From Porphyridium purpureum (lineage: Eukaryota > Rhodophyta > Bangiophyceae > Porphyridiales > Porphyridiaceae), in the NCBI GenBank assembly GCA_008690995.1, contig VRMN01000007.1, forward strand, positions 62,001-126,000: a stretch of DNA of 64,000 nucleotides, in the 5' to 3' direction. The notes beneath the pieces are model-generated. The model was not told the DNA's origin. It ran no database searches and was given only the letters and a program-made list of their open reading frames with translations. Positions 1 through 64,000 of this stretch are shown in pieces. The translations under genes were made by a program, and so were the position numbers. The first letter of the stretch is position 1, and each line of letters begins with the position of its first letter.

Positions 1-1
1 C

Positions 2-601
2 GAGCTCGGCCTCGAGAAGGGCACGTACTACAGCTTCACGCCCGAACAGCACATCGAGTGGCGCTTCATTGTGCTGGACGCCTCGGAGGTGTATCCTGGA
101 GCCATTGACGCCACGTCGGAAGACGAGACCCAGTTCCAGGCAGCATGTGAGCGGTGCCAGGTGCCGCAAATCCAGCGCGACGCGCGTAACGGAGCCGTGA
201 CAAAGCAACAGCTGGAGTGGCTCGAATCGGAGATGTGCGTGGCACAAAAACGCAACCAGACCGTGCTGCTTTTTGGCCACTTCCCACTGTACGAGCACGC
301 CAGTTGCACGTCTCATCTACTCATGAATGCGAGCGAGGTACTGGCAATCATGGACCGCTTTGAGCCGCACGTGCTTGCCTACTTTTGCGGCCACGACCAT
401 GTCGGCGGCTATGCCGTGCGCAACAACGTGCACCACATTACTTTGCAGGGCATGCTCGAAGCACCAGTTGGCACGAACGCCTACGCCATTGCCTCTCTGC
501 ATCGGACCGCGGACGTACTTGACAGCGCAGCCATAGACTTACGAGGCTTTGGCACCGTGCCTTCGCGCGTCCTCACCAAGAAGAGATCAGAACTGGTGTA
601 G
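2..601 (+). CDS. ADPRM: Mn-dependent ADP-ribose/CDP-alcohol diphosphatase (C-terminal part, cut by window start)
   Basis: The frame is already open at base 2, so the N-terminus lies outside the window; about 199 residues and the stop are present. The family is a calcineurin-like metallophosphoesterase that hydrolyses ADP-ribose and CDP-alcohols in the cytosol. Visible evidence: the strand-and-loop F-I-V-L-D-A, a segment N-G-A-V-T-K-Q-Q-L-E-W-L that matches the family's N-G-x-x-x-x-x-Q-L-x-W-L, then the metal-binding motifs G-H-F-P-L and G-H-D-H-V-G-G-Y, and a final H-I-T-L-Q-G-M-L-E strand. The order and spacing agree with animal and plant ADPRM proteins. The N-terminal D-x-H and G-D motifs cannot be seen. 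It could be another phosphoesterase of the same clan, but the ADPRM-specific spacing makes that less likely. Confidence 0.8.
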   Translation, partial: ELGLEKGTYYSFTPEQHIEWRFIVLDASEVYPGAIDATSEDETQFQAACERCQVPQIQRDARNGAVTKQQLEWLESEMCVAQKRNQTVLLFGHFPLYEHASCTSHLLMNASEVLAIMDRFEPHVLAYFCGHDHVGGYAVRNNVHHITLQGMLEAPVGTNAYAIASLHRTADVLDSAAIDLRGFGTVPSRVLTKKRSELV

Positions 602-662
602 CAAGCAAAAGATTCTTTACAATGCACGCTCATTGTCCTGTCCCACAGCACCACCATCAACA

Positions 663-3600
663 TCATGCTTCCTCCTCGCCCCTGTTCTCTACCAGTGCAC
701 GCAGTCGCGGCAATAAGCGCGAGACAGACAGAACAAAGGCGTTCGGCTCTGGTACCGAGCCAAGTTCCGCCGCAGATCCAGATGCGCACGGTTCCTGGTT
801 TGACACGCTCCTCTCCATCCGCTGCAAAATGGCGCGGCCGACGCGCGCATAGTGCTGGCGAACGAAGCCAGCAAAGTCCAGTGGAACAGCTTGAGCGCCA
901 TTCTCCAGCTGGCTGAGCACATGTCGAAGGGACAGAAGCAGTGTGCGTTCGTTGTAAAAGCGCGAATTCATTTGTCCCTCAATTGTCTCATTCATGCGCT
1001 CATACCCGGCTTCATTAAAATAAGGCTGCGCGTTGAACACAAGACCCTGCAAAGAAAGCAGCACGCGAAGCAGATTCGACGTCTTGGCATCCCATTTTTC
1101 GACACCATCTCCGTCCCATGTATTCAGAATGCTCAGACACACTTTTCCGTCCGCGTACAGATTTGGATTCAGCCGGCGGCCGTGCGAATGGAACCATACC
1201 TTTGGCGGAGCCGTGGGGTACTCCGCAGGCAGCAAAATGTCAAAGAGAAAGACAACGTCCTCGTACGGCGTGTCTTCCGGTCCTACAATGGCCGCGCGGA
1301 GGATGTCTAGTCGCGTCTCTGCCGCGCGGACATGGATACCACATCGCGGCAGGCTGGACGCAAGTAGATTCCATTCTTTTTGGACGCGCTGCACAAAGCC
1401 AGGCGACGTGAAGTCTGCAGACACAACGTTCGACTGCGCCTCGAAATGATGGTTCGGTAAATGCTCAACCAATTCAAAGTTTGCAAATGGTGTGTCAACT
1501 GTATCAGACCCTTCCGGTTCTCCTGTATCACTGTCTGGCCTGCGCAGCTGCGGAGACAACAGCGGCTGGTTACGGATATTGTCTTCTGTTCCACATGCGG
1601 AACTTTTGGACACACTACTAGAGCCACTGCTCCCCACCAAGCTATCCGCATCAGATAGCGACATTGCGAGCTCGGGTGAAGCGACGTGGCCTGCATCTTC
1701 TGAGGCCGCAGGGACAAGCATGGTCGTGGTAATGCCCGTGGACTCGTCAAAGTAAACTCGCGGGACGTGCACTTCTCCATTTTCGAGATCCATGTCCGTT
1801 CCATCATCTGTTTCATCACCGTCCTCGTCTTCGCCACCTTCCTCTCCCATTGCTTCTAGATGAATGAGTTCGCTCAGGGGTACCATGTCTCGAAACTGCG
1901 AAGACCCAGCCGAGCCGTTCCACTGCACCAGTGCGCTAGTACCCCACAGGTCCGCAATGGTACCGACCCAACGATCTCCACCGCTTGCGTACTTTTGCGG
2001 ATCTGTTACGACCACTAAATCGCCCAGAATCACTTGCTGGTACTGCTCGTCCAGTGCCACATCGTAAGCACTCTCGATCGTGCTCTTGGCGTCAGGCGTT
2101 GAAGAAGAAGTATCCCAACGCACATGGACCATGCGTGACAAGGGATCAAACTTTTCGACGTAGCCGCTTTCGACGTGAGTGCCACTCGTTCTGCCTTCTT
2201 CTCGCCGTACCAGGTCTCCTGGCTGGAATTCGTTCGCGCCGTCGAGCTTTACAGGTACCAGGCCCGTCCCCGGAATATCCTCCTCCGTAGTTCCACCCTG
2301 CCAGCGCACCTTGACGCGCGACCGCATCATGTGCAGACGCACAAGCACGAGCGGGTCAATACCATAATCTTCATGTTCATCATCCTTCTCTTTCTCACTT
2401 CCAGAGGCTGCATCCCTTTCCTCACACAATCCCTCCGTATCCGCCTCGGTCGGACCGTACATTCGGTTCCGAAGGCTGCGCAGCATCGCGCTCCAGCGAC
2501 CTGGTGCCAACGGAGCCGCGTCCGTCGCCGTTGGCATCGGCTCAGTTTCTACCTCTTCATGGCCAACGCCGAGCTCCACCGGATGCTCTGCACCTTCGGC
2601 TTGTTCGAGCACAGATTGGGGACAAAGCGCAAAGTCCCCGACCATGTCACCCGCCCGGGACAATCGTGTAAGCAGGCATGCATCAATGGTCTCTGGAGGC
2701 CTGTTCGCTGCGCCCAATTCGGCATACATCGGATTGAGGGCAAGCCACTGCACGTGCGCGACGCTGCGCACCTTGTGTACAATCGCAGGCGGGAAAGATG
2801 CCATTTTTCTGTGGGGAATCGGCCGTGTTTTCCATTGTCCAAAATCTTTCCACACGCGCAATGGCGCGCGCACGTGACACCCGGGATGATACGCACACAT
2901 TACATCGATTCCTTCAACTCCTGGTACGAAAAATTCGAGCTCCTCAACCAGCGGGTCGATTTCGCACAACGCTGTCAAGGCCCCATTCCTGCTCCGAAGC
3001 ATCACCTCGATCGAGTTTTCAACGCTCTCCACACGCCCGACCCACGAGCCGTACATCACAAACATATCTGCCTCTACACCGTGCCCGGACAGACCCGTCA
3101 CCACGCGTGCGTCGACCCATGCGGAAGAAAACGGTCTGCCCGAGTGCTTATGCCAGCCAAACGCAACCAGGAATTGGAGCGTTTCATCCAGCACGAGCCC
3201 AGACTCCGCCGGCTTGCCCGCATCTGACGAGCCGCGCACAACGAGGTCTCCTGGTACAAACGTGCGTCCGAGTAGCGAAATCTCATCAACCTGCACAATC
3301 ATGTCCTCCGCCGAGTCCCGGTCGTGCAGGGAAATCTCCCCGGTCTGCAGCGACCCAAAAACTGAGTCACCTATGTGCATTAATGCGTTTGCATCCGCCT
3401 GAGCAGCAGGTGCTGCCGTGGCAACTCCACCCGGCGGTTGCGCGTCGTGTCTACTTCTCTGCAAATGATCCGCCACGGTCCGGAACAGAGACGTCAAAGT
3501 TTGACGCACTCCAGAAGGCGCAGAAGCAGACGCTCTCGGCTGCTGCGGGTACCGCAAGTCCTCCTCCTCTTCATCGTGTGAATCGCTGTAATCCGAGCCG

Positions 3601-3770
3601 CTGTCCTCGTCGTCATCTTCGAAAAATACGTCCAGGTCCGGGCGCCCACCAACTGCGTTCACAATGCCGCACAGCCCAGTCACGTTGTGGAGTACCACGT
3701 CGCCCGGGAGAAATGGGGTTACTTGCGCGCGCGTCTGCGCGCCGCCTGCTGCGTTTGTACTCGCGTTCAT
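663..3770 (-). CDS. UBE2O: UBE2O-like (E2/E3 hybrid) ubiquitin-conjugating enzyme
   Basis: About 1035 residues from the ATG at 3770; the frame extends upstream only through a non-ATG codon. The C-terminal UBC fold (about residues 793-960) carries the large-E2 signature: L-N-P-N-L-Y in place of H-P-N, the catalytic Cys near residue 878 in G-K-V-C-L-S, then N-T-W and the downstream P-Y-F-N-E-A-G. This pattern is characteristic of UBE2O and plant PHO2/UBC23-24 rather than of small E2s. The N-terminal 780 residues contain repeated F-x-P-G-D-x-V segments resembling the CR1/CR2 SH3-like modules of UBE2O, with acidic linkers. UBE2O acts as both E2 and E3 in protein quality control. The gene is intronless and convergent with the upstream phosphatase gene. 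Confidence 0.88.
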   Translation of the reverse strand: MNASTNAAGGAQTRAQVTPFLPGDVVLHNVTGLCGIVNAVGGRPDLDVFFEDDDEDSGSDYSDSHDEEEEDLRYPQQPRASASAPSGVRQTLTSLFRTVADHLQRSRHDAQPPGGVATAAPAAQADANALMHIGDSVFGSLQTGEISLHDRDSAEDMIVQVDEISLLGRTFVPGDLVVRGSSDAGKPAESGLVLDETLQFLVAFGWHKHSGRPFSSAWVDARVVTGLSGHGVEADMFVMYGSWVGRVESVENSIEVMLRSRNGALTALCEIDPLVEELEFFVPGVEGIDVMCAYHPGCHVRAPLRVWKDFGQWKTRPIPHRKMASFPPAIVHKVRSVAHVQWLALNPMYAELGAANRPPETIDACLLTRLSRAGDMVGDFALCPQSVLEQAEGAEHPVELGVGHEEVETEPMPTATDAAPLAPGRWSAMLRSLRNRMYGPTEADTEGLCEERDAASGSEKEKDDEHEDYGIDPLVLVRLHMMRSRVKVRWQGGTTEEDIPGTGLVPVKLDGANEFQPGDLVRREEGRTSGTHVESGYVEKFDPLSRMVHVRWDTSSSTPDAKSTIESAYDVALDEQYQQVILGDLVVVTDPQKYASGGDRWVGTIADLWGTSALVQWNGSAGSSQFRDMVPLSELIHLEAMGEEGGEDEDGDETDDGTDMDLENGEVHVPRVYFDESTGITTTMLVPAASEDAGHVASPELAMSLSDADSLVGSSGSSSVSKSSACGTEDNIRNQPLLSPQLRRPDSDTGEPEGSDTVDTPFANFELVEHLPNHHFEAQSNVVSADFTSPGFVQRVQKEWNLLASSLPRCGIHVRAAETRLDILRAAIVGPEDTPYEDVVFLFDILLPAEYPTAPPKVWFHSHGRRLNPNLYADGKVCLSILNTWDGDGVEKWDAKTSNLLRVLLSLQGLVFNAQPYFNEAGYERMNETIEGQMNSRFYNERTLLLSLRHVLSQLENGAQAVPLDFAGFVRQHYARVGRAILQRMERSVSNQEPCASGSAAELGSVPEPNAFVLSVSRLLPRLRALVENRGEEEA

Positions 3771-4067
3771 GTTCTCTTGCTGTCTTCCCTTTTGTTGATG
3801 TTGTGCGCGACCGCACACCGTTGTCGAAAAGGCTAGCCGCCGCCCAGCGCGATGACGCAAAGTCTGCGGCGTGATGGCGGGGCAAGCCGTGAAGCACCGT
3901 TCAGACCACTACAAGATTGACTCTGATACCGCCTTGCGCTTCCGTGACTGCGCGACTTGGCAGGGGAACGGCCCATCGGCATGAAAGGAAAAGACAAAGA
4001 GGGAAAAGCGGCATTTCTTTTTTCCGTGCATCGAACGCAAGAGCTTTATTTCTCTCAAAGAATCGTG

Positions 4068-7000
4068 TCAACACGACGAGCTGCCTATGTCGGGATCAGA
4101 ATTTTCAGCGTCGCTTTTATCGCCAGCGATGTTGCCACTCGCGTCGGCATTGCAGGCGGCCACAGCGGCCGCCTTCTGGCTCGCGTTGATACCAGCAACT
4201 GTGGCCGCCAAGGCCGCCGCCGCATTGGCTGCATCCACGTTGTTCATTTCGGCATCATCGTCGCTGTCCAGCTCAACTTCAAGGTCCTCATCGTCTTGGT
4301 CCTCACTCTCGCCGTCATCGGCGTTTCCACCACTGTCTTCGCCGTTTTCGTCCGCATCCTCGCTTGGGTCGCCCGGTTCGGAGCCGCCTTCGCTCTCAAC
4401 ACCGTCGTCTGCGTCACCCTCGTCCTCGTCACCCTCGTCCTCGTCCTCCGGTGCATCTTTCTCGGGCTCTGCTTCAACTTCTACCTCGTATGACAGGGCA
4501 AATTGCTCCTGCTCATCTCCCGAAAGTTCATCCGCGATCGCATACTCGTCCTCTTCTGCACGAGCACCATCCTCGTCATCCGACTCTTCATCCTCTTCTT
4601 CATCAACTGTATCCACGTCCATTTCCACGTCCGCTTCCTCTTCTTCCGCACCTGCTTGCTCCGCCCGGAAGTCGCCTTCCTCCTCCTTGCCCTGTTCTAG
4701 GTCCAACGTGGCAACCGGAACTGCCGCTTCGAATCGCAGACGCTTCCGCGGCGCTCTTTCGTTTCTATCAGTTGTCTTCAAAGCCATCTTGTCTACAGAA
4801 ACAGCACCCCGGCCAACTTGCTTCGTTGGCGACTTTTCTCGTCCTCCTGTACTCGCTCGTCCGGTGCTTGCTTTCCGTTTCGTTTGCCGCTCCTCTTGCT
4901 CCTCCTCCTCGTCGCCTTCGTCCTCATCCTCGAGTGCTTGAGAGACTTTCAGGTCTGACTCTGACTCCAAATTGCCCTCAATCTGTTCGCGCGTCAGCTT
5001 CGCCCTTTTCCGCGGCATCGTATGCGAACTTACGGTCTTGCCCACACGGTTCGGTACTGCTACCGGCTCATTCATGTCTTCGTCCAGCTCTGTGCTCATC
5101 CGCGAGGCGAGCATATCTTCCGCGTCCTGCTCGCCCTCCTCTCCCTTTCTGCCCTTCGCACGAGGGCCCATTTTCTGCCCTTTTGGGCGCCCGCGCTTTC
5201 CTACATAATCTTGAACATTCTGACCGCCTTCCATAAGCGCAATGTACTTGTCATCACTCATGGCATCTACGCCATAATTAAAGTGCTTCGTGGCCGCCTT
5301 CCGCTTGCCCAATTCAACACCGCCAGTCCACAGAATACCTTGCTCCGCGGCGGCCTCTTCATCAATTTCTTCCATCGCGCGACCCGTGATCTCTGGATTC
5401 ACCACCCACTCGGGCAACTCGTCACGATTCATCAGCGGGCCGGCGCCTTCAATCTCCAGTGCGCGCTCCTCGTCCACCTGCCCAAACAATTCCTCTTCCT
5501 CTTCACTGCGCGCTAATATCTTGTTGAGCTCCTCCAGCGTCGGAACCGCATCTTCCTGCTCGCTGCCTTCCTCTTCCTCTCTCAGCAGCTCGCGAAGCAT
5601 CGCCTGGCGGTCCACATCTTTGCTCTGCTCGTCAAACATACCCGCACGGATGATTTTTGCCTCCAGGCCGCGCTTGTACGTCGCTTTCTCTATCACATCT
5701 TCCTCTACGCTTCGCGCCGTCACAAAGCGCAGAATTCGTACTTGCCGTTTCTGGCCAATGCGGTGCGCGCGATCCTGCGCCTGCAAATCTGCCTGCGGGT
5801 TCCAGTCGCTGTCAAAGATAATGACCGTGTCGGCAGTTTGCAGATTCACGCCCAATCCTCCGGCTCGCGTCGTCAGCAGAAACAGGTTGTAGTCCGAGTT
5901 TTCCTGATTGAACAACTCTACGTACTTTTTCCGGACTTCTGGGCGTGTGCTACCGTCCAGGCGCAGGTACTTGAAGCCGCGGTAAGCCAGTAGCCGCTCC
6001 TGCAGGTCCAACACCTTGGTCATCTGGTTGAACACAAGCACTCGATGGCCTGTGCGTAGCAGCTTCATCAAGCACGCATCCAGCATGTCAAACTTGCCCG
6101 ATGCGCGCCACAGCTCCGGTCCATCCTCCACGATTTGCGAATAGTCTTCAAAGAACAAGTAGGGATGGTTCACCACTTTTCTGAGCTGCATGGCCGGATT
6201 GGCGAGACGGTCGTACCGTCGCTTCCCATTATTATCCGTGAACGGCACGCGCTCATTGTGCACCATTTTCTTGTACATGTAGCGCTGCCAGGCAGACATG
6301 TCGCACAAAATCACATCTTCCTGCTTGCTCGGCAGCTGCTCGCCCATCTTGAGCACCTCTGCTTTGAGCCTGCGCAGCAAAAAGGGACGGAGCACCTGGT
6401 GCAGTCGAAAAATCACAAGCATGTTCTCCTCTTCAGTCAACTGAGCGTGCTCATCCGCCGCATTGTTTCCGCTGCCACCCCCGCCTCGTCCAGAGCCCGT
6501 TGCAAAGGGGCCAGCAAACCACTGCTCAAAGCTCTCCTGCGAGCCAAAGACAGTGGGTAGGATGAAGTTGAGCAGCGACCACAATTCTTCCAGTGAGTTT
6601 TGTAGTGGCGTCCCCGTGAGGAGTAGTCGATGCCGCGACTGGTAAACATCGCCCAGCACGGTGCTGAGGCGCGACTCTCCATTCTTCATGCGGTGGCCTT
6701 CATCCACGATAATATACTCCCACTCCACTTTCTTGAGCAGGTTCTTGCCACGCACGACATACTCGTAAGTGATCAGGCAAACGTTGAACGCCGCCTTGAG
6801 AATCACCTCATCGAACAAAGACTTGCGAATCTTCTTGTCGCCCTTGAACACAATAACGCGGATACTGGGTGCCCATCGCTGAAACTCGAGCTCCCAGTTG
6901 GACATGGTGGAGAGCGGTACCACGATGAGAAACGGCCCGCCGTTGCCCTTCTTTTCCATGAGGTGCGACACCAGCGCAATGGTCTGCACTGTCTTGCCAA

Positions 7001-8657
7001 GGCCCATCTCATCCGCCAGGATACCGTTCATGCCATTATTATACAAACTCACCATCCACTGCAAGCCTTGCATCTGATACTCTTTCAACTTACCGCCCAG
7101 CATCATCTTTGGCTGTTCCTCCACTTTCTCTTTGTTTGCGTGGGCAATTTCGTAATAGGTCTTGTGCGTGCCGTCATCCTCATCGTCCGTTGTGCCAAAG
7201 TCATCCTGGGCACCATCTCCTCCATGCAGTTGTGCGTCGCCCATTCCTCCAGCGTCGCCACCGGAGGCACCGGCACCGCCGCCTCTGCGACGGCTTTTGG
7301 CCTCACGCTGTGTCTTCTTCACTGTCGCACCAAGCTGCTTCAAGTACTCGTCGGTTTGGTTCAGCAATTCCTTCAGGCGCTTGTTTTTCGAATTACGCAC
7401 CATCTCAATGTAGCCCTCCTCGTCCTCGTGCATGAGCTTCTGCATGCGCGCCTTTTGCGCCTCGCGCTCCGCCTTTTCTTGCGACTTGGCAAGCTCGTCA
7501 AAGTGCTTCACCACCGCGCGACCTGTGCCGCGGCACGCGCGGTGCATGCCAGTGTGGTATGACTTGAACGCTTGGTGGTGGTCTGTCAATGCGCTGAACC
7601 ATGCGTTTCGCCTTTTCCGGACCTCGCGCTCTGCGGTCTCGATGCGCTTGGCGCGGTTTCGCTCCAGCTTTTCGTACTCGCGCACCAACTGCCTGTTTAG
7701 CTTTTCGCGCTGCTTTTCGCGACCAACTGCCCCCTTGTTCGTAGTTCCGCCTGCCGTTAGCTCACCATACACGTCCGAGCGTACTTTCCGCTGCAAGTCA
7801 AATAGCGTAAGTTCTCGCGCCCCCGCCACGACGCGCACGTAGTCGGACCGCAAACGCGCCAGTGCGACGCCACTCTGCTCCGCCGCGTCGTCATTCTCGC
7901 AAGCTTGCTGCCTTCTCTCGTGCTCACTGATCTGATCACGCAACGCACGCACCAGTGCTTGCCGCCGCTGGAGCTCATTTTCGAAAAGCTTTCGCCTGAG
8001 CCGCGCCTGCTCCTGTCGCATCATCTGGTCGTCGATTGCCGCGGGCGCATTGACATCGGCGCGCGGCCCCTGCCGTTGCACCACGATGCGGCGATCAGGC
8101 AGCAGCTCGTGCAAGTTTTCTTTGGTGATGGAGATCGGTGAGGAAGAAGGAAGCGGTGCCATCTTTGGCGCTGCGCCCATAGCATTGCCAGTGGCGCCAG
8201 GTGTTGCCGCAGCGCTGGACGAGGTGGCACTGAACTCGGCTCCAAGCGCCTCTGGCGGCGGGCGCCGTCCGCTCGCCAAGCCAGCCTTGAGAAGCTGAAT
8301 ATATTGTTCCGGAACTGGCTGATTCCTCGACATCAACGTGTAAATATACACCTGTGACTTGAATGCCTGCCACTGCGAAAACGTGAACGCGTTGTTCTGT
8401 TGCGAGCGGAGATGCGCCGCAAGCAGCTGCACTAAAACCCTGTATCTCGGGTCGGCGGACGCCACGTCTGGGCCCATGTCCGCCCGCATGGTCTTCATCA
8501 CGGCCACCAGCTGCCGAATGGAGTCGGTGCGCAATGGCACGCGCTGCGCGCCCTCGCGCGGCGGCACCCGCGACGCGTGTGCCTGCGCTCCGGCGGCGGC
8601 CGTCGCCTCCATCGCACCAGAAGACGGTGCGCCGCCGCCACCGCCGCCGCTCTCCAT
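4068..8657 (-). CDS. SWI/SNF (BRM/STH1-type) chromatin-remodelling ATPase
   Basis: The product is 1529 residues from the ATG at 8657 (start M-E-S-G-G-G). An N-terminal QLQ-like segment (F-T-F-S-Q-W-Q-A-F) is followed by a charged HSA-like helical region and then the SNF2 ATPase: D-E-M-G-L-G-K-T-V-Q-T (Walker A), D-E-G-H-R-M-K-N (Walker B/DEXH), L-L-T-G-T-P-L-Q-N, and the helicase-C motif Q-A-D-L-Q-A-Q-D-R-A-H-R-I-G-Q. A SnAC-like region follows, then a long Lys-rich and acidic tail. QLQ plus HSA plus SnAC places it in the SNF2 subfamily of SWI/SNF rather than ISWI or CHD. No bromodomain is recognisable; the end is about 300 residues of Glu/Asp-rich low complexity. The role would be nucleosome sliding and eviction in the nucleus. 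It is the longest uninterrupted host gene here. Confidence 0.92.
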   Translation of the reverse strand: MESGGGGGGAPSSGAMEATAAAGAQAHASRVPPREGAQRVPLRTDSIRQLVAVMKTMRADMGPDVASADPRYRVLVQLLAAHLRSQQNNAFTFSQWQAFKSQVYIYTLMSRNQPVPEQYIQLLKAGLASGRRPPPEALGAEFSATSSSAAATPGATGNAMGAAPKMAPLPSSSPISITKENLHELLPDRRIVVQRQGPRADVNAPAAIDDQMMRQEQARLRRKLFENELQRRQALVRALRDQISEHERRQQACENDDAAEQSGVALARLRSDYVRVVAGARELTLFDLQRKVRSDVYGELTAGGTTNKGAVGREKQREKLNRQLVREYEKLERNRAKRIETAEREVRKRRNAWFSALTDHHQAFKSYHTGMHRACRGTGRAVVKHFDELAKSQEKAEREAQKARMQKLMHEDEEGYIEMVRNSKNKRLKELLNQTDEYLKQLGATVKKTQREAKSRRRGGGAGASGGDAGGMGDAQLHGGDGAQDDFGTTDDEDDGTHKTYYEIAHANKEKVEEQPKMMLGGKLKEYQMQGLQWMVSLYNNGMNGILADEMGLGKTVQTIALVSHLMEKKGNGGPFLIVVPLSTMSNWELEFQRWAPSIRVIVFKGDKKIRKSLFDEVILKAAFNVCLITYEYVVRGKNLLKKVEWEYIIVDEGHRMKNGESRLSTVLGDVYQSRHRLLLTGTPLQNSLEELWSLLNFILPTVFGSQESFEQWFAGPFATGSGRGGGGSGNNAADEHAQLTEEENMLVIFRLHQVLRPFLLRRLKAEVLKMGEQLPSKQEDVILCDMSAWQRYMYKKMVHNERVPFTDNNGKRRYDRLANPAMQLRKVVNHPYLFFEDYSQIVEDGPELWRASGKFDMLDACLMKLLRTGHRVLVFNQMTKVLDLQERLLAYRGFKYLRLDGSTRPEVRKKYVELFNQENSDYNLFLLTTRAGGLGVNLQTADTVIIFDSDWNPQADLQAQDRAHRIGQKRQVRILRFVTARSVEEDVIEKATYKRGLEAKIIRAGMFDEQSKDVDRQAMLRELLREEEEGSEQEDAVPTLEELNKILARSEEEEELFGQVDEERALEIEGAGPLMNRDELPEWVVNPEITGRAMEEIDEEAAAEQGILWTGGVELGKRKAATKHFNYGVDAMSDDKYIALMEGGQNVQDYVGKRGRPKGQKMGPRAKGRKGEEGEQDAEDMLASRMSTELDEDMNEPVAVPNRVGKTVSSHTMPRKRAKLTREQIEGNLESESDLKVSQALEDEDEGDEEEEQEERQTKRKASTGRASTGGREKSPTKQVGRGAVSVDKMALKTTDRNERAPRKRLRFEAAVPVATLDLEQGKEEEGDFRAEQAGAEEEEADVEMDVDTVDEEEDEESDDEDGARAEEDEYAIADELSGDEQEQFALSYEVEVEAEPEKDAPEDEDEGDEDEGDADDGVESEGGSEPGDPSEDADENGEDSGGNADDGESEDQDDEDLEVELDSDDDAEMNNVDAANAAAALAATVAGINASQKAAAVAACNADASGNIAGDKSDAENSDPDIGSSSC

Positions 8658-9150
8658 CGCGCCCCGCTCGGTACCTTTGCGCTGACGCCTGCACAACAAA
8701 CACGCGCCGCGCTGCCTGCCTTGTTCGCGAACCAGCCGCGCGCGCGCAATTGGGCCCAACGCGTCTTTCTAATAAACTGACCGAATTTACTAGGAGCGAA
8801 CGATACAGGTCAGAAGCAAGGGGGCGCGCTAGCAGGTGCACACATGGCGAGCGTTTACTGCTGCGCTCGGCCACACTTCCGACGAGTTTCGGCGCCCGCC
8901 ACACCAGGTCTCGCTGCAGCGTCTCGGGACAATTGTGCGTGAATAGATTGGTCTGGTCGAATACGGGCGTGCGATGGAACTCGAGCCGTTCTGGTCCAGT
9001 TCCCTCAAAAGAGTCGACCAGCCTCAACATAGGTGAGCGCGTGAGCGGTCTTTCTGGGACTGAGAAATACACTTGCACAGTGAGAAATGGGACAGTGCGG
9101 CACCGACTCTTTTTTTTTATCCCGCGGCTCGCCTTTGTCCGGGTCCATAT
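8658..9150. other. Intergenic DNA without a recognised gene
   Basis: This stretch lies upstream of the SNF2 gene and downstream of the small gene at 9151-9507. Open frames crossing it are antisense or out-of-frame shadows of neighbours with no recognisable protein character. No tRNA-like fold, tandem repeat or clear TATA box was found. It presumably holds the SNF2 promoter. Confidence 0.4.
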
Positions 9151-9507
9151 CTAGCAAAGCGCTGGCATGAGGTCATTCTCGACAAGAATGTCGCGGTATG
9201 CTTTGATAAACTCGAATTTGAAGCGCAGCTCGGACTGGTCGTCCTGCTTGCGGATCGCTTCCATGGCGCGCTCTGAGGCGCGAAAGGTAAGTTCAGTGCC
9301 GGCAGCCGCCATCGTTCCCAGTGCCTTGAGCAGTGCCCAGTTGAGCTGTTCTGTCGCGTTAATCAGCTCGTTGCCCGTGACAGCTACGCACAAACCCACC
9401 TGCGCACTGGCCAGCAAAGCATCCCAATGCTCTGCGATAAAACTTTTCCACTCCGACACAGACACTGACAGACTCGCGCTCTGTACGCATTCCGTCGAGA
9501 AGGACAT
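9151..9507 (-). CDS. Small helical protein of unknown function
   Basis: A 118-residue frame starts at the ATG at 9507 (M-S-F-S-T-E-C) and ends in P-A-L-C. The composition is protein-like: moderately charged, Ala/Leu/Glu-rich, predicted mostly helical, without a signal peptide, membrane segment or recognisable motif. The frame is open for a further 12 codons upstream but only from a GTG. I do not recognise the family. It is convergent with nothing obvious and sits between the SNF2 gene and the unassigned gene at 9873. It may be a complete small protein or the last exon of a larger one; no good splice acceptor was identified by eye. Confidence 0.45.
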   Translation of the reverse strand: MSFSTECVQSASLSVSVSEWKSFIAEHWDALLASAQVGLCVAVTGNELINATEQLNWALLKALGTMAAAGTELTFRASERAMEAIRKQDDQSELRFKFEFIKAYRDILVENDLMPALC

Positions 9508-9872
9508 GATGCCACCTTCACAAGTGTGCTTCCAACTTGCCACTGGGTCGTCAAGTCGAGCGCAGCTGACGACGCTTTACCGAGAAGACAGCGGCCTCCG
9601 CGCAACCTCGACCGGCGCTCCAGACGTCTTTGTCTCCTTCAGCGTCCTTGCCGTGGTCTTCTTGTTGCGCTTTCATCCTGCCCACAGCACAAACGTTTCT
9701 TCCCTGCTCACGCTTTATGGACAGCGCGCAAATGCGTTTCGATTAGAAAGGCGCTGCACCAGTTTTATCGGTTCAGCAGCGACAGAAACCGATTAGCCGC
9801 TTTCTTTCGCGCGCCGCAAGCCAGGTGGCGTGATGAGCTGCAGAGGCGCGGAACGGAGCAACAGCGGCGCGC
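9508..9872. other. Divergent intergenic region
   Basis: It lies between the minus-strand small gene and the plus-strand gene at 9873. No RNA gene, repeat or obvious TATA box was seen. Antisense frames over the right part are shadows of the 9873 gene. Confidence 0.35.
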
Positions 9873-10916
9873 ATGGTGTTGGGATTCGCGGCGTTCCTGC
9901 CGCGAACGGGGAGGTGCGGCGAGTCACGAGCGCCGACCTCCAGCGCCGGTGGATATGCATGCGGCCGCGGTGGCCTTGAAGAGGCGCGGCGCGCACGCAC
10001 GGCGACAGACCGTCGTCGCGGCTCGCGCGTATGGCGCATGAAAATGCGCAACTGGGGCGGCTTTGCGGCTCCGCCTGAAATGCCGGATGACTTGCCGCGC
10101 GCCGTGCAGCTGCTGGGGAATGCGACGCAGCGGCGTGTTTCCCCGCGCGTGCGTATCGAGCTGGAGCGCCTGGTCGGAGCGGCGCCGAGCAACAAGGAGC
10201 AGGCGCAGCAGTGGAAGGGGTTTTTGCAGCAGCGCGTGCAGCGGCGTATCATGCGTGACGCCGAGGTGGCGCAGGCATTGGGCGACCCGGAGAAAGAAGC
10301 GCGGCGGAAGCTGCTGTGCACTAACCGAGGGGCTGCCAACAAGTATTTGGACTGTTTGTCGCTGCCCGAAAGCAACGCGCAGCTGTCGTGGGTCTTTTCC
10401 AGGCTCGAAATCGCGCGACGCAACGCGGGCTTTCTGGATGAGCGCGATGCAAGCCACATGCGCGCGCTGATTGGTATGGTGCCCCAAACGCATGCCGAAA
10501 TAGTCCGCGTGCGGAACGCGCTGAGCAAGCTGGCGCTGCGCCGCAAGCGCGCCGAATACTGGCCACCAAAGCTGCCGGACACCGAACTGCGCACGCACTT
10601 CACGATCAAGTTTCTCATGCAGCGTATCCGCGACGGCGGTCACAGCACGGAGCAGGGTGAAGCCATTTTGATCGACCGGCTCGGCGCGCTGCCCCGGAAC
10701 GTCAACGTCGCGCGTGCATGGGTGAAGAAGCTTCGTTTCACGCTGTACATGGCGCAGAAACGGCGCGATCATCAGGCCAAACAAGAGGTGGACGCGCTGA
10801 AGCGCAAGGTGCGTGCACTCTGTCGACTCAAACGCGCCGGCCTTGCGACTGCTGAGCAGCTGAAGGAACTGCGGCGTGCGGACGAAGAGCTTGCGGCGCG
10901 CGGGGCTTGCGCGTAG
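9873..10916 (+). CDS. Basic helical protein of unknown function
   Basis: A 347-residue frame from the ATG at 9873; a second in-frame ATG at 10038 would give about 292 residues and may be the real start, because the first 55 residues are Arg/Gly/Ala-rich and leader-like. The body is rich in Lys/Arg, predicted helical, and ends in a charged coiled-coil-like stretch with several K-R-K and L-K-R-A-G runs. No domain is recognised. A long antisense frame covers the same DNA, but its composition looks like a shadow of G+C-rich coding sequence. The basic, helical nature and possible leader could suit an organellar RNA- or ribosome-associated protein; that is a guess only. Confidence 0.5.
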   Translation: MVLGFAAFLPRTGRCGESRAPTSSAGGYACGRGGLEEARRARTATDRRRGSRVWRMKMRNWGGFAAPPEMPDDLPRAVQLLGNATQRRVSPRVRIELERLVGAAPSNKEQAQQWKGFLQQRVQRRIMRDAEVAQALGDPEKEARRKLLCTNRGAANKYLDCLSLPESNAQLSWVFSRLEIARRNAGFLDERDASHMRALIGMVPQTHAEIVRVRNALSKLALRRKRAEYWPPKLPDTELRTHFTIKFLMQRIRDGGHSTEQGEAILIDRLGALPRNVNVARAWVKKLRFTLYMAQKRRDHQAKQEVDALKRKVRALCRLKRAGLATAEQLKELRRADEELAARGACA

Positions 10917-11019
10917 CAACTGCGTGCGCGACGTGTTTGTTGTAATGTATATACATGGGCCAGTTTAACAAAACTACTTGGAATTTGGGACGCGAGCCGC
11001 GCGCGTTGATTGCGACCAC

Positions 11020-11634
11020 TTAGACCGGCGCGTCCTTGGTGTTGAGACCCATCAACCGATCGACCACTTGCTGCACGGCAGGCATGGCTAGAATGTTGCC
11101 AATCACTGGCATGTTTTGCATAAAGGTTAGCGCGACGGGGAAAAAGTCACTATGGATCCGAACGCGAGACAAAAGAGAACGGAGGCGGAAGAGAGCACGA
11201 GCATGGGCAGGTGTTATGCACGGACGTACGGATGAAACAAGTCAGTATACTGTCTGCCACTCGCACGTGCCTGCTCTGAGGCAACTCGCGCGCTGCACAA
11301 GAAAAACAAACAAATACCCACGGACAACGTACCCGAAGAGGTTGACAAATCCCCACGCCTCGAGGCAGATGCCGATGATTGGCCAGCCGACGAGCACCAG
11401 CGTCATACCGCCAAAGAAGAACGCCGAGCCCTTGTAGCGCTTCCGTGTGAAGAAGAAGCGGACTGCGCGCTGCGCGCCGATGATGAGCCCGACGCCGGAC
11501 AGAAACATGACGTTGCCCATGGCCAGCAGGCTCTTGTCAAACAACAGCAGCACGCCCAGAAACGTGAACCCCATGCCAAACCCCGTCAGGCCAATGCCAA
11601 TCTTCTTGAAGTCGCTTATCATTGGCTCTGCCAT
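11020..11634 (-). CDS. GOT1: GOT1-type vesicle transport membrane protein, two exons
   Basis: Exon 1 is 11333-11634 and exon 2 is 11020-11149; together they give 143 residues. The product starts M-A-E-P-M-I-S-D-F-K-K-I-G and has four hydrophobic segments with the GOT1/SFT2 hallmarks: G-x-G-L-T-G-F-G near the start, R-F-F-F-T-R-K-R-Y-K-G, and G-W-P-I-I-G-I. Exon 2 supplies F-F-P-V-A-L-T-F-M and P-V-I-G-N-I-L, matching the usual C-terminus, and the total length matches the family. GOT1 proteins act in ER-Golgi COPII-vesicle fusion. Without splicing, exon 1 would run into a non-homologous tail, so the intron is well supported. A TATA-like AT run lies about 130-145 bp upstream on this strand. Confidence 0.88.
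11150..11332 (-). other. Spliceosomal intron in GOT1 (183 bp)
   Basis: On the minus strand the donor is G-G|GTACGT and the acceptor is CCATAG|TGAC, giving GT-AG borders. Joining the flanking exons restores a Gly codon and continues the GOT1 frame into the conserved F-F-P-V segment. This is the only intron in the window that protein homology clearly demands. Confidence 0.85.
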
Positions 11635-11906
11635 GGCGCCCAGTCCACGTCGTACCGCGCAACCTTTCCCCACCCCCCTCTCTTTCCCCCCACTTCCTCC
11701 TCCCTGTCTCCCTCCTCCCTCTTCCTCTGCGCCAGCCCGTTCCTCTTGCCCGCACGCTGTCTCTACGCCTTGATAAACTATATATTTTTCTCTGCGTTCC
11801 CTCGACTCCCAACTGCCGCCCGCCCAGGCGCGCTTCCCGTCAGGGGTACAGCGACTGCACGCTTCGCAGCTGCGCGCGCTCGCTCATTGCATGATCGGAC
11901 GCGTGT

Positions 11907-11979
11907 GCCCCTGTAGCAAAATGGATACTGCGTCTCCCTCCTAAGGAGAAGATTGCGGGTTCGAGACTGGGCGGGGGTG
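11907..11979 (+). tRNA. tRNA-Arg (anticodon CCT), with an imperfect T stem
   Basis: A cloverleaf of standard length can be drawn: a 7-bp acceptor stem (GCCCCTG with CGGGGGT, using two G-U pairs), a D arm with GG in the loop, a perfect 5-bp anticodon stem TCTCC/GGAGA around the loop CTCCTAA (anticodon CCT at 11940-11942), variable loop AGATT, and T loop TTCGAGA. Segment lengths and many bases match eukaryotic tRNA-Arg(CCT). An A box (TAGCAAAATGG) is present, and T runs that could terminate Pol III follow about 40 bp downstream. Two of five T-stem pairs are G-G mismatches, so it may be a decayed copy or a poorly stable tRNA. Confidence 0.65.
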
Positions 11980-12187
11980 GCGGCACGCGGCAGGACGCTC
12001 TTGCGGCTGACTGCTGCGTTTTGTTTTGGCGGTGGAGACGAAGACTTCCGCGAAGCTCATTGTTGCCGCGATAATTACGGGCAACGCAAAGCTTTTCTTT
12101 TTGCCTCGCCAGATTCCGTCCCGCCGCCGCCGCTAATCGTGCCATTGCGCGGAGTGTGCCCGGATGTCTGGGTGGCAGCGGTAAGGG

Positions 12188-13633
12188 ATGGAGAAATGGC
12201 GCGTGCGCGTGCAGGGCGGGTTCCATGTCCTGTTTGAGGACACCAGCACCGGTACCGGCACCGGTACCGGCACCGGTACCGGCACCGGCACCGGCATCGC
12301 CGACGACGACGTGTGTGCGAGCAGCTGGTTGCTGCGGTTGTGCAAGCAAGAGCCCGACGCAATCAGCGCGGCGCGCGAAAGTCTGCTGCGCGACGCGAAG
12401 GACGGCCGCAGGGAAATGGGCATGCGTGCCGTCCAGGCCGTCCTGGAGGAAGCATACTCGCCGCTCAGCTGGGTGGACGCTGTGTACGTCCCGCAAACGC
12501 GTCACGTCGTCCTGTCTGGGCTCGATTTGGACACGCTGCAGCTCGCGTACGAGCAGTTTTGCGCGCACACAGGATTTCACCACGCGGCGGCGGTCCCGCG
12601 TCTTGTTGCGCGCGGCGCCATGCTTGTGCAAGATGTGTTTGCTTCCGCAGGCGGAAATGTGCCCGGTGTCGAGATCAAGCCAAAGTGCCCGATCCCGTAC
12701 AGCTACTATGGCCGCGAAGCAGCTCGAATGCGGCTGCAGCGCGCGTTTGCCGACGCGCCGGACGACGTCGAAGGCGTGTTGTCCACGTACTTGCCCGCAA
12801 CGCACCATGAACTCAAGCAGCATGAGAAGCACGCCAAGCAGCGCGCGAAATGCAAAGATGCGCCGCGGCATGATCACCAAAGCGCCGCATCTTGGTACCA
12901 TCCGGCAGATTTGTATTCGGGTGAGCGAGAGCGAGTGGAGCACGCCGCGCGCGCATTATTGGCCCATCCGCAGAACAACCTGCGGGTCTTTTACCGCAGG
13001 CACATCGTCGCTTTAAGCTCTGGTCAGGACGCCCTGGCTGAGAACAGTCGCATCCTGCTCGAGTGTTTCAGCACACATGAGCAAGGAATGCAGTATGGGC
13101 ATGGGCAGCCCGACATGGTTGCGCTTGCACAAGCCCGACTGGCCGAGATGGTATGCGCGCACGCAAAATTATTTCATACCATCCTGGAGCTCCAAAAGGC
13201 CAGCTCACACAGCGTCGAGTGCATTGTGGATATTTTTGATTCTGTGCTCAACGACTTGATGGCACGCCGTCCAGACGCGGACGATGCCGCCGCAGTATCC
13301 TTTCTGCAGCAAGCCATGTGCCATGCCGACAATGTGTCTGATGCAGGGCGATGCCCTTTTGCTTCAGAAACAAGCTCATCGCGCGCCGAGCCCACTGCGT
13401 CGTGCAGTTCGCAGAGCCTTGCGTGGCGTCTGGCCGCGCTCCGGGCGTTCCTGCTGTCTCGCACGGCCATGGACTGCTCTGTTCTTTTCAGCATCTGCTC
13501 CGACCACCCTGAGCGCGGCGCGGCGCCGGCGCGCGCTTTTGTAGTCGACGTCGAGCCGCTCAAATCCATCCGCAAGATCGACCACTACGTCGCGCACGAG
13601 ACGCGGCTCGCGCGGCACGTGCTCACGCCTTGA
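12188..13633 (+). CDS. IPK1: Inositol-pentakisphosphate 2-kinase-like protein
   Basis: The product is 481 residues from the ATG at 12188. The conserved V-E-I-K-P-K-C-P motif (around residue 160) is the hallmark of the IPK1 family, where the Lys residues bind phosphates and nucleotide. It is followed by Y-Y-G-R-E-A-A-R-M-R-L, resembling the family's C-R-x-x-M-H-Q region. The C-terminal D-V-E-P-L-K-S-I-R-K-I-D-H-Y resembles the D-x-K-P-x-x-K-I motif near the end of IPK1 proteins. IPK1 makes inositol hexakisphosphate (phytate) from inositol pentakisphosphate. A run of about nine Thr-Gly repeats near the N-terminus is encoded by a 12-bp tandem repeat and is unusual. A tRNA-Arg candidate lies just upstream on the same strand. 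Confidence 0.72.
   Translation: MEKWRVRVQGGFHVLFEDTSTGTGTGTGTGTGTGTGIADDDVCASSWLLRLCKQEPDAISAARESLLRDAKDGRREMGMRAVQAVLEEAYSPLSWVDAVYVPQTRHVVLSGLDLDTLQLAYEQFCAHTGFHHAAAVPRLVARGAMLVQDVFASAGGNVPGVEIKPKCPIPYSYYGREAARMRLQRAFADAPDDVEGVLSTYLPATHHELKQHEKHAKQRAKCKDAPRHDHQSAASWYHPADLYSGERERVEHAARALLAHPQNNLRVFYRRHIVALSSGQDALAENSRILLECFSTHEQGMQYGHGQPDMVALAQARLAEMVCAHAKLFHTILELQKASSHSVECIVDIFDSVLNDLMARRPDADDAAAVSFLQQAMCHADNVSDAGRCPFASETSSSRAEPTASCSSQSLAWRLAALRAFLLSRTAMDCSVLFSICSDHPERGAAPARAFVVDVEPLKSIRKIDHYVAHETRLARHVLTP
12247..12296 (+). repeat. ACCGGTACCGGC minisatellite inside IPK1
   Basis: This is about four tandem copies of a 12-bp unit made of palindromic halves (ACCGGT and GGTACC). It is in frame and codes for alternating Thr-Gly. 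Such a repeat is expected to vary in length by slippage without breaking the frame. Confidence 0.85.
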
Positions 13634-13754
13634 GCACCGCGAAATGCCGCATGGCGACTGTACTTCGTTACTGTACTTTATTGAGCTCGCACGCGAGTTG
13701 CGCACGAGCGGCAGTGCGTGCGCCAGGAGAAGAGGCGTCGCGAAGGTGCAGACC

Positions 13755-14225
13755 ATGGAGACCGCGTGCGCTGCATTTGTAGCGCCGGCATACGTGGAGC
13801 ATGTGCGCGGCACGTTCAAGTGCTGGAGTGCCGAGACGCACGGGCGCGTTGTGCACGCCAGATGCGCGGCGCGCGTGCGGATGGCGTCCACGCATGACAA
13901 CGGCGAGGAGCTCGAAAAGTTGAAGAAGGCCATGGCGCTCGCGCGCGAGAACCAACGGCGTGGAGAGTCGCCAGGCGCAAACGCCGAGTCGTCCGAAGAT
14001 GCGGCGTACGCCGCGTACGCAGATCTGATCGTGCAATCCAGTAGCCAGCAGCAGCGCGAGCTGTCCGACAGCGAGCTCGAGGTGTTTGCTGCGCGCGGCG
14101 GGCAGATGTGGGAGGAAGGAAGCAAACAGCGCAAGAGCAAGGGTCCAGTCGGCGATTTTGTTGATATGATCAAGGCGCTGTTTGGCGGTGCCCATATTGT
14201 GCGCCAGGACGATGGACGTATATAA
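13755..14225 (+). CDS. Small, probably organelle-targeted protein of unknown function
   Basis: The product is 156 residues from the ATG at 13755 (M-E-T-A-C-A-A-F). The frame is also open from an ATG at 13644, but two ACTGTAC motifs at 13657-13676 suggest that the upstream part is promoter or leader DNA. The first 45 residues are Arg/Ala/Ser/Val-rich and poor in acidic residues, as in a plastid or mitochondrial transit peptide. The mature part is acidic and helical (E-E-L-E-K-L-K-K-A-M-A-L-A-R-E-N) and ends in a conserved-looking G-D-F-V-D-M-I-K-A-L-F segment. I do not recognise the family. It lies tail to tail with the pseudouridine synthase gene. Confidence 0.55.
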   Translation: METACAAFVAPAYVEHVRGTFKCWSAETHGRVVHARCAARVRMASTHDNGEELEKLKKAMALARENQRRGESPGANAESSEDAAYAAYADLIVQSSSQQQRELSDSELEVFAARGGQMWEEGSKQRKSKGPVGDFVDMIKALFGGAHIVRQDDGRI

Positions 14226-14277
14226 TCCATCGATCGTCGCCGGAACCCGTCACGAGCAAGAGGTCAGTTTAGTAGCG

Positions 14278-15624
14278 CTACTTGCTTTTGAGCGCAGGTG
14301 ACTGCACCCACAGACCTGATTTGAATTCGTCCTTGAAATATTTCATCGGCTCCTTTCCAAAATCTGGGAAAATGTGCGCCTCGATAACCTTCACCATGTC
14401 ATCGGGAATCGCTGCCCTCGCAATGAGCGTTTCGCTGGTCATAGGGTGTGGCACCGCGATGGAGAACGCATGCAGCATTGGTCGCGTAATGTGTGGGAAT
14501 CGATTCGGAAGGCCGCGCACCGAGTAAAAGTCGTCGCCCACAATGGGCGTCTTGACGTGTTGTAAATGCACTCGAATCTGGTGCGTTCGCCCTGTCTCAA
14601 TACCGACCTGCACAAGGTGCAGCTTGTTGTCCGCCGAGCTGCCGATCAGCCGCACAATGCTGCGCGCCCAGCGAGACGCCTTGCTGTTCCCCGCCTCGGA
14701 GCCGGCTACTACCATGCGGCGGTGGTCCCGTGTGCTCCTTCCAATTGGTTCATCAATCAGGCGCTGCGAGCACCCTTCCGGGAGCGGGTTTCCGTACGTG
14801 ATGGCAAGGTAGCTTTTTCGCGTCAAGCGGTTTGCAAACGCTGCCTGCAGCCTCGCGAGTGACACGCCGTCGCGCGCCACGAGCATGATACCAGTGGTGT
14901 CCTTGTCTAGACGATGCACAATGCCTGGCCGCGCCTCACTCAATACTGTTTCCTCAAGCGAATCGTCCAGCAGCGCGAGCACCTCCTTATAGTGGAATGC
15001 GAGTGCGTTGACCAGCGTGCCAGTCCAGTTCCCGGGCGCCGGATGCACGACCATTCCCGCGGGCTTGTTGATCGCCAACAAGTACTCGTCCTCGTACACA
15101 ATATCGAGTGGAATGTTCTCTGGCACAAGAACGCCCTCACTCGGCAGCGTCACTAGCGAGCAGAGCAGCACGTCACCACTATGTACCTTTTCGTTCTTCT
15201 TGAGCGGGCGATTTGCGCCGTTCGCGACATCCTTCCGCGTTACTGCACCAGACTCGATCAGTTTGATAAAATAGTTGCGCGAGCGATCCGGCAACTTACT
15301 CGCCAGAAACTTGTCGACGCGCACTCCCTCGTCTGCCTTGCCTGCCTCCACCTCCACCGTGGATGACGACGACGACAACAACGACGTCGGCGACGATAGC
15401 GACAAAGACGACGGCGAGTGCGGGCGCTCCTCCGCGTCAGGGGTATTTCCGTCGGACCCCGGCACGCTCAGATGCGCCGTTCTTCTGACCACAATTGTTC
15501 TAGCTCGATACGCTGACGCCACCGCAGCGCGATCAAGCCGCTGCCAGGTGTGCGGTGCGCGAGACTGCACGTGCACCGCGGCAAATGCCACCATGCCGCG
15601 ACTCAATGCGTTCATGTGCAGCAT
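14278..15624 (-). CDS. RluD-type RNA pseudouridine synthase, organelle leader
   Basis: The product is 448 residues from the ATG at 15624. An N-terminal leader with low-complexity Ser runs (about 95 residues) precedes an S4 RNA-binding domain (V-R-V-D-K-F-L-A-S-K-L, then G-A-V-T). The catalytic RluA/RluD domain follows, with the invariant Asp in H-R-L-D-K-D-T-T-G-I-M-L-V-A-R and the later R-x-H-Q-I-R-V-H-L-Q segment. The enzyme isomerises uridine in rRNA. The leader and bacterial-type architecture suggest plastid or mitochondrial rRNA as substrate, which is inference. Compared with bacterial RluD (about 325 residues), the excess length is in the leader and the C-terminus. Confidence 0.9.
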   Translation of the reverse strand: MLHMNALSRGMVAFAAVHVQSRAPHTWQRLDRAAVASAYRARTIVVRRTAHLSVPGSDGNTPDAEERPHSPSSLSLSSPTSLLSSSSSTVEVEAGKADEGVRVDKFLASKLPDRSRNYFIKLIESGAVTRKDVANGANRPLKKNEKVHSGDVLLCSLVTLPSEGVLVPENIPLDIVYEDEYLLAINKPAGMVVHPAPGNWTGTLVNALAFHYKEVLALLDDSLEETVLSEARPGIVHRLDKDTTGIMLVARDGVSLARLQAAFANRLTRKSYLAITYGNPLPEGCSQRLIDEPIGRSTRDHRRMVVAGSEAGNSKASRWARSIVRLIGSSADNKLHLVQVGIETGRTHQIRVHLQHVKTPIVGDDFYSVRGLPNRFPHITRPMLHAFSIAVPHPMTSETLIARAAIPDDMVKVIEAHIFPDFGKEPMKYFKDEFKSGLWVQSPALKSK

Positions 15625-15722
15625 CGAACCACACCGCGCCGCGGTCAACGACAGGGAAACGCTATCTTTGTTGATTGCTCGCCACGGTCATTTTGTCGCG
15701 GACGAACAAAGAGCAAAGCCGG

Positions 15723-16895
15723 ATGGTAGCGCCGCGCTCACGACGTGGCCAGAGGACGAGCGCGCCGGTCGCAGATTCCCGGAAACAGAGACGGCCCGAG
15801 GATCATGGCGAGCAGAACGCCCACCGGTGGCAAACCACGGTGAGGAACCTGGTGTTGATTACCGCGCTGGTTGTGGGTCCGTACGTGGGCATGCGCGGGT
15901 ATGAGTGGGTGCATTTGAAGTCTGGCTGGGTGCGGCCTGCCTTGGAGGTCGGCCACGCGCGGCAAGTCTTGATTTTTGGGGTTCAAGGATCTGGAACGAC
16001 GCAGACCACGGCCAGGCTGGTGCATCTCGGGATTGAGGTTGCACACGAGTCGAGCGACGCAAAGAACACGTATTGTCGCGACGGAACCGTGAGTTGGGTG
16101 CATGGAATGATGGCCTTGCCGCCACCGTCGGATCACGAAAAGTCTGTCAAAGTGCTGTGCGAAAAACCACGACCGAATATCCTGCATTCCACCCAATTTG
16201 AACCGCCTGACGAGGCGAAATGTAGCACACGCGTCTTATGGAGTACGTGCTGGAGACAAGAATGTGAGCGCGTCATGCGGCTATACCACGGATGTCTGCT
16301 ACGCAACGATTGTCCGACACGATTTAGTAGCTACTTGCTTCAAATTCGTCACCCGCTCAAGAATATTGCCTCTCTTGTCGTCAAGTTCTGCAAGACCGCG
16401 GGGAAACACGAGTTACCTCACCCAGACGTGCTTGCGGTCTTGGAAGCGCTGTACCCGAGCATCGAATGGGCCGCCATGCAGGGCGGCTGCGTGGAAGTGT
16501 TTTCGAATTACTGGTTGGCGTTCAACGCGAACATATTAAATGTCGTGAGCAAGTGGTACCGGGTGGAGGAGACGCCACCGTGCGCGATTGCGTCCATGGC
16601 GGGCTTCCTTGACGAAGCAGACGACCGTGGCTTAAAACAGCATTCTGCATACGCTCCTACTGTGTACAAGGCGCGCGCCGAGTGCGCTCAACAGGGCTTT
16701 GGAACATCGCGAGGTGAATTCAAAAGTTTAGCAAAGCCACCTACGAGTGGTAGTGTGTCTGAAATGCGTGGAACCATCAATCAAGTCAATAAGGGTCGTC
16801 TTAATGTGACGTTGCAGCAAATTCGCGAAATTGACGAGCACCTCGCGGATCAAATCGTGCACTTGGCCACGAGGACCTTTGCGTATTCTCTCTGA
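15723..16895 (+). CDS. Type II membrane sulfotransferase-like protein
   Basis: The product is 390 residues from the ATG at 15723. A basic tail is followed by one hydrophobic segment (about residues 42-58), typical of a Golgi type II enzyme. The luminal domain has a P-loop-like phosphosulfate-binding motif F-G-V-Q-G-S-G-T-T-Q-T-T and, about 110 residues on, R-H-P-L-K-N-I-A-S-L-V, which fits the sulfotransferase 3'-phosphate-binding signature R-x-P-x-x-x-x-x-S. Several Cys residues suggest disulfides. Red algae make sulfated galactans, so a carbohydrate substrate is plausible but not shown. The gene diverges from the pseudouridine synthase gene with under 100 bp between starts. Confidence 0.68.
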   Translation: MVAPRSRRGQRTSAPVADSRKQRRPEDHGEQNAHRWQTTVRNLVLITALVVGPYVGMRGYEWVHLKSGWVRPALEVGHARQVLIFGVQGSGTTQTTARLVHLGIEVAHESSDAKNTYCRDGTVSWVHGMMALPPPSDHEKSVKVLCEKPRPNILHSTQFEPPDEAKCSTRVLWSTCWRQECERVMRLYHGCLLRNDCPTRFSSYLLQIRHPLKNIASLVVKFCKTAGKHELPHPDVLAVLEALYPSIEWAAMQGGCVEVFSNYWLAFNANILNVVSKWYRVEETPPCAIASMAGFLDEADDRGLKQHSAYAPTVYKARAECAQQGFGTSRGEFKSLAKPPTSGSVSEMRGTINQVNKGRLNVTLQQIREIDEHLADQIVHLATRTFAYSL

Positions 16896-17103
16896 TGTAA
16901 CACTGTAGCATTTGAACGAAGCCGTTTATACTTTCAAAGAAGAAACAAATGGCAAAACTTTTAGTGAGCAGACTCTCACTGGGTATTTTTTTGCCATGCG
17001 TCTCCGGCTTGTTCCCTGATCCGGCTTCGTCTGCATTTCCTGGTCCGGCTTTGTCTACAGTTCCTGATTCGGCCTCCGATCCTGTTTCAGAGCTGCTGCC
17101 CTG

Positions 17104-17940
17104 TTACTTTTCTTTTCTGATCCTTCGCTTGTACTCCTGGGGACCCTCAATATCTGTGCCATTCTTCCATATCCCTCTTTTGGCTTCTTGCGCTCTATTG
17201 ACAGCGTCCTCATACATTTCCAGGTTGCCGTTGTACTCGGCTTCGTTGCCCTTGTACACGACTCCCCACCCGGCCTCTAGCAAGTCTAGAGAGAGATCGT
17301 GCTGTGGACTAAACCAGTGTGGCCTGAACAGAACTTGGCATACCATGCGGCTGTACTGGTCTCGTCTCAGCAGATGGATGGTCACGTTCTTTCCATCCAT
17401 TGTTTCCTTCATCCATTTAAACGCTTCTTTAAAGCCTTCTTGTCCTGACTTTCCAAAGTGCATGCCCTCCGGTGCATCGACGCCGCACAAACGCACGTGG
17501 ATTGTGTTCTTTGACATTGCGTCAACTCCTTTGCTGCCAATACGCCACTTTATGGCCGCCTTGCGGTCGAACGCAAACAGGAAGCCCAACGTGGACACGT
17601 ACCGACGCCAGCGGCGTAAAAAGGGCTCGTGTCGGAATCGAAAGTTGTCCGAGTCGCCCACACTGGTAACAAAGCCGCGCAGGCGGCACTTGCGGCTCTT
17701 CTCCATGTATGGCGTCAAGAATTCGATATTTTCATACACGTGAAGCCATTTGCGTAAGATGGGAATCAAAGCAATGCCTGAGAACATCAGGGCCATCAGA
17801 GCCTTTTGCGAGACGTAAAACGGAGCTGCAAACGCGGTGCATCTCGTGCTGCGTTGCGTCTGTGGCGAAAAAGCCACCGACCTCATTTTAGAACCGCTCG
17901 CTACGAACGAGGCCGAGCAGCAAACCGCCATCATTGACAT
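17104..17940 (-). CDS. Membrane-anchored SNase-like (LCL3-type) nuclease
   Basis: The product is 278 residues from the ATG at 17940. A leader and hydrophobic segment (about residues 45-62) precede a staphylococcal-nuclease fold. Catalytic residues are in place: H-V-R-L-C-G-V-D-A-P-E supplies the Arg, Asp and Glu of the SNase site, and R-R-D-Q-Y-S-R supplies the second Arg. The end (G-P-Q-E-Y-K-R-R) matches fungal LCL3, a mitochondrial or ER membrane SNase-like protein of similar length. An extra segment of about 40 residues is inserted between the first strand pair and the catalytic loop. The start faces the divergent homologue at 18753, and a third homologue is at 35304. Confidence 0.82.
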   Translation of the reverse strand: MSMMAVCCSASFVASGSKMRSVAFSPQTQRSTRCTAFAAPFYVSQKALMALMFSGIALIPILRKWLHVYENIEFLTPYMEKSRKCRLRGFVTSVGDSDNFRFRHEPFLRRWRRYVSTLGFLFAFDRKAAIKWRIGSKGVDAMSKNTIHVRLCGVDAPEGMHFGKSGQEGFKEAFKWMKETMDGKNVTIHLLRRDQYSRMVCQVLFRPHWFSPQHDLSLDLLEAGWGVVYKGNEAEYNGNLEMYEDAVNRAQEAKRGIWKNGTDIEGPQEYKRRIRKEK

Positions 17941-18752
17941 CTCTATGTGTCCACGAACCTGCTCGTCTTGTGCTTTCGTCCAGCCGGCCGCAGAGGTCCG
18001 TGAGACAACGACCGATCGAGCGCGACAGAGAGCTGCTTATTCTCTACACGCGCACATGCCCGCGTCCTACCGCTCAGTCGACGCGGCAGGCTCTATCCGC
18101 CTGTCTCTGCACGCGCCGCATATTTGTAGTTAAACACGAACAATGCAGCTCGTGTCCGCCGATCCCGGTGTTCTCGTCAAATCAGCGCGTGCGCACATGA
18201 GCTACATCTTTCCTCTGAGAAAAAACCGTGCATTCATATCAAACCAATGCCGTTTTGTGATTTTTAGCAACGGCTCTCGCGGTGTCAACGTGGACTGCTC
18301 TGACGTCTGCGCATGGTTGGCATGAGATCTGTGATATCAGAATCACGTGTGTAGCTGATTGGGCCGCTATGCGCGGGGCCGCCTGCTGCTGCCGCCGTCG
18401 AAACTGGTGCTTTCTGCATCGCATGACGCGCGCTTCCGATGAAAGAAGGGTAGCCCACGTAGCTCGTCCAGACAGAAAGCGCTATGTGCCGACATGTAAT
18501 CGAGTGAAGTGTGTGGCCGGCATGTACTTATACAAGCAAAGCAAGGCGTGCGTGGCCAGTCCGCCAAGTGAACAGGATTTGATACCATCCACGAGAGGAG
18601 GGTTCGGCCTATATGTAGCCGGTGCTTTCTGCGGAAGATCTTCACGACACGCCGTGAGACTTCAAGAGAAGGAAGGTAACCTGTCAACTCAAAAGTGTGT
18701 GTCAGGCGCGAGTGAGAAAACAGAGTGCGAGACGAACGAAAGAGTCCAGACG

Positions 18753-20132
18753 ATGCTAAGCGTGCAGAACAAGGTCGATCTGCTCAAAGGTCGCAATGAA
18801 GCAAAGCTTACTTTTCGCAGCCGCGTTCATCATTCTGGGGTGATCTGCATGATCCGGCTGCGGCGCATGCCAGTTGCTTTGCACGTCAAGCGCATGCTCA
18901 CAACCGTAGCGTTTTTGCTCGGGGTGACTCTCCAAAGGGCGTGCACGAGCTCCTTGTACCACAATATTTTGCGCACGCCTGCGGTTAGACTTTTGCGTGC
19001 CGTTCCGTCGGTGTGCATCGACGCGCAGACGGCGTCCGGTAGAGAACGCATCATCCAGGGCGTGTACTCTCACTGTGGTGATGTCCAACGCAATGCTTGC
19101 GTACTTCGTGACCGTATTGTTGAACTTTATTGCTCAATCATGCGCTCGAAAACCGTCACCTATTCCGTGGAGACGTCGCTTCGGGCATTCCATGCGGCAG
19201 CGAGCTTTGTCAGGCAAGCGCGTATTGACTTGACGTGCAGATTTCCGGACATTGACCAGATTGTCGCATGGAACGCTTGTGCGCTAACGTGCATGGCTCT
19301 TCTCCATTTTCACGCCGTGGCTACGCGAGTCATCACGCTGAAAACTCTGCAAATTGACCGGAGGTTTTCGGGCATCGTGGAAAGCACCGGCGACGACTGG
19401 ATCAGAATCAGCTGCGACCCACTGCTTGTGAAAGGTCAGACTCTATTGGCTCGGACCTGGAATGGTTTCTGCGAAGCTGTTGAAATGCACACCCCCAGAA
19501 ACAGCAATTTCAAGCTTGGAAGCTATCTCAGCCGGATGCAGCTGCCACCGAAGAATACTATCATGGTCTCTCTTGTAGGAGCAGGAGAATATGTCGGTAA
19601 GAAAGGAACCGTAGGAAAACAGACAATGGTTTTCTCACGCGAAGGCGACAAAAGTACCGCCAAGCTACTCTTGGCGGCGCTGAAAGGGAAAAAAATATTT
19701 GTATCGCCAAAACTCATGTTCGGAAAAAGCGTGAGAGCATCCGTTGATTACCGAATGCGCTTTTGGCTCGCGTTTGAAAACTTGTCGGCTGACTTGGCAA
19801 ACGTAGTGAAGGAAGTATCCAAAGGTTTTGAAGGATTCAATGTGCTGAAGAGTCGATCATCTCCACAGCTGGCAAAGTATTTTCCGCCAGTGAGCTTTCC
19901 GCGGGAAGGGAAGGCCATGAACATCGTCATTGAATATTTGAAGGGATTTTCTGCACTAGCAGCAGCAACTCACGAGCGGCGTCCGCGAGTTCCAGAGCTG
20001 GTGGAGATGCAAGACATCAAACCAGTGCCCCCATCGAATCATGGACATGGCATGAAACTCGCCCTTGGTTCTCTCGCCATCCTTCTTGGTTGGTATGCGC
20101 ACGAAAACCAGACCAGAAGGTCGAGAAAGTAG
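18753..20132 (+). CDS. Divergent SNase-fold membrane protein lacking catalytic residues
   Basis: The product is 459 residues from the ATG at 18753. The frame is open farther upstream without an ATG near its start, and a shorter start at 19140 is possible. From about residue 200 it aligns with the SNase-like proteins at 17104 and 35304: a hydrophobic segment, F-S-G-I-V-E-S-T-G-D, an inserted region, then K-N-T-I-M-V-S-L-V-G. Where the relatives have R-L-x-G-V-D-A-P-E it reads S-L-V-G-A-G-E-Y-V, and the second catalytic Arg appears to be Lys, so nuclease activity is unlikely. The C-terminus has an added tail and a second hydrophobic stretch (L-A-L-G-S-L-A-I-L-L-G-W). The region before 19140 is Cys/Arg-rich and may be a leader or untranslated. 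Confidence 0.55.
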   Translation: MLSVQNKVDLLKGRNEAKLTFRSRVHHSGVICMIRLRRMPVALHVKRMLTTVAFLLGVTLQRACTSSLYHNILRTPAVRLLRAVPSVCIDAQTASGRERIIQGVYSHCGDVQRNACVLRDRIVELYCSIMRSKTVTYSVETSLRAFHAAASFVRQARIDLTCRFPDIDQIVAWNACALTCMALLHFHAVATRVITLKTLQIDRRFSGIVESTGDDWIRISCDPLLVKGQTLLARTWNGFCEAVEMHTPRNSNFKLGSYLSRMQLPPKNTIMVSLVGAGEYVGKKGTVGKQTMVFSREGDKSTAKLLLAALKGKKIFVSPKLMFGKSVRASVDYRMRFWLAFENLSADLANVVKEVSKGFEGFNVLKSRSSPQLAKYFPPVSFPREGKAMNIVIEYLKGFSALAAATHERRPRVPELVEMQDIKPVPPSNHGHGMKLALGSLAILLGWYAHENQTRRSRK

Positions 20133-21823
20133 CAGCTTCTCCGGATCACGCCACAGCAGGCCGAGTAGCCTTTGGCCGTATTATCTATTTGCATGAACGA
20201 GACTACCTAGGGGTCTCATTAGATATACTCAAGCTTGCAACCCTCGCAAGTTTACCATCTCATTGCTTATCGTCCAAAACGTTAAACCTCCTGGTATGAA
20301 CACGCTCTCTGGCTTCTCGCACTCGCAATTTTGCTGCTGCTTGCTCGCTCCACATGCAGCACCAGCTGGACTCTTATTATTCATAAAGACGTGGTTTCGA
20401 CGTAACCGAGTGGACCTGTGGGAGAGACGCATCTCGTTCTCCTTTGATTTGCGGTGCTTCGCTCTTTGCCGGTTATACAAGCAGAATGATGAGCAGCATC
20501 ACGCCGTCAACGCAGAAAGCAGGTGCAGCTGCAGCCACCGAGTCATTCGCCGAGTCGGCGGGTCCGTCGCTATGTCGCCCAGAATGCACGACTGCATTCG
20601 CAAGGCTTGCGACTGGAGTTAGCACGACCTTCAGCTGTTCGCCAGGTGCATGTGAGCGCACCAGGCATACGCAGTAGTCTGTGTTCCGGCAGTCATGACG
20701 TTGCATGCCCTACACTGAGCTTGCGACTGCTTGCAGTCGAGGCAGGGCCTGCGTCGATTGAGGCATAGTGCGACGACCCATTTGCACGCAGCGCGCGTGG
20801 GGGCCAAGCCTAAGTACGGCCCTGTGTAAATGTCTTGGCGAGTCGGCGCGGCAATTGTCGTTTCACGCCATAGACACATTCAGAGAGGCGGTGCAGTTGG
20901 GAGGCAGCGCAAGCGGGTTTCCGGATCCTGGTTGAAAGTGAGCTTGTGGAGGCTGTAGAATGCAGCGCGTGCGTTCTCTTGGGCTTTCTTCTCGATGCGG
21001 ATTCTCATGAGTAGAAGACCGCAAACCAGGTTCCGAGGGAAAAAGCAACGGGAAGAAATGTGCGCGACATGAAAGCTAGGCAGAATCGTAGAACGGGAAA
21101 AGAAGACTCTGGATCCATGTGCAGCGCGAGCTGCTTCTGTGCAGGCTCTGGACCATTTCTTGCAAAATTACCAAGCAGTCTACACGGTCGTTCGGGCATC
21201 GTACGATGCGTGAATCCTGTGGTTCGACACAACGCACTGGGAGCCAGGTCGACTCAAAAGAAGCACTGTTCCCGTGCGTGTTCTTGATGGGCACCAAGCT
21301 TCAGCCGTGCGCGCATTCGCTGAACCTCGGCGAGACCATTCAAGTCTTTCCCGCAAAGACGCGCGAAACTGCTCGAGTGGCATGGCCGGACGCTTTCTCC
21401 GATTGGGAGGTTACGAGACGAGCAAGTCTTCGTCCGGCTCGACCATATCCATGGCGTGTCTAGGCGAAGCATCGTATGTAGCGTTCTGTACCGCCAGCTT
21501 ATATAAAGCAAGGCGAAGGACGTCTCGTACGAGGTGATCGCGCTGATCATGGGTCGAGACTCTCTTTTGGGCGGACAACATTGCAAGCGCTCGGCAGTGT
21601 GCCACTTTGTTTTTCGTCCGCTGGTTGGTTGAATTCAATGTTACGCGACAACCGTAGTGCCACTCGGCGGAGAGGTACACGAGCAACATGATGCGCGCAA
21701 GCAAGCCGCGGCTTGGCCAACACCAAACCACGAGCCGGTACGCGTGGCATACACCAGTTTAATATACTGAATACTACACTGCTTCCGTCTACAGCGACAC
21801 TGCGCCATCAAAAGGCGAACGTC
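20133..21823. other. 1.7 kb without a supported gene
   Basis: Only short frames occur and none resembles a known protein. The most suggestive part is the minus strand from about 21510 down to 20890. A TATATAAA sequence at about 21500-21507 is followed by short ATG-initiated frames, one rich in Arg/Glu helices and another ending in a hydrophobic stretch with S-L-G-T-W-F-A-V-F. These could be exons of a small spliced membrane-protein gene, but the exon borders cannot be fixed by eye. Confidence 0.3.
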
Positions 21824-22357
21824 CTACTTTTGCGCAATGAGTACCAGCAGGCCTTGCGGACCAATGAGGATCTCGTTCAGAAAGAGTCCGAGCCCCAACC
21901 AAATGATAGGCGACACGTCGACGCCTCCCTGCGGAGGCACAACCTTGCGCGTGGCCTTGAGCAGAGGCTCTGTGAGCGCCACTAGGTAGATCCACGGCGG
22001 CTGCGCCTCAGTCTTGGGGTACCACGAGAGCGGGATGCGCACGAGCATGACCGTGTTGAAGACATAGATCACGGGCCCTGCGAGAAACTGCGCGACAGGA
22101 AGCCACGCGGGCAGAGATTCCGCATTCGTGGCTTCAGTGGCGGCTGTCAAAACCACGTTGCTGACGGCAGAGAGGGTGTCTGCGTCCAAGCCCATCTGCA
22201 CACCCCGCGGCACGCGCAGCCAGCTCTTTCCCCGACCGGAAGCCAATGCCCACCGCCTATCCGCACCAGCGCTTGTAGCGTCAATACCCTTCGCCGGATT
22301 CAGACACGACGCGCGGCCCAGCCGGGCGCCCAGCGGCGCACAAAACGCAGCCTGCAT
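21824..22357 (-). CDS. YlmG/YGGT family membrane protein, plastid-targeted
   Basis: The product is 177 residues from the ATG at 22357 (M-Q-A-A-F-C-A-P-L). An Arg/Ala/Ser-rich leader of about 60 residues looks like a plastid transit peptide. The YGGT core follows: a first membrane segment, L-V-R-I-P-L-S-W-Y-P, then L-T-E-P-L-L-K-A-T-R-K-V-V-P-P, then V-D-V-S-P-I-I-W-L-G-L and a second membrane segment. These motifs are diagnostic. In plants and cyanobacteria YlmG proteins affect thylakoid or nucleoid organisation and cofactor maturation. The upstream DNA carries a cluster of GTACAGT motifs and is the site where a Copia element inserted. Confidence 0.88.
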   Translation of the reverse strand: MQAAFCAPLGARLGRASCLNPAKGIDATSAGADRRWALASGRGKSWLRVPRGVQMGLDADTLSAVSNVVLTAATEATNAESLPAWLPVAQFLAGPVIYVFNTVMLVRIPLSWYPKTEAQPPWIYLVALTEPLLKATRKVVPPQGGVDVSPIIWLGLGLFLNEILIGPQGLLVLIAQK

Positions 22358-22637
22358 TCTCCACTTCTCCAGCCGAAAAAAGAACTGCGCAGATCGTGTC
22401 TCGTCTTCCGCACCCAAAGCGCGCGCGCTCACTTCACCAGTCCTCACAGCACCACCGCGGGGACTTCTACACCTTGTTGCGCTGAGCACGCACGCGTGTT
22501 GCCGGAGGAAGTATCAACACAACCGTCCACTCCTCGCACGGCGCCGCTACTCACAGATTCTCACGTCCGCACATGCGCTCTCTTGTATCTCCTCGCGCCT
22601 TCCACGCTCGACACGCGCGCGACTCCGCAACTGCCGC

Positions 22638-22692
22638 ACTGTACCCCTACGTACAGTTTAGTACAGTTATCAGGTACACTATATAGTACAGT
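22638..22692 (-). promoter_or_regulatory. Cluster of ACTGTAC/GTACAGT motifs upstream of the YGGT gene
   Basis: ACTGTAC lies at 22638-22644, GTACAGT at 22651, 22661 and 22686, and the variant GTACACT at 22674. The same motif continues beyond the Copia element at 28662-28724, so the two clusters were one divergent promoter before insertion. Confidence 0.5.
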
Positions 22693-22694
22693 TG

Positions 22695-22992
22695 CTTTGA
22701 TGATAGCGTCTTCGTGAAGCACGCGTATACCAAACGTGTACCAATAGTAAACTACTGGTGGCTAGCTGAAGCAAGAGGTCCACAACAAGACGACTTTACT
22801 CCTCAACACAACCTAGCTCTTACCTCAAAAGGAGACAGAGCGCCGACTCGTCGGCCGTCTCTCACACTCTAATGATATACTACTGTGGTTAACCATTACG
22901 GTCACCAACCAACGGAGAGTTGTCATCATTAAGTATTTGATGACTCCACATCACGTCATCAGGCAGGCAGAGAGGGATGACTATATTCCACG
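22695..22992 (-). repeat. 3' LTR of Copia element 1 (298 bp)
   Basis: It is about 99% identical to 28346-28643 and flanked on the outside by AGTTG (22690-22694). Just inside (22993-23004) is a G-rich polypurine tract on the element strand. Confidence 0.95.
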
Positions 22993-23032
22993 CACCCCCT
23001 CATCACTTCTGCGCTGGCTGCAAAGGAACGAA

Positions 23033-26000
23033 TCACACTCGCTCGACAAGGTGCCAGCGGGTGTACGGATCATTGTCACACGACATTCTCTCATCATCAT
23101 GGCTGTACGCATAGCCGCGCATGCTAGCATCATCGTCGCAGTCGTCGGGCTGCATGAGCATCGCGAGGGCGTGGCCACGGTTGGCGGCGGAGCGAGCATG
23201 CGTCATACGCTGCGCGACGCCAAGGGATAAGCTTGCACCGTACAGGCCCCACGCGGCTGCATGGCCGCGAAACACGTCGGTGGCAATCGGCTTCGTCAAG
23301 CCGTCAGCGATGTTGTCGCGCGTAGCGACATAGACGAACTTGACGAGTCCGTCCGCTGCTATCTCGTGCAACCATCTCAGCGAGATGCGCTGCATCTTTG
23401 GCGCGTGCAGTAGCCGGTCACTGTGGCCGCGCTCCACCGCGCGTAAAGTCGACTCGTTGTCGCACCGCACAACGATCGGAGGCCAGCGCCTTAAAAGTTC
23501 TTCCGCCAATGTCGCCACTAGGAACACGCTGCCTTGCGCTGCGTCGTGCAGCGCTACCAACTCAGCCTCGGTCGTCGAGGTGCTGACGCGCCGCTGGCGC
23601 CGACTGGTCCAGTCTACAAGGTGTTGGCATCTGCCATTCGATATGAAGAGCACGGCGCCGCTCGTGGATGACGGTGCCGAAAAGTCGGCATCAGCCCACG
23701 CGTGCAACCGAACGTCGCGACTGCCTGTCGCGGGTATGTCGTATTGCAGACAGACGTCCGCATGCTTCTTCAGATACCCGACGATCTCGTCGAGCGCGCG
23801 ATCCGCGCTTGGCCCCCACCGGTCGACATAACGCGCCACATGCGCCGTGGCATAAGCGATGTCTGCTCGCGTGGTTCGGCTGAGCCACAGCAGTTGGCCA
23901 ATCACTGTTCGCTTGTTCGTCGGGCACGCGCGCCCGCCGGGACCATTGTCGTCGACCCGCTCGCTGAGTGGCGTGCTGCGCACGCGCAAGTTGTCCGCGG
24001 TGTGGCCGTTCGCCACATGGGTGGCGTACACCCCCGAATCCAATATCCATCGGCCGCCGTCGCGATAGATGTGCATGCCGAGATACTTGATAGGGCGCGT
24101 ACGCGCCGAGTCTGCAATGTATTCGACCTTCTGGTCGATTCTGAAAACGGTCTTCAGTTGTTTGACCGCCACTCGTACCGCATCCGCATTGCCGAAGAGT
24201 GCGCCATCGTCGACGTACATGCTCAGCGTGAGCATGCTGCCGTTCGCGTCGCGGCGCCAGTACTGGTTCTTGTCCGCGTTGGATTCTTGCCATCCAAGCC
24301 GCCGGACACGCTCGCGAGCGTCGTGGCTGAAGTCGCTGCCGCTCCGTTTCATTCCGTACAGAGCTTGCGGTAGCTCGACGACAGGCTCGCTGCATGCGGC
24401 CATCTTTCTGTAGTCGGCTTCGCTGACTAGACCCTTCACGACCGGGACCAGGTCGCGCAGATATCCGAATGTCGGACGGCCGCCCAATGGTGCACTGGGG
24501 TAGGCACACGTCACGTCGAAGAAGGCGCCGTCGGCGGATGGTCCATGGAGCATGAGCGCCATGCTCATCGAGGCGCGGATCGCCAGCAAACCTGGTGGGC
24601 GATCAAAAGGGTACGGTTCTTCGCGCGCGCGACGCCCATCGGCGTCTAGCACGACGCATCCTTGCGCGACGATGCGGCACTTCGTCTTGTGGAACGACGA
24701 AGGCATTTCTGAATTCTTCTTGTTGAAGAGGAGCTTCAACTTAACGAATTGCGCGTTCGGAACGCGCGCCGCCACTGCCTTGTCCATCGTGCGGCGGAAA
24801 GGCAGAGCGCCGGTGCTAGTGAGCGCACGAAGCTCGGATGCTAATGCATGGCGGCCGGCGGGCGTGGCCATCGCCACCGCTGTGGCCACAACTTCTGCCA
24901 CCCCCAGACCTGCCGCTTCGTCCTCTGGTCCTCCTGTCGCCGCGCTTGTGTACGTTGCGTTGCTGCTACTCTCTGCTCGCGTCGCGTCGTTCCGCGTCGC
25001 GTCGTTCCGCGTCGCGTCGCTCGCTGCTGCTGCGTGCACTGGAAGCACACCCAGTTCCGCTGCGCGCGCGCGCAAGCCGGCTGGTTTGCGGCCGCGCATG
25101 AAGAATGCTGGCCTATCCGCGATGGCAAGCCAGTCCTCACCAAAACGGGCAATGCCTTCGGATATGGCAATGTCCTCGGCCGGACTCCACGGCAGCTCAA
25201 TGCGCCGATACTGTGCTCGCGACGCGAGCTTTCCGTGCTCGTCTCGGTTGCACTGGCAGTGCATTTGCCTGCATGCGCCGTCACCAGTGTGACGTCGGCT
25301 AGGCGCCGGACCCAAAATGCATTTCTCGCATTCGGTGCTCCCACCGACTATTTTCTTGCACTGTGTGCAGAATGCACGGTCCGGTGCATTGTCGCGTGCT
25401 CGCGACCATTGATCACCCGTCGCAATGGCCTCATCCGGAGGCCGCAGTGCCAAACGTCGCAATGGCCACCTGTCGGGAAGTGGCTTCCATTCGCCGACCT
25501 TCCTGATCGCAGATGGCCGCAAGTCGGCAATGGGCAGGGCGAGCAGGTTTATCGGCTGCCGCGGGTCATTTGGCCTCGGTGCCGTGAACCCAACGACGAT
25601 TGCAGGCAAGCCTTTCGGCTCAAATTTGCCGCGGCTCTCATCGTACATGAGAATGCCGCTCCCGAATCCAGGGATGGGCTTGTGCCATGTCAGACCGAGC
25701 CGTTGCTCGAAGCTGGTCTGCTCCTGCTTTGCGCCGCGCCAGGCAAGGTTTCTGGCCAGGCAAAAGTAGGCGGCGGCGAACGGATACCACGCGGTCGGCA
25801 AACCAGACTGCATCAGCAGTGCTCGCACTGCTCCGTTCAAGTCTGCGTGCTTGCGTTCATGCATCGCGTGCGTGTTCGCCCGGTACGGTACACCAGTGAC
25901 TTTCTTCACGCCCTTTTCCGCGATGAATCCGTCGAATTCGCCCATGAACTCGCGGCCCTCGTCACACCGCAACACTCGTGGCCAATCACCACGTCCGCGC

Positions 26001-28096
26001 TGCAGCTCCGTCAACCCGCGAATGCACTCAGCGGCGGACTTGTCCGCCAGCCCAATTGCTGAGAACCACCCAGTGGCTTCGTCGAGGTGAGTGAGCAGCC
26101 ACCTGCTGCCCTCCACGGCTGCCAGTCCGGGATCCACAATGTCAATCGACACCACGTCGTTGAACTCGCGCGCTCGTCCGCGCTCTTTGCCAACCGAGTC
26201 GTCTCGCCTCACAGCACGCGCGCGCCGCAGCTTTGCCGCGCTGCATATTCCGCACGTGTCGCGCGACGGCATGTGCAGAACGCAATGGTCCTGCTCTACA
26301 TGCTCAGCCTCGGCTGTGCCAAGACTGTGACCGCCGATGGTCATTTCGAAGCGGTTGGCTCGAAGCCAATCGAGACCGATCACGAGGTCATTGTGGCCAT
26401 TGTACACGACCACGTCCTGCTGCTTCTCTGCTGAATCCAGCACCGCCAGATTCACTGTCGCGCGCCCGCGAGACATGCACTGCGTGCCGTCTGCCAATCG
26501 AATGGTCAAGGCATTCGCGGTGCTATTTGTGCGCACTCGCACCATCGCGCATGCGCTCTCGCTCAGAAAGGTGTGCGTTGCGCCGGTATCGATGACTGCT
26601 TTCATCGCCCGGCCGTTCACCCAAGCATTCACCTTGAGCAACCCTTTGCCCGCACTGGCGGTCATCAACTCGGCTCCGCCGAGATTGGCATCGCGATCAT
26701 CGCGCCTATCTGCACAGTTGTGCGTCGCTGGCCCCCACACGGAGCACCGATGGCAGTAATAGCGCCCACGCTGATTACTCTTCTTGCCATCTTGTTGCGA
26801 CTTCGGCGTCTGTCGCGGTCGTGGTCTACTGGCACCGCCTCGTTGCGGTGCGCCACGCTTCTGTCCGCGCCCACGCGCGTCGTTCTGGCCGCCACCACGG
26901 TTCCAACCGTGCGTGCTCGGCTCTCGCCAGCCGCCGTCTCGTCCGTCCGCGCGGCTCTGCGCGTACCGCTCTGCATGATTCGCACGCAGGTTCCGGTGCG
27001 GTCCAGCTGGTGACCATTGGTCATGCTGTTGCTGTTGATACTCGTTCGAGCGATCCCGCTGGAAGTCGTTGTATCCTCGTTCGTGCACCCGTGCGCTGCT
27101 GCCGCTGGCGGTACCCAAGTCCATTGGCACCGGACCATGCTGGTTATAGTTCATCTGGGGGTGGTATGCAGGCTGCATGGCTGACGGGTACGTGCGTGCT
27201 GTGATGGGCTGCTGGTCTCGACCACGCTTAAATATGACTTTGTCGGCAACTAAAGCCAAACGCAAAGCGTCGTCATAGGTGGGAGGGAAGTGAAGCGCTA
27301 CGTGAGTGGCAATAGAAGTGTCAAGAGATTCTGTAAAATAGTGAAGTTTATCTTTGTCTACCAAATTTGGTATACGCAGACAAACTTCACTAAATGCAGC
27401 TTCAAAATCTTGGACACTCATTGCACCCTTCTTCATCTTTTGCAGTTCATCCCGCACGTCATTTTCTGTTTCTTTGGGCTCGAAGCGCCGCTGAAGCGCG
27501 AGCAGAAACTCTTCTACCGAGGTGGGTCTCTGGTCAGGTTGTAATGCCTGGTACCAGAGTTGCGCCAATCCGAAGAGGTGAGTCGAAAGCGTCGACACTG
27601 CTTCCTCTTCCTCGGTTTCCGTCCAAAGACGGCCTTGCGATCGCCAATCCGAGCGCGCCGGGTTGTACACCCGCGAACGCGCTGCTGCCGTCCAGGTCAT
27701 AATGGCCGCAGTGGATCGCTCGCCGCCATAGTACAGCATGGCCGCAGGGCGCATGCAGCTCGGCAAAGCGCCACTTCCACCGGATCCATCGCGAAGCGCC
27801 CTCAGACGAACGTTCTCGCTCCGCAGCTCGGCGAGCTCACTCTGAACAATCGCCGTCCGGGTATTCAGTTCGGTCGCCATCTTGGCGCCGAATTCCTCCG
27901 AGAGTTGGCGATGCATTTGGGCGTATGCCGCATTCAGCATCGCCGCCATCTCTCGTTTCGTTTCCTCGCGCGCGGACTCGCGCCGCGCACTTGCTGCCGC
28001 GCCAAGGCGGGTTGCCGAGGCGTTTGCACCACCGCGTGCCGGCGACGGTGTTGCTGGGGTACTAGCACCCGCAGCCCTATCCATGTCATATTCCAT
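23033..28096 (-). CDS. Gag-Pol polyprotein of Copia element 1 (1687 residues)
   Basis: A single frame opens at the ATG at 28096. Gag is at the N-terminus with a Cys-His knuckle-like C-H-R-C followed by H-N-C. The aspartic protease has V-I-D-T-G-A-T-H-T-F (about residue 500). The integrase has a His/Cys zinc region, S-I-D-I-V-D and D-E-G-R-E-F acidic motifs and a later H-E-R-K. RT has M-Y-V-D-D-G (about residue 1295), and RNase H has A-D-A-D-F and C-D-N-E-S. Between integrase and RT lies an unusual insert: a Cys-rich segment and a SANT/Myb-like domain (about residues 965-1020). Integrase before RT defines the Copia order. Confidence 0.93.
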   Translation of the reverse strand: MEYDMDRAAGASTPATPSPARGGANASATRLGAAASARRESAREETKREMAAMLNAAYAQMHRQLSEEFGAKMATELNTRTAIVQSELAELRSENVRLRALRDGSGGSGALPSCMRPAAMLYYGGERSTAAIMTWTAAARSRVYNPARSDWRSQGRLWTETEEEEAVSTLSTHLFGLAQLWYQALQPDQRPTSVEEFLLALQRRFEPKETENDVRDELQKMKKGAMSVQDFEAAFSEVCLRIPNLVDKDKLHYFTESLDTSIATHVALHFPPTYDDALRLALVADKVIFKRGRDQQPITARTYPSAMQPAYHPQMNYNQHGPVPMDLGTASGSSARVHERGYNDFQRDRSNEYQQQQHDQWSPAGPHRNLRANHAERYAQSRADGRDGGWREPSTHGWNRGGGQNDARGRGQKRGAPQRGGASRPRPRQTPKSQQDGKKSNQRGRYYCHRCSVWGPATHNCADRRDDRDANLGGAELMTASAGKGLLKVNAWVNGRAMKAVIDTGATHTFLSESACAMVRVRTNSTANALTIRLADGTQCMSRGRATVNLAVLDSAEKQQDVVVYNGHNDLVIGLDWLRANRFEMTIGGHSLGTAEAEHVEQDHCVLHMPSRDTCGICSAAKLRRARAVRRDDSVGKERGRAREFNDVVSIDIVDPGLAAVEGSRWLLTHLDEATGWFSAIGLADKSAAECIRGLTELQRGRGDWPRVLRCDEGREFMGEFDGFIAEKGVKKVTGVPYRANTHAMHERKHADLNGAVRALLMQSGLPTAWYPFAAAYFCLARNLAWRGAKQEQTSFEQRLGLTWHKPIPGFGSGILMYDESRGKFEPKGLPAIVVGFTAPRPNDPRQPINLLALPIADLRPSAIRKVGEWKPLPDRWPLRRLALRPPDEAIATGDQWSRARDNAPDRAFCTQCKKIVGGSTECEKCILGPAPSRRHTGDGACRQMHCQCNRDEHGKLASRAQYRRIELPWSPAEDIAISEGIARFGEDWLAIADRPAFFMRGRKPAGLRARAAELGVLPVHAAAASDATRNDATRNDATRAESSSNATYTSAATGGPEDEAAGLGVAEVVATAVAMATPAGRHALASELRALTSTGALPFRRTMDKAVAARVPNAQFVKLKLLFNKKNSEMPSSFHKTKCRIVAQGCVVLDADGRRAREEPYPFDRPPGLLAIRASMSMALMLHGPSADGAFFDVTCAYPSAPLGGRPTFGYLRDLVPVVKGLVSEADYRKMAACSEPVVELPQALYGMKRSGSDFSHDARERVRRLGWQESNADKNQYWRRDANGSMLTLSMYVDDGALFGNADAVRVAVKQLKTVFRIDQKVEYIADSARTRPIKYLGMHIYRDGGRWILDSGVYATHVANGHTADNLRVRSTPLSERVDDNGPGGRACPTNKRTVIGQLLWLSRTTRADIAYATAHVARYVDRWGPSADRALDEIVGYLKKHADVCLQYDIPATGSRDVRLHAWADADFSAPSSTSGAVLFISNGRCQHLVDWTSRRQRRVSTSTTEAELVALHDAAQGSVFLVATLAEELLRRWPPIVVRCDNESTLRAVERGHSDRLLHAPKMQRISLRWLHEIAADGLVKFVYVATRDNIADGLTKPIATDVFRGHAAAWGLYGASLSLGVAQRMTHARSAANRGHALAMLMQPDDCDDDASMRGYAYSHDDERMSCDNDPYTRWHLVERV

Positions 28097-28330
28097 GACC
28101 AAACACTGGGCGCGTCGCGCTCACCAGTTGCGCTTCGAGCGCCTCTTTTTTCCTTCTCGATGTTCGCGGCGCCGATCAGCGTCTTGGCTGTCGCGCTGCC
28201 ACAGTCGCTTTTCCAAAGCGTGATCGAGGGTAGAGTTGGGGAATGACCGAATGATAGAAACGCAACCACAATAGGTGGTTAGTCAAGCAAGCAAGAAGAA
28301 GAAAGATGAGGGAAACACCACAGCGCAAAG

Positions 28331-28345
28331 GCTGGGCTCATAACC
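28331..28345 (-). other. Half-tRNA primer-binding site of Copia element 1
   Basis: On the element strand GGTTATGAGCCCAGC follows the 5' LTR without a gap. It is complementary to the anticodon stem-loop region of initiator tRNA-Met, as in Drosophila copia, which primes with a tRNA-iMet fragment rather than the 3' CCA end. Confidence 0.8.
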
Positions 28346-28643
28346 CTTTGATGATAGCGTCTTCGTGAAGCACGCGTATACCAAACGTGTACCAATAGTA
28401 AACTACTGGTGGCTAGCTGAAGCAAGAGGTCCACAACAAGACGACTTTACTCCTTAACACAACCTAGCTCTTACCTCAAAAGGAGACAGAGCGCCGACTC
28501 GTCGGCCGTCTCTCACACTCTAATGATATACTACTGTGGTTAACCATTACGGTCACCAACCAACGGAGAGTTGTCATCATTAAGTATTTGATGACTCCTC
28601 ATCACGTCATCAGGCAGGCGGAGAGGGATGACTATATTCCACG
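28346..28643 (-). repeat. 5' LTR of Copia element 1 (298 bp)
   Basis: This is the right-hand LTR of the element, followed on the outside by the target duplication AGTTG (28644-28648). Confidence 0.95.
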
Positions 28644-28648
28644 AGTTG

Positions 28649-28724
28649 GTACAATTGTCGGGTACACTACAGAGTACAGTGGGTACATTATGAGTGTACT
28701 TTATGGAGTACAGTGAGGTACAGT
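28649..28724 (+). promoter_or_regulatory. GTACAGT motif cluster upstream of the CrtA-like gene
   Basis: GTACAGT lies at 28674, 28708 and 28718, GTACACT at 28662, and an inverted AGTGTACT at 28693. Together with the cluster at 22638-22692 it formed one dense divergent promoter. The rest of the stretch to 29101 shows no gene. Confidence 0.5.
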
Positions 28725-29101
28725 GTGCTCCGGCTCCGCGTTTTGGCTGCGAGGCACCGGAGGGAGGAAGTGGGGCAGTCATGTGCGTGCGGGGTGGTGG
28801 TGATGTGCCTGCGCGCAAGCGCGAGAGCGTGTGGCGTTCGGCGACACGCGCGCTGCGCCGCCATTTAAGCGCGCGTGCGTCGCGGCTGCTCTGCAAGAGC
28901 GCGCCAAGAACGTTGCTGGCTGCGCAGCGCTGAACTCAGTGTGCGACTGGCGAACGCGCATCGCCACATGGCAAACGTGACTTTGGCACCGGCGTCTGGC
29001 AGCGTGATTGAGTGTCGCGGGCTCGTGCAAGAGCGTGTTCGTGTTCGTTTGTTGTGCAATTTGGAAAGGGCGAAAAGTCTTGTCAAGTTTGGTTCCCTCT
29101 G

Positions 29102-29743
29102 ATGGAGCTCGTGGCGCAGAGCCCGCTCGGTGTCGGGGCAGGCGTGGCAGTAGCCGCGTGCGCGTCCAGCTGGATTGCGTACCGCATTTGGGAATGGCGA
29201 GCCAGTGCAGGGCATCTTCCTGATCGCAAGAAGCTCAAGGCTGGCCCGCAGCCGCGCGCGGCATACGGCCCGCTACTCCTCGTGAAACCCTGGGAGACGG
29301 TCGAAACTGCGGCGTCCGCCCCAGACACGCTGATTCTCGTCCACACAAGCTTTACTGTTTGGAGCGTGCTGGAGCTCGCTCCGTTCTTCTACTTTGCAGG
29401 AAAGGTCATGAAGGAAGTAAGTCAGGCGCCTGGCTGCGTGGGCTCTTCCGCGTGCCGCAGCTCGCGGCACCTACGTGGTCCGCTGGATACGCTGAGCGCG
29501 TGGGAGTCTGTCGAAGCTCTGAAAACATTCTACGGGAGCCGAACCCACGGTGGTATTGTCCAGCGTTTCTGGAACGGCAAGCAGTTCCATAAGAGCCCGC
29601 ATTACTCTACGCAACGCCTGAGCATCTCACGAGACGATTTGCCGCGCGCCGGGGACTATACGTCCACGGTTCAGTTCTGGGAGCGCGTGCTTGCCGGCGA
29701 GTATCTGGCCTTTGCTCCTGCACAGGCGCCGCCAGCTCTGTAG
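29102..29743 (+). CDS. CrtA/DUF3291-like dimeric alpha+beta-barrel protein
   Basis: The product is 213 residues from the ATG at 29102. A hydrophobic N-terminal segment (about residues 8-22) could be a signal or membrane anchor. The body follows the pattern of spheroidene-monooxygenase-like and DUF3291 proteins: a strand L-I-L-V-H-T-S-F, a helix with a Phe/Pro-rich region, Q-A-P-G-C-V-G, then L-D-T-L-S-A-W-E-S-V-E-A-L-K-T-F and a nearby H-G-G. That last block (T-x-S-x-W-x-S-x-x-A-L-x-x-F) is the strongest evidence. Relatives bind heme or act as small monooxygenases; the function here is unknown. A GTAAGT at 29417 looks like a donor, but splicing there would destroy the family pattern. Confidence 0.6.
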   Translation: MELVAQSPLGVGAGVAVAACASSWIAYRIWEWRASAGHLPDRKKLKAGPQPRAAYGPLLLVKPWETVETAASAPDTLILVHTSFTVWSVLELAPFFYFAGKVMKEVSQAPGCVGSSACRSSRHLRGPLDTLSAWESVEALKTFYGSRTHGGIVQRFWNGKQFHKSPHYSTQRLSISRDDLPRAGDYTSTVQFWERVLAGEYLAFAPAQAPPAL

Positions 29744-30327
29744 AGCTACTATTTCACAGGTCCAAATGCCAGCATGCAGCAAGGTTGCTGTCATTCCGAA
29801 CAAATGTGGCAGCGCTTGGAGCAGCCATATGAAATTTGCTGAGCACGCTCGCGGCACTTGCAGAGACGACCACAAGCCGCTGTCCAAGGAATGACGATTC
29901 CGGTGTCGAATGCGTGTGTGTGTCTGGTCGAGGCATCGACAGAAACAACAGGCCGAGTCCACAAGTCACCCGAAACTCCTGTGCGCGCACATCGGTTGCG
30001 TACCGGTTTAACGGCTCGTATGTTTGTCTAGTAAAACGTGTATATTTTACTATGTTTCTGCAGACGGTTTCGGCGCGCGAATTCGTGGAGGCTGCGCGCA
30101 GAAAATGCTGGACAACAGACGAACGTGGCGCTTGTGGCTGAGGCTTCAGCTGGAGGCGGCGGTCGTCAAGCGTGCGCGGCAGGCTAAGCACAAGCGTGCG
30201 CGGCAGGCTAAGCACAAGCGTGCGCGGCAGTTGGGCTGAACGTGCAGGGTATTCTTTCTACAAACGTGTCCAGCGGTGACTGCGCTGGTGCGGTCTGGGA
30301 GAGGTAGGGCGCGGCAGGGAGTGAAGA
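29744..30327 (+). other. Intergenic DNA with small basic frame and tandem repeat
   Basis: A TATA-like TATATTTT near 30040 precedes short ATG frames, including one from about 30105 that would give a very basic peptide of about 44 residues ending in repeated K-R-A-R-Q-A-K-H. Nothing is recognised. It could equally be the 5' region of the ABC1 kinase gene. Confidence 0.3.
30168..30230 (+). repeat. 24-bp tandem repeat (about 2.5 copies)
   Basis: Units beginning CGTGCGCGGCAGGCTAAGCA repeat at 30171, 30195 and 30219, essentially identical. The unit length is a multiple of three. Confidence 0.9.
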
Positions 30328-32376
30328 ATGTCGGTGCTCGCGTTTGTGGGAGGTCAGGCTGGCCTGGCTGGCCTGGCTGGCCACGCGGGGCTGAGATGGG
30401 CGCACGCCGAGTTTGGTGGTGAGCAGGTGCGCGCCGGTGGAAGTAGGAGGCAAGGAACTGGAGTGCTGCGTGGCGTGCCGGTGACGTCTGTGCGGGCGGC
30501 GCGGCTGTCGATGGTCCTGGCTGAGCGGAACGCTGAGCAGGCGCTTGTGCCTGCTCTCGCGCCGCGCCGGAAGAAGGGCAGGTTGTCTATTGAGTTTGAC
30601 GCGATCCTGCAGGACGCAGACGAAGCCGCAGCGCTCAAGCCGCCGCTGCCGGACGCGGACAAGTATCGGTGGGCGCGTGGCGGGTACAGCCAGCTGGAGC
30701 GGTCGCTCGCGGTGTGGAGTGTGTTCGGCACCATTTTATTCAAGAATCAGCTGATTGGGCGCAAGTGGACATACATTGGCGGATACAGCGACGAGAAGAA
30801 GAGCAAGCGACTGACCGACCTGGGCGTGTACTGCCGCGAGCAAATTCTCAATCTCGGGCCAACCTTCATCAAACTCGGCCAACTGTTCTCTGCGCGCGCG
30901 GACATTCTGCCGCGTGAGATTGTGGACGAGCTCGCCTTCTTACAGGACAAAGTGCCTGCGTACAGCTTTGCCCGTGTCAAGCAGCTCATTGAGGACGAGC
31001 TAGAGGAGCCACTGCACATCTTGTTCGAGTATGTAGATCCGGTGCCGCTCGCGGCCGCCTCGCTGGGCCAAGTACACCGCGCGCGCCTTCACACTGGCGA
31101 CGAGGTCGTCATCAAGGTGCAGCGCCCGGGTCTGAAGCGTCTCTTTGACCTGGACTTGTCGGCACTGCTGCTGGTCGCAAAGTACTTGCAGAATAGCAGA
31201 AAGTTCGGCGGACAAGGCAAGGATTGGGTGGGCATTTACGAGGAATGCGCCAAAATCTTGAACGAGGAAATCGACTACTACAACGAGGCAGCCAACGCAG
31301 ACCGATTTCGGGAGCTGTTCAAGGACACCAAGTGGGTGCGTATCCCGCGAGTGTACAGTGAATATTCAACGTCCCGCGTCATCACCTTGCAGTACGTGCC
31401 GGGCATCAAAATCTCCGATATTGCTGCGCTGGACCGCGCCGGTCTTGACAAGCGCCTCATTGCGCGGCGTACCGCCGAGTCGTACCTCATGCAGATTCTG
31501 CAGTTCGGCTTCTTCCACGCAGACAGCCACCCGGGAAACATCTCGGTGGGGCCCGGTGAAGTGCTCTACTATTATGATTTCGGGATGATGGGCTCGTTGA
31601 ATGGCAACGTCAAGGAGGCACTTGTCGACATGCTGATTGCCATTGTGGACAAGGACGCTCAGCGCGTGGTAGATCTCATGATCCAGCTTGGTGCGTTAAC
31701 GAACGTGACAGACCGCGGGCCCATCCGGCGCGCAGTGCAGTACTTTTTGGACAACATCACGAGCAAGCCGCTTCGCGAGCAAACCGTGGGTGCTATTGGT
31801 GATGACCTGTACGAAATCGCTCGCGACAAGCCCTTCCGCATCCCAGCCACTTTTTCGTTTGTGCTTCGCGCCTTCTCGATTCTCGAGGGCGTGCAAAAGA
31901 CGCTGGACCCTGAATTCAAGTTCGCCGAGGTCGCCACGCCATACGGCCTCGAGCTCTTTGATGCCAGGAAACGCTTCCTGTCGTCCATGAGCAGTGCAGC
32001 AGACGGTGGGGGAGCGCGCGGCTTGATCCGCCGGTTCCGCAACGAAACGGTGCGCGCGCTTCCGCAAGTGCTGTCTGTACCTACGCGCATCGACCGTATT
32101 GACCGTACACTAGAGAAGCTGGAGTTGGGCGACATCAAGCTGAACAGCCGTTCGTCTGAGACCGACCGGCTGCTACGCACGCAGACCGAGCTCGTGCAGA
32201 ATAATAACGTGCTGTATGTGGCCGGGGTTCTTTCGCTCCTGTCCACGCAGACCTACACTTTATCCAACGGTGATGTGACCATGACCGCCATTCCCGCCGC
32301 GGCTGCGCTCATTCTTGGCATGTACTGGCTCAAAAGGCTCGACACAATTCAGCGCGATCCATTCAAACGCAGTTAA
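30328..32376 (+). CDS. ABC1/UbiB-family atypical kinase, plastid type
   Basis: The product is 682 residues from the ATG at 30328. A leader of about 95 residues (with an A-G-L repeat) suggests plastid import. The ABC1 core follows: the K-x-G-Q motif (T-F-I-K-L-G-Q-L-F-S), the Ala-rich loop A-A-A-S-L-G-Q-V-H-R-A replacing the Gly-rich loop, V-V-I-K-V-Q-R-P, the E-x-D motif E-E-I-D-Y-Y-N-E-A, the catalytic H-A-D-S-H-P-G-N-I and the D-F-G-M-M-G segment. Two hydrophobic stretches end the protein. Plant plastid ABC1Ks associate with plastoglobules and regulate prenylquinone metabolism. Length and C-terminal membrane segments fit the plastid ABC1K group; the exact subgroup is not assigned. Confidence 0.93.
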   Translation: MSVLAFVGGQAGLAGLAGHAGLRWAHAEFGGEQVRAGGSRRQGTGVLRGVPVTSVRAARLSMVLAERNAEQALVPALAPRRKKGRLSIEFDAILQDADEAAALKPPLPDADKYRWARGGYSQLERSLAVWSVFGTILFKNQLIGRKWTYIGGYSDEKKSKRLTDLGVYCREQILNLGPTFIKLGQLFSARADILPREIVDELAFLQDKVPAYSFARVKQLIEDELEEPLHILFEYVDPVPLAAASLGQVHRARLHTGDEVVIKVQRPGLKRLFDLDLSALLLVAKYLQNSRKFGGQGKDWVGIYEECAKILNEEIDYYNEAANADRFRELFKDTKWVRIPRVYSEYSTSRVITLQYVPGIKISDIAALDRAGLDKRLIARRTAESYLMQILQFGFFHADSHPGNISVGPGEVLYYYDFGMMGSLNGNVKEALVDMLIAIVDKDAQRVVDLMIQLGALTNVTDRGPIRRAVQYFLDNITSKPLREQTVGAIGDDLYEIARDKPFRIPATFSFVLRAFSILEGVQKTLDPEFKFAEVATPYGLELFDARKRFLSSMSSAADGGGARGLIRRFRNETVRALPQVLSVPTRIDRIDRTLEKLELGDIKLNSRSSETDRLLRTQTELVQNNNVLYVAGVLSLLSTQTYTLSNGDVTMTAIPAAAALILGMYWLKRLDTIQRDPFKRS

Positions 32377-32518
32377 GGTCAACCGAAACGCGGCAATGTG
32401 AGAGCAAAGGCGAAATCAACCAAGCCCGGATTGGCGCGATGGGCGCCTCTGTACAACATGAGAATAAAAGATATAGAGCACGAGCCGAGCACAGCAACAC
32501 GCGCAGGAGATGACCGTC

Positions 32519-34300
32519 CTAGAGCCACTTGCACATGTACGGTCCATCCAATTCGTAGCCGAGCTTTCGGTAATAATCGCGCGTGCCCACTCCGCTAATC
32601 ACGAGCATGCGCGCGCTGCCATGCTCGTCTCGCGCAATGCTTTCGGCCTGCTCCATGAGCAAGGTGCCGTAGCCCTGATGCTGGAACTTGCGCGGGTCAC
32701 GCGCGTGCACGGGCACCACCGAGCCGTACACATGGAGCTCGCGCACCATACTGCACGGGATTGGGCGACCATCACGCGTCATCTCTGGCCGGAACGCAGC
32801 CGCCGACAGGCGCCGCAGCCGCAGCAGTCCGATCAAAATGTCCTGCTGTGCATCCTCGTAAGACAAAAACGTCTCCCAGCCGCCGTTAGCGGCATAGTCG
32901 CGGCGGATCAGCTCGACATGCTCGGGCTGGATATCGTTGTGGACGTGCTGGATGCCCACTTCCCGCGTACGCACGTCGCGGCAGGGGAGGCCCAGCTCTT
33001 GCATGCGACGAAGCGCCAGTTCGCGCAGATTACCCACCTCGACGCCAGACGTAACCAGCGGCATGGGAATATCACGTTGGATGCGGTAGATGCGAACCCA
33101 TGGCGGAACGAAACTCAGCGCGCGCGCGACCAAGTCGATCAACGTCGACGGGTAATAATTTTTGTACAACCCTGCCTTCCATAGCTCGTAGAGGCCTGTT
33201 CCGCGAATGACCAGCGTCGGGTAGATCTTGAGACCATCCGAGCGGAACGCCGGGTTTTCAAAGAACTCACGGAAGGACTCGAGGTCGCGCTCCAGCCCCA
33301 TGTTAGGCAGATCAGGCATCAGGTGCGCCACCACCTTGAAGCCAGCATCCTTTGCCAAATGGAAGCAGTCTGTCACTGCGCCCACCGAGTGGCCGCGGTT
33401 TGTGTCTCGGGCAACGTCCTCGAACACGCTTTGCACTCCAATCTCGAGACGCGTGCAGCCGTACTCGAGCATGCTGCTTAGGTGTTTCCTGTGGCAATAG
33501 TCTGGACGCGTCTCAATGGTAAGCCCGATGCATTTGGTCTTGGATCGTTCGCTGTACGCGACTGCCTCGCTCACATTTTGGCTGGTGTGCCCACTGAGCG
33601 CGTCATGCAAGTTGCGCACAAAGTAGTCGCGGTACTCGGCGTCGAGCGACAGAAACGTGCCACCCATCAGAATAAACTCGACCTTGTCTACATTGTGACC
33701 GAGCCCTTGCAGCTGCGTCATGCGCGACTTGACCTGCACGTACGGGTCGTACCGCGCGCGAATCGCGCGCATGCTGGTGGGTTCGTAGCCAGTGTAACTT
33801 TGCGTCGAGTACTCAAAGTCCGAGTCCGGGCCGCCCGGGCAGTAGACGCAGATGTTTCCGGTGGTAGCGATATGCGGGCAGCGATGCGGCTTGGACATGA
33901 CCGCGACCACCGCAATCCCGGACGCGGTGCGGACTGGCTTTGCTTTCAGGTACGGCGCGAGCAGCGCGGCCTGATGTTCTGGACACGCGGCAATCAGCTC
34001 GACCAGTTTGGGCTGCTCCGGCAGCTTGTACTTTGCCATGACCTTTGAAATGACCTTTTCCACTTTCACGCCATGCCCGCGCTTTGCGTCCTGCTCACCA
34101 TGCTCGCGAGTGTTCTCACTCGTTGCGACGGCGCTGCTGCCCTTCTTCTTCTTGTGCTGCTGCTCCTGCACCGCGCGCGCGAGCTCATTCAGAATCTCCG
34201 CTACCGCCAGCCGGCGCGCCTCATTCGGCGCCATGTCCAGCGCCTTCCGCCGCTCCGCATTCCGCGAACGGTTCCCACCCACGCTCCCCGTCTCCACCAT
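32519..34300 (-). CDS. ELP3: Elongator complex catalytic subunit ELP3
   Basis: About 593 residues from the ATG near 34300; a second Met 22 codons in (M-A-P-N-E-A-R-R) could also be used. The radical-SAM cluster motif C-x9-C-x2-C is present (C-P-H ... N-I-C-V-Y-C-P-G-G), followed by E-F-I-L-M-G-G-T-F and [12 protein letters not shown]. The C-terminal GNAT acetyltransferase domain has [10 protein letters not shown] and ends Y-Y-R-K-L-G-Y ... G-P-Y-M-C-K. ELP3 modifies wobble uridines of tRNA with acetyl-CoA as donor. Length and motif order match eukaryotic ELP3. Four ACTGTAC motifs lie upstream at 34375-34449. Confidence 0.95.
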
Positions 34301-35303
34301 CTTCTCTTGCGTCTCTCTGTCTCGCTCTCTCTCTTTCCCTGTCTCTCTCGTCCGCGACCCGCCACTCAACACCCACTGTACCTAAACGAGACACTGTACA
34401 CAACCTCACCAACTGTACTTCTCCTCGGCTCCCACTGAACACACTGTACATAATGGTTCAGTGGGTGTTCAGTGCGAGGTCGAGATTTTTGCAACGGCCA
34501 CGTGCGATGGGCTGCGGGAGACGTTGCGGCCCGCGCGCCGGCTGCGCGTTTGCGTGATGTTGGAGCACGTCGGAGCGTCCCTTTGCCGTGTTGTTCCGTG
34601 TACGTGCATGTTGGCCGCGCGCTATGGCATCCGAATCACTCATGCCATGTCATCATCCATTATCGTGTCTGTTCTGCTCGCGACTGCGCTGCAGCCCAAC
34701 GAAGAAGCCCATAACGGCCGTGTAAGAGGCAGGCAAGCAATGAGGCGCGCGAATGACGCACGGAACAGGAGACTCGCCGCCGTGTGCTAGGTGCTGATGC
34801 GCTTGCGTGGCGTTGGTTTCGGTCACGGCGCGTGCCTGGCCTGCTGGTCGGCTTGGTGTGTTCGTTAGTTGGCTCTGCTGATGACGAGTCGTGGGACAGC
34901 GACAAGCGGCGGAGACGGGGACATCGCGTAACGGTTGTGCAAGGCTGCTCACTGAGGTGCATGGGATTAGTTGTCTGCGAGTCGGGTGAAGAGTGCGGCT
35001 GGGCGCGTGTGAGGGAGCGACCTGTCAATTTTGGTGTGCTACGTGTGCGTATATAAGACACGCGGCGCAGGTGTCCCATCTGTCTGCCGCTGCATAGCGT
35101 CAGCCTCGTTGGTCTGTTGGCTTTGATTGCATGCCGAGATCCACTGCAGCCTGGCGGGTTCATGGTTTGATTGGTTGGCGGTTCATGGTTGTGCAGGCGA
35201 GAGTCACACAGGCAGACAACGACTGGCGGAGTTCTCGGCGTCGCACCGTGGAAAGCTCGCTGGCTGGCGGCTTGGTCTATTTGAGATTGGTGAATACGTC
35301 GGT
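34301..35303. other. Divergent intergenic region between ELP3 and the SNase-like gene
   Basis: ACTGTAC occurs at 34375, 34393, 34412 and 34443, close to the ELP3 start. On the other side a clear TATA box (35050-35057) serves the plus-strand gene. In between only shadow frames are seen. Confidence 0.45.
35050..35057 (+). promoter_or_regulatory. TATA box of SNase-like gene
   Basis: TATATAAG lies about 250 bp upstream of the in-frame ATG at 35304. The first ATG after the expected transcription start (35131) is in another frame, so either an upstream frame or a short intron in the leader is possible. Confidence 0.5.
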
Positions 35304-36440
35304 ATGGAGTATGTGGAAAAAGACGCCGGGAAGGACGGCCCGCCATTGCCGTCCGTACCGTTAGTGCGCGCTTCTGAAAACAAGAGCAGGGCAGCAGCAT
35401 CTGGTCAGTTTCAGCTGGCTTTCATCAGTGAGCGGCGCACCAAAAAAGGCCGGGCTCGTTTGATGGAATCCACGCAGCGCAGCTTGGCAGGTTGGTTTCG
35501 TACCGTGAAGGACGTGTCTGGAAGCGTCTGCCGCTTTGCATCCAGTCAGTTTGAGCCGCGGCGGCCGCTCGGCCGCGGTGTGCGATCGGTGCAAGCGTTT
35601 GCGGCAGACATGGACCGCAAGCACCCAGAGTCCATGGCGGCGCTTCGCACTGCGTCCTGTGTGCTTTTGGCGGGTATCGTGCTGTATGCGCTGCGAAGGG
35701 GCTTTAAAGTGATTCGCACCGCAGACGACCTCACGCCTCGAATGATGTCTGGTCGCGTTCGCCTGCGTGGAGTCGTCGCCAGTGTCGGTGACGGTGACAA
35801 CTTTCGCTTTGCACATGAGCCTTTGTTCAGACGCACCGCGATGGTGACGGGAAAAGATGCCAAGCTTCCGCGTGGGTGGCTCGGTAAGAACACAATCCAC
35901 GTGCGTCTCGCCGGCGTGGATGCGCCCGAATGCGCGCACTTTGGGCAGCCGGGCCAAAAACACGGACCCGAGGCCCTGGCGTGGTTGCGCAAGACTCTCC
36001 TGAACAAGAAGGTAACCATCCGCGTGTTCCACAGAGACCAGTACCAGCGTGCGGTTTCCGAGGTGCGATACAAGCCTCATTGGTTCAGCCGGACACGCGA
36101 TGTCTCGCTCGAGCTTGTCAAGGCCGGGTACGGCGTCGTGTACAACGGGGTTGGTGAACAACATTACGGTATGAAGCACGCATTCATGGCCGCCATGGAG
36201 GCCGCGAAGAAAGCACGGAAGGGCATGTGGCGTGACGGACCCAATGTATTGGGGCCGCAAGAGTACAAGCGCTCGCTCAAGGGCAGCGCAACGGCAATTG
36301 GTGTCGGTATCGTTGACACGGCCATGTCTCATCCTCGTTCCGGCAGTTTTCTGGAAGATGCTCTCCGGTGGTTGATCAAGGGCAAGCCGGTGCAGGCCTC
36401 TGCCGGCGCGGAACACCCCATTCTGCAACCAGAGCCATAA
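35304..36440 (+). CDS. Membrane-anchored SNase-like (LCL3-type) nuclease 2
   Basis: The product is 378 residues from the ATG at 35304; a later Met at 35463 is an alternative. After a polar N-terminus comes a membrane segment (A-S-C-V-L-L-A-G-I-V-L-Y-A-L), then R-L-R-G-V-V-A-S-V-G-D-G-D-N-F-R-F and, after an insert shorter than in the 17104 protein, the active-site loop H-V-R-L-A-G-V-D-A-P-E and R-D-Q-Y-Q-R. The Arg, Asp, Glu and second Arg of SNase are all present, so activity is plausible. It shares the G-P-Q-E-Y-K-R end with the 17104 protein and then has about 60 extra residues. It is clearly a paralogue of that protein and of the degenerate one at 18753. Confidence 0.82.
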   Translation: MEYVEKDAGKDGPPLPSVPLVRASENKSRAAASGQFQLAFISERRTKKGRARLMESTQRSLAGWFRTVKDVSGSVCRFASSQFEPRRPLGRGVRSVQAFAADMDRKHPESMAALRTASCVLLAGIVLYALRRGFKVIRTADDLTPRMMSGRVRLRGVVASVGDGDNFRFAHEPLFRRTAMVTGKDAKLPRGWLGKNTIHVRLAGVDAPECAHFGQPGQKHGPEALAWLRKTLLNKKVTIRVFHRDQYQRAVSEVRYKPHWFSRTRDVSLELVKAGYGVVYNGVGEQHYGMKHAFMAAMEAAKKARKGMWRDGPNVLGPQEYKRSLKGSATAIGVGIVDTAMSHPRSGSFLEDALRWLIKGKPVQASAGAEHPILQPEP

Positions 36441-36778
36441 GTTGGCCAGCAGAAACCACCACCATTTCACCTTTTTCGACTTGAATAGTTGTCCGAATGT
36501 GTCGACGGCACTTGGAGGCTTTTCCCGTACAGCGATTTTTGATCACCTCGTGATAGATTTGGCAGGTCTGTGGAACTCCACAAGTACACGAGACCGGCAA
36601 GTGCAGTCCCCGTCGGACCTTCCCGTTGGTAGCGTGCTCTGGTTCTGTTTTCGCTATTTTGTACAGATGCGACGGCGCTTTGTGACACAGTTCTGCTAAC
36701 GACGTGGTTGGTTGGATCGTTGACGTGGACGGATCCAGTGCAAAAATGAATACAGTAATAAAGCGTCCAAATTATAAT
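36441..36778. other. Short convergent intergenic stretch
   Basis: It separates the 3' ends of the SNase-like gene and the KEA gene. No repeat, RNA gene or coding frame of interest was seen; an AT-rich run near 36750-36778 could contain polyadenylation signals. Confidence 0.35.
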
Positions 36779-39211
36779 TTAGTTCCCTACTTCTTCCTGC
36801 GTCCTTTCCTGCTCTTGTTCATGCTCATGCCCTCGCCGTGATTTTTCCTCACCCTTAGGCGGAGTTTCGATAGCGTGCCCATTCTGCCGACTCTTAGCGG
36901 CCGCGGGAGATGGCGAGTCAACGGTCTCGACGGCCTCGCGATGGACGCCTTGAAACTCAAGCGTGGTGCCTTCGTTCATATCAATCACTGCAGGGTTTCG
37001 AGTCACACTGTCGCCATCAATATCGCTTTCGCTGTCCGAAGACAAGCTGCCCGCAGCCCACGACCGCTTGAAATCTTCGGTCACAAGCGTGTCGCCGCGG
37101 AAACTTCGCAATAGGTTCTGGATGGCAATGCGGTTCTCACCGAGCACATTGAGCACTTCGGCACCTAGTTGCAGTGACGCCTCGAGCTCTTCCGGGTACA
37201 TGGCCAGAATACCTTGATCAAGCAGCGCGCGCTGCTGCTTCATGTCTCGCGCGCGCACGAAGAGTGGTCGCCCGGGAAATTGGTTCTGAAGAACCGGTAT
37301 AACCTGGGCCAGCGCAACAGGATCTGTGATTGTTACCACAAAACATAATGGCGGGTTGCAGGTGAAGCGCTCAAACAGCTCCTCCTTTGTCGCGTCACCA
37401 TACAGCGCCGGAACGCCTTTAGCTTCAGCCAAACGCACGGTGCTTATATCCTTGTCAATCACCGCAGCGGAGATGAACCGCTGCCCGAGCATTTTGACCA
37501 CCACTTGGCCCACCGCAGAGTAGCCTATGACCACCACCTGCGCTGAAAAAGGCGGCAATTTGTTATTCAGCGTCTCCTCCTCCATGAGATTCTTAGCGCT
37601 CAGTCCGCCGGCCTCGGCGGTCACACGGTCAATAAACGGCGCCAATCGACTACCAATGTCCGCGAGCAAAGGCGTCAACGCCATGCTGGCCACCACTGTG
37701 ACAATCAGCAGATTATTCACGTCCTCGGGCAAAAAGCCAAGCTTGTTGGCCAGCGCGAAGAGCACAAACGCAAACTCGCCTCCCTGGCCAAGAATGAGCC
37801 CGACGCGGACAGACTCCGCCAGCGTCAGTCCGAACGGAAGCGCGACCACTGAGACAATCGATGCCTTGACCAGAATCAGGCTCGTGATCAAGAAACCAAC
37901 CGCCAGAGGTTTCTCGAAAAGCAGGCTGACGTCCATGCTCATACCCGTGGTGATAAAGAATAGGCCCAGCAATAAACCGCGGAAAGGCTCAATATCGATC
38001 ATCACCTGACTTCGGTAGTCGGTTTCGGCGAGAAGCACACCGGCCAGAAAGGCGCCCAGCGTCATGGACAACCCAGCTTCATCGGTACACCACGCAGTGC
38101 CGAGCACGGTCAACAATACCAAAGAAGTAAATGCCTCGGGCGATTTAGCCTCAGCGACAAATGTGAACGCTCGCTTCAAGACCTGCCCGCCAATGAAGAC
38201 CACAAAGGTCATGACGGACAGGATTTTGACAAAGGTGATGCCTAGTTGCCAGCCCACCTGGGAGAGTTGCGACGCGCCAACCCAGCCCGAGGTGGACAGT
38301 AGCGGAACCAAAACGAGCAATGGCACGACGGCGATGTCCTGAAACAGAAGAACGCCAAATGTCGCTGTTCCAAAGCGCTGATCTCGCTCCCCGCGTTCAG
38401 ACAGCAGCTGGATCACAAAGGCAGACGATGACAGCGTCAGCGCGCTGCCAATCACCACACTTTCCGGCACACTAGCGCCCATCGCAAACGCACCTAATCC
38501 AAGGAATCCGGTGGTTACGGTCACTTGGACAAGACCGAGCCCAAATGCATACTTTCTGAGCTTACGTAGCCGATCGATGGACAGCTCCAGGCCCATTTCA
38601 AACAGCAAGAACAGGACACCAAAATCCGCGATCTCGGCAATATCTTCGACTTCGGGCACGACGCGCAAGCCGTGCGGTCCCAGAACAATGCCTGAAAGCA
38701 AGAAGCCAAGCACGGGAGAAAGATTGAACTTGCGGAACAGTGGAATCACCAGCACCGTTGCTATCAAGAGCTCCAGTGCCTCCTGCAGCGCCCCTAAAAC
38801 GCCACCTTCAATCATCGTAATCTTCGATTGACGCACGCCATGCCTCCTGGCTGTGCCTCCGCGTGGTTGCACCTGACCCGCTGCTGCTTGAGCCAGCCGT
38901 AATCTGCTCGCTCGAGCGCTGAGTATGTCTGAGAATTGCGCGAGAGTGCGGCGCGCGCCACAACCCGACACAAAGGCGCCTCCACTGGTTGTCCTTGCAC
39001 CCACATTTGCTAGCCCTGCCTCGGCATGTGCACAAGCCGCCACCACTGCACCTGCCCTTCCACGACGAGGCGCTGCACCGCAGACATGTGACCACGAGTA
39101 AGCCACCGCATCGTGCCGCCGACGCTGCCGGCGTGTTGCCAAGCCACAGTCATGCTTCCGCCAACCCTCACGACCATCAGCCTGCGCCGCGACCACTGAG
39201 CACGTCCACAT
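36779..39211 (-). CDS. KEA-type K+/H+ antiporter (CPA2) with TrkA-N domain, plastid
   Basis: About 810 residues from the ATG at 39211. The first 130 residues are Arg/Ala/Gly-rich and leader-like; the membrane domain begins near M-I-E-G-G-V-L-G (38815). The CPA2 exchanger domain has N-L-S-P-V-L-G-F-L-L-S-G-I, Q-D-I-A-V-V-P and the KEA signature G-Q-G-G-E-F-A-F-V-L-F. A cytosolic-type RCK/TrkA-N nucleotide-binding domain follows (V-V-V-I-G-Y-S-A-V-G-Q), and the tail is polar. Bacterial KefB/C and plastid KEA1-3 have this architecture. In plants KEAs sit in the inner envelope or thylakoid and adjust stromal or lumenal pH and K+. The leader favours plastid location. Confidence 0.9.
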   Translation of the reverse strand: MWTCSVVAAQADGREGWRKHDCGLATRRQRRRHDAVAYSWSHVCGAAPRRGRAGAVVAACAHAEAGLANVGARTTSGGAFVSGCGARRTLAQFSDILSARASRLRLAQAAAGQVQPRGGTARRHGVRQSKITMIEGGVLGALQEALELLIATVLVIPLFRKFNLSPVLGFLLSGIVLGPHGLRVVPEVEDIAEIADFGVLFLLFEMGLELSIDRLRKLRKYAFGLGLVQVTVTTGFLGLGAFAMGASVPESVVIGSALTLSSSAFVIQLLSERGERDQRFGTATFGVLLFQDIAVVPLLVLVPLLSTSGWVGASQLSQVGWQLGITFVKILSVMTFVVFIGGQVLKRAFTFVAEAKSPEAFTSLVLLTVLGTAWCTDEAGLSMTLGAFLAGVLLAETDYRSQVMIDIEPFRGLLLGLFFITTGMSMDVSLLFEKPLAVGFLITSLILVKASIVSVVALPFGLTLAESVRVGLILGQGGEFAFVLFALANKLGFLPEDVNNLLIVTVVASMALTPLLADIGSRLAPFIDRVTAEAGGLSAKNLMEEETLNNKLPPFSAQVVVIGYSAVGQVVVKMLGQRFISAAVIDKDISTVRLAEAKGVPALYGDATKEELFERFTCNPPLCFVVTITDPVALAQVIPVLQNQFPGRPLFVRARDMKQQRALLDQGILAMYPEELEASLQLGAEVLNVLGENRIAIQNLLRSFRGDTLVTEDFKRSWAAGSLSSDSESDIDGDSVTRNPAVIDMNEGTTLEFQGVHREAVETVDSPSPAAAKSRQNGHAIETPPKGEEKSRRGHEHEQEQERTQEEVGN

Positions 39212-40060
39212 CCCGAAGCTGCTCTCCGGCCGCACGACCCACCGTACGCACCAGGACCCGCGCCGAAAGCGTGCCCAACGCCACTGCCGTCCACACGCGC
39301 AAATCCGACGCTCGTGTTACATACCAGCCGACCGCCGACCGCACGGAGACGCTGCCGCTTCTTCGGGCAGATGTGGGCTCCACTGCCGCCGCCGCCGTCA
39401 CCGTCCACTCGCGCAGACTTCAGCCCTCCACCGCCTCCCTGCTTCCCCACACGCTTCCGATCTCCCGCGCGCTGCCGCACTGCGTTGCGGTCTAGCCGTT
39501 TAAACCGCTTGAACCGTTTGCCCGCGCAGCTTCCACGCGCGTGAGTACGGTCGCTGTACACCACACAAACGCGCGGCACAAACGCTTCGTGCGTTCGGCG
39601 CCGCGAAGGGCGCAGCGGCTTACTGTGGAAAGCGCCCGCACAGAAGAACAGCGTAAGCGTCAGTGCCTAGCCTGAGGAGCGGTTTGAAGCGTGCATCGGT
39701 CTCAAAGCAAGAACCCGTTACTCTTGGGCCACCCACCCTCGCGCGTCGCGCTGCACTGACATCCCACGCTGAGCGGGGTGTTGCGTCGAAAGGGCGAGAA
39801 ATGATGCGTCTGCTGCATGGACCCGAGCAAGCCTGCCAAAGCCGGGCTTAACGGGAGCGCTACCATTGACTTGACCAAGATGGGGCGGAAATAAAAGGTC
39901 GAAAGCAAGAGGAAGGGCTCTGAAGGATGGTGTTAAACGCGAAACGTGTGCGAAGGAGAAAGGTGAACGAGTTCATCAAGATGCATTGTGTAAGTATGGG
40001 TAAAAAAAAAAAAAAGCCCCAAATTCTTGCCTCCTAGTTCTTCATTGCCAGGTACAATTC
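39212..40060. other. Intergenic DNA left of Copia element 2
   Basis: No supported gene is present. A run of 14 A at 40002-40015 lies 45 bp outside the left LTR of the next element. Frames over 39000-39580 are G+C-rich shadows without protein character. Confidence 0.4.
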
Positions 40061-40434
40061 TGTGAAACAGGATTATGAATGGGTGCATGAGCGTAGACGA
40101 ATGCCATGGTGCGTGTTGTCGCCTTACCGAGAGATGATGACTTTCCGATTCCAAAGCCGCCTTTATACGTCAAGACCTATTCATCTCTGCCTCCCAGTCT
40201 AGACAAGCACCACGACAAGGACACGGGCATCTCTTTTATATCTCGGCCTCGCGCCCCCGGACCGAGGCGGGCTGAGGCTCGCACAGCGCGCGCACGTGGT
40301 GGTCCACTACGCATACCGGTCGTCACCTTGGCGCCCCCATTGCTGACGACCCCTCGAGTCATTGCGGGTACAATCGTGGCGCCCCCACGGGTCATCGTCG
40401 AGCTCGTCGCGAGGATTTCGAAGTTCTCTTCACA
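40061..40434 (-). repeat. 3' LTR of Copia element 2 (374 bp)
   Basis: It begins TGTGAAACAGG and ends TTCTCTTCACA on the plus strand, and is about 99% identical to 43441-43814. Its inner 258 bp also encode the C-terminal 85 or so residues of the pol frame. Confidence 0.95.
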
Positions 40435-43422
40435 CGCCCCCTCCTCGCGAGGAGCAACGAGTGCTTGTTCGAATGTCATCTCTTGGTCTTCTCCTGGGCT
40501 GTACAGTTGCGTCTGGCGATGCTTTGCATCCTGGAGCATCGTCGGTGACATCAAGGCGCGGTGTGCGGCTTTCCAACATTCGTGTTCATTGATGAATTCG
40601 TCGCTCCGCTGCAGGCTCCGCGCATGCCGACAGAGCACATCCGCCGAAAGTGCTTTCGTAAACATGTCAGCTGGATTTGCATGTGACGCGACTCTCCACA
40701 GGGCCGTTCGCTCGCCCTGGAAGAAATCATGCCACCGACTTAACCGAATGCCGTGGTACTTGCTCACGGCGGTGAGGCGCGAAGAGTAGCCCTTCTTAAC
40801 CGCTGCTTCAGCCGCTTCGCTGTCTACAAGTACTGCCGCTTGAGGCGCTGAACCCGTTATGGCCTCCACAGCATCACAAAGTGGAATCAGTCCACGGTCA
40901 ACCCCGTCCGCAAGCGCAACCACTTCTGCCTCCGTCGTGCTCGACGCAGCACACCGCTGCTTTCTGGACGACCAATCCACAAGCCAGCGCTGCGTCCCTT
41001 CCACGAGAAATGCGCACCATCCGCTTGTAGAGCGAGCCGTGATCGGGCACCCGGCGTGGTCAGCGTCGGCGAATAGCACCACTTGTGCTCCTGAACCCTT
41101 GCCTTGACCGGTTAATGTACCGTACTGGATCCTTGACTGCGTCTTCGCACGCAGGTACCCGATGATGTGTTCCAGCATGTCATCGGCTGTCGCATCCCAT
41201 CGCGCCGCACGCTCGGCGACCTGCCGTGTGGCCTGGCTGATGTCAGGACGCGTTGTTATGCTCAGCCAAAGAAGCTGACCAACGACGTCCAACTGATCAG
41301 TTAGCTGGCTAACGGGAGGCGCCGTGGTGGACTTGCCGGTCGGCGATGCAGGCGTCTTGCAAGTACGAACGACTTGCCCTTCTCGAGCCTCGAATGCCTT
41401 GATGACATGCTCCGCGTACCTAGTCTTATCGATGGAGACAACACCCTCACTTCGTGAAATGCGGTGGCCAAGGAATTGGGCTTCACCGTTGGACAGGAAG
41501 CTGACATGCTCATGGATGGGAAAAATTCGTCTTAGGCATTGAAGTTCCTTCTCAATAATTTCTGTTCTTCCAATTAGCATTCCGTCATCGACGTAGAGGG
41601 ACAACGTCATGCGATCCTGTCCTGTCGACTTCACGTACAGGTTCATGTCGTTCTCGGTAGCTCGCCACCCAGCATGCACTAATCTTTTGCGCGCTTCCAT
41701 ACCGTAGTCCGCGCCAGAACGGGGCATGCCGTACAAGGCACCCAACAATTCAACGACGGGGTCGTCATAACTCTCCCAAGCTGATGGGCAAGCCTCTGGC
41801 GGCAAACTGATGAAAGTTCGTGGCCCCCCTAGTCGTGATATTAAGTACGCTGCAGTAATGTCAAAAAATGCGACATCGAGGCCTGATGCAGTTGCTATAG
41901 CCAGGGCTGTCCGAAACGATGACAGACTCACAGCTTTCTCCAACGGGAAGTCACCGCCGCAAACCTTTGCACCTTCACCGTTTCGTAACACGCATCCTTG
42001 TGCCACGACTCTCGCCTTCAATTTCGCGCGTTCGGGTTCCTCCGCGTGTTTTAGCGACAGGATAACCTTACCGCGGACGTATATGGCATCTCCGAACCTG
42101 CTAGCGGCGTCACGCCTCTCCATTACGTTCGACGGGTCCCAGGCTCCCAGCTTAACTAGGGTCGAGACCTCTTTGTCGATGGCCTTCTGCCCCTCGGCCG
42201 TTGCGTGGGAGGATACAGGTAAGAGCTGAGTGAGCAGAGCAGTGTCGCTTCTGTACCGGGCCGGTATACGTTTGACTCGCCCACTAGTGCGAATACGTGT
42301 CTCTTCCTCAATTGCGGGACCTTCATTAGCCGACTCCTCCTGTCGCATCTCGATGGTCGTCGTGGGTGTGTGGCTGGCGCGTGAGTCTGGGCATTCGGAG
42401 ACTTCCTCCGACGGTTGGCCGCTGGTGCCAGTTATTATCAGTTCCTGCTCGCTGCCACCCTCGACATGGGCAGTTGCGTGTGGAATTGGGCTCGGCCTTG
42501 TGCATGCAAGATCATCGACACCTTCCTCATCATGCCCAACAGAGGTAACATCGAAGAGCTCGCTTTCGTTCGCCGAAGGCAGTGAACCCCCCTCAACTAC
42601 GCGGACATTGGTGGTTTCGATGACCGCGTCCTCAGCCGTGATGATCCTGTAGACTTTCGGGCGGGTCCCATAGCCGACGAGCCGTCCCTTGACGGCACGA
42701 GCGTCCAGTTTGTCTTTTCCGCGCGCATAAACGTAGGCAATTGCGCCAAGGCTTCTCAGGTGGCTGACATCGGTTGAACCATTGTATGCAGCTTGAACCG
42801 GGATTTTACCGCGCGCATTTTTCGTCCGGTTCAGCACATGGGCAATGGCTGGGGCTAACTCCGGCCACCAGCACTTTGGGATCTCCGCATCATCAACGAC
42901 AGCGCGAAGGCGCTCCAAGATTGTTCTGTTGAATCTTTCAGCCCGGCCATTCATTTCCGGGCAGCACGCTGGCGAAGGTTCGAGCGCCAGCGGTCGACCT
43001 GCCGCCCACGTGGTAATGTTTGCGCTCCTGAACTCCGTCCCTCGGTCCGTCCGCAATACGCGGGCAGTTCGACCACACTTTTGCTCCATGGCCTCAAGCA
43101 TGCTCGATAAGGCTTTCTGCGTCTCAGTTTTGTTGTGAATAGCCGTGACCATGCCCAGACCGCTGTAGTCGTCCACAAGGGACACGAGGTATTTTTCACC
43201 GCGTAGTCCACTAGGTGTGACGGCGAGCAAATCGGAGTGCAGCAAATGCAGACCCTCGTCAGCAAGTCGTTCGTTTCTTACATTGCCTGTCCCGTAGCTG
43301 GCGTGGCTGCTTTCTCCTTTTCCGCTCCTCCCACAACACCCTAAACTTGCTTCTGGCACAGAATAAGCTTCACTTGCATTGACCACGTAGCGTAATTTCC
43401 ACAATCCCCGCGCAGCGTAAAT

Positions 43423-43440
43423 GGCGCTGGGCTCTTAACC
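43423..43440 (-). other. Half-tRNA primer-binding site of Copia element 2
   Basis: On the element strand GGTTAAGAGCCCAGCGCC abuts the 5' LTR. It shares all but one of its first 15 bases with the site of element 1 and is again complementary to the anticodon arm of initiator tRNA-Met. Confidence 0.75.
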
Positions 43441-43814
43441 TGTGAAACAGGATTATGAATGGGGGTATGAGCGTAGACGAATGCCATGGTGCGTGTTGTC
43501 GCCTTACCGAGAGATGATAACTTTCTGATTCCAAAGCCGCCTTTATACGTCAAGACCTATTCATCTCTGCCTCCCAGTCTAGACAAGCACCACGACAAGG
43601 ACACGGGCATCTCTTTTATATCTCGGCCTCGCGCCCCCGGACCGAGGCGGGCTGAGGCTCGCACAGCGCGCGCACGTGGTGGTCCACTACGCATACCGGT
43701 CGTCACCTTGGCGCCCCCATTGCTGACGACCCCTCGAGTCATTGCGGGTACAATCGTGGCGCCCCCACGGGTCATCGTCGAGCTCGTCGCGAGGATTTCG
43801 AAGTTCTCTTCACA
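43441..43814 (-). repeat. 5' LTR of Copia element 2 (374 bp)
   Basis: This is the right-hand LTR of the element. The flanking 5-mer outside is AGTTC. Confidence 0.95.
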
Positions 43815-44303
43815 AGTTCCAACGGTACCCGTTTGCTACAAATAAAGACGCGATGCTTTTCTCTTCGCTTAAAAGTTCCTTTTCGTCTCCATTGACGGTT
43901 GACACTATGCTTTTCAATTTAGTCATCCAAATGAACGCTTTCTGTACGCCGAACTCACTCGACGAAAAAGCAATCCGCAGCTTTGTAAACCTCTGCTGGT
44001 CGGCCCTTTCAAGGTCCCTTAACCGGTCACGAAAAAAGGTCCAGACAAAATTTTGCACAAAACATTTGTGCTGCCCATTTACAAGTCGCGTTGGTCGAGG
44101 GGCGCCGCGCCCTCTTTCTTGTCAGCCCTTGGCGCCGCTGGTCTCGAGCGACCTTCGACTTTTGTGGTGTATTCGACTGAGAACACTCGCTCTTCGTCTT
44201 TGCGCTCGAGACAAATTGTAGCCTGCTTAATTTGTTGTTCCACGGGGAGATTCGGATACCCAGATTTCATGAGAATCAATGTTATCCGTTCGACCCCAGC
44301 CAC
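43815..44303 (-). other. Unassigned coding-like remnants beside Copia element 2
   Basis: Two adjacent minus-strand frames (about 82 and 74 residues) have charged, helical, protein-like composition (for example R-L-R-D-L-E-R-A-D-Q-Q-R-F and K-D-E-E-R-V-F-S-V-E-Y). They may be gag-like debris of an older element or part of a disrupted host gene. The identity is unknown. Confidence 0.3.
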
Positions 44304-44364
44304 CTAGAACGGTTCGGTTAATCCGAAACCGGTAAGCCGTTAAACCGGCAGACCGTTTAACCGT

Positions 44365-44400
44365 TTCTAGAAGCTTCTAGAGGTTCCGGAAACTTCTAGA
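44365..44400 (+). promoter_or_regulatory. Heat-shock element array
   Basis: Two adjoining blocks of alternating TTC and GAA triplets at 5-bp spacing (TTCTAGAAGCTTCTAGA, then TTCCGGAAACTTCTAGA) form a very strong consensus HSF-binding array. A TATA box follows 73 bp downstream. Confidence 0.75.
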
Positions 44401-44472
44401 CGCGCGCAGAAATGCCAATGATTTGCATTGTCATTTCTCTTGGCGCCTTGCTGTCCCTGGCGGAAGTAAGGG

Positions 44473-44480
44473 TATAAAAA
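44473..44480 (+). promoter_or_regulatory. TATA box downstream of heat-shock elements
   Basis: TATAAAAA lies at the expected distance from the HSE array. No intact plus-strand gene follows; coding DNA of a minus-strand Copia relic begins about 125 bp farther on. A GTAAGT at about 44619 could be a donor for a spliced leader. Confidence 0.55.
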
Positions 44481-44603
44481 GACGACGCGCCTGCCCGGAC
44501 TAGCCGGTCAGGTCTTGCCGGAGACAGAAGAGGTAGGGAGAAGAGACCGACAGTAAAAAAACACTCAGATACACAGCTGATAACAATCAACAGGACCTTG
44601 TTG

Positions 44604-47600
44604 GGTTTCAGCTTCGTAAGTCCGTACGCAGGATTACTCTATGAGCGTATCCATAGTATGCCACCACCTTGTTTTTGAAAGCCTCACGAAGGATTGAAAT
44701 ATCAAGTACTCGGCGCTTTTTCATTTGGTATCCGCCGCGTTGATATAGCGTCAAAAATGGAGCGAATATCCGGGGCGAGAATTAGCGGCAAGTTTAGTCC
44801 AAAACTACGCATTGTGCTTGCGATAAAACTTCCATTGTCCAAGCCATACGCGAATGCCAGCACCTCTGATGCCAAAACAAATCTTGTTATACCGTTTATG
44901 GTTTTTGGATGCCCACTAAATAGGCACCGCCTTTCCGCAAGCATTCACCACGCACACGATAAATCCGAGTTGGCTTGTCAGATCGATGTTGTTAGCAAAT
45001 GAAGCGTCAGCAAAAACCATGATACGGCTGCTTTGCCAGTCCACCTTCTCCATAATCATGCTACCTTCCCACATGTTTACTCTTTTCTTCGCATTTGTCA
45101 GCAGAGTATCTTATCACTTTTGATCGTCACTGCTTTTACTTACCTGCATTGAGAACAAACATAGTTAAAGTCAGGTCGTGATCCATTCATCAACCAAATT
45201 AGCTTCCCCATTAAGGATCGCAAAGTTTTAAAGTCCCTTCCTCGGAAGTCAAGAAGCTCGTTTTTTTTACACTTGTAGGCCGTCTTCAGCTTTGCACAGT
45301 CTCACGCGAGCAAAGTCGATCGGATTGCTTTCGCTCAATACTTTCCTTGCTTTCATCTCCAAGCAATGCTCTAGCTCGTTTCACAAGATCCTCATGTTCT
45401 TGTCACCGCAACACAACGGATCATTGACATCAATTCCAACGATTCCAGCGTTCTCACCAAGCGAGAAGAGGCGCGTACAAAAGCTCTGCTCCAAACCCAG
45501 ATCGTTCAACGCTTGCAAAGTAGTCTTAGACCGGTAAGGAGCGGAGTCCGCTAGTCCACACAAGGGTTTTCGCAATAGCCGCAAGCCAAGTCCATCCCAT
45601 TCTGCCTCAGGCAGGACATAAATGTCCCGCCCGCGTTTCCAAAGATATTGTGAGAATGCTGAACATCCGTCTCCAACCTCGAGCTTGTGCCCGTTCGTGG
45701 CTGCATACTTCGCCACCGTTTTGCGCGTTAAGTTCCTTCTTAGTTTTGGTGCTTCGGATACAGATGACTTCTTATCTTTGTCAAGGTGGCCTAGAATTAT
45801 TAAGCGGGCTTCCAAACATCCTTTCTTCTCGGTTAAAGTCCACAGACTTCTCAAGACGATGGCGCCCGATTTTGGATCACTCATGATTTCGAACAGGCCT
45901 CGGCGTTGCAGCCCGTTGAGTTTTCCACACTTTGCACGTACCCACTTGTCCGCGTCACCGTCAATCTCGGTCACGTATACAGTTTTCGGTCGGTCTGCTT
46001 CGGTTGCGGCTTCTCGATACCGCCGCACGACTGCCACAGAGAAGTCTTGTGACCCACTTTTGTCCTTGACCATGGCGACGTTCGACTCGCAGTCAACACT
46101 TTGGAGTTCAGATGGACCTTTTCAGATCCGACGACGAAACCTGAGCACTGTGACTCGGTCCCAAGCTTTCATTATACGCTGTGCTGGGAACCGAGCAGAT
46201 AATGCTAGATTCAAGCGCTCCCGCGAGACCAAAAGCTCGTACTCTGTTCTTGCGAGTTTCATACCTTCCGTGCGCATGCGCTGTTCGGGACAATCCACTC
46301 TGTTTGATCCGATTGGAGTTCTTGGCATGCATTCAAACGCTAGTTCCGTGGGGACGAGCTCACTTGCATTCATGCCGTCCTTTATCGCTTTGTGGCTAAC
46401 GCCAGAAGATCATTTTTGCCTAACACACCTTGTGACTCTTGGTTTTTTACCTCTGCGAGGACTTGCTTCTGCAGTTCATGTGCTTGTTCTCCCATGCGTA
46501 TCTGCCAGTGTCCTTTCATTCCTGAAGTATCAAGATCCACTCCCATGGTATTGATCATTGAACAAAAATGCATGTTCACAAATTCGGATCCTTGGACGAC
46601 TTCCACACTTTCAGGTAGACCACTGGTGTATGCAACCCACTCACGCAGAAATATGGCAATCACTTCTCTGGCCAACTTGTTCTGAAGATAGCGAGCCAGC
46701 GTGGATTCCGTATGTTTGCACACCATTCGCAAAATGGGATCGCCTTCGACGAAAAACAAATCCATGATTACTTCTTTATTAAAATGTATATCTTCGGGCC
46801 ATCATGCCGCTGCACTTGGGTGCAAAGGACGTTGTTCGTGATGTCCACAAGTTTGGCGATGTTATCGCGCAGATCCTATTTTTTGTGCCCGATCTAACAT
46901 GTCAGATTCGCTCACTAACGGATGTACCAAACTAATTGCACGATCCTTGCACCCGGCAAGGGCCCAATCCTTTTGTGCACTTTTGTAGCTCCCGCAATGG
47001 TGTAGAATGTTTCCACCTCTCGTTGGGATACAAGGTGCTTATTCTGTCACTGTAAAGATATCCTGTGCCCTCCCGGCAGTGACACTGTTAGTGTGTCTCC
47101 GACTTGCAAGGATACTCCATGGAGCGCGTCCATTCCCAATAAGAATGGCAATAGATTTTGAAGGCCGCTCTCGTGGACCACATGCGTATCGTACGTAAAC
47201 ATTCCTTCGTCACTGTCTGTCGGTACGCGTACTTGAAGGCCACCGACGGACGGCAGTACCATGTTTCAAAATCGAAATGATACTGGTTCCGCTTTGCGGA
47301 CGTGTACTCCATTGCGCCTTCGATAGCTCTCTAGTGCTCGAAATTCAACCACAGATCTTGGCGCGCCAGTGTCGATACATAATGGTAGCATAGCCCACTC
47401 CATCTTTGCCGTGTAAGCACAAGCAAAGAATACGTCGGTCCCCGTTATCATATCTTGTTCGTCCATGCCATCACACGTAGCGTGCATTGTTCCCACAGCT
47501 TTCTCGTCAAAATTGTCATGCCCTGCCTTGTTTTCACTGTTGCCTTCCGGATACTCCTCTTCGTTCCTCTTATTTTGCGTCTACTCGCTTTCCAGCATTT

Positions 47601-47690
47601 CTGCTAGACAGACATCATCTGATGCCGTTGTGTGAGGACAAGTTCTAAAGATATGGAAGTCTGAACGACAGATGATGCATCAAAAGGGCG
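44604..47690 (-). mobile_element. Broken Copia relic A (end of gag, protease, integrase, RT, RNase H)
   Basis: Right to left on the minus strand: a CCHC zinc knuckle (C-I-I-C-R-S-D-F-H with later C), an aspartic protease motif (C-I-D-T-G-A-P-R-S-V-V), integrase core around 46.4-46.8 kb (V-V-Q-G-S-E-F), an RT part at 45.4-46.1 kb and an RNase H part at 44.6-45.0 kb. The family is the same as relic B but distinct from elements 1 and 2. It is broken, with several breaks; no LTR pair could be recognised. It is clearly older than elements 1 and 2. Confidence 0.75.
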
Positions 47691-50025
47691 TTCTGTGGCA
47701 TCCAATTCTATTCTTCTTTTTCTTTTTTAGTCGCACTGCTTCACGAGCAAGTGCGTTTCAACATCGGTCGTATTCTCCGCTTCAACGCGCATCTTCAATC
47801 GCGCTATCGCCTCCATGTCAGTATTTGGAGGGTGATACATCAGCAATGGGCACGATGCTGATTCCATGGGATTCGGCCATTGCTGTAACGCCTTTTCCAA
47901 CAAATTTGGACCCTTGATCAACACGCAGCTCGTGTGGCAATCCACTTGTTCCACAAACCCACGCCTACAAGAAGGCATCCCATACCGACCTGTTGCTTTT
48001 TTCTTTGATAAAAGCGGCCTTGGTAAATCCTGTGTGTGTACACACGGTCTGCAGCACTGGTCCGTCCGGCAGGTAAAATACGTCCATTGCCACGGTTTGA
48101 TTGAACACGACATCTTCGGGCCAGTAAGCCGAGCACAGGTGACGCCGAGGTTTTGCCTCGTATTTTTGACAAATCATACCATGATTACGTGCTTTCTTGA
48201 TCTGCTGCGAGAGAACGCAAATCTCGTCCTCGTTCATGGCTTCGCTTCTGTTCAGCATATTAATCAGGCGGGCTGCGGGTAAATGGCCTGAGCGACGATG
48301 TAATTTTTCCACTTCCGTTTGCGTATAGAAAGTGTCAATCTCCGTTTTGACGACAAGATGGGCACCACTGCTCGTGATTGGCATGTGCGTGCCGTCTTTA
48401 AATTTCACCGCCAAAGATTCCAGATCAACATTGGCATACTTTAGAGCGTCTAAGCCCACGAGATATGGCAACGGCTTGGGTAGGAAATCGTCATTGACAA
48501 CGAAGCTTTCGTATTCCCAGAATTTCGACTTGTCCCCTTTGAGTGGTACCCGCACCTTCATTTTTTTCTCTGCTTTCAAACTTGATGCTCCAAAATTAAA
48601 CTTCACTGGACGACATGCTGTCATTTTGAGCTGATTGTTGTGCTGAATCTAGCTTTGAAGTGTGCGGTTGCCGACAACGGACTTTGGAGCTCCGGTATCA
48701 ATGTAAAGTTTGATCTTTGGTGCATCTGGTGCATACAATACACCCCGTTTTGTCGATGAGAAAACATCAAGTTCCTGTAGGACGTCGTCGTCATGATTTT
48801 GTGTGTCATCGTTTGTCACGAAATGTACCTGTTGCTCTGTCTCACCTTCAGAGATACCGTCGCTGCTAGAATATACTGCCATCAGATTCGCAAACCGAAT
48901 ATCGTCTTCTTCATCTGCTTCCGGGCATCTGCGATATAGGTGGTACTGGGACTTGCACTTGTGGCAACGTAATACTCTGCCATCCTTTCCTTTCTTGTTT
49001 TTCTTTTTGCCGTACTTGTTTGTTGCGTAGAATGTTGTATTCTCCGCTGAGGTATTGACGATGCCAATGCGGCATTTTTGCACAAACTGTGCGAGATTCG
49101 TAGGCGGATCATTCAGAACATTGAGAGCCCATGGATGTCCCCGCACAGCCCCCAACAACGAATTCACCAGAACTTCTTCTGAATGCATCCCCTTGGGAAG
49201 TTTTTTCTGCAATCTTTGTGCGGTTGTTACCATAGCATTGAAAGATTCTAGGGCAGATTCTCCATGCTTGCATTGAAATGTCAACTCTCGAAATTCAGCC
49301 ATACTTAGCATTTGCCCTGCTGCCCCAAATAGACGATTCTTGAGAGCTTCAAAGACTGCCGTAGGTGATTGGTGATTGTTCCACTTCAATTCAGTCGTCC
49401 ACAGAGTCAATGCCTCGCCACCCAGTACGAGAAAGATGCACTGAATTTGTTGCTCACGCGTAGTCTGGACGACTTGACATGCATTCTGATAATACATCAG
49501 CCTCTCATCGGGATCATCATTTTGACTACCAGTGAACATTGGAGCCTTCACGAGAAGTTTGGAAAGCGCCTCAGTCGCTCTGGACAGGGACATTGATTGC
49601 CCTCGCTCTCTCAGCGTCCAAGACGACTCTGCCGCTGAGGAACTGCTCACTCCCGAGCGATCCTGCTTTCTCAGAGAAAGAAGACCAATCAGCTGGTCTC
49701 GCAGACTGAGATCACTACTGCTGGGCAGCAGTACTCTACGTTGGGAGAGAAACATTTTGAGGTCTCGACGTTCCAATGGTGATAATTCATTGATGATATT
49801 GGACGTCATTAGCTCCTTGAAATTCTCCGCCAATTCCTCTGCTTCTAGGTCATCCAGAACCTGCTTCAATTCCAGCCAATGTTGCAGACTTGATGAAACC
49901 TTCACAGGACCGGAATCTACCCAGGAATTCTCTACCCTCCTTGGCGCTTCACTGTCACTTGCCGTTGCAACAGCGGCTTGAGCAATCATTGCACGTGACG
50001 CCCTCGTCCTCGATTGTTCCGCCAT
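47691..50025 (-). mobile_element. Broken Copia relic B (gag, protease, integrase N-terminal part)
   Basis: The gag region (48649-50025, about 458 residues) is open, with a clean CCHC knuckle (C-H-K-C-K-S-Q-Y-H, spacing C-x2-C-x4-H-x4-C), followed by protease (Y-I-D-T-G-A-P-K-S-V-V) and the integrase zinc region and start of its core. RT and RNase H of this copy are not seen; relic A begins where it stops. It is broken, with a few breaks. Better preserved gag suggests B is younger than A. No matching LTRs were identified. Confidence 0.75.
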
Positions 50026-52451
50026 GATCGTTGGTCACTTAATTCATGAATGTTGGGAATCACGGGTTACGTGAGGGATGAGAAACTATATCTCAGCTGT
50101 GCTGGGTTTGCACGGTTGAACTTAATCGACTGGTGCAAGGAACTCAATCCTAGAACAATACAATATCTTGTTTTGTACTCTTTATCATCTCTAAGACGTT
50201 TTTGTAAACAACTCAAGCCAACTCGTCGTCGACGAGCTTAACGTTTTACACCCTTTTCGCGGATGAGACCCGCGCATGCGTGGCTCCGGTGCATCATATG
50301 CAGAGGCCCCCGATTTGCTGGACACGCCCATGCCGTCCGTGAGACGAGCAAGGACACTTGCGTGCTGCTAACTTTCGCACTACTAAAGCCACAGGGTCAG
50401 TGACTTTGACTGTACCCTGGAAGCTTCTTTCAAAATCAAAAGGGTGTTTTTGTGTGAACTTCGTGCAAATGGGTTGAGCCGAACGCACGCGAATGAACCT
50501 GCTGATGAGGAACAGGGCGCGCCAGAGCTTGCTGACGTGAAAGAGGGCGCACAGCAGTGTCGTGGCCCACAATGATTCGGTTGTGCGACCGCCCAGGGGG
50601 TCGTGACGGGAACGGACGCAGAGTTTTTTGCGCCGAAGGGGGCGTTTTCTCGAGTGGACCGTTTTGGACAGAAAGGTACATAAAGTTGTTGTAGATTCCA
50701 ATTTTTTTCCCTTTTTATATGAGTGCACCGAACGAATCGGGCCACCCGCTGCGTCACCACTAATCGAAATGAGTAGTTTTGCTTTCTACTGAAGTCCTTT
50801 TTACTTTTTTCTGCTCTGCTCTTAATCTTCTCTGGTTCTTCATCCTGCTGGCCAACGAGCCGTGCTTTTATAACCACAGAGGTGCGGCACTTCCAATGCT
50901 TCGTCTTCCTTCAAGCTCCAAGTCGGCTGCCAGTCTGTCCGGTCGTGCTCGAAACTCGCACGCTTTCGTTACCATCATGACCGCTCGTAATCTTTGCCAG
51001 TACCCTTAAAAAGGCACACCACTCTCGAATTCGTGCATTCCCCGCGACCGATAGCCGCACGTTGAATGAGAGCCGTCCCGTTCTCAAGCCTGCTTGTTTG
51101 TGTCGCGTCCCTTCGTTTTCAAGACGTGCCAAGAGTGGTCTAACCATTTGTTTGGGGTGCATCACCAGTACACCCTCGTCTCGAGCCGTAACTCCTTGCG
51201 GAACTCTCAACAAAAATACGTTCGACATTTAGCTGTTTCCATATCGTAGAATCCAGATGCTTGTTCTTTGCCAACTCGATATGTTTCTTTTTACTGTGAC
51301 TCCCCTTAAGGGGGAAGAGGACTAAAAGAGCGAAAAAGAGAAGATTTCTGTCACGGGGCACCCTTATATAGGCGAGTGCATGCGCGAATAGAACGGAATG
51401 AGCCGCACAAGGCCGACTTACGGTGTAAGCAGTGAGCCGTATTTCAGAAGTGGTGCATCCTGATTGAGCGTGTACCCAGCTCCTATAGCTGTTGGTTTCT
51501 CAGACGGGTAACCATCAACACGACAGGTGTTATATTAGAGTGAGCCAAAATTGTCGAAAGTTTTCCTTTTCGAGGCTTGGGAATTGAAGAGTTTGTCGGG
51601 TTAACAACCCCCAGGCTCACCGCTTTGGGATTGTTGCGGGGGGGACGGTTTGGAACCGCGGGTGAATCCACACCAGGCGGTATATCCTTGCCGTTTTAAT
51701 GGAGCTTTGCGCGTCCAATGTCAACCTGCTTGAGCCTTTTCGCTGTCAAGCTTTTGTTTTATTGTGATAAACTCTTCTTGGTCTTTTTTCCTTATCCTAC
51801 GCAGGACGGTGGTCCTCGTGCGTGGTTCTACGTTTATATACCGTTCTCTTGCGCATGATGCCAGGCTGGCAGCGACGGCTCGAGACTGCATTTTCACGAT
51901 CTCTTCACGACGAGCAATTGAGCACGCGTCGAACCGGCGTCTTGACTTGTTCAAGTGTGCGACAGTGTACCTATGGTACACGGTCAAGGTGTTAACAAAA
52001 ATAAAGAGGGCACCGTTGACGCAGAAGTAAGAGTTGAAACCGTCACCGCGACACCAAGTTCCAAGCCGGAGTCGCGACAAGAATTGTAGCCGTTTCAATT
52101 ATCCGTTGCCAGCGCCGGAATAGCACTCGCAACGGGCCTGTGGTATTGACGGCCTTTTGGGAACACCTGGCCGGCACACTGTAACGGGCAGCGCGACTTC
52201 GCGGAATAGCGCCGCAGAATGGGAGCATCGCTGGAGCGGACACAAGCTGAGCAGCGGCGGGTATAAAAGCGCGAGCCTTTCGAGTAGTTTTCGGAGATAG
52301 CCTAGACATTTTAAGAAGTAAGGAGCTTTAAAGATATACGAGAGTTGTTTTCAGAAATCTGTCCCCGAGAAGCCGGAATTAGGACTCAGCTACCTTCTAA
52401 TCAACTCCTCCTTCAACACCAGAAGAGCGAATTTTGCTCTATCAAAAAGGA
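50026..52451. other. AT-richer DNA with short orphan frames and TATA boxes
   Basis: No recognised gene. Minus-strand frames include one of 105 residues from an ATG near 51228 (start M-S-N-V-F-L-L-R-V), a run at about 50383-50877, and a basic helical stretch at 51721-52098 (ending K-K-D-Q-E-E-F-I-T-I-K-Q-K-L). TATATAAG on the minus strand at 51365-51372 precedes the first of these at a reasonable distance. The lower G+C and lack of host genes suggest decayed or foreign mobile DNA. Confidence 0.35.
52262..52269 (+). promoter_or_regulatory. TATA box upstream of small frame
   Basis: TATAAAAG in a G+C-rich setting, 183 bp upstream of the ATG at 52452. Confidence 0.45.
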
Positions 52452-52811
52452 ATGAAGCCGCGCTCGCAGCAGCGGACAGGTGCCCGCGCAGGGGCCCTGG
52501 CTTCAACCGTAAGAGCCTACAAGGTGTTGAGAAGCTGCACAACGGTCCTTTGGCAGCAAGGAAGAACAGGAGGTGAGCACCGTGTGTGTACAGTCCAGGG
52601 ACTGTGCCGCGCGGTGCACACAGAGTGGGAAGGCGCTTCTTACAACAGTTTTCAATTGATTGTCACCCGGTGTTTACTCTGCCAATTCTATCGATTACCC
52701 GAAAAGTCATCGGAGCATGAACGCATTTTGCAACAGGAGAAAACAAGAGTCGAGAAAAAATCCAGAATGTCATGGCCCTGGACATCCACCAAATCGGCTT
52801 CTGTCTTATGA
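52452..52811 (+). CDS. Possible small protein of unknown function
   Basis: A 119-residue frame lies downstream of a good TATA box. It begins M-K-P-R-S-Q-Q-R-T-G, is basic, and contains three Cys in C-T-V-Q-G-L-C and C-L-L-C, with no recognised domain. The evidence is only promoter plus open frame, so it may be non-coding. Confidence 0.25.
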   Translation: MKPRSQQRTGARAGALASTVRAYKVLRSCTTVLWQQGRTGGEHRVCTVQGLCRAVHTEWEGASYNSFQLIVTRCLLCQFYRLPEKSSEHERILQQEKTRVEKKSRMSWPWTSTKSASVL

Positions 52812-53254
52812 TCCTGAGATTCGCTCCATCCGTATCGCTATTCTGGCCTCACCACAAGAGCGCTCTAGTCACGCACTGTCTCAAGCTGCATCCGTGCTCC
52901 TCTCTTCGTGCTCTTGAGTTCCAGCTGGGGCGTGCTTGCTGAGTCTTCGAGAAGACTGTCAGGTTGAATTCTGGATGTACGGCATGCTTTTGCTTCTTCG
53001 CACTGTTGCAAATAGCATGAGATCCCGCGGGCCATTGTTACAACGAAAAGTCGGCAAGTAGCAAAGGCGGTGATTTCCGACGGGGTTGGGCACTGAGACG
53101 CAGAGCTGGCGCACGTCTTCAAGAAAGCAAGGGAAACGGTCACGTCGTTTACATCAGCAAGTTCATGGGACTGTGTAGTCTGAGGTGGAAGTGAAGCGGT
53201 CCACACATATGCATGGATGCATGGTCTCCGCACCGGGCATCGTTGTCTTCTTCA
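52812..53254. other. Intergenic DNA between the mobile-element island and the sHSP gene
   Basis: No gene or repeat recognised; it should contain the 3' end of the sHSP transcript. Confidence 0.35.
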
Positions 53255-53962
53255 TCAATCTGTGTTGTTGACAATCTCAATGCGCTTCGGCTTGGGCGCC
53301 TCTGGCTTCGCGCGCTTTGGCAGCGTCACAGAAATGATTCCATCCTTGGCGGCTGCCGAGATGTTGTCTGCGACAATATCCTCACTGAGTGTCAGACGCC
53401 TCTCAAAGCTCCTCTTCCTGAACGAGTCCATCGTGGTGCCTTTAGAGGAGACGGATTCTGCCGCCGCAGCATCCGCCGCAGTATTGTCAGTGTCCTCAGC
53501 GCGCTTCGCTGTCTTCTCCTCCATGTTGGCAGAAATCAGCAGCACATTGTCCTTGACCTCGAGTACGACCTTTTCCTTTGGGATCCCAGCCGCCTCCACA
53601 TAGAGCACATACTTGTCGTCAAACTCTTCGTAGCGGTACAATGGACTCCACATGCGCTGCGCGGGAGATACGCCCATGGCACGGTCCCATTGGTCAAATG
53701 GCGTTGTCATCATCCTCTCAGCTACATTCAGCAAGTCGAGCGCGTTGATCGGAACACCGAACGGCGACATAGACGGGACCATGTACCTGGCGGCGCGCGC
53801 ATTGGCCCTGCCGGGCGGGCCCGCCACCGCACCGTCACTTGCACAACCTCCCACCCGGTTTGTCTGCGGCGACGCTTGCGAGTAAGACGGCCTCACACCA
53901 TAAACACGAGCTCCAGGGACAACCCCAAACATGAAAGCCATCGCATTGGCTGCCTTTTCCAT
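53255..53962 (-). CDS. HSP20: Small heat-shock protein (HSP20), organelle-targeted
   Basis: The product is 235 residues from the ATG at 53962; the Met at 53941 is also possible. A leader of about 60 residues rich in Ser/Arg/Ala suggests plastid or mitochondrial import. The alpha-crystallin domain begins with Y-R-Y-E-E-F-D-D-K-Y-V-L and contains V-E-A-A-G-I-P-K-E-K-V, the F-x-R-R-L-T-L segment typical of HSP20 and the final D-G-I-I-S-V-T-L-P-K motif. A Ser/Ala-rich acidic insert sits in the middle of the domain, where plant proteins are shorter. The protein would be an ATP-independent holdase chaperone. A TATA box is at 54143-54150. Confidence 0.9.
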   Translation of the reverse strand: MEKAANAMAFMFGVVPGARVYGVRPSYSQASPQTNRVGGCASDGAVAGPPGRANARAARYMVPSMSPFGVPINALDLLNVAERMMTTPFDQWDRAMGVSPAQRMWSPLYRYEEFDDKYVLYVEAAGIPKEKVVLEVKDNVLLISANMEEKTAKRAEDTDNTAADAAAAESVSSKGTTMDSFRKRSFERRLTLSEDIVADNISAAAKDGIISVTLPKRAKPEAPKPKRIEIVNNTD

Positions 53963-54387
53963 CTTGATGATGTTGGTGATGATTAGCACGCTTGTATCCG
54001 ACTGCACTGCTTTCACGTCAAGCGCTTTTCTGAACGACTTGCTGCGTTTGCTGTCTTCTGTAGCCCAATGTATGACACGTGCCCCGTACCCGTCTGCTCC
54101 AACAGAGTCAATTGGCCGTCGAACGCCATGTCTGCGCGCATGTTTTTATACCTCGCACCGACCTTGCACCTTACGCTCGAGGCAGGCCGCGCCAGCGCGT
54201 CATGAGCCATGCGCCAGGCAGTCAATGTGCCCGTTGGCCAGGCAGTGCGCGCCTTCCAGACGGCGCACGGGCGCAACGGCGTCTTCGCTGGCACCGCGCT
54301 GGCCGCTTCGTTGTCTCGCGCCTGGAAGGTTGGCGACCGAGATTGTTTGCCACTGTACTTTTTCATAACAAAAACGTGTGTTTTATT
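53963..54387. promoter_or_regulatory. Divergent promoter between HSP20 and the GT17 gene
   Basis: On the minus strand TATAAAAA (54143-54150) stands about 180 bp before the HSP20 ATG. No consensus heat-shock-element array was seen here, unlike at 44365. An AT-rich run just before 54388 is the only comparable feature on the GT17 side. Confidence 0.5.
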
Positions 54388-56421
54388 ATGATGCGTTGCA
54401 TTTCAGCTCGCACGTGCGTGTTCGTTCGCGCGGATGCGGACATGACGCGACGCGCGTGGGCGAAATGGGTGGGCACAGGCTTTGCTGTGTGCGCAGCAGT
54501 GGCGCTGCTGGTATGCGCACATCGCATGACCGTTGCGCCCGTCGCTCCGGTATTAGCTGAGAATCATGACGTGGCCGCTGCGGCAGAGGCGGCACGAGAC
54601 CAGGCTCCAGCTGCTGGACCAGCGCGACCATTGGGTGTGTTTGCTTCGCTGTCACCGCAAACGCGCGCCAGAATTGCGCGTGGCGTGTCAGCTGCGGATG
54701 CCATTGAAATGATTCGGGCCGACGGCAATGCCTCGGTTTCGCCGCCGCTCAAGAGGACGTTTGACTCGTCCGCATTCATCGAGTTGCTCATCACAGAAGA
54801 TGGCGCGCTTTCATCGGCACCATGGGACTTGGATCACGCAGAGACAGCCGAGGCGCTCATGGAGCTCGTGACCCCGTACGTGATAGCTGAACCCGAAGCG
54901 CCCCTGCAAGTGTTTTCGAATCCGGACCTGCCACCGAGTTCAAGCGCGCGCTTGCCTGTGAACTGCTCGGATGCAAGGTACGCGATGGCACTGAGCGGGG
55001 CACGCCTGCCTCAATCAGCAAGCCCGCGCCGCATTGTTGACTTTGTGCCAATCGGATTCAACCTGGACCTGCTCGAGATCCGATTGCTCGAGACCTCTGA
55101 CTTTGTCGATGTTTATGTCATTTACGAGTCGGAACGGACACACAAGGGTGCGCACAAGCCACGCTACTTTCTGGAAAGTCTGGCGACCACGCCAGAGCGG
55201 TGGCTGCGATGGAAGCACAAAATGATGTACATATCGAATACATACGCAGAATTGAGCAAGTACGAAGGCTGGAAACTAGAAAATGTGCCGCGCCATCGGA
55301 GCGTTCGTCACCTCAAAGAATCACGCCACGCACTGGCTCGCCAGCTCGTGACGTGGGCTGCGCCAATACACAGACGGCGTGCGGATGGTAATAGCAGCAG
55401 CAGCAGTGGCAGTGGCAGAGGGTCACCAAACCGAGAGGCGCTTGCGCTTGCCATTCAGAACGACGAGGACGAAATCCCGCTTGCCCATGCGCTAATGCAC
55501 GTCAAGTTTTGCGAGCTGCTGGGCGAATTTGCTTCGCCAGACAGTCTGCTGAATGAGACCTTTCGCATTGTCACGGTGCCGCCACACTACAAGCTGAATC
55601 TCGAGTGGCTCGAGCAATCCGCGTTGCTGCGCAAGGACGCGTTCCTTTCTGAACTGATGAGCGAATGGACTCGTCGCGATACCATGCTCGGCGGTGCGAA
55701 GCTTGCGCGCGAATACCTGAATCTGGTATCTGGGCACGGTCCGGAACTTCAGTCCTTACACTCGGTGCTTTCTCGTGGCACGGTGAAGCGCGCAGACCCT
55801 GCTGTCCAGAAAGGGACGCTGTTTCTCGGGCCGGCTAGTTCCATTCACCTGTCCTCGCTGAACGAGCCTGTACTGCAACTGCTGAAAAGCATATCTGTGC
55901 TGGAGGCCAAGGCGTCTGATAGCGTGTTTCCATGGCTGATGCGTGCGCTGGAGCACAACAAGCGCGCAGGTGCGATGAAGGATAATGTGGAATTGGTTGC
56001 GTGGACTGCAGACCCATGGTGCAGCCACCGAAGGTCTGTGCATATCTCGCAATTGTCCGCCGACACTCGTGAACTCTTATTTTCTGGCATTCCGTGGGCG
56101 GTCAAGTACAACCAAGACCGGTACCCGTTTTTGAGCGTCCCAGTTCGCGACCGTGCCATGATTGCGCCCGCGCCATTCAGCCCAGGTGTGCGGACGAGCG
56201 CGCGGTGCATCCGTCATGCTCCTGTGTCTGGTTCTGGGCAGGGAGTGTTGAACGGACAAGAGTGTGTTTGGCAGACGAGAGGGCCCGTGCGCTCCAGCTT
56301 GGTTCCAGCCCTGCTGCGGAACCGGAGTGCGGAGACACATTACAATGCCGACACCCAGACGGCACGCGTGGTGCGCGAGCATGCGCCGTTCGTTTGCGCC
56401 GTGCCGCTCTCTGTGTATTAG
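54388..56421 (+). CDS. GT17-family glycosyltransferase (MGAT3-like), type II membrane protein
   Basis: The product is 677 residues from the ATG at 54388; a second Met 18 codons in may also serve. One hydrophobic segment at about residues 25-45 marks a Golgi type II protein. The catalytic region starts R-R-I-V-D-F-V-P-I-G-F-N, then L-D-L-L-E-I-R-L-L-E and V-D-V-Y-V-I-Y-E-S-E, which is the GT17 signature of beta-1,4-N-acetylglucosaminyltransferase III and relatives, followed by K-P-R-Y-F. The rest is long compared with mammalian MGAT3 (about 535 residues), with a Ser/Gly-rich insert around residues 330-350. Likely role: transfer of GlcNAc or another sugar to glycans. The acceptor is unknown. 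Confidence 0.8.
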   Translation: MMRCISARTCVFVRADADMTRRAWAKWVGTGFAVCAAVALLVCAHRMTVAPVAPVLAENHDVAAAAEAARDQAPAAGPARPLGVFASLSPQTRARIARGVSAADAIEMIRADGNASVSPPLKRTFDSSAFIELLITEDGALSSAPWDLDHAETAEALMELVTPYVIAEPEAPLQVFSNPDLPPSSSARLPVNCSDARYAMALSGARLPQSASPRRIVDFVPIGFNLDLLEIRLLETSDFVDVYVIYESERTHKGAHKPRYFLESLATTPERWLRWKHKMMYISNTYAELSKYEGWKLENVPRHRSVRHLKESRHALARQLVTWAAPIHRRRADGNSSSSSGSGRGSPNREALALAIQNDEDEIPLAHALMHVKFCELLGEFASPDSLLNETFRIVTVPPHYKLNLEWLEQSALLRKDAFLSELMSEWTRRDTMLGGAKLAREYLNLVSGHGPELQSLHSVLSRGTVKRADPAVQKGTLFLGPASSIHLSSLNEPVLQLLKSISVLEAKASDSVFPWLMRALEHNKRAGAMKDNVELVAWTADPWCSHRRSVHISQLSADTRELLFSGIPWAVKYNQDRYPFLSVPVRDRAMIAPAPFSPGVRTSARCIRHAPVSGSGQGVLNGQECVWQTRGPVRSSLVPALLRNRSAETHYNADTQTARVVREHAPFVCAVPLSVY

Positions 56422-56690
56422 AGCTCAAGCTCGTTTATATTCTGTAAATATAGTGGGAGTGCGCAAACATGACGCTCTGACTTTCGTGCCAGGCATACGT
56501 ACCACATACAATGCTTCCCAGGGGAGAGGGCCAGCGACGAGCACGTCAAAGCTACAGGGAAAACCCCAGAAATTAAGAAAATAGTCAAATTACATCTTTG
56601 GTTTGCAGAACCCGAGACCATGTGCACGGCGACCATGGAAGCCAAGCTCCGACTCGGCCCAGCGTCCCTTATGGACTGACGCGAGGGCCT

Positions 56691-57383
56691 TTACTTGCCG
56701 GCCTTGTCATGCTTGTCACACGCGCTGTACAGGGTCTTGAGGAATGAGGGCAGCCCCTTGGCGACGAAAAAGTTCAACACTGTCTTGGGAATACTGCCGC
56801 GCGGGTCCTCGTACATGAAGAGCAGAAACTTGCAGTCGTTTGGGGTGGCGCCCTGCATGATCGCCGACTTGCTAAAGTAGTCGGTGACGCGCACGATCTT
56901 GGGTTTCTCCGGCAGGTCGGTGTCCACGACGGCCTTGCTGTACATCACGAACATCTGCTTCTGGTCCACGGTGTCGGTGCGCGTGCGCTTGACGTACGAA
57001 TAGTCGCGGTGGCTCATGGGCCACGGGTAGACCACCTCCCAGTAGCAGAGCTCCGTTCGCGACGGCTCGTCGACGACGCGCTTGACGTAGATCTCGCCGC
57101 ACGACGTATCCCATGTCTTGTGGTACTCGAGGTCATTGCACACGTAGAAGAGCGTGTCCGCGCTGTACGGCGCAGCGCCAAACACGCAGTACTGGAACGC
57201 GCCGCTGGGCATGGGCTTGCGCCACATCATCAGCGCGTCGGTGCTGTTGGCCGGGTCGCCCGAGCGCGTGAGCTCCTCCCACTCGTCCGCCTTGGTCGGG
57301 TAGTGCTGCTGCACCATGATTTCCTCCCCCATGGTGCGGACCGCGTCGAGCTCCGCATCGGGTACCTTGTGCGCGTCGGCCAT
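56691..57383 (-). CDS. START-domain lipid-transfer protein
   Basis: The product is 230 residues from the ATG at 57383 (M-A-D-A-H-K-V-P-D). The whole protein is one START domain of the StarD2/StarD7/PCTP group: Y-C-V-F-G-A-A-P-Y-S-A-D, then D-L-E-Y-H-K-T-W-D, Y-W-E-V-V-Y-P-W-P-M-S-H-R-D-Y-S-Y, and the C-terminal helix G-L-P-S-F-L-K-T-L-Y. The W-P-x-x-x-R-D segment is strongly diagnostic. Such proteins shuttle phosphatidylcholine or other lipids between membranes. No leader or membrane anchor is seen, so it is probably cytosolic. Confidence 0.9.
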   Translation of the reverse strand: MADAHKVPDAELDAVRTMGEEIMVQQHYPTKADEWEELTRSGDPANSTDALMMWRKPMPSGAFQYCVFGAAPYSADTLFYVCNDLEYHKTWDTSCGEIYVKRVVDEPSRTELCYWEVVYPWPMSHRDYSYVKRTRTDTVDQKQMFVMYSKAVVDTDLPEKPKIVRVTDYFSKSAIMQGATPNDCKFLLFMYEDPRGSIPKTVLNFFVAKGLPSFLKTLYSACDKHDKAGK

Positions 57384-59556
57384 TCTTCTGCACGTCTCCT
57401 TTTCGCCCTTACAACCCAAACTTGCCGCGCCGCGTCCACCTGTCCGATCCTGTCCGCCGGTCCCAATGGCTTGTCACGCAGATCTCTTCCAAGTCAAGTC
57501 TGGCAGCAGACCCGTCCAAGTCTAAATGTAGCCCGGGGGGTGATCCGTGGCCTGGAAGGAATTCCTGTCTACTTGTACCGCTCTCTTCCAGCCCGACCTG
57601 CTCCACGTCCGCGTCACGCCACACTCTCTCACGTGCCAACCGCGCTGCACCAAATCCGCGCAAATTCGTATCGAATCTCCGAATCTGCCGCGGTGCGAGC
57701 GTGATGGCCTTCCTTTTAAAACGGTCTGCACCACAACACCGTGCGCGCGGGCAGAACGTGACTCACCGCACGCACGCACGCTCGCCGCATGCGCGCCACG
57801 CGACTGCCACCGCATACGCGCGCACGCTAAAAATAGCACGCAGGAGGTACAGCCCGGCGCGGCCGGACGCGGCTCAGTATAAAGGGCTCGATGCATATGT
57901 GCGCATCGCTCAACTGGACCCTTCCACGTGGCATCAACGTGCGCGCGCACGGCCCTGCCGCGCTGCACGTGCGTGTGTGCTGCACGGACGCCACCACCAC
58001 GCGCAGCTATCGTCGTCGTCGTGGTGGTGTGCGTGCCGTGGCTGGGCGTGCCTGCGCATGTCGCGCGCGGCCCGTCTCGATGCCCGAGCTTGGTGTCGCT
58101 GGGTCGCCGCTGGGTGTCGTAGGCTGTAGTTCACGCCGCACGCGCGATCTCACACGCCCCAACCTGAATCACCTCCCGTCAAAAAGACCACGCCTCCCAG
58201 CTCGGCTCTTTCCGCCGCGACCGCCGCTGCACCCGCACTATACTTTCCCATGCATGTCCAGCTTGATATATCGAGCCCCCCGTCATTTGCGCCTCATTTT
58301 GTGTCGCCGCACGCTCACGCATGCAAAGTGAGCAAGTATCGGACGAATAACGGTCGGGTGTGGGTGCGCGAGGTTCGAATGACCACGGACGATCGAGCAC
58401 GGGCGCTCACTGCTTTCATCGGCAGTTGCGCCGCCGCCACCCGCTCGCACCCACCACAAAAACCCAGCACAAAAAGTGGGGGAAGTGAAGAACAACCACG
58501 ATCGTGCGGGTGCACGTGCTGACGCACACACACACACGCACGCATGCTCACATGCAAGCACCACGCTCCACCACCCGCTCGTACCAAAACGGCGCGCTTT
58601 TCTTATCCACTTGCACCCTCCCCTCCACCATCTCATCTCAGCTCACCTCACCTCCGTCTCATCCATTGTGGTCAAAACACAATACATAATCATAAATCAC
58701 CATGATCGCCACCCTATCCACATCACCACCATCACCACCACCACAACCAACCACCCACAAAAATACATTGCTCGCTCAGCTCTATTCCCTACGTCCTTAC
58801 TATCCAAATTCTCCAAAAATCACGTATCCACGCGGCGTTCGCCGATCGCATGAAAATATCTGCGGCGATCACAGCCACACAAACACAGGCATGCTGGCTG
58901 GCTGGCTGACTGGCTGGCTGACTGACTGGTAGGGAATGATAACGATAAGGAACGCGATCACACACCAGTAAGCCCCCGCCCCCCTCATTCACACGATCAC
59001 ACTGCGCGCAATATCCACAACCACCGCCACTGGGGACGACGACCAGGGGGAGGGGGGGGAGGCGGATTGATCAATTTTTCGCATTGATTTTGCGGAGCGC
59101 AAGTGCGCGCGTGGGCGGCGGGGGATGGAGGGCGTTGCGCCAGTGTGTGTTGTTGCGCTGTTGTGTTGGTGTGGAGGGATGCGGCGTGTGTGTGTGTGTG
59201 CGAGTTGCGGGTCTCTGGTGACTCACGTCGATGCGCGAACGTCGCGTGGGCAAGTTGGCGTGTGGGGAAGGGGGGAAGAGGGAAAGAGGAAGCACCGGCA
59301 TCTGGGTGGGGAGAAGGCGGAAGGAGGCAGAAGCACGAGGAGAACAAGAAGAAGAAGAGACGACAGTGCGTGCGTGTGTGGGAGATTCCGGCGTGGTTGG
59401 CGTGGCTCGAGGTGGCTGTGGGGCTGGGCGTGGGTGAGGCGGCGGCGAGATATGAACGCATAGCGAGCGGTTGTGCTGTGTTGGACGAATCGCGCCGGAC
59501 GCTGTGGGTGAGTGGCTGCGAGGTGGGTGCTGGCGACGGGGGAAGGGCTGAGGGTC
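57384..59556. other. 2.2 kb intergenic DNA with simple repeats
   Basis: No gene is supported. It contains CA-type microsatellite DNA around 58523-58545, a CAC/CCA-rich stretch at 58725-58760 and a GGCT/GACT tandem run at about 58890-58930. The right part (59100-59500) is purine-rich on the plus strand, probably the promoter and leader of the MYB gene. Long frames here come from the skewed base composition. Confidence 0.45.
58890..58930 (+). repeat. GGCT/GACT 4-bp tandem run
   Basis: About nine tandem tetranucleotides alternate between GGCT and GACT. It is a simple-sequence repeat with no coding role visible. Confidence 0.8.
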
Positions 59557-60723
59557 ATGGTTGCTGGGGACGGCAAGGGGGTGGAGGGCGAGAGGAACAG
59601 AGAGCGAGAGGACGCCGCAGTGGGGCGCCGGGAGGCAGCGTGCGAGGGGTGGAGGGACGGTTCGTGCGCCGGAATGGAGGCGGCGCGCGGCGCCGACGAC
59701 GAGATTCGCGCGCTCAAGGCCGCGAACGCGCAGCTCGTGCGCGAGCTGTGGCGGCTGCAGAACGAAATCGTCTTTCTGCATGCCAGAATCGAGCAGCTGT
59801 GCCCGCAGCAGCAATGCGTCGCACTGCTGAGACACCGGCCGCCGCCGTCGCCGCATTCGCTGTACCACCACGGATTCGCGTACGTGCCGCAGCTCGGCGC
59901 AGAGCCGCTGCCAAGTGCGTGGGACGCACAAGATGTGCGCTCGACTGATTGCCAGCAAATGCAGCTGCAGCTGCAGCTGCAGCAACAAGAACAACAGCAG
60001 TCACACCTGCCGCTGCCGCCGTCCCCGCTCCAACTCGGCAAGAGAGCGCACGACGGCATAACTGCTCACAGCCTCCATCAGGAAAAGCACCAGCCGATCA
60101 CACAGGCACAAGAAGAAATGCAGGGCTCGCCGACCACGCCGTCGTCGTCTGCCGAACATCGCGAAGAGAAACACGGAGAGCAGCAACAAGGCGGCAGCGC
60201 CAAGAAGCAACGGCTCGAGTACGCTCCAGGAAAAACCGGCGCAACCAACACAAAGTCCAATGCGAAAGCTGGCGCAGGCCGCCGCCAGAGTGGAAGCGGT
60301 AGCGGCAGCAGCAACAGCACTGCGCCTGCAGCAACGACTGCAGAGGCGCAAGGCTCGCCGCGGTACTGGACGCAAATGGAGCACGCGCTTTTCCTCGAGG
60401 CGATCAAAAAGTTTGGCCACCGAGAGCCGCAAGCCATCTCGCGGTATGTCGGCACGCGCAACAGCACGCAGGTGCGCACACACACGCAAAAGTACTTCAT
60501 GAAGCTGATGCGCGATGCAAAGCGGCACGCCGTCCACTTGGCCATTCCTGCCGAGCAGAACCAGGGGGCCAGCTTCACACTCGCATTGCTGAATCGGGAG
60601 AGCGGCAGCGCTTGCGGAGCAGCGGCTGCCGCGGCGACGGCTGCGGATGAAAAGGACGACGCACACTCAGTCCCACAGGCGTGCGGCGTGGCGCTTCTCA
60701 GCATGGTCGCAGAAGATATCTGA
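59557..60723 (+). CDS. SHAQKYF-type single-repeat MYB transcription factor
   Basis: The product is 388 residues from the ATG at 59557; a start at 59674 is equally possible. A leucine-rich coiled coil comes first (D-E-I-R-A-L-K-A-A-N-A-Q-L then E-L-W-R-L-Q-N-E-I), then Gln/Ser/Gly-rich low complexity, and near residue 275 one MYB repeat: Y-W-T-Q-M-E-H-A-L-F-L-E-A-I, K-F-G, and the third helix V-R-T-H-T-Q-K-Y-F, a variant of S-H-A-Q-K-Y-F. Plant and algal proteins of this class bind I-box or evening-element DNA and act in light, clock or sugar responses. The N-terminal coiled coil suggests dimerisation. The role here is unknown. Confidence 0.85.
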   Translation: MVAGDGKGVEGERNREREDAAVGRREAACEGWRDGSCAGMEAARGADDEIRALKAANAQLVRELWRLQNEIVFLHARIEQLCPQQQCVALLRHRPPPSPHSLYHHGFAYVPQLGAEPLPSAWDAQDVRSTDCQQMQLQLQLQQQEQQQSHLPLPPSPLQLGKRAHDGITAHSLHQEKHQPITQAQEEMQGSPTTPSSSAEHREEKHGEQQQGGSAKKQRLEYAPGKTGATNTKSNAKAGAGRRQSGSGSGSSNSTAPAATTAEAQGSPRYWTQMEHALFLEAIKKFGHREPQAISRYVGTRNSTQVRTHTQKYFMKLMRDAKRHAVHLAIPAEQNQGASFTLALLNRESGSACGAAAAAATAADEKDDAHSVPQACGVALLSMVAEDI

Positions 60724-60900
60724 GCCGATGCAACGCGCCAAGCGCCCGGATTCAAGACACAAATATGGAATTAGACAAACACTGTCACGGTTCTGTGAAG
60801 CGCACGCAGCGCACATTGTAGTATTACGTGCAGCGTGTTGGGTAAAGAAAAAGAAATCGAGAATTCACTAGACATGCCACTCCAACGCCGCTGCGGCTCT

Positions 60901-63573
60901 CTAAAAGACGTCCGCGGGTTCAAAAGTTTCACGAGTGTCGACCAGCGGCGATGCAACGCCATCACGCGACACGACCACGCCCGTTATCTGAACCTGCGCC
61001 CCGTCCTTCCGCACCTTGGTGTACGGCGAGAACGTGACGCGGTCGCTCTGATCGGGCCACACGAGTTCCATCGCATCGTCGCCGGAGCATTTCAGCTCTG
61101 GAACAGGGTCTGTGTCGAGGTGTGGGTACATCATGATCCGGAACGAAGCTCGTGGAGTCGCCACGCGTTCGAGCACAAGGCGGTTGTCCGGCCGGCCCTG
61201 TCGTGCCGGGATGGTTCCGCCTGGCTCCAAAGGCTCGAACGCAACCCGTGAAAAGGCCGCAAGTCCGCCCGGGTCGAGGCATCGAATAAGCAGCATGCGC
61301 CGTGCGCCGCTGGGATGAGGGCCAGACGCGGCCACATGATGGGCCCCGTTTTTCTTCACGATTGCCGACACTTCAGGCTCTGCCAGCACAAGGTCCGTTG
61401 CCGCATTGTACCCATTCTTGGGCGGCACGTGCTGCAGCAGCTCCAGATCTTTAGCGAGAATAACGCCCCATTCAACCGCAATGTCTCGCTGCTTGTCGCG
61501 CAATGCAATGTCATCCACGCACAGCACATATGAGTGCAGGGCGCCGCGCACAACACCAGCGTGCCGATACATTTGATCAAACTGGATGGCGCGCGCGCGC
61601 TTCTGAAAGCTCGAGATTTTCGGCGCATGGCGCCAGTGCGCAGACTGGAAGTAGGGCAAGTCACCGTACGCGTACGGTATGCGGCCAGCCGGATGCTTAA
61701 AGTCATTGGTGGTCTCTGGCACGGGAATCCATCGCGGCTTTTTGGGTTCCGGCTTCATGGGCGTGTCTGGCGGCAAACCATCCCCGTTGCGGAATGCCCA
61801 CTCGAAATTGTAAGCGTATGTTGCATCGCCACTCATCCAGCTTCCCTGCTGCCACACCACTTTGGACGGAGCGCGCCCTAGATCCAGCCCTCTTCCGTCC
61901 ACTTTGGAAATCCCGGACGCCCACACTGTGGACGTCAGGAAACCAAACTGCGGAACGTTCTGGATGAACGCGCGGCGCAGCGCAATCAAGCTGATTCCGT
62001 TGCGGTCGCTGTGCGTGTGCCCGCCGATATCCTGCCGCGTGTGCATCGTAAAATGGATAGCGTCAGGCGAGTGGTCGCTTCGCGAAATCAGCAAGCCGCC
62101 GTATGGACAGAAAAAGTCCAGCTCTGGGCGCGACGCCCGACTCAGCCGACTCCAGTCTCGAGACGCCAGGGCGCCACGTTCTGGCGCACTGCCGCCTTCA
62201 GACCCGTCAGGATCGCGTGCGCTCGCTTTGCCGGCGCCCTTGGCGTCGTCGACGTCCAGAAAGTCGCAGGCCAGCATGAGCAGATTGAGCAGCCCGTTGT
62301 CAAACTTGGCGTTCAAATTAGCAATCTCGTTGGTACATCCAATCATGCCGCTGCCGGGTGCTTGATCCCTCTCCATGTACGCACGATACGGAAACGCCGC
62401 GCGCAGATCTGTCGGATAACCAAAGCGCGTGCCCAGCACATCAAACAGAGGGTTCTGCTTCATCATGCCCCCCAGAGAGTCCCAGTGAATCGCACGGCTA
62501 CTATCAGGCCACATGGTGGCATTCAAGTAGCAAGTAGCATACGCCTGAGCGTGCGGGTGTGCGAAAAAGTTGTAGCCGCGCCGCGCAAACGCGACGTACA
62601 TTACGTTGTTCTGTTCGTTCTTGCCCTGCCCTTCAAACGGCTGACCGCTCGGGTACCAGCCGTACGTCAGAAAATTATAGTTTGCCAGCATGCAGCGTTT
62701 GAAGAACAAGGCAGCGCGTTGATTTGACACGCCATCGCGCGCCTCGTCGAGCTCACCTTCGATCGCCATAAGCTGGATTGGCGTTTGCTGGCACAGCGTG
62801 ATCCAGTTGGATGTCGTCGCGACGCCAATGTCGAGGCACGCGATGCACCAATCCATGTTCTGTGCCAGAAAGGTGCGGAAGCGGTCGCGCTGCGCAGGCG
62901 ACATGGAATTGTAGTGAAAGTCGTACGCCATGGCCAGGTGCAAGCCGCCGGCAAAGCGGCGCGGCTTGGGCCTGCACCCATTCCAGCGCGCGTACGCGTC
63001 AAGGACTTCCGCCAACTCGTGCGCCAGTTTCTCGTTCGGAAAGAGCAGCAGCTTGAACGCCAGGATGGCAAGCTTGGCCGTGAAAATTGTCCATGACGTG
63101 TAGTTGTGGCCCTCGATCTCCTGCAGCTCGTCAAACTTGCCGTGCAGCAGTGCGTGATACTGATTAAATCCATTCGCGTAGTATCCAACATTACCCAGCC
63201 GATTCTTGCGCGGATTCTGCTGATGCGTGACTCTCCAGCTCCACCTGCACTTTTCCTTATCATTGTAGTCCTTGATCGTATGCGACAGCAGAAACAAAAC
63301 GCCTTCCATAAAGCTCAAAGCATCACGGCCCACCACCGTACCTTGGAGGCGCTTACGCAGCGCATCCACATCTTCTGGCCCGAAAAACACGCGCGGGTGC
63401 ACGCCAGGCGGCGGAGCCATGCCGAGACGTCGAATCGGCAGCCCGGTGCCGTCCAGCACGAGCTGCATCGGCGCCGGCCCGACGTCACAGCCAGACCCGT
63501 GCGCGAAGAACTCGGCAATGCCGCGCACGCTTGCGCGCAGCTCGGCGTCGTTCATACACTCCACCTCCATCAT
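60901..63573 (-). CDS. Heparinase II/III-like polysaccharide lyase
   Basis: The product is 890 residues from the ATG at 63573 (M-M-E-V-E-C-M-N-D). The layout is that of two-domain lyases: an alpha/alpha-barrel half with N-W-I-T-L-C-Q-Q and Y-N-F-L-T-Y-G-W-Y-P-S-G, then the heparinase II/III beta-sandwich beginning G-G-L-L-I-S-R-S-D and M-H-T-R-Q-D-I-G-G-H-T-H-S-D-R-N-G, with a likely catalytic or metal His cluster. No signal peptide is evident at this start, so an intracellular or vacuolar location is possible. The family cleaves acidic polysaccharides; a sulfated red-algal glycan is an inferred substrate. ACTGTAC-like motifs lie upstream at 63725-63760. Confidence 0.72.
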   Translation of the reverse strand: MMEVECMNDAELRASVRGIAEFFAHGSGCDVGPAPMQLVLDGTGLPIRRLGMAPPPGVHPRVFFGPEDVDALRKRLQGTVVGRDALSFMEGVLFLLSHTIKDYNDKEKCRWSWRVTHQQNPRKNRLGNVGYYANGFNQYHALLHGKFDELQEIEGHNYTSWTIFTAKLAILAFKLLLFPNEKLAHELAEVLDAYARWNGCRPKPRRFAGGLHLAMAYDFHYNSMSPAQRDRFRTFLAQNMDWCIACLDIGVATTSNWITLCQQTPIQLMAIEGELDEARDGVSNQRAALFFKRCMLANYNFLTYGWYPSGQPFEGQGKNEQNNVMYVAFARRGYNFFAHPHAQAYATCYLNATMWPDSSRAIHWDSLGGMMKQNPLFDVLGTRFGYPTDLRAAFPYRAYMERDQAPGSGMIGCTNEIANLNAKFDNGLLNLLMLACDFLDVDDAKGAGKASARDPDGSEGGSAPERGALASRDWSRLSRASRPELDFFCPYGGLLISRSDHSPDAIHFTMHTRQDIGGHTHSDRNGISLIALRRAFIQNVPQFGFLTSTVWASGISKVDGRGLDLGRAPSKVVWQQGSWMSGDATYAYNFEWAFRNGDGLPPDTPMKPEPKKPRWIPVPETTNDFKHPAGRIPYAYGDLPYFQSAHWRHAPKISSFQKRARAIQFDQMYRHAGVVRGALHSYVLCVDDIALRDKQRDIAVEWGVILAKDLELLQHVPPKNGYNAATDLVLAEPEVSAIVKKNGAHHVAASGPHPSGARRMLLIRCLDPGGLAAFSRVAFEPLEPGGTIPARQGRPDNRLVLERVATPRASFRIMMYPHLDTDPVPELKCSGDDAMELVWPDQSDRVTFSPYTKVRKDGAQVQITGVVVSRDGVASPLVDTRETFEPADVF

Positions 63574-63691
63574 GCCAGGCCGTGCAAACAACGCTCCTTG
63601 TCTCTCTTTCTCTCCCTCGCAAGCTGCAGCTTCGCATCACGCTGTCTCGCGCCTGCCCGCTCGCTGCGAACTAGGGTTCCTCCAATTGCGC

Positions 63692-64000
63692 TTACCCTAA
63701 TTTTAGGGGTTGAGGTTCAGTTATACTGTACTCAGCTGTACCTGCGCTGGAGCTGTACCTGCGTTGTGCGTGCGGGAGCCGCGGCAGCAGACGGAGCAGC
63801 ACGACATACATGGCGCACAGATGCAGGAACGACGAGACGGTGACCACGTATGTGGGTAGGTCTGGCCACCGCTTGATGAGACATGGAAGCCTGCGCACAA
63901 ATTCGTAAGCCGCGTGGCATGCCACAATATGGCATGTCACTGCGACGGCGCGCCATCGGTGTCCCGCCGCTGCTGCTGCTGACGAGGAGGAGGAAGAGGA
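63692..64000 (-). CDS. Membrane protein of unknown function (C-terminal part, cut by window end)
   Basis: The minus-strand frame is open from the last base to a stop at 63692, about 102 residues. It starts with Ser and Ala runs, then has two hydrophobic stretches (around A-V-T-C-H-I-V-A-C-H-A-A and L-H-L-C-A-M-Y-V-V-L-L-R-L-L) and a polar tail. The family is not recognised. GTACAGT-type motifs inside its last 40 codons could argue that this is promoter DNA of the lyase gene rather than coding sequence. Confidence 0.35.
   Translation of the reverse strand, partial: SSSSSSSAAAAAGHRWRAVAVTCHIVACHAAYEFVRRLPCLIKRWPDLPTYVVTVSSFLHLCAMYVVLLRLLPRLPHAQRRYSSSAGTAEYSITEPQPLKLG
63725..63760 (-). promoter_or_regulatory. 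ACTGTAC-like motifs upstream of the lyase gene
   Basis: ACTGTAC at 63725-63731 is followed by two GCTGTACC variants, about 150-185 bp before the lyase ATG. Confidence 0.4.

Follow-up and report, generated by a model that had tools for sequence, protein, structure and literature searches.

A Myb/SANT-like module beside the integrase of a red-algal Copia-type element, and a GTACAGT target preference shared with a relative without the module

In LTR elements, to our knowledge, targeting depends on the binding of host proteins by peptides or chromodomains. The targeting determinants of the Copia elements Ty1 and Ty5 lie in the C-terminal part of the integrase and are short peptide regions binding Pol III or Sir4, not a folded domain of the DNA-binding type. 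A folded Myb/SANT-like module in this neighborhood would represent a novel type of tether. A stretch of 64,000 nucleotides from Porphyridium purpureum (the window; genome of 22.16 Mb) raises the question of whether a Copia-type polyprotein carries such a module and what the module contributes to the choice of the insertion site.

The element in the window, a member of family A, is flanked by LTRs and a 5-bp target duplication, as expected of a Ty1/Copia LTR retrotransposon (Table 1). The gag, protease, rve and RVT_2 domains follow one another in one gag-pol frame with the integrase ahead of the reverse transcriptase. Because the RVT_2 match of the window copy was under the Pfam cut-off (27 versus 31.6 bits), the element was called Copia-type by its gene order and its relatives; RVT_2 scored 67.6 bits in the related frame of family K. 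A putative RNaseH was placed in the C-terminal part of the polyprotein by position only. The listed start codon is TTG and the in-frame ATG is residue 3, at which the P. purpureum database protein P0002 begins; the family-A element was 97% identical to a P. purpureum database protein. The two LTRs differ at 3 positions and, given these differences and the target duplication, the element is young. The complement of the putative primer-binding site presumably resembles the anticodon arm of tRNA-Met rather than a tRNA 3' end, as in half-tRNA priming.

Table 1. Features of the family-A element, its flanks and the comparison family K (window positions unless a contig is named)
Feature	Position	Strand	Details
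Polyprotein ORF	23033-28102	-	1,689 aa; gag-PR-IN-[module]-RT and C-terminal part
3' LTR	22695-22992	-	298 bp, starts CGTGG; direct repeat
5' LTR	28346-28643	-	298 bp
Target-site duplication AGTTG, left copy	22690-22694	.	
Target-site duplication AGTTG, right copy	28644-28648	.	
Putative primer-binding site GGTTATGAGCCC	28334-28345	-	adjoins 5' LTR
gag, PF03732	27323-27586	-	residues 173-260, E 4e-11
Aspartyl protease, PF13650 and PF13975	26360-26632	-	residues 491-581
Integrase core, PF00665 (rve)	25880-26161	-	residues 648-741, E 8e-8
Reverse transcriptase match, PF07727 (RVT_2)	23993-24391	-	residues 1238-1370, E 4e-6, under cut-off
Module segment	25013-25390	-	residues 905-1030, flanked by the rve and RVT_2 matches
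Cys-rich segment, putative zinc site	25250-25369	-	Cys 912, 915, 925, 928, 944, 949, 951
Myb/SANT-like domain	25037-25207	-	residues 966-1022
Host GTACAGT/ACTGTAC, four, left of insertion	22638-22692	.	starts 22638, 22651, 22661, 22686
Host GTACAGT/ACTGTAC, three, right of insertion	28674-28724	.	starts 28674, 28708, 28718
Copia family K (L093)	C11:384200-389000		

An earlier, sequence-only reading of this locus had proposed a Cys-rich segment and a SANT/Myb-like domain between integrase and reverse transcriptase. The strings on which it rested (FCTQCKK, CEKC, WSPAEDIAISEGI, RFGEDWLAIA and GRKPAGLRAR) were all found on the minus strand of the module segment, and the rve and RVT_2 matches on its two sides bore out the proposed position. 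When 59-62-aa pieces from families A, B, C and D were compared with Pfam, a Myb model was the best match in all four families, as that reading had anticipated, but every single score fell below its cut-off. The best match was PF00249 for family A (E 6.4e-5) and PF13921 for B (E 0.0034), C (0.013) and D (0.0081). The domain was named Myb/SANT-like and kept out of PF00249 membership because the best score, 23.4 bits, was under the gathering cut-off of 24.4 bits. The signal weakened in longer open frames, where PF00249 gave E 0.0085 in A and 0.2 in one copy of B, and the frames of C and D and two further B frames had no Pfam Myb match at E ≤ 1. A profile built from the four families matched c-Myb, B-Myb and Trichomonas Myb chains with E-values of 1.3e-6 to 8.4e-5 that sum several repeats; two designed-ankyrin chains, also summed over repeats, outranked them, and single-repeat c-Myb chains gave E 0.012 and 0.029. 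The cysteine part alone gave nothing useful in Pfam (one of the four pieces matched zf-piccolo, E 0.063), and an NCBIfam search gave no useful match.

The hallmarks of a Myb/SANT domain, spaced Trp residues and a basic third helix, were present in the four families. Two of the usual three Trp residues were found, with a spacing of 19 in A, C and D and 23 in B, and the net charge of the third-helix part was +4 to +5. The first helices, expected to be acidic, had a net charge of -3 in both A and B and of -1 in D, but of +2 in C. AlphaFold, run on three-row alignments, predicted a Myb/SANT-like fold of three helices for the SANT part (974-987, 990-995 and 1007-1017). In the model of this part alone, six of the seven 10-residue blocks had pLDDT values of 65-88 and the last block had 46, whereas the cysteine block had no confident predicted fold (pLDDT 32-44). 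Foldseek E-values were about 0.3 or worse.

The segment recurs in five families of the P. purpureum genome, two of them decayed. A search of the genome with the module gave 22 matches: 13 copies at 97-100% identity and two pieces of one more copy (C32). Family B contributed three further matches (38%), C two (33%) and D one (the cysteine part, 32%), and the last match was degenerate (29%). The seven cysteines were invariant among the window element, P0002 and the family-B protein P0003. Family C lacks one of them. In D all seven are present in a different frame from the SANT part, and five were seen at the degenerate locus L015 together with a decayed SANT part. A and B also agreed fully in the W-S-x-x-E-D motif, in the second Trp and in PAFFMRGRKPA, a string at the entry of the third helix. 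Among 8 of the 13 family-A copies pN/pS was 0.39 for the module (nonsynonymous changes 5, synonymous 4), next to 0.40 for the integrase part and 0.14 for the RT, values that suggest moderate constraint on the module, the numbers being small. The module regions of A and B matched only P0002 and P0003 of P. purpureum among the best database candidates scored, and the module profile A3 gave no match in other species at E ≤ 1, in searches that depend on shared 5-residue words and that distant relatives may escape. No Copia element with a Myb/SANT domain was found among the open-access papers searched. The sequence-only reading of this segment stands in these respects, since a three-helix fold was predicted and the segment recurs in related elements.

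Could the segment nevertheless be a chance resemblance in a fast-evolving linker without a folded domain? The scores below the cut-offs, the whole-polyprotein E of 0.0085 in A, the longer B, C and D frames, four of which out of five had no Myb match at E ≤ 1, and the unfolded cysteine part of the model all speak for it. Against it are the Myb model as best match in every family, the three predicted helices, and the Cys and Trp residues that stayed invariant between A and B while the linker following the module is gapped at 39 of 68 positions, more than half. We regard chance resemblance as quite improbable.

Five members were placed in an RT tree, in which the module-bearing families A, B and D split from two families without the module with a support of 1.0. 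In the integrase tree A and B grouped with K to the exclusion of two further Copia integrases. The module may have been gained in the A-D lineage or lost in K. A second Copia frame in the window (40177-43404, minus strand) has an integrase 18-20% identical to those of A and B, and no module was seen in it by eye. Other Copia elements of red algae are on record: GalEa-like elements are reported from Porphyridium cruentum (PMC3587641), and the references of PMC5445492 include a title on a Porphyra Copia element whose integrase is gypsy-like.

The sequence-only reading had further suggested that the module could tether integration complexes to chromatin or DNA. The flanks of family A showed that the elements do choose targets beside a host motif, GTACAGT. 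The 31 LTR matches of the family were reduced to 13 sites, from 21 matches and with a single flank at two of the 13; the 10 matches left out were two internal LTRs of an array on C1, five partial LTRs (C42 twice, C32, C43:4245634 and C16) and copies with repeated flanks (C38, C14:498157 and C32:5780). A 5-bp target duplication was present at 9 of the 11 two-flank sites. GTACAGT lay within 60 bp of the insertion at 10 of the 13 sites. Its density per kb was 19.4 in the first 30 bp and 16.0 in the first 60 bp from the insertion. Farther out the values were 7.9 (60-150 bp), 2.8 (150-300 bp), 0.42 (300-600 bp), 0 (600-1000 bp) and 0.19 (1000-1450 bp), a drop of about 100-fold with distance. The motif was first spotted by eye in these flanks, and in a count of all heptamers made afterwards ACTGTAC came out on top, at 10 of 13 sites. 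With a local background of 5 matches in 27.6 kb, the chance of the enrichment was about 2e-15, or about 2e-11 when all heptamers were allowed for.

GTACAGT is a feature of the host. Genome-wide, close direct pairs numbered 448 and 442, versus 6 and 4 for the reversed pattern, and close inverted pairs 245 versus 4. Of 30 GTACAGT clusters, 24 were also covered by some open frame of at least 100 aa. Two further clusters lie in the window at 13657-13676 and 34375-34449.

Comparison with other families bears on whether such places are a mere integration hot spot, for example open DNA, usable by any element. The motif lay within 60 bp at only 1 of 18 sites of a Gypsy family, and the target duplications of this family were exact at 10 of its 11 two-flank sites, which argues against a general hot spot. 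The 18 sites (7 with a single flank) came from 40 listed of 190 candidates, those skipped including two nested in family A, and this one family makes up the motif comparison outside the integrase clade of A and K. A and K use the same places with different linkers, as a hot spot would allow, and we hold that explanation to be unlikely.

Family K resembles A in its related integrase (38-41% identity), its CGTGG LTR start and its 5-bp target duplication, seen at 12 of 12 sites. It differs in having a coiled-coil-like stretch between integrase and RT where A has the Cys/SANT module (judged by eye; weak Pfam matches, E 0.1-0.2), and its frame gave no Myb match at E ≤ 1. K nevertheless had GTACAGT at 8 of 12 sites, a preference shared with A (A versus K, p = 0.67). 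The 12 sites came from 40 listed of 64 candidates, and both K and Gypsy sites were picked for clear pairing, not randomly. Because K has the same preference without the module, the module is not necessary for it, and the effects measured here are independent of the module; the K result compares families and does not come from deleting the module. The tether idea was borne out as to the choice of targets beside the motif, but not as to a choice made by the module.

Until K was examined, the leading reading was that the module selects GTACAGT, and it was demoted to a rival once the SANT-less family had proved to have the motif preference. In this rival the module itself reads GTACAGT or GT[A/T]CAGT and positions the integrase, a built-in targeting as in R2. 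The looser motif GT[A/T]CAGT was found within 60 bp at 13 of 13 family-A sites versus 8 of 12 SANT-less K sites (Fisher 0.039, post hoc), and the A/T variant was defined after the family-A sites had been inspected, which weighs against this support, as does the exact-motif preference common to A and K. Also in its favor are the PAFFMRGRKPA string common to A and B at the third-helix entry and the sites of family B, which was not used in motif discovery. The motif was present at two of the four B sites, with a paired ACTGTAC ending 16 bp from the LTR at both. The four sites were drawn from 6 of 11 LTR rows; of the other five, three (on C39 and C19) repeat C40, and two, of 77-80% identity and with unclear ends, had no motif in 200 bp on each side. 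In family D, which is old, the own copy had no exact motif in 150 bp on each side, while D-like LTR copies had it in three of four 5' flanks, two of the three flanks being alike and the LTR ends uncertain.

R2 supplies the precedent for a direct reader. It reads its target by a zinc finger and a Myb domain, according to PMC10499050, and shares with the present element a zinc-site-plus-Myb architecture in a retroelement with a DNA target preference. It differs in its non-LTR class, its N-terminal C2H2 finger plus Myb and its specific rDNA site. R2 is also described there as needing both domains, whereas here a relative without the module keeps the same motif preference. Direct reading, if true, would make this an LTR element that carries its own sequence-specific reader of DNA, as R2 does with its ZnF-Myb. 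We consider direct reading by the module improbable, and a shade more so the fuller version in which a Copia lineage captured a zinc-plus-Myb module that reads GT[A/T]CAGT directly while its SANT-less relatives use another contact.

The reading that we favor, at about an even chance, is that the module serves the integrase as an accessory contact to DNA or chromatin and that site choice comes from a feature shared with SANT-less relatives. A putative zinc site and a divergent Myb/SANT-like helix-turn-helix would have been joined C-terminal to the integrase in one red-algal Copia lineage and would remain with the integrase after polyprotein processing. There the module may give the integration complex an extra contact with DNA or chromatin at the target, stabilizing or refining the docking rather than selecting the site. 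The choice of GTACAGT sites would come from a feature common to related integrases without the module, probably a contact with a host protein bound to GTACAGT. Yeast Tf1, which is of the Ty3/Gypsy type, unlike the Copia-type elements here, offers a parallel at Sap1 sites. PMC5741268 states that Tf1 of fission yeast inserts -9 and +19 bp from Sap1 motifs; the likeness is that of an LTR element placed a short distance from a motif, Sap1 being a host protein there. The distance from the insertion to the nearest exact motif was 2-30 bp at 10 sites of A and 13-32 bp at 8 sites of K, similar to this Tf1 spacing. Ty1 targeting is linked with RNA Pol III in PMC8632968.

The module could also act elsewhere in the polyprotein, in RNA packaging, nuclear import or RT. 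A role of this sort, whether in binding the genomic RNA, in nuclear import or in support of RT, would be unrelated to target choice and would fit the finding that K reaches the same motif without the module. A Cys-rich and basic design would suit RNA binding too, and the module lies between IN and RT, so that its owner after processing may be either. Set against this are the resemblance of the module to DNA- and chromatin-binding Myb/SANT domains and the tethers carried on the C-terminal side of the integrase in other LTR elements, among them CoDi-A (PMC2774666). A role of this kind seems less likely than an accessory contact, though the most credible of the alternatives.

The sequence-only reading had contrasted this module with the chromodomains of Gypsy integrases. 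That contrast needs correction, as a putative chromodomain at the integrase C-terminus is also reported for the CoDi-A Ty1/Copia elements of diatoms (PMC2774666). CoDi-A is the closest Copia precedent that we found. It resembles the present element in its Copia order and in an extra chromatin-type module on the C-terminal side of the integrase, and differs in that the module is a chromodomain there and Cys-rich plus Myb/SANT-like here; no chromodomain was among the 11 Pfam matches of the polyprotein to E 10. The genome offers a natural experiment: some of the related integrases have the module and others lack it, young copies have clean target duplications, and both kinds prefer one host motif. 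This makes it possible to test which part of a Copia integrase is responsible for site choice.

Other arrangements of elements were seen in the genome. At C1:2168882-2198877, LTRs and elements of family A form an array of 30 kb that has a common target duplication, ACTAT, in its outer flanks and contains Gypsy RT matches. On C14, two family-A LTRs around an element (53491-59419) and a solo LTR (498157-498454) have identical flanks. A canonical Copia family of 1426 aa formed clusters spanning a few tens of kb. Among the matches listed, which included C2, C3, C9, C11, C17, C18, C22, C30, C43 and others, most contigs had a single cluster and C43 had two; these clusters are possibly centromeres.
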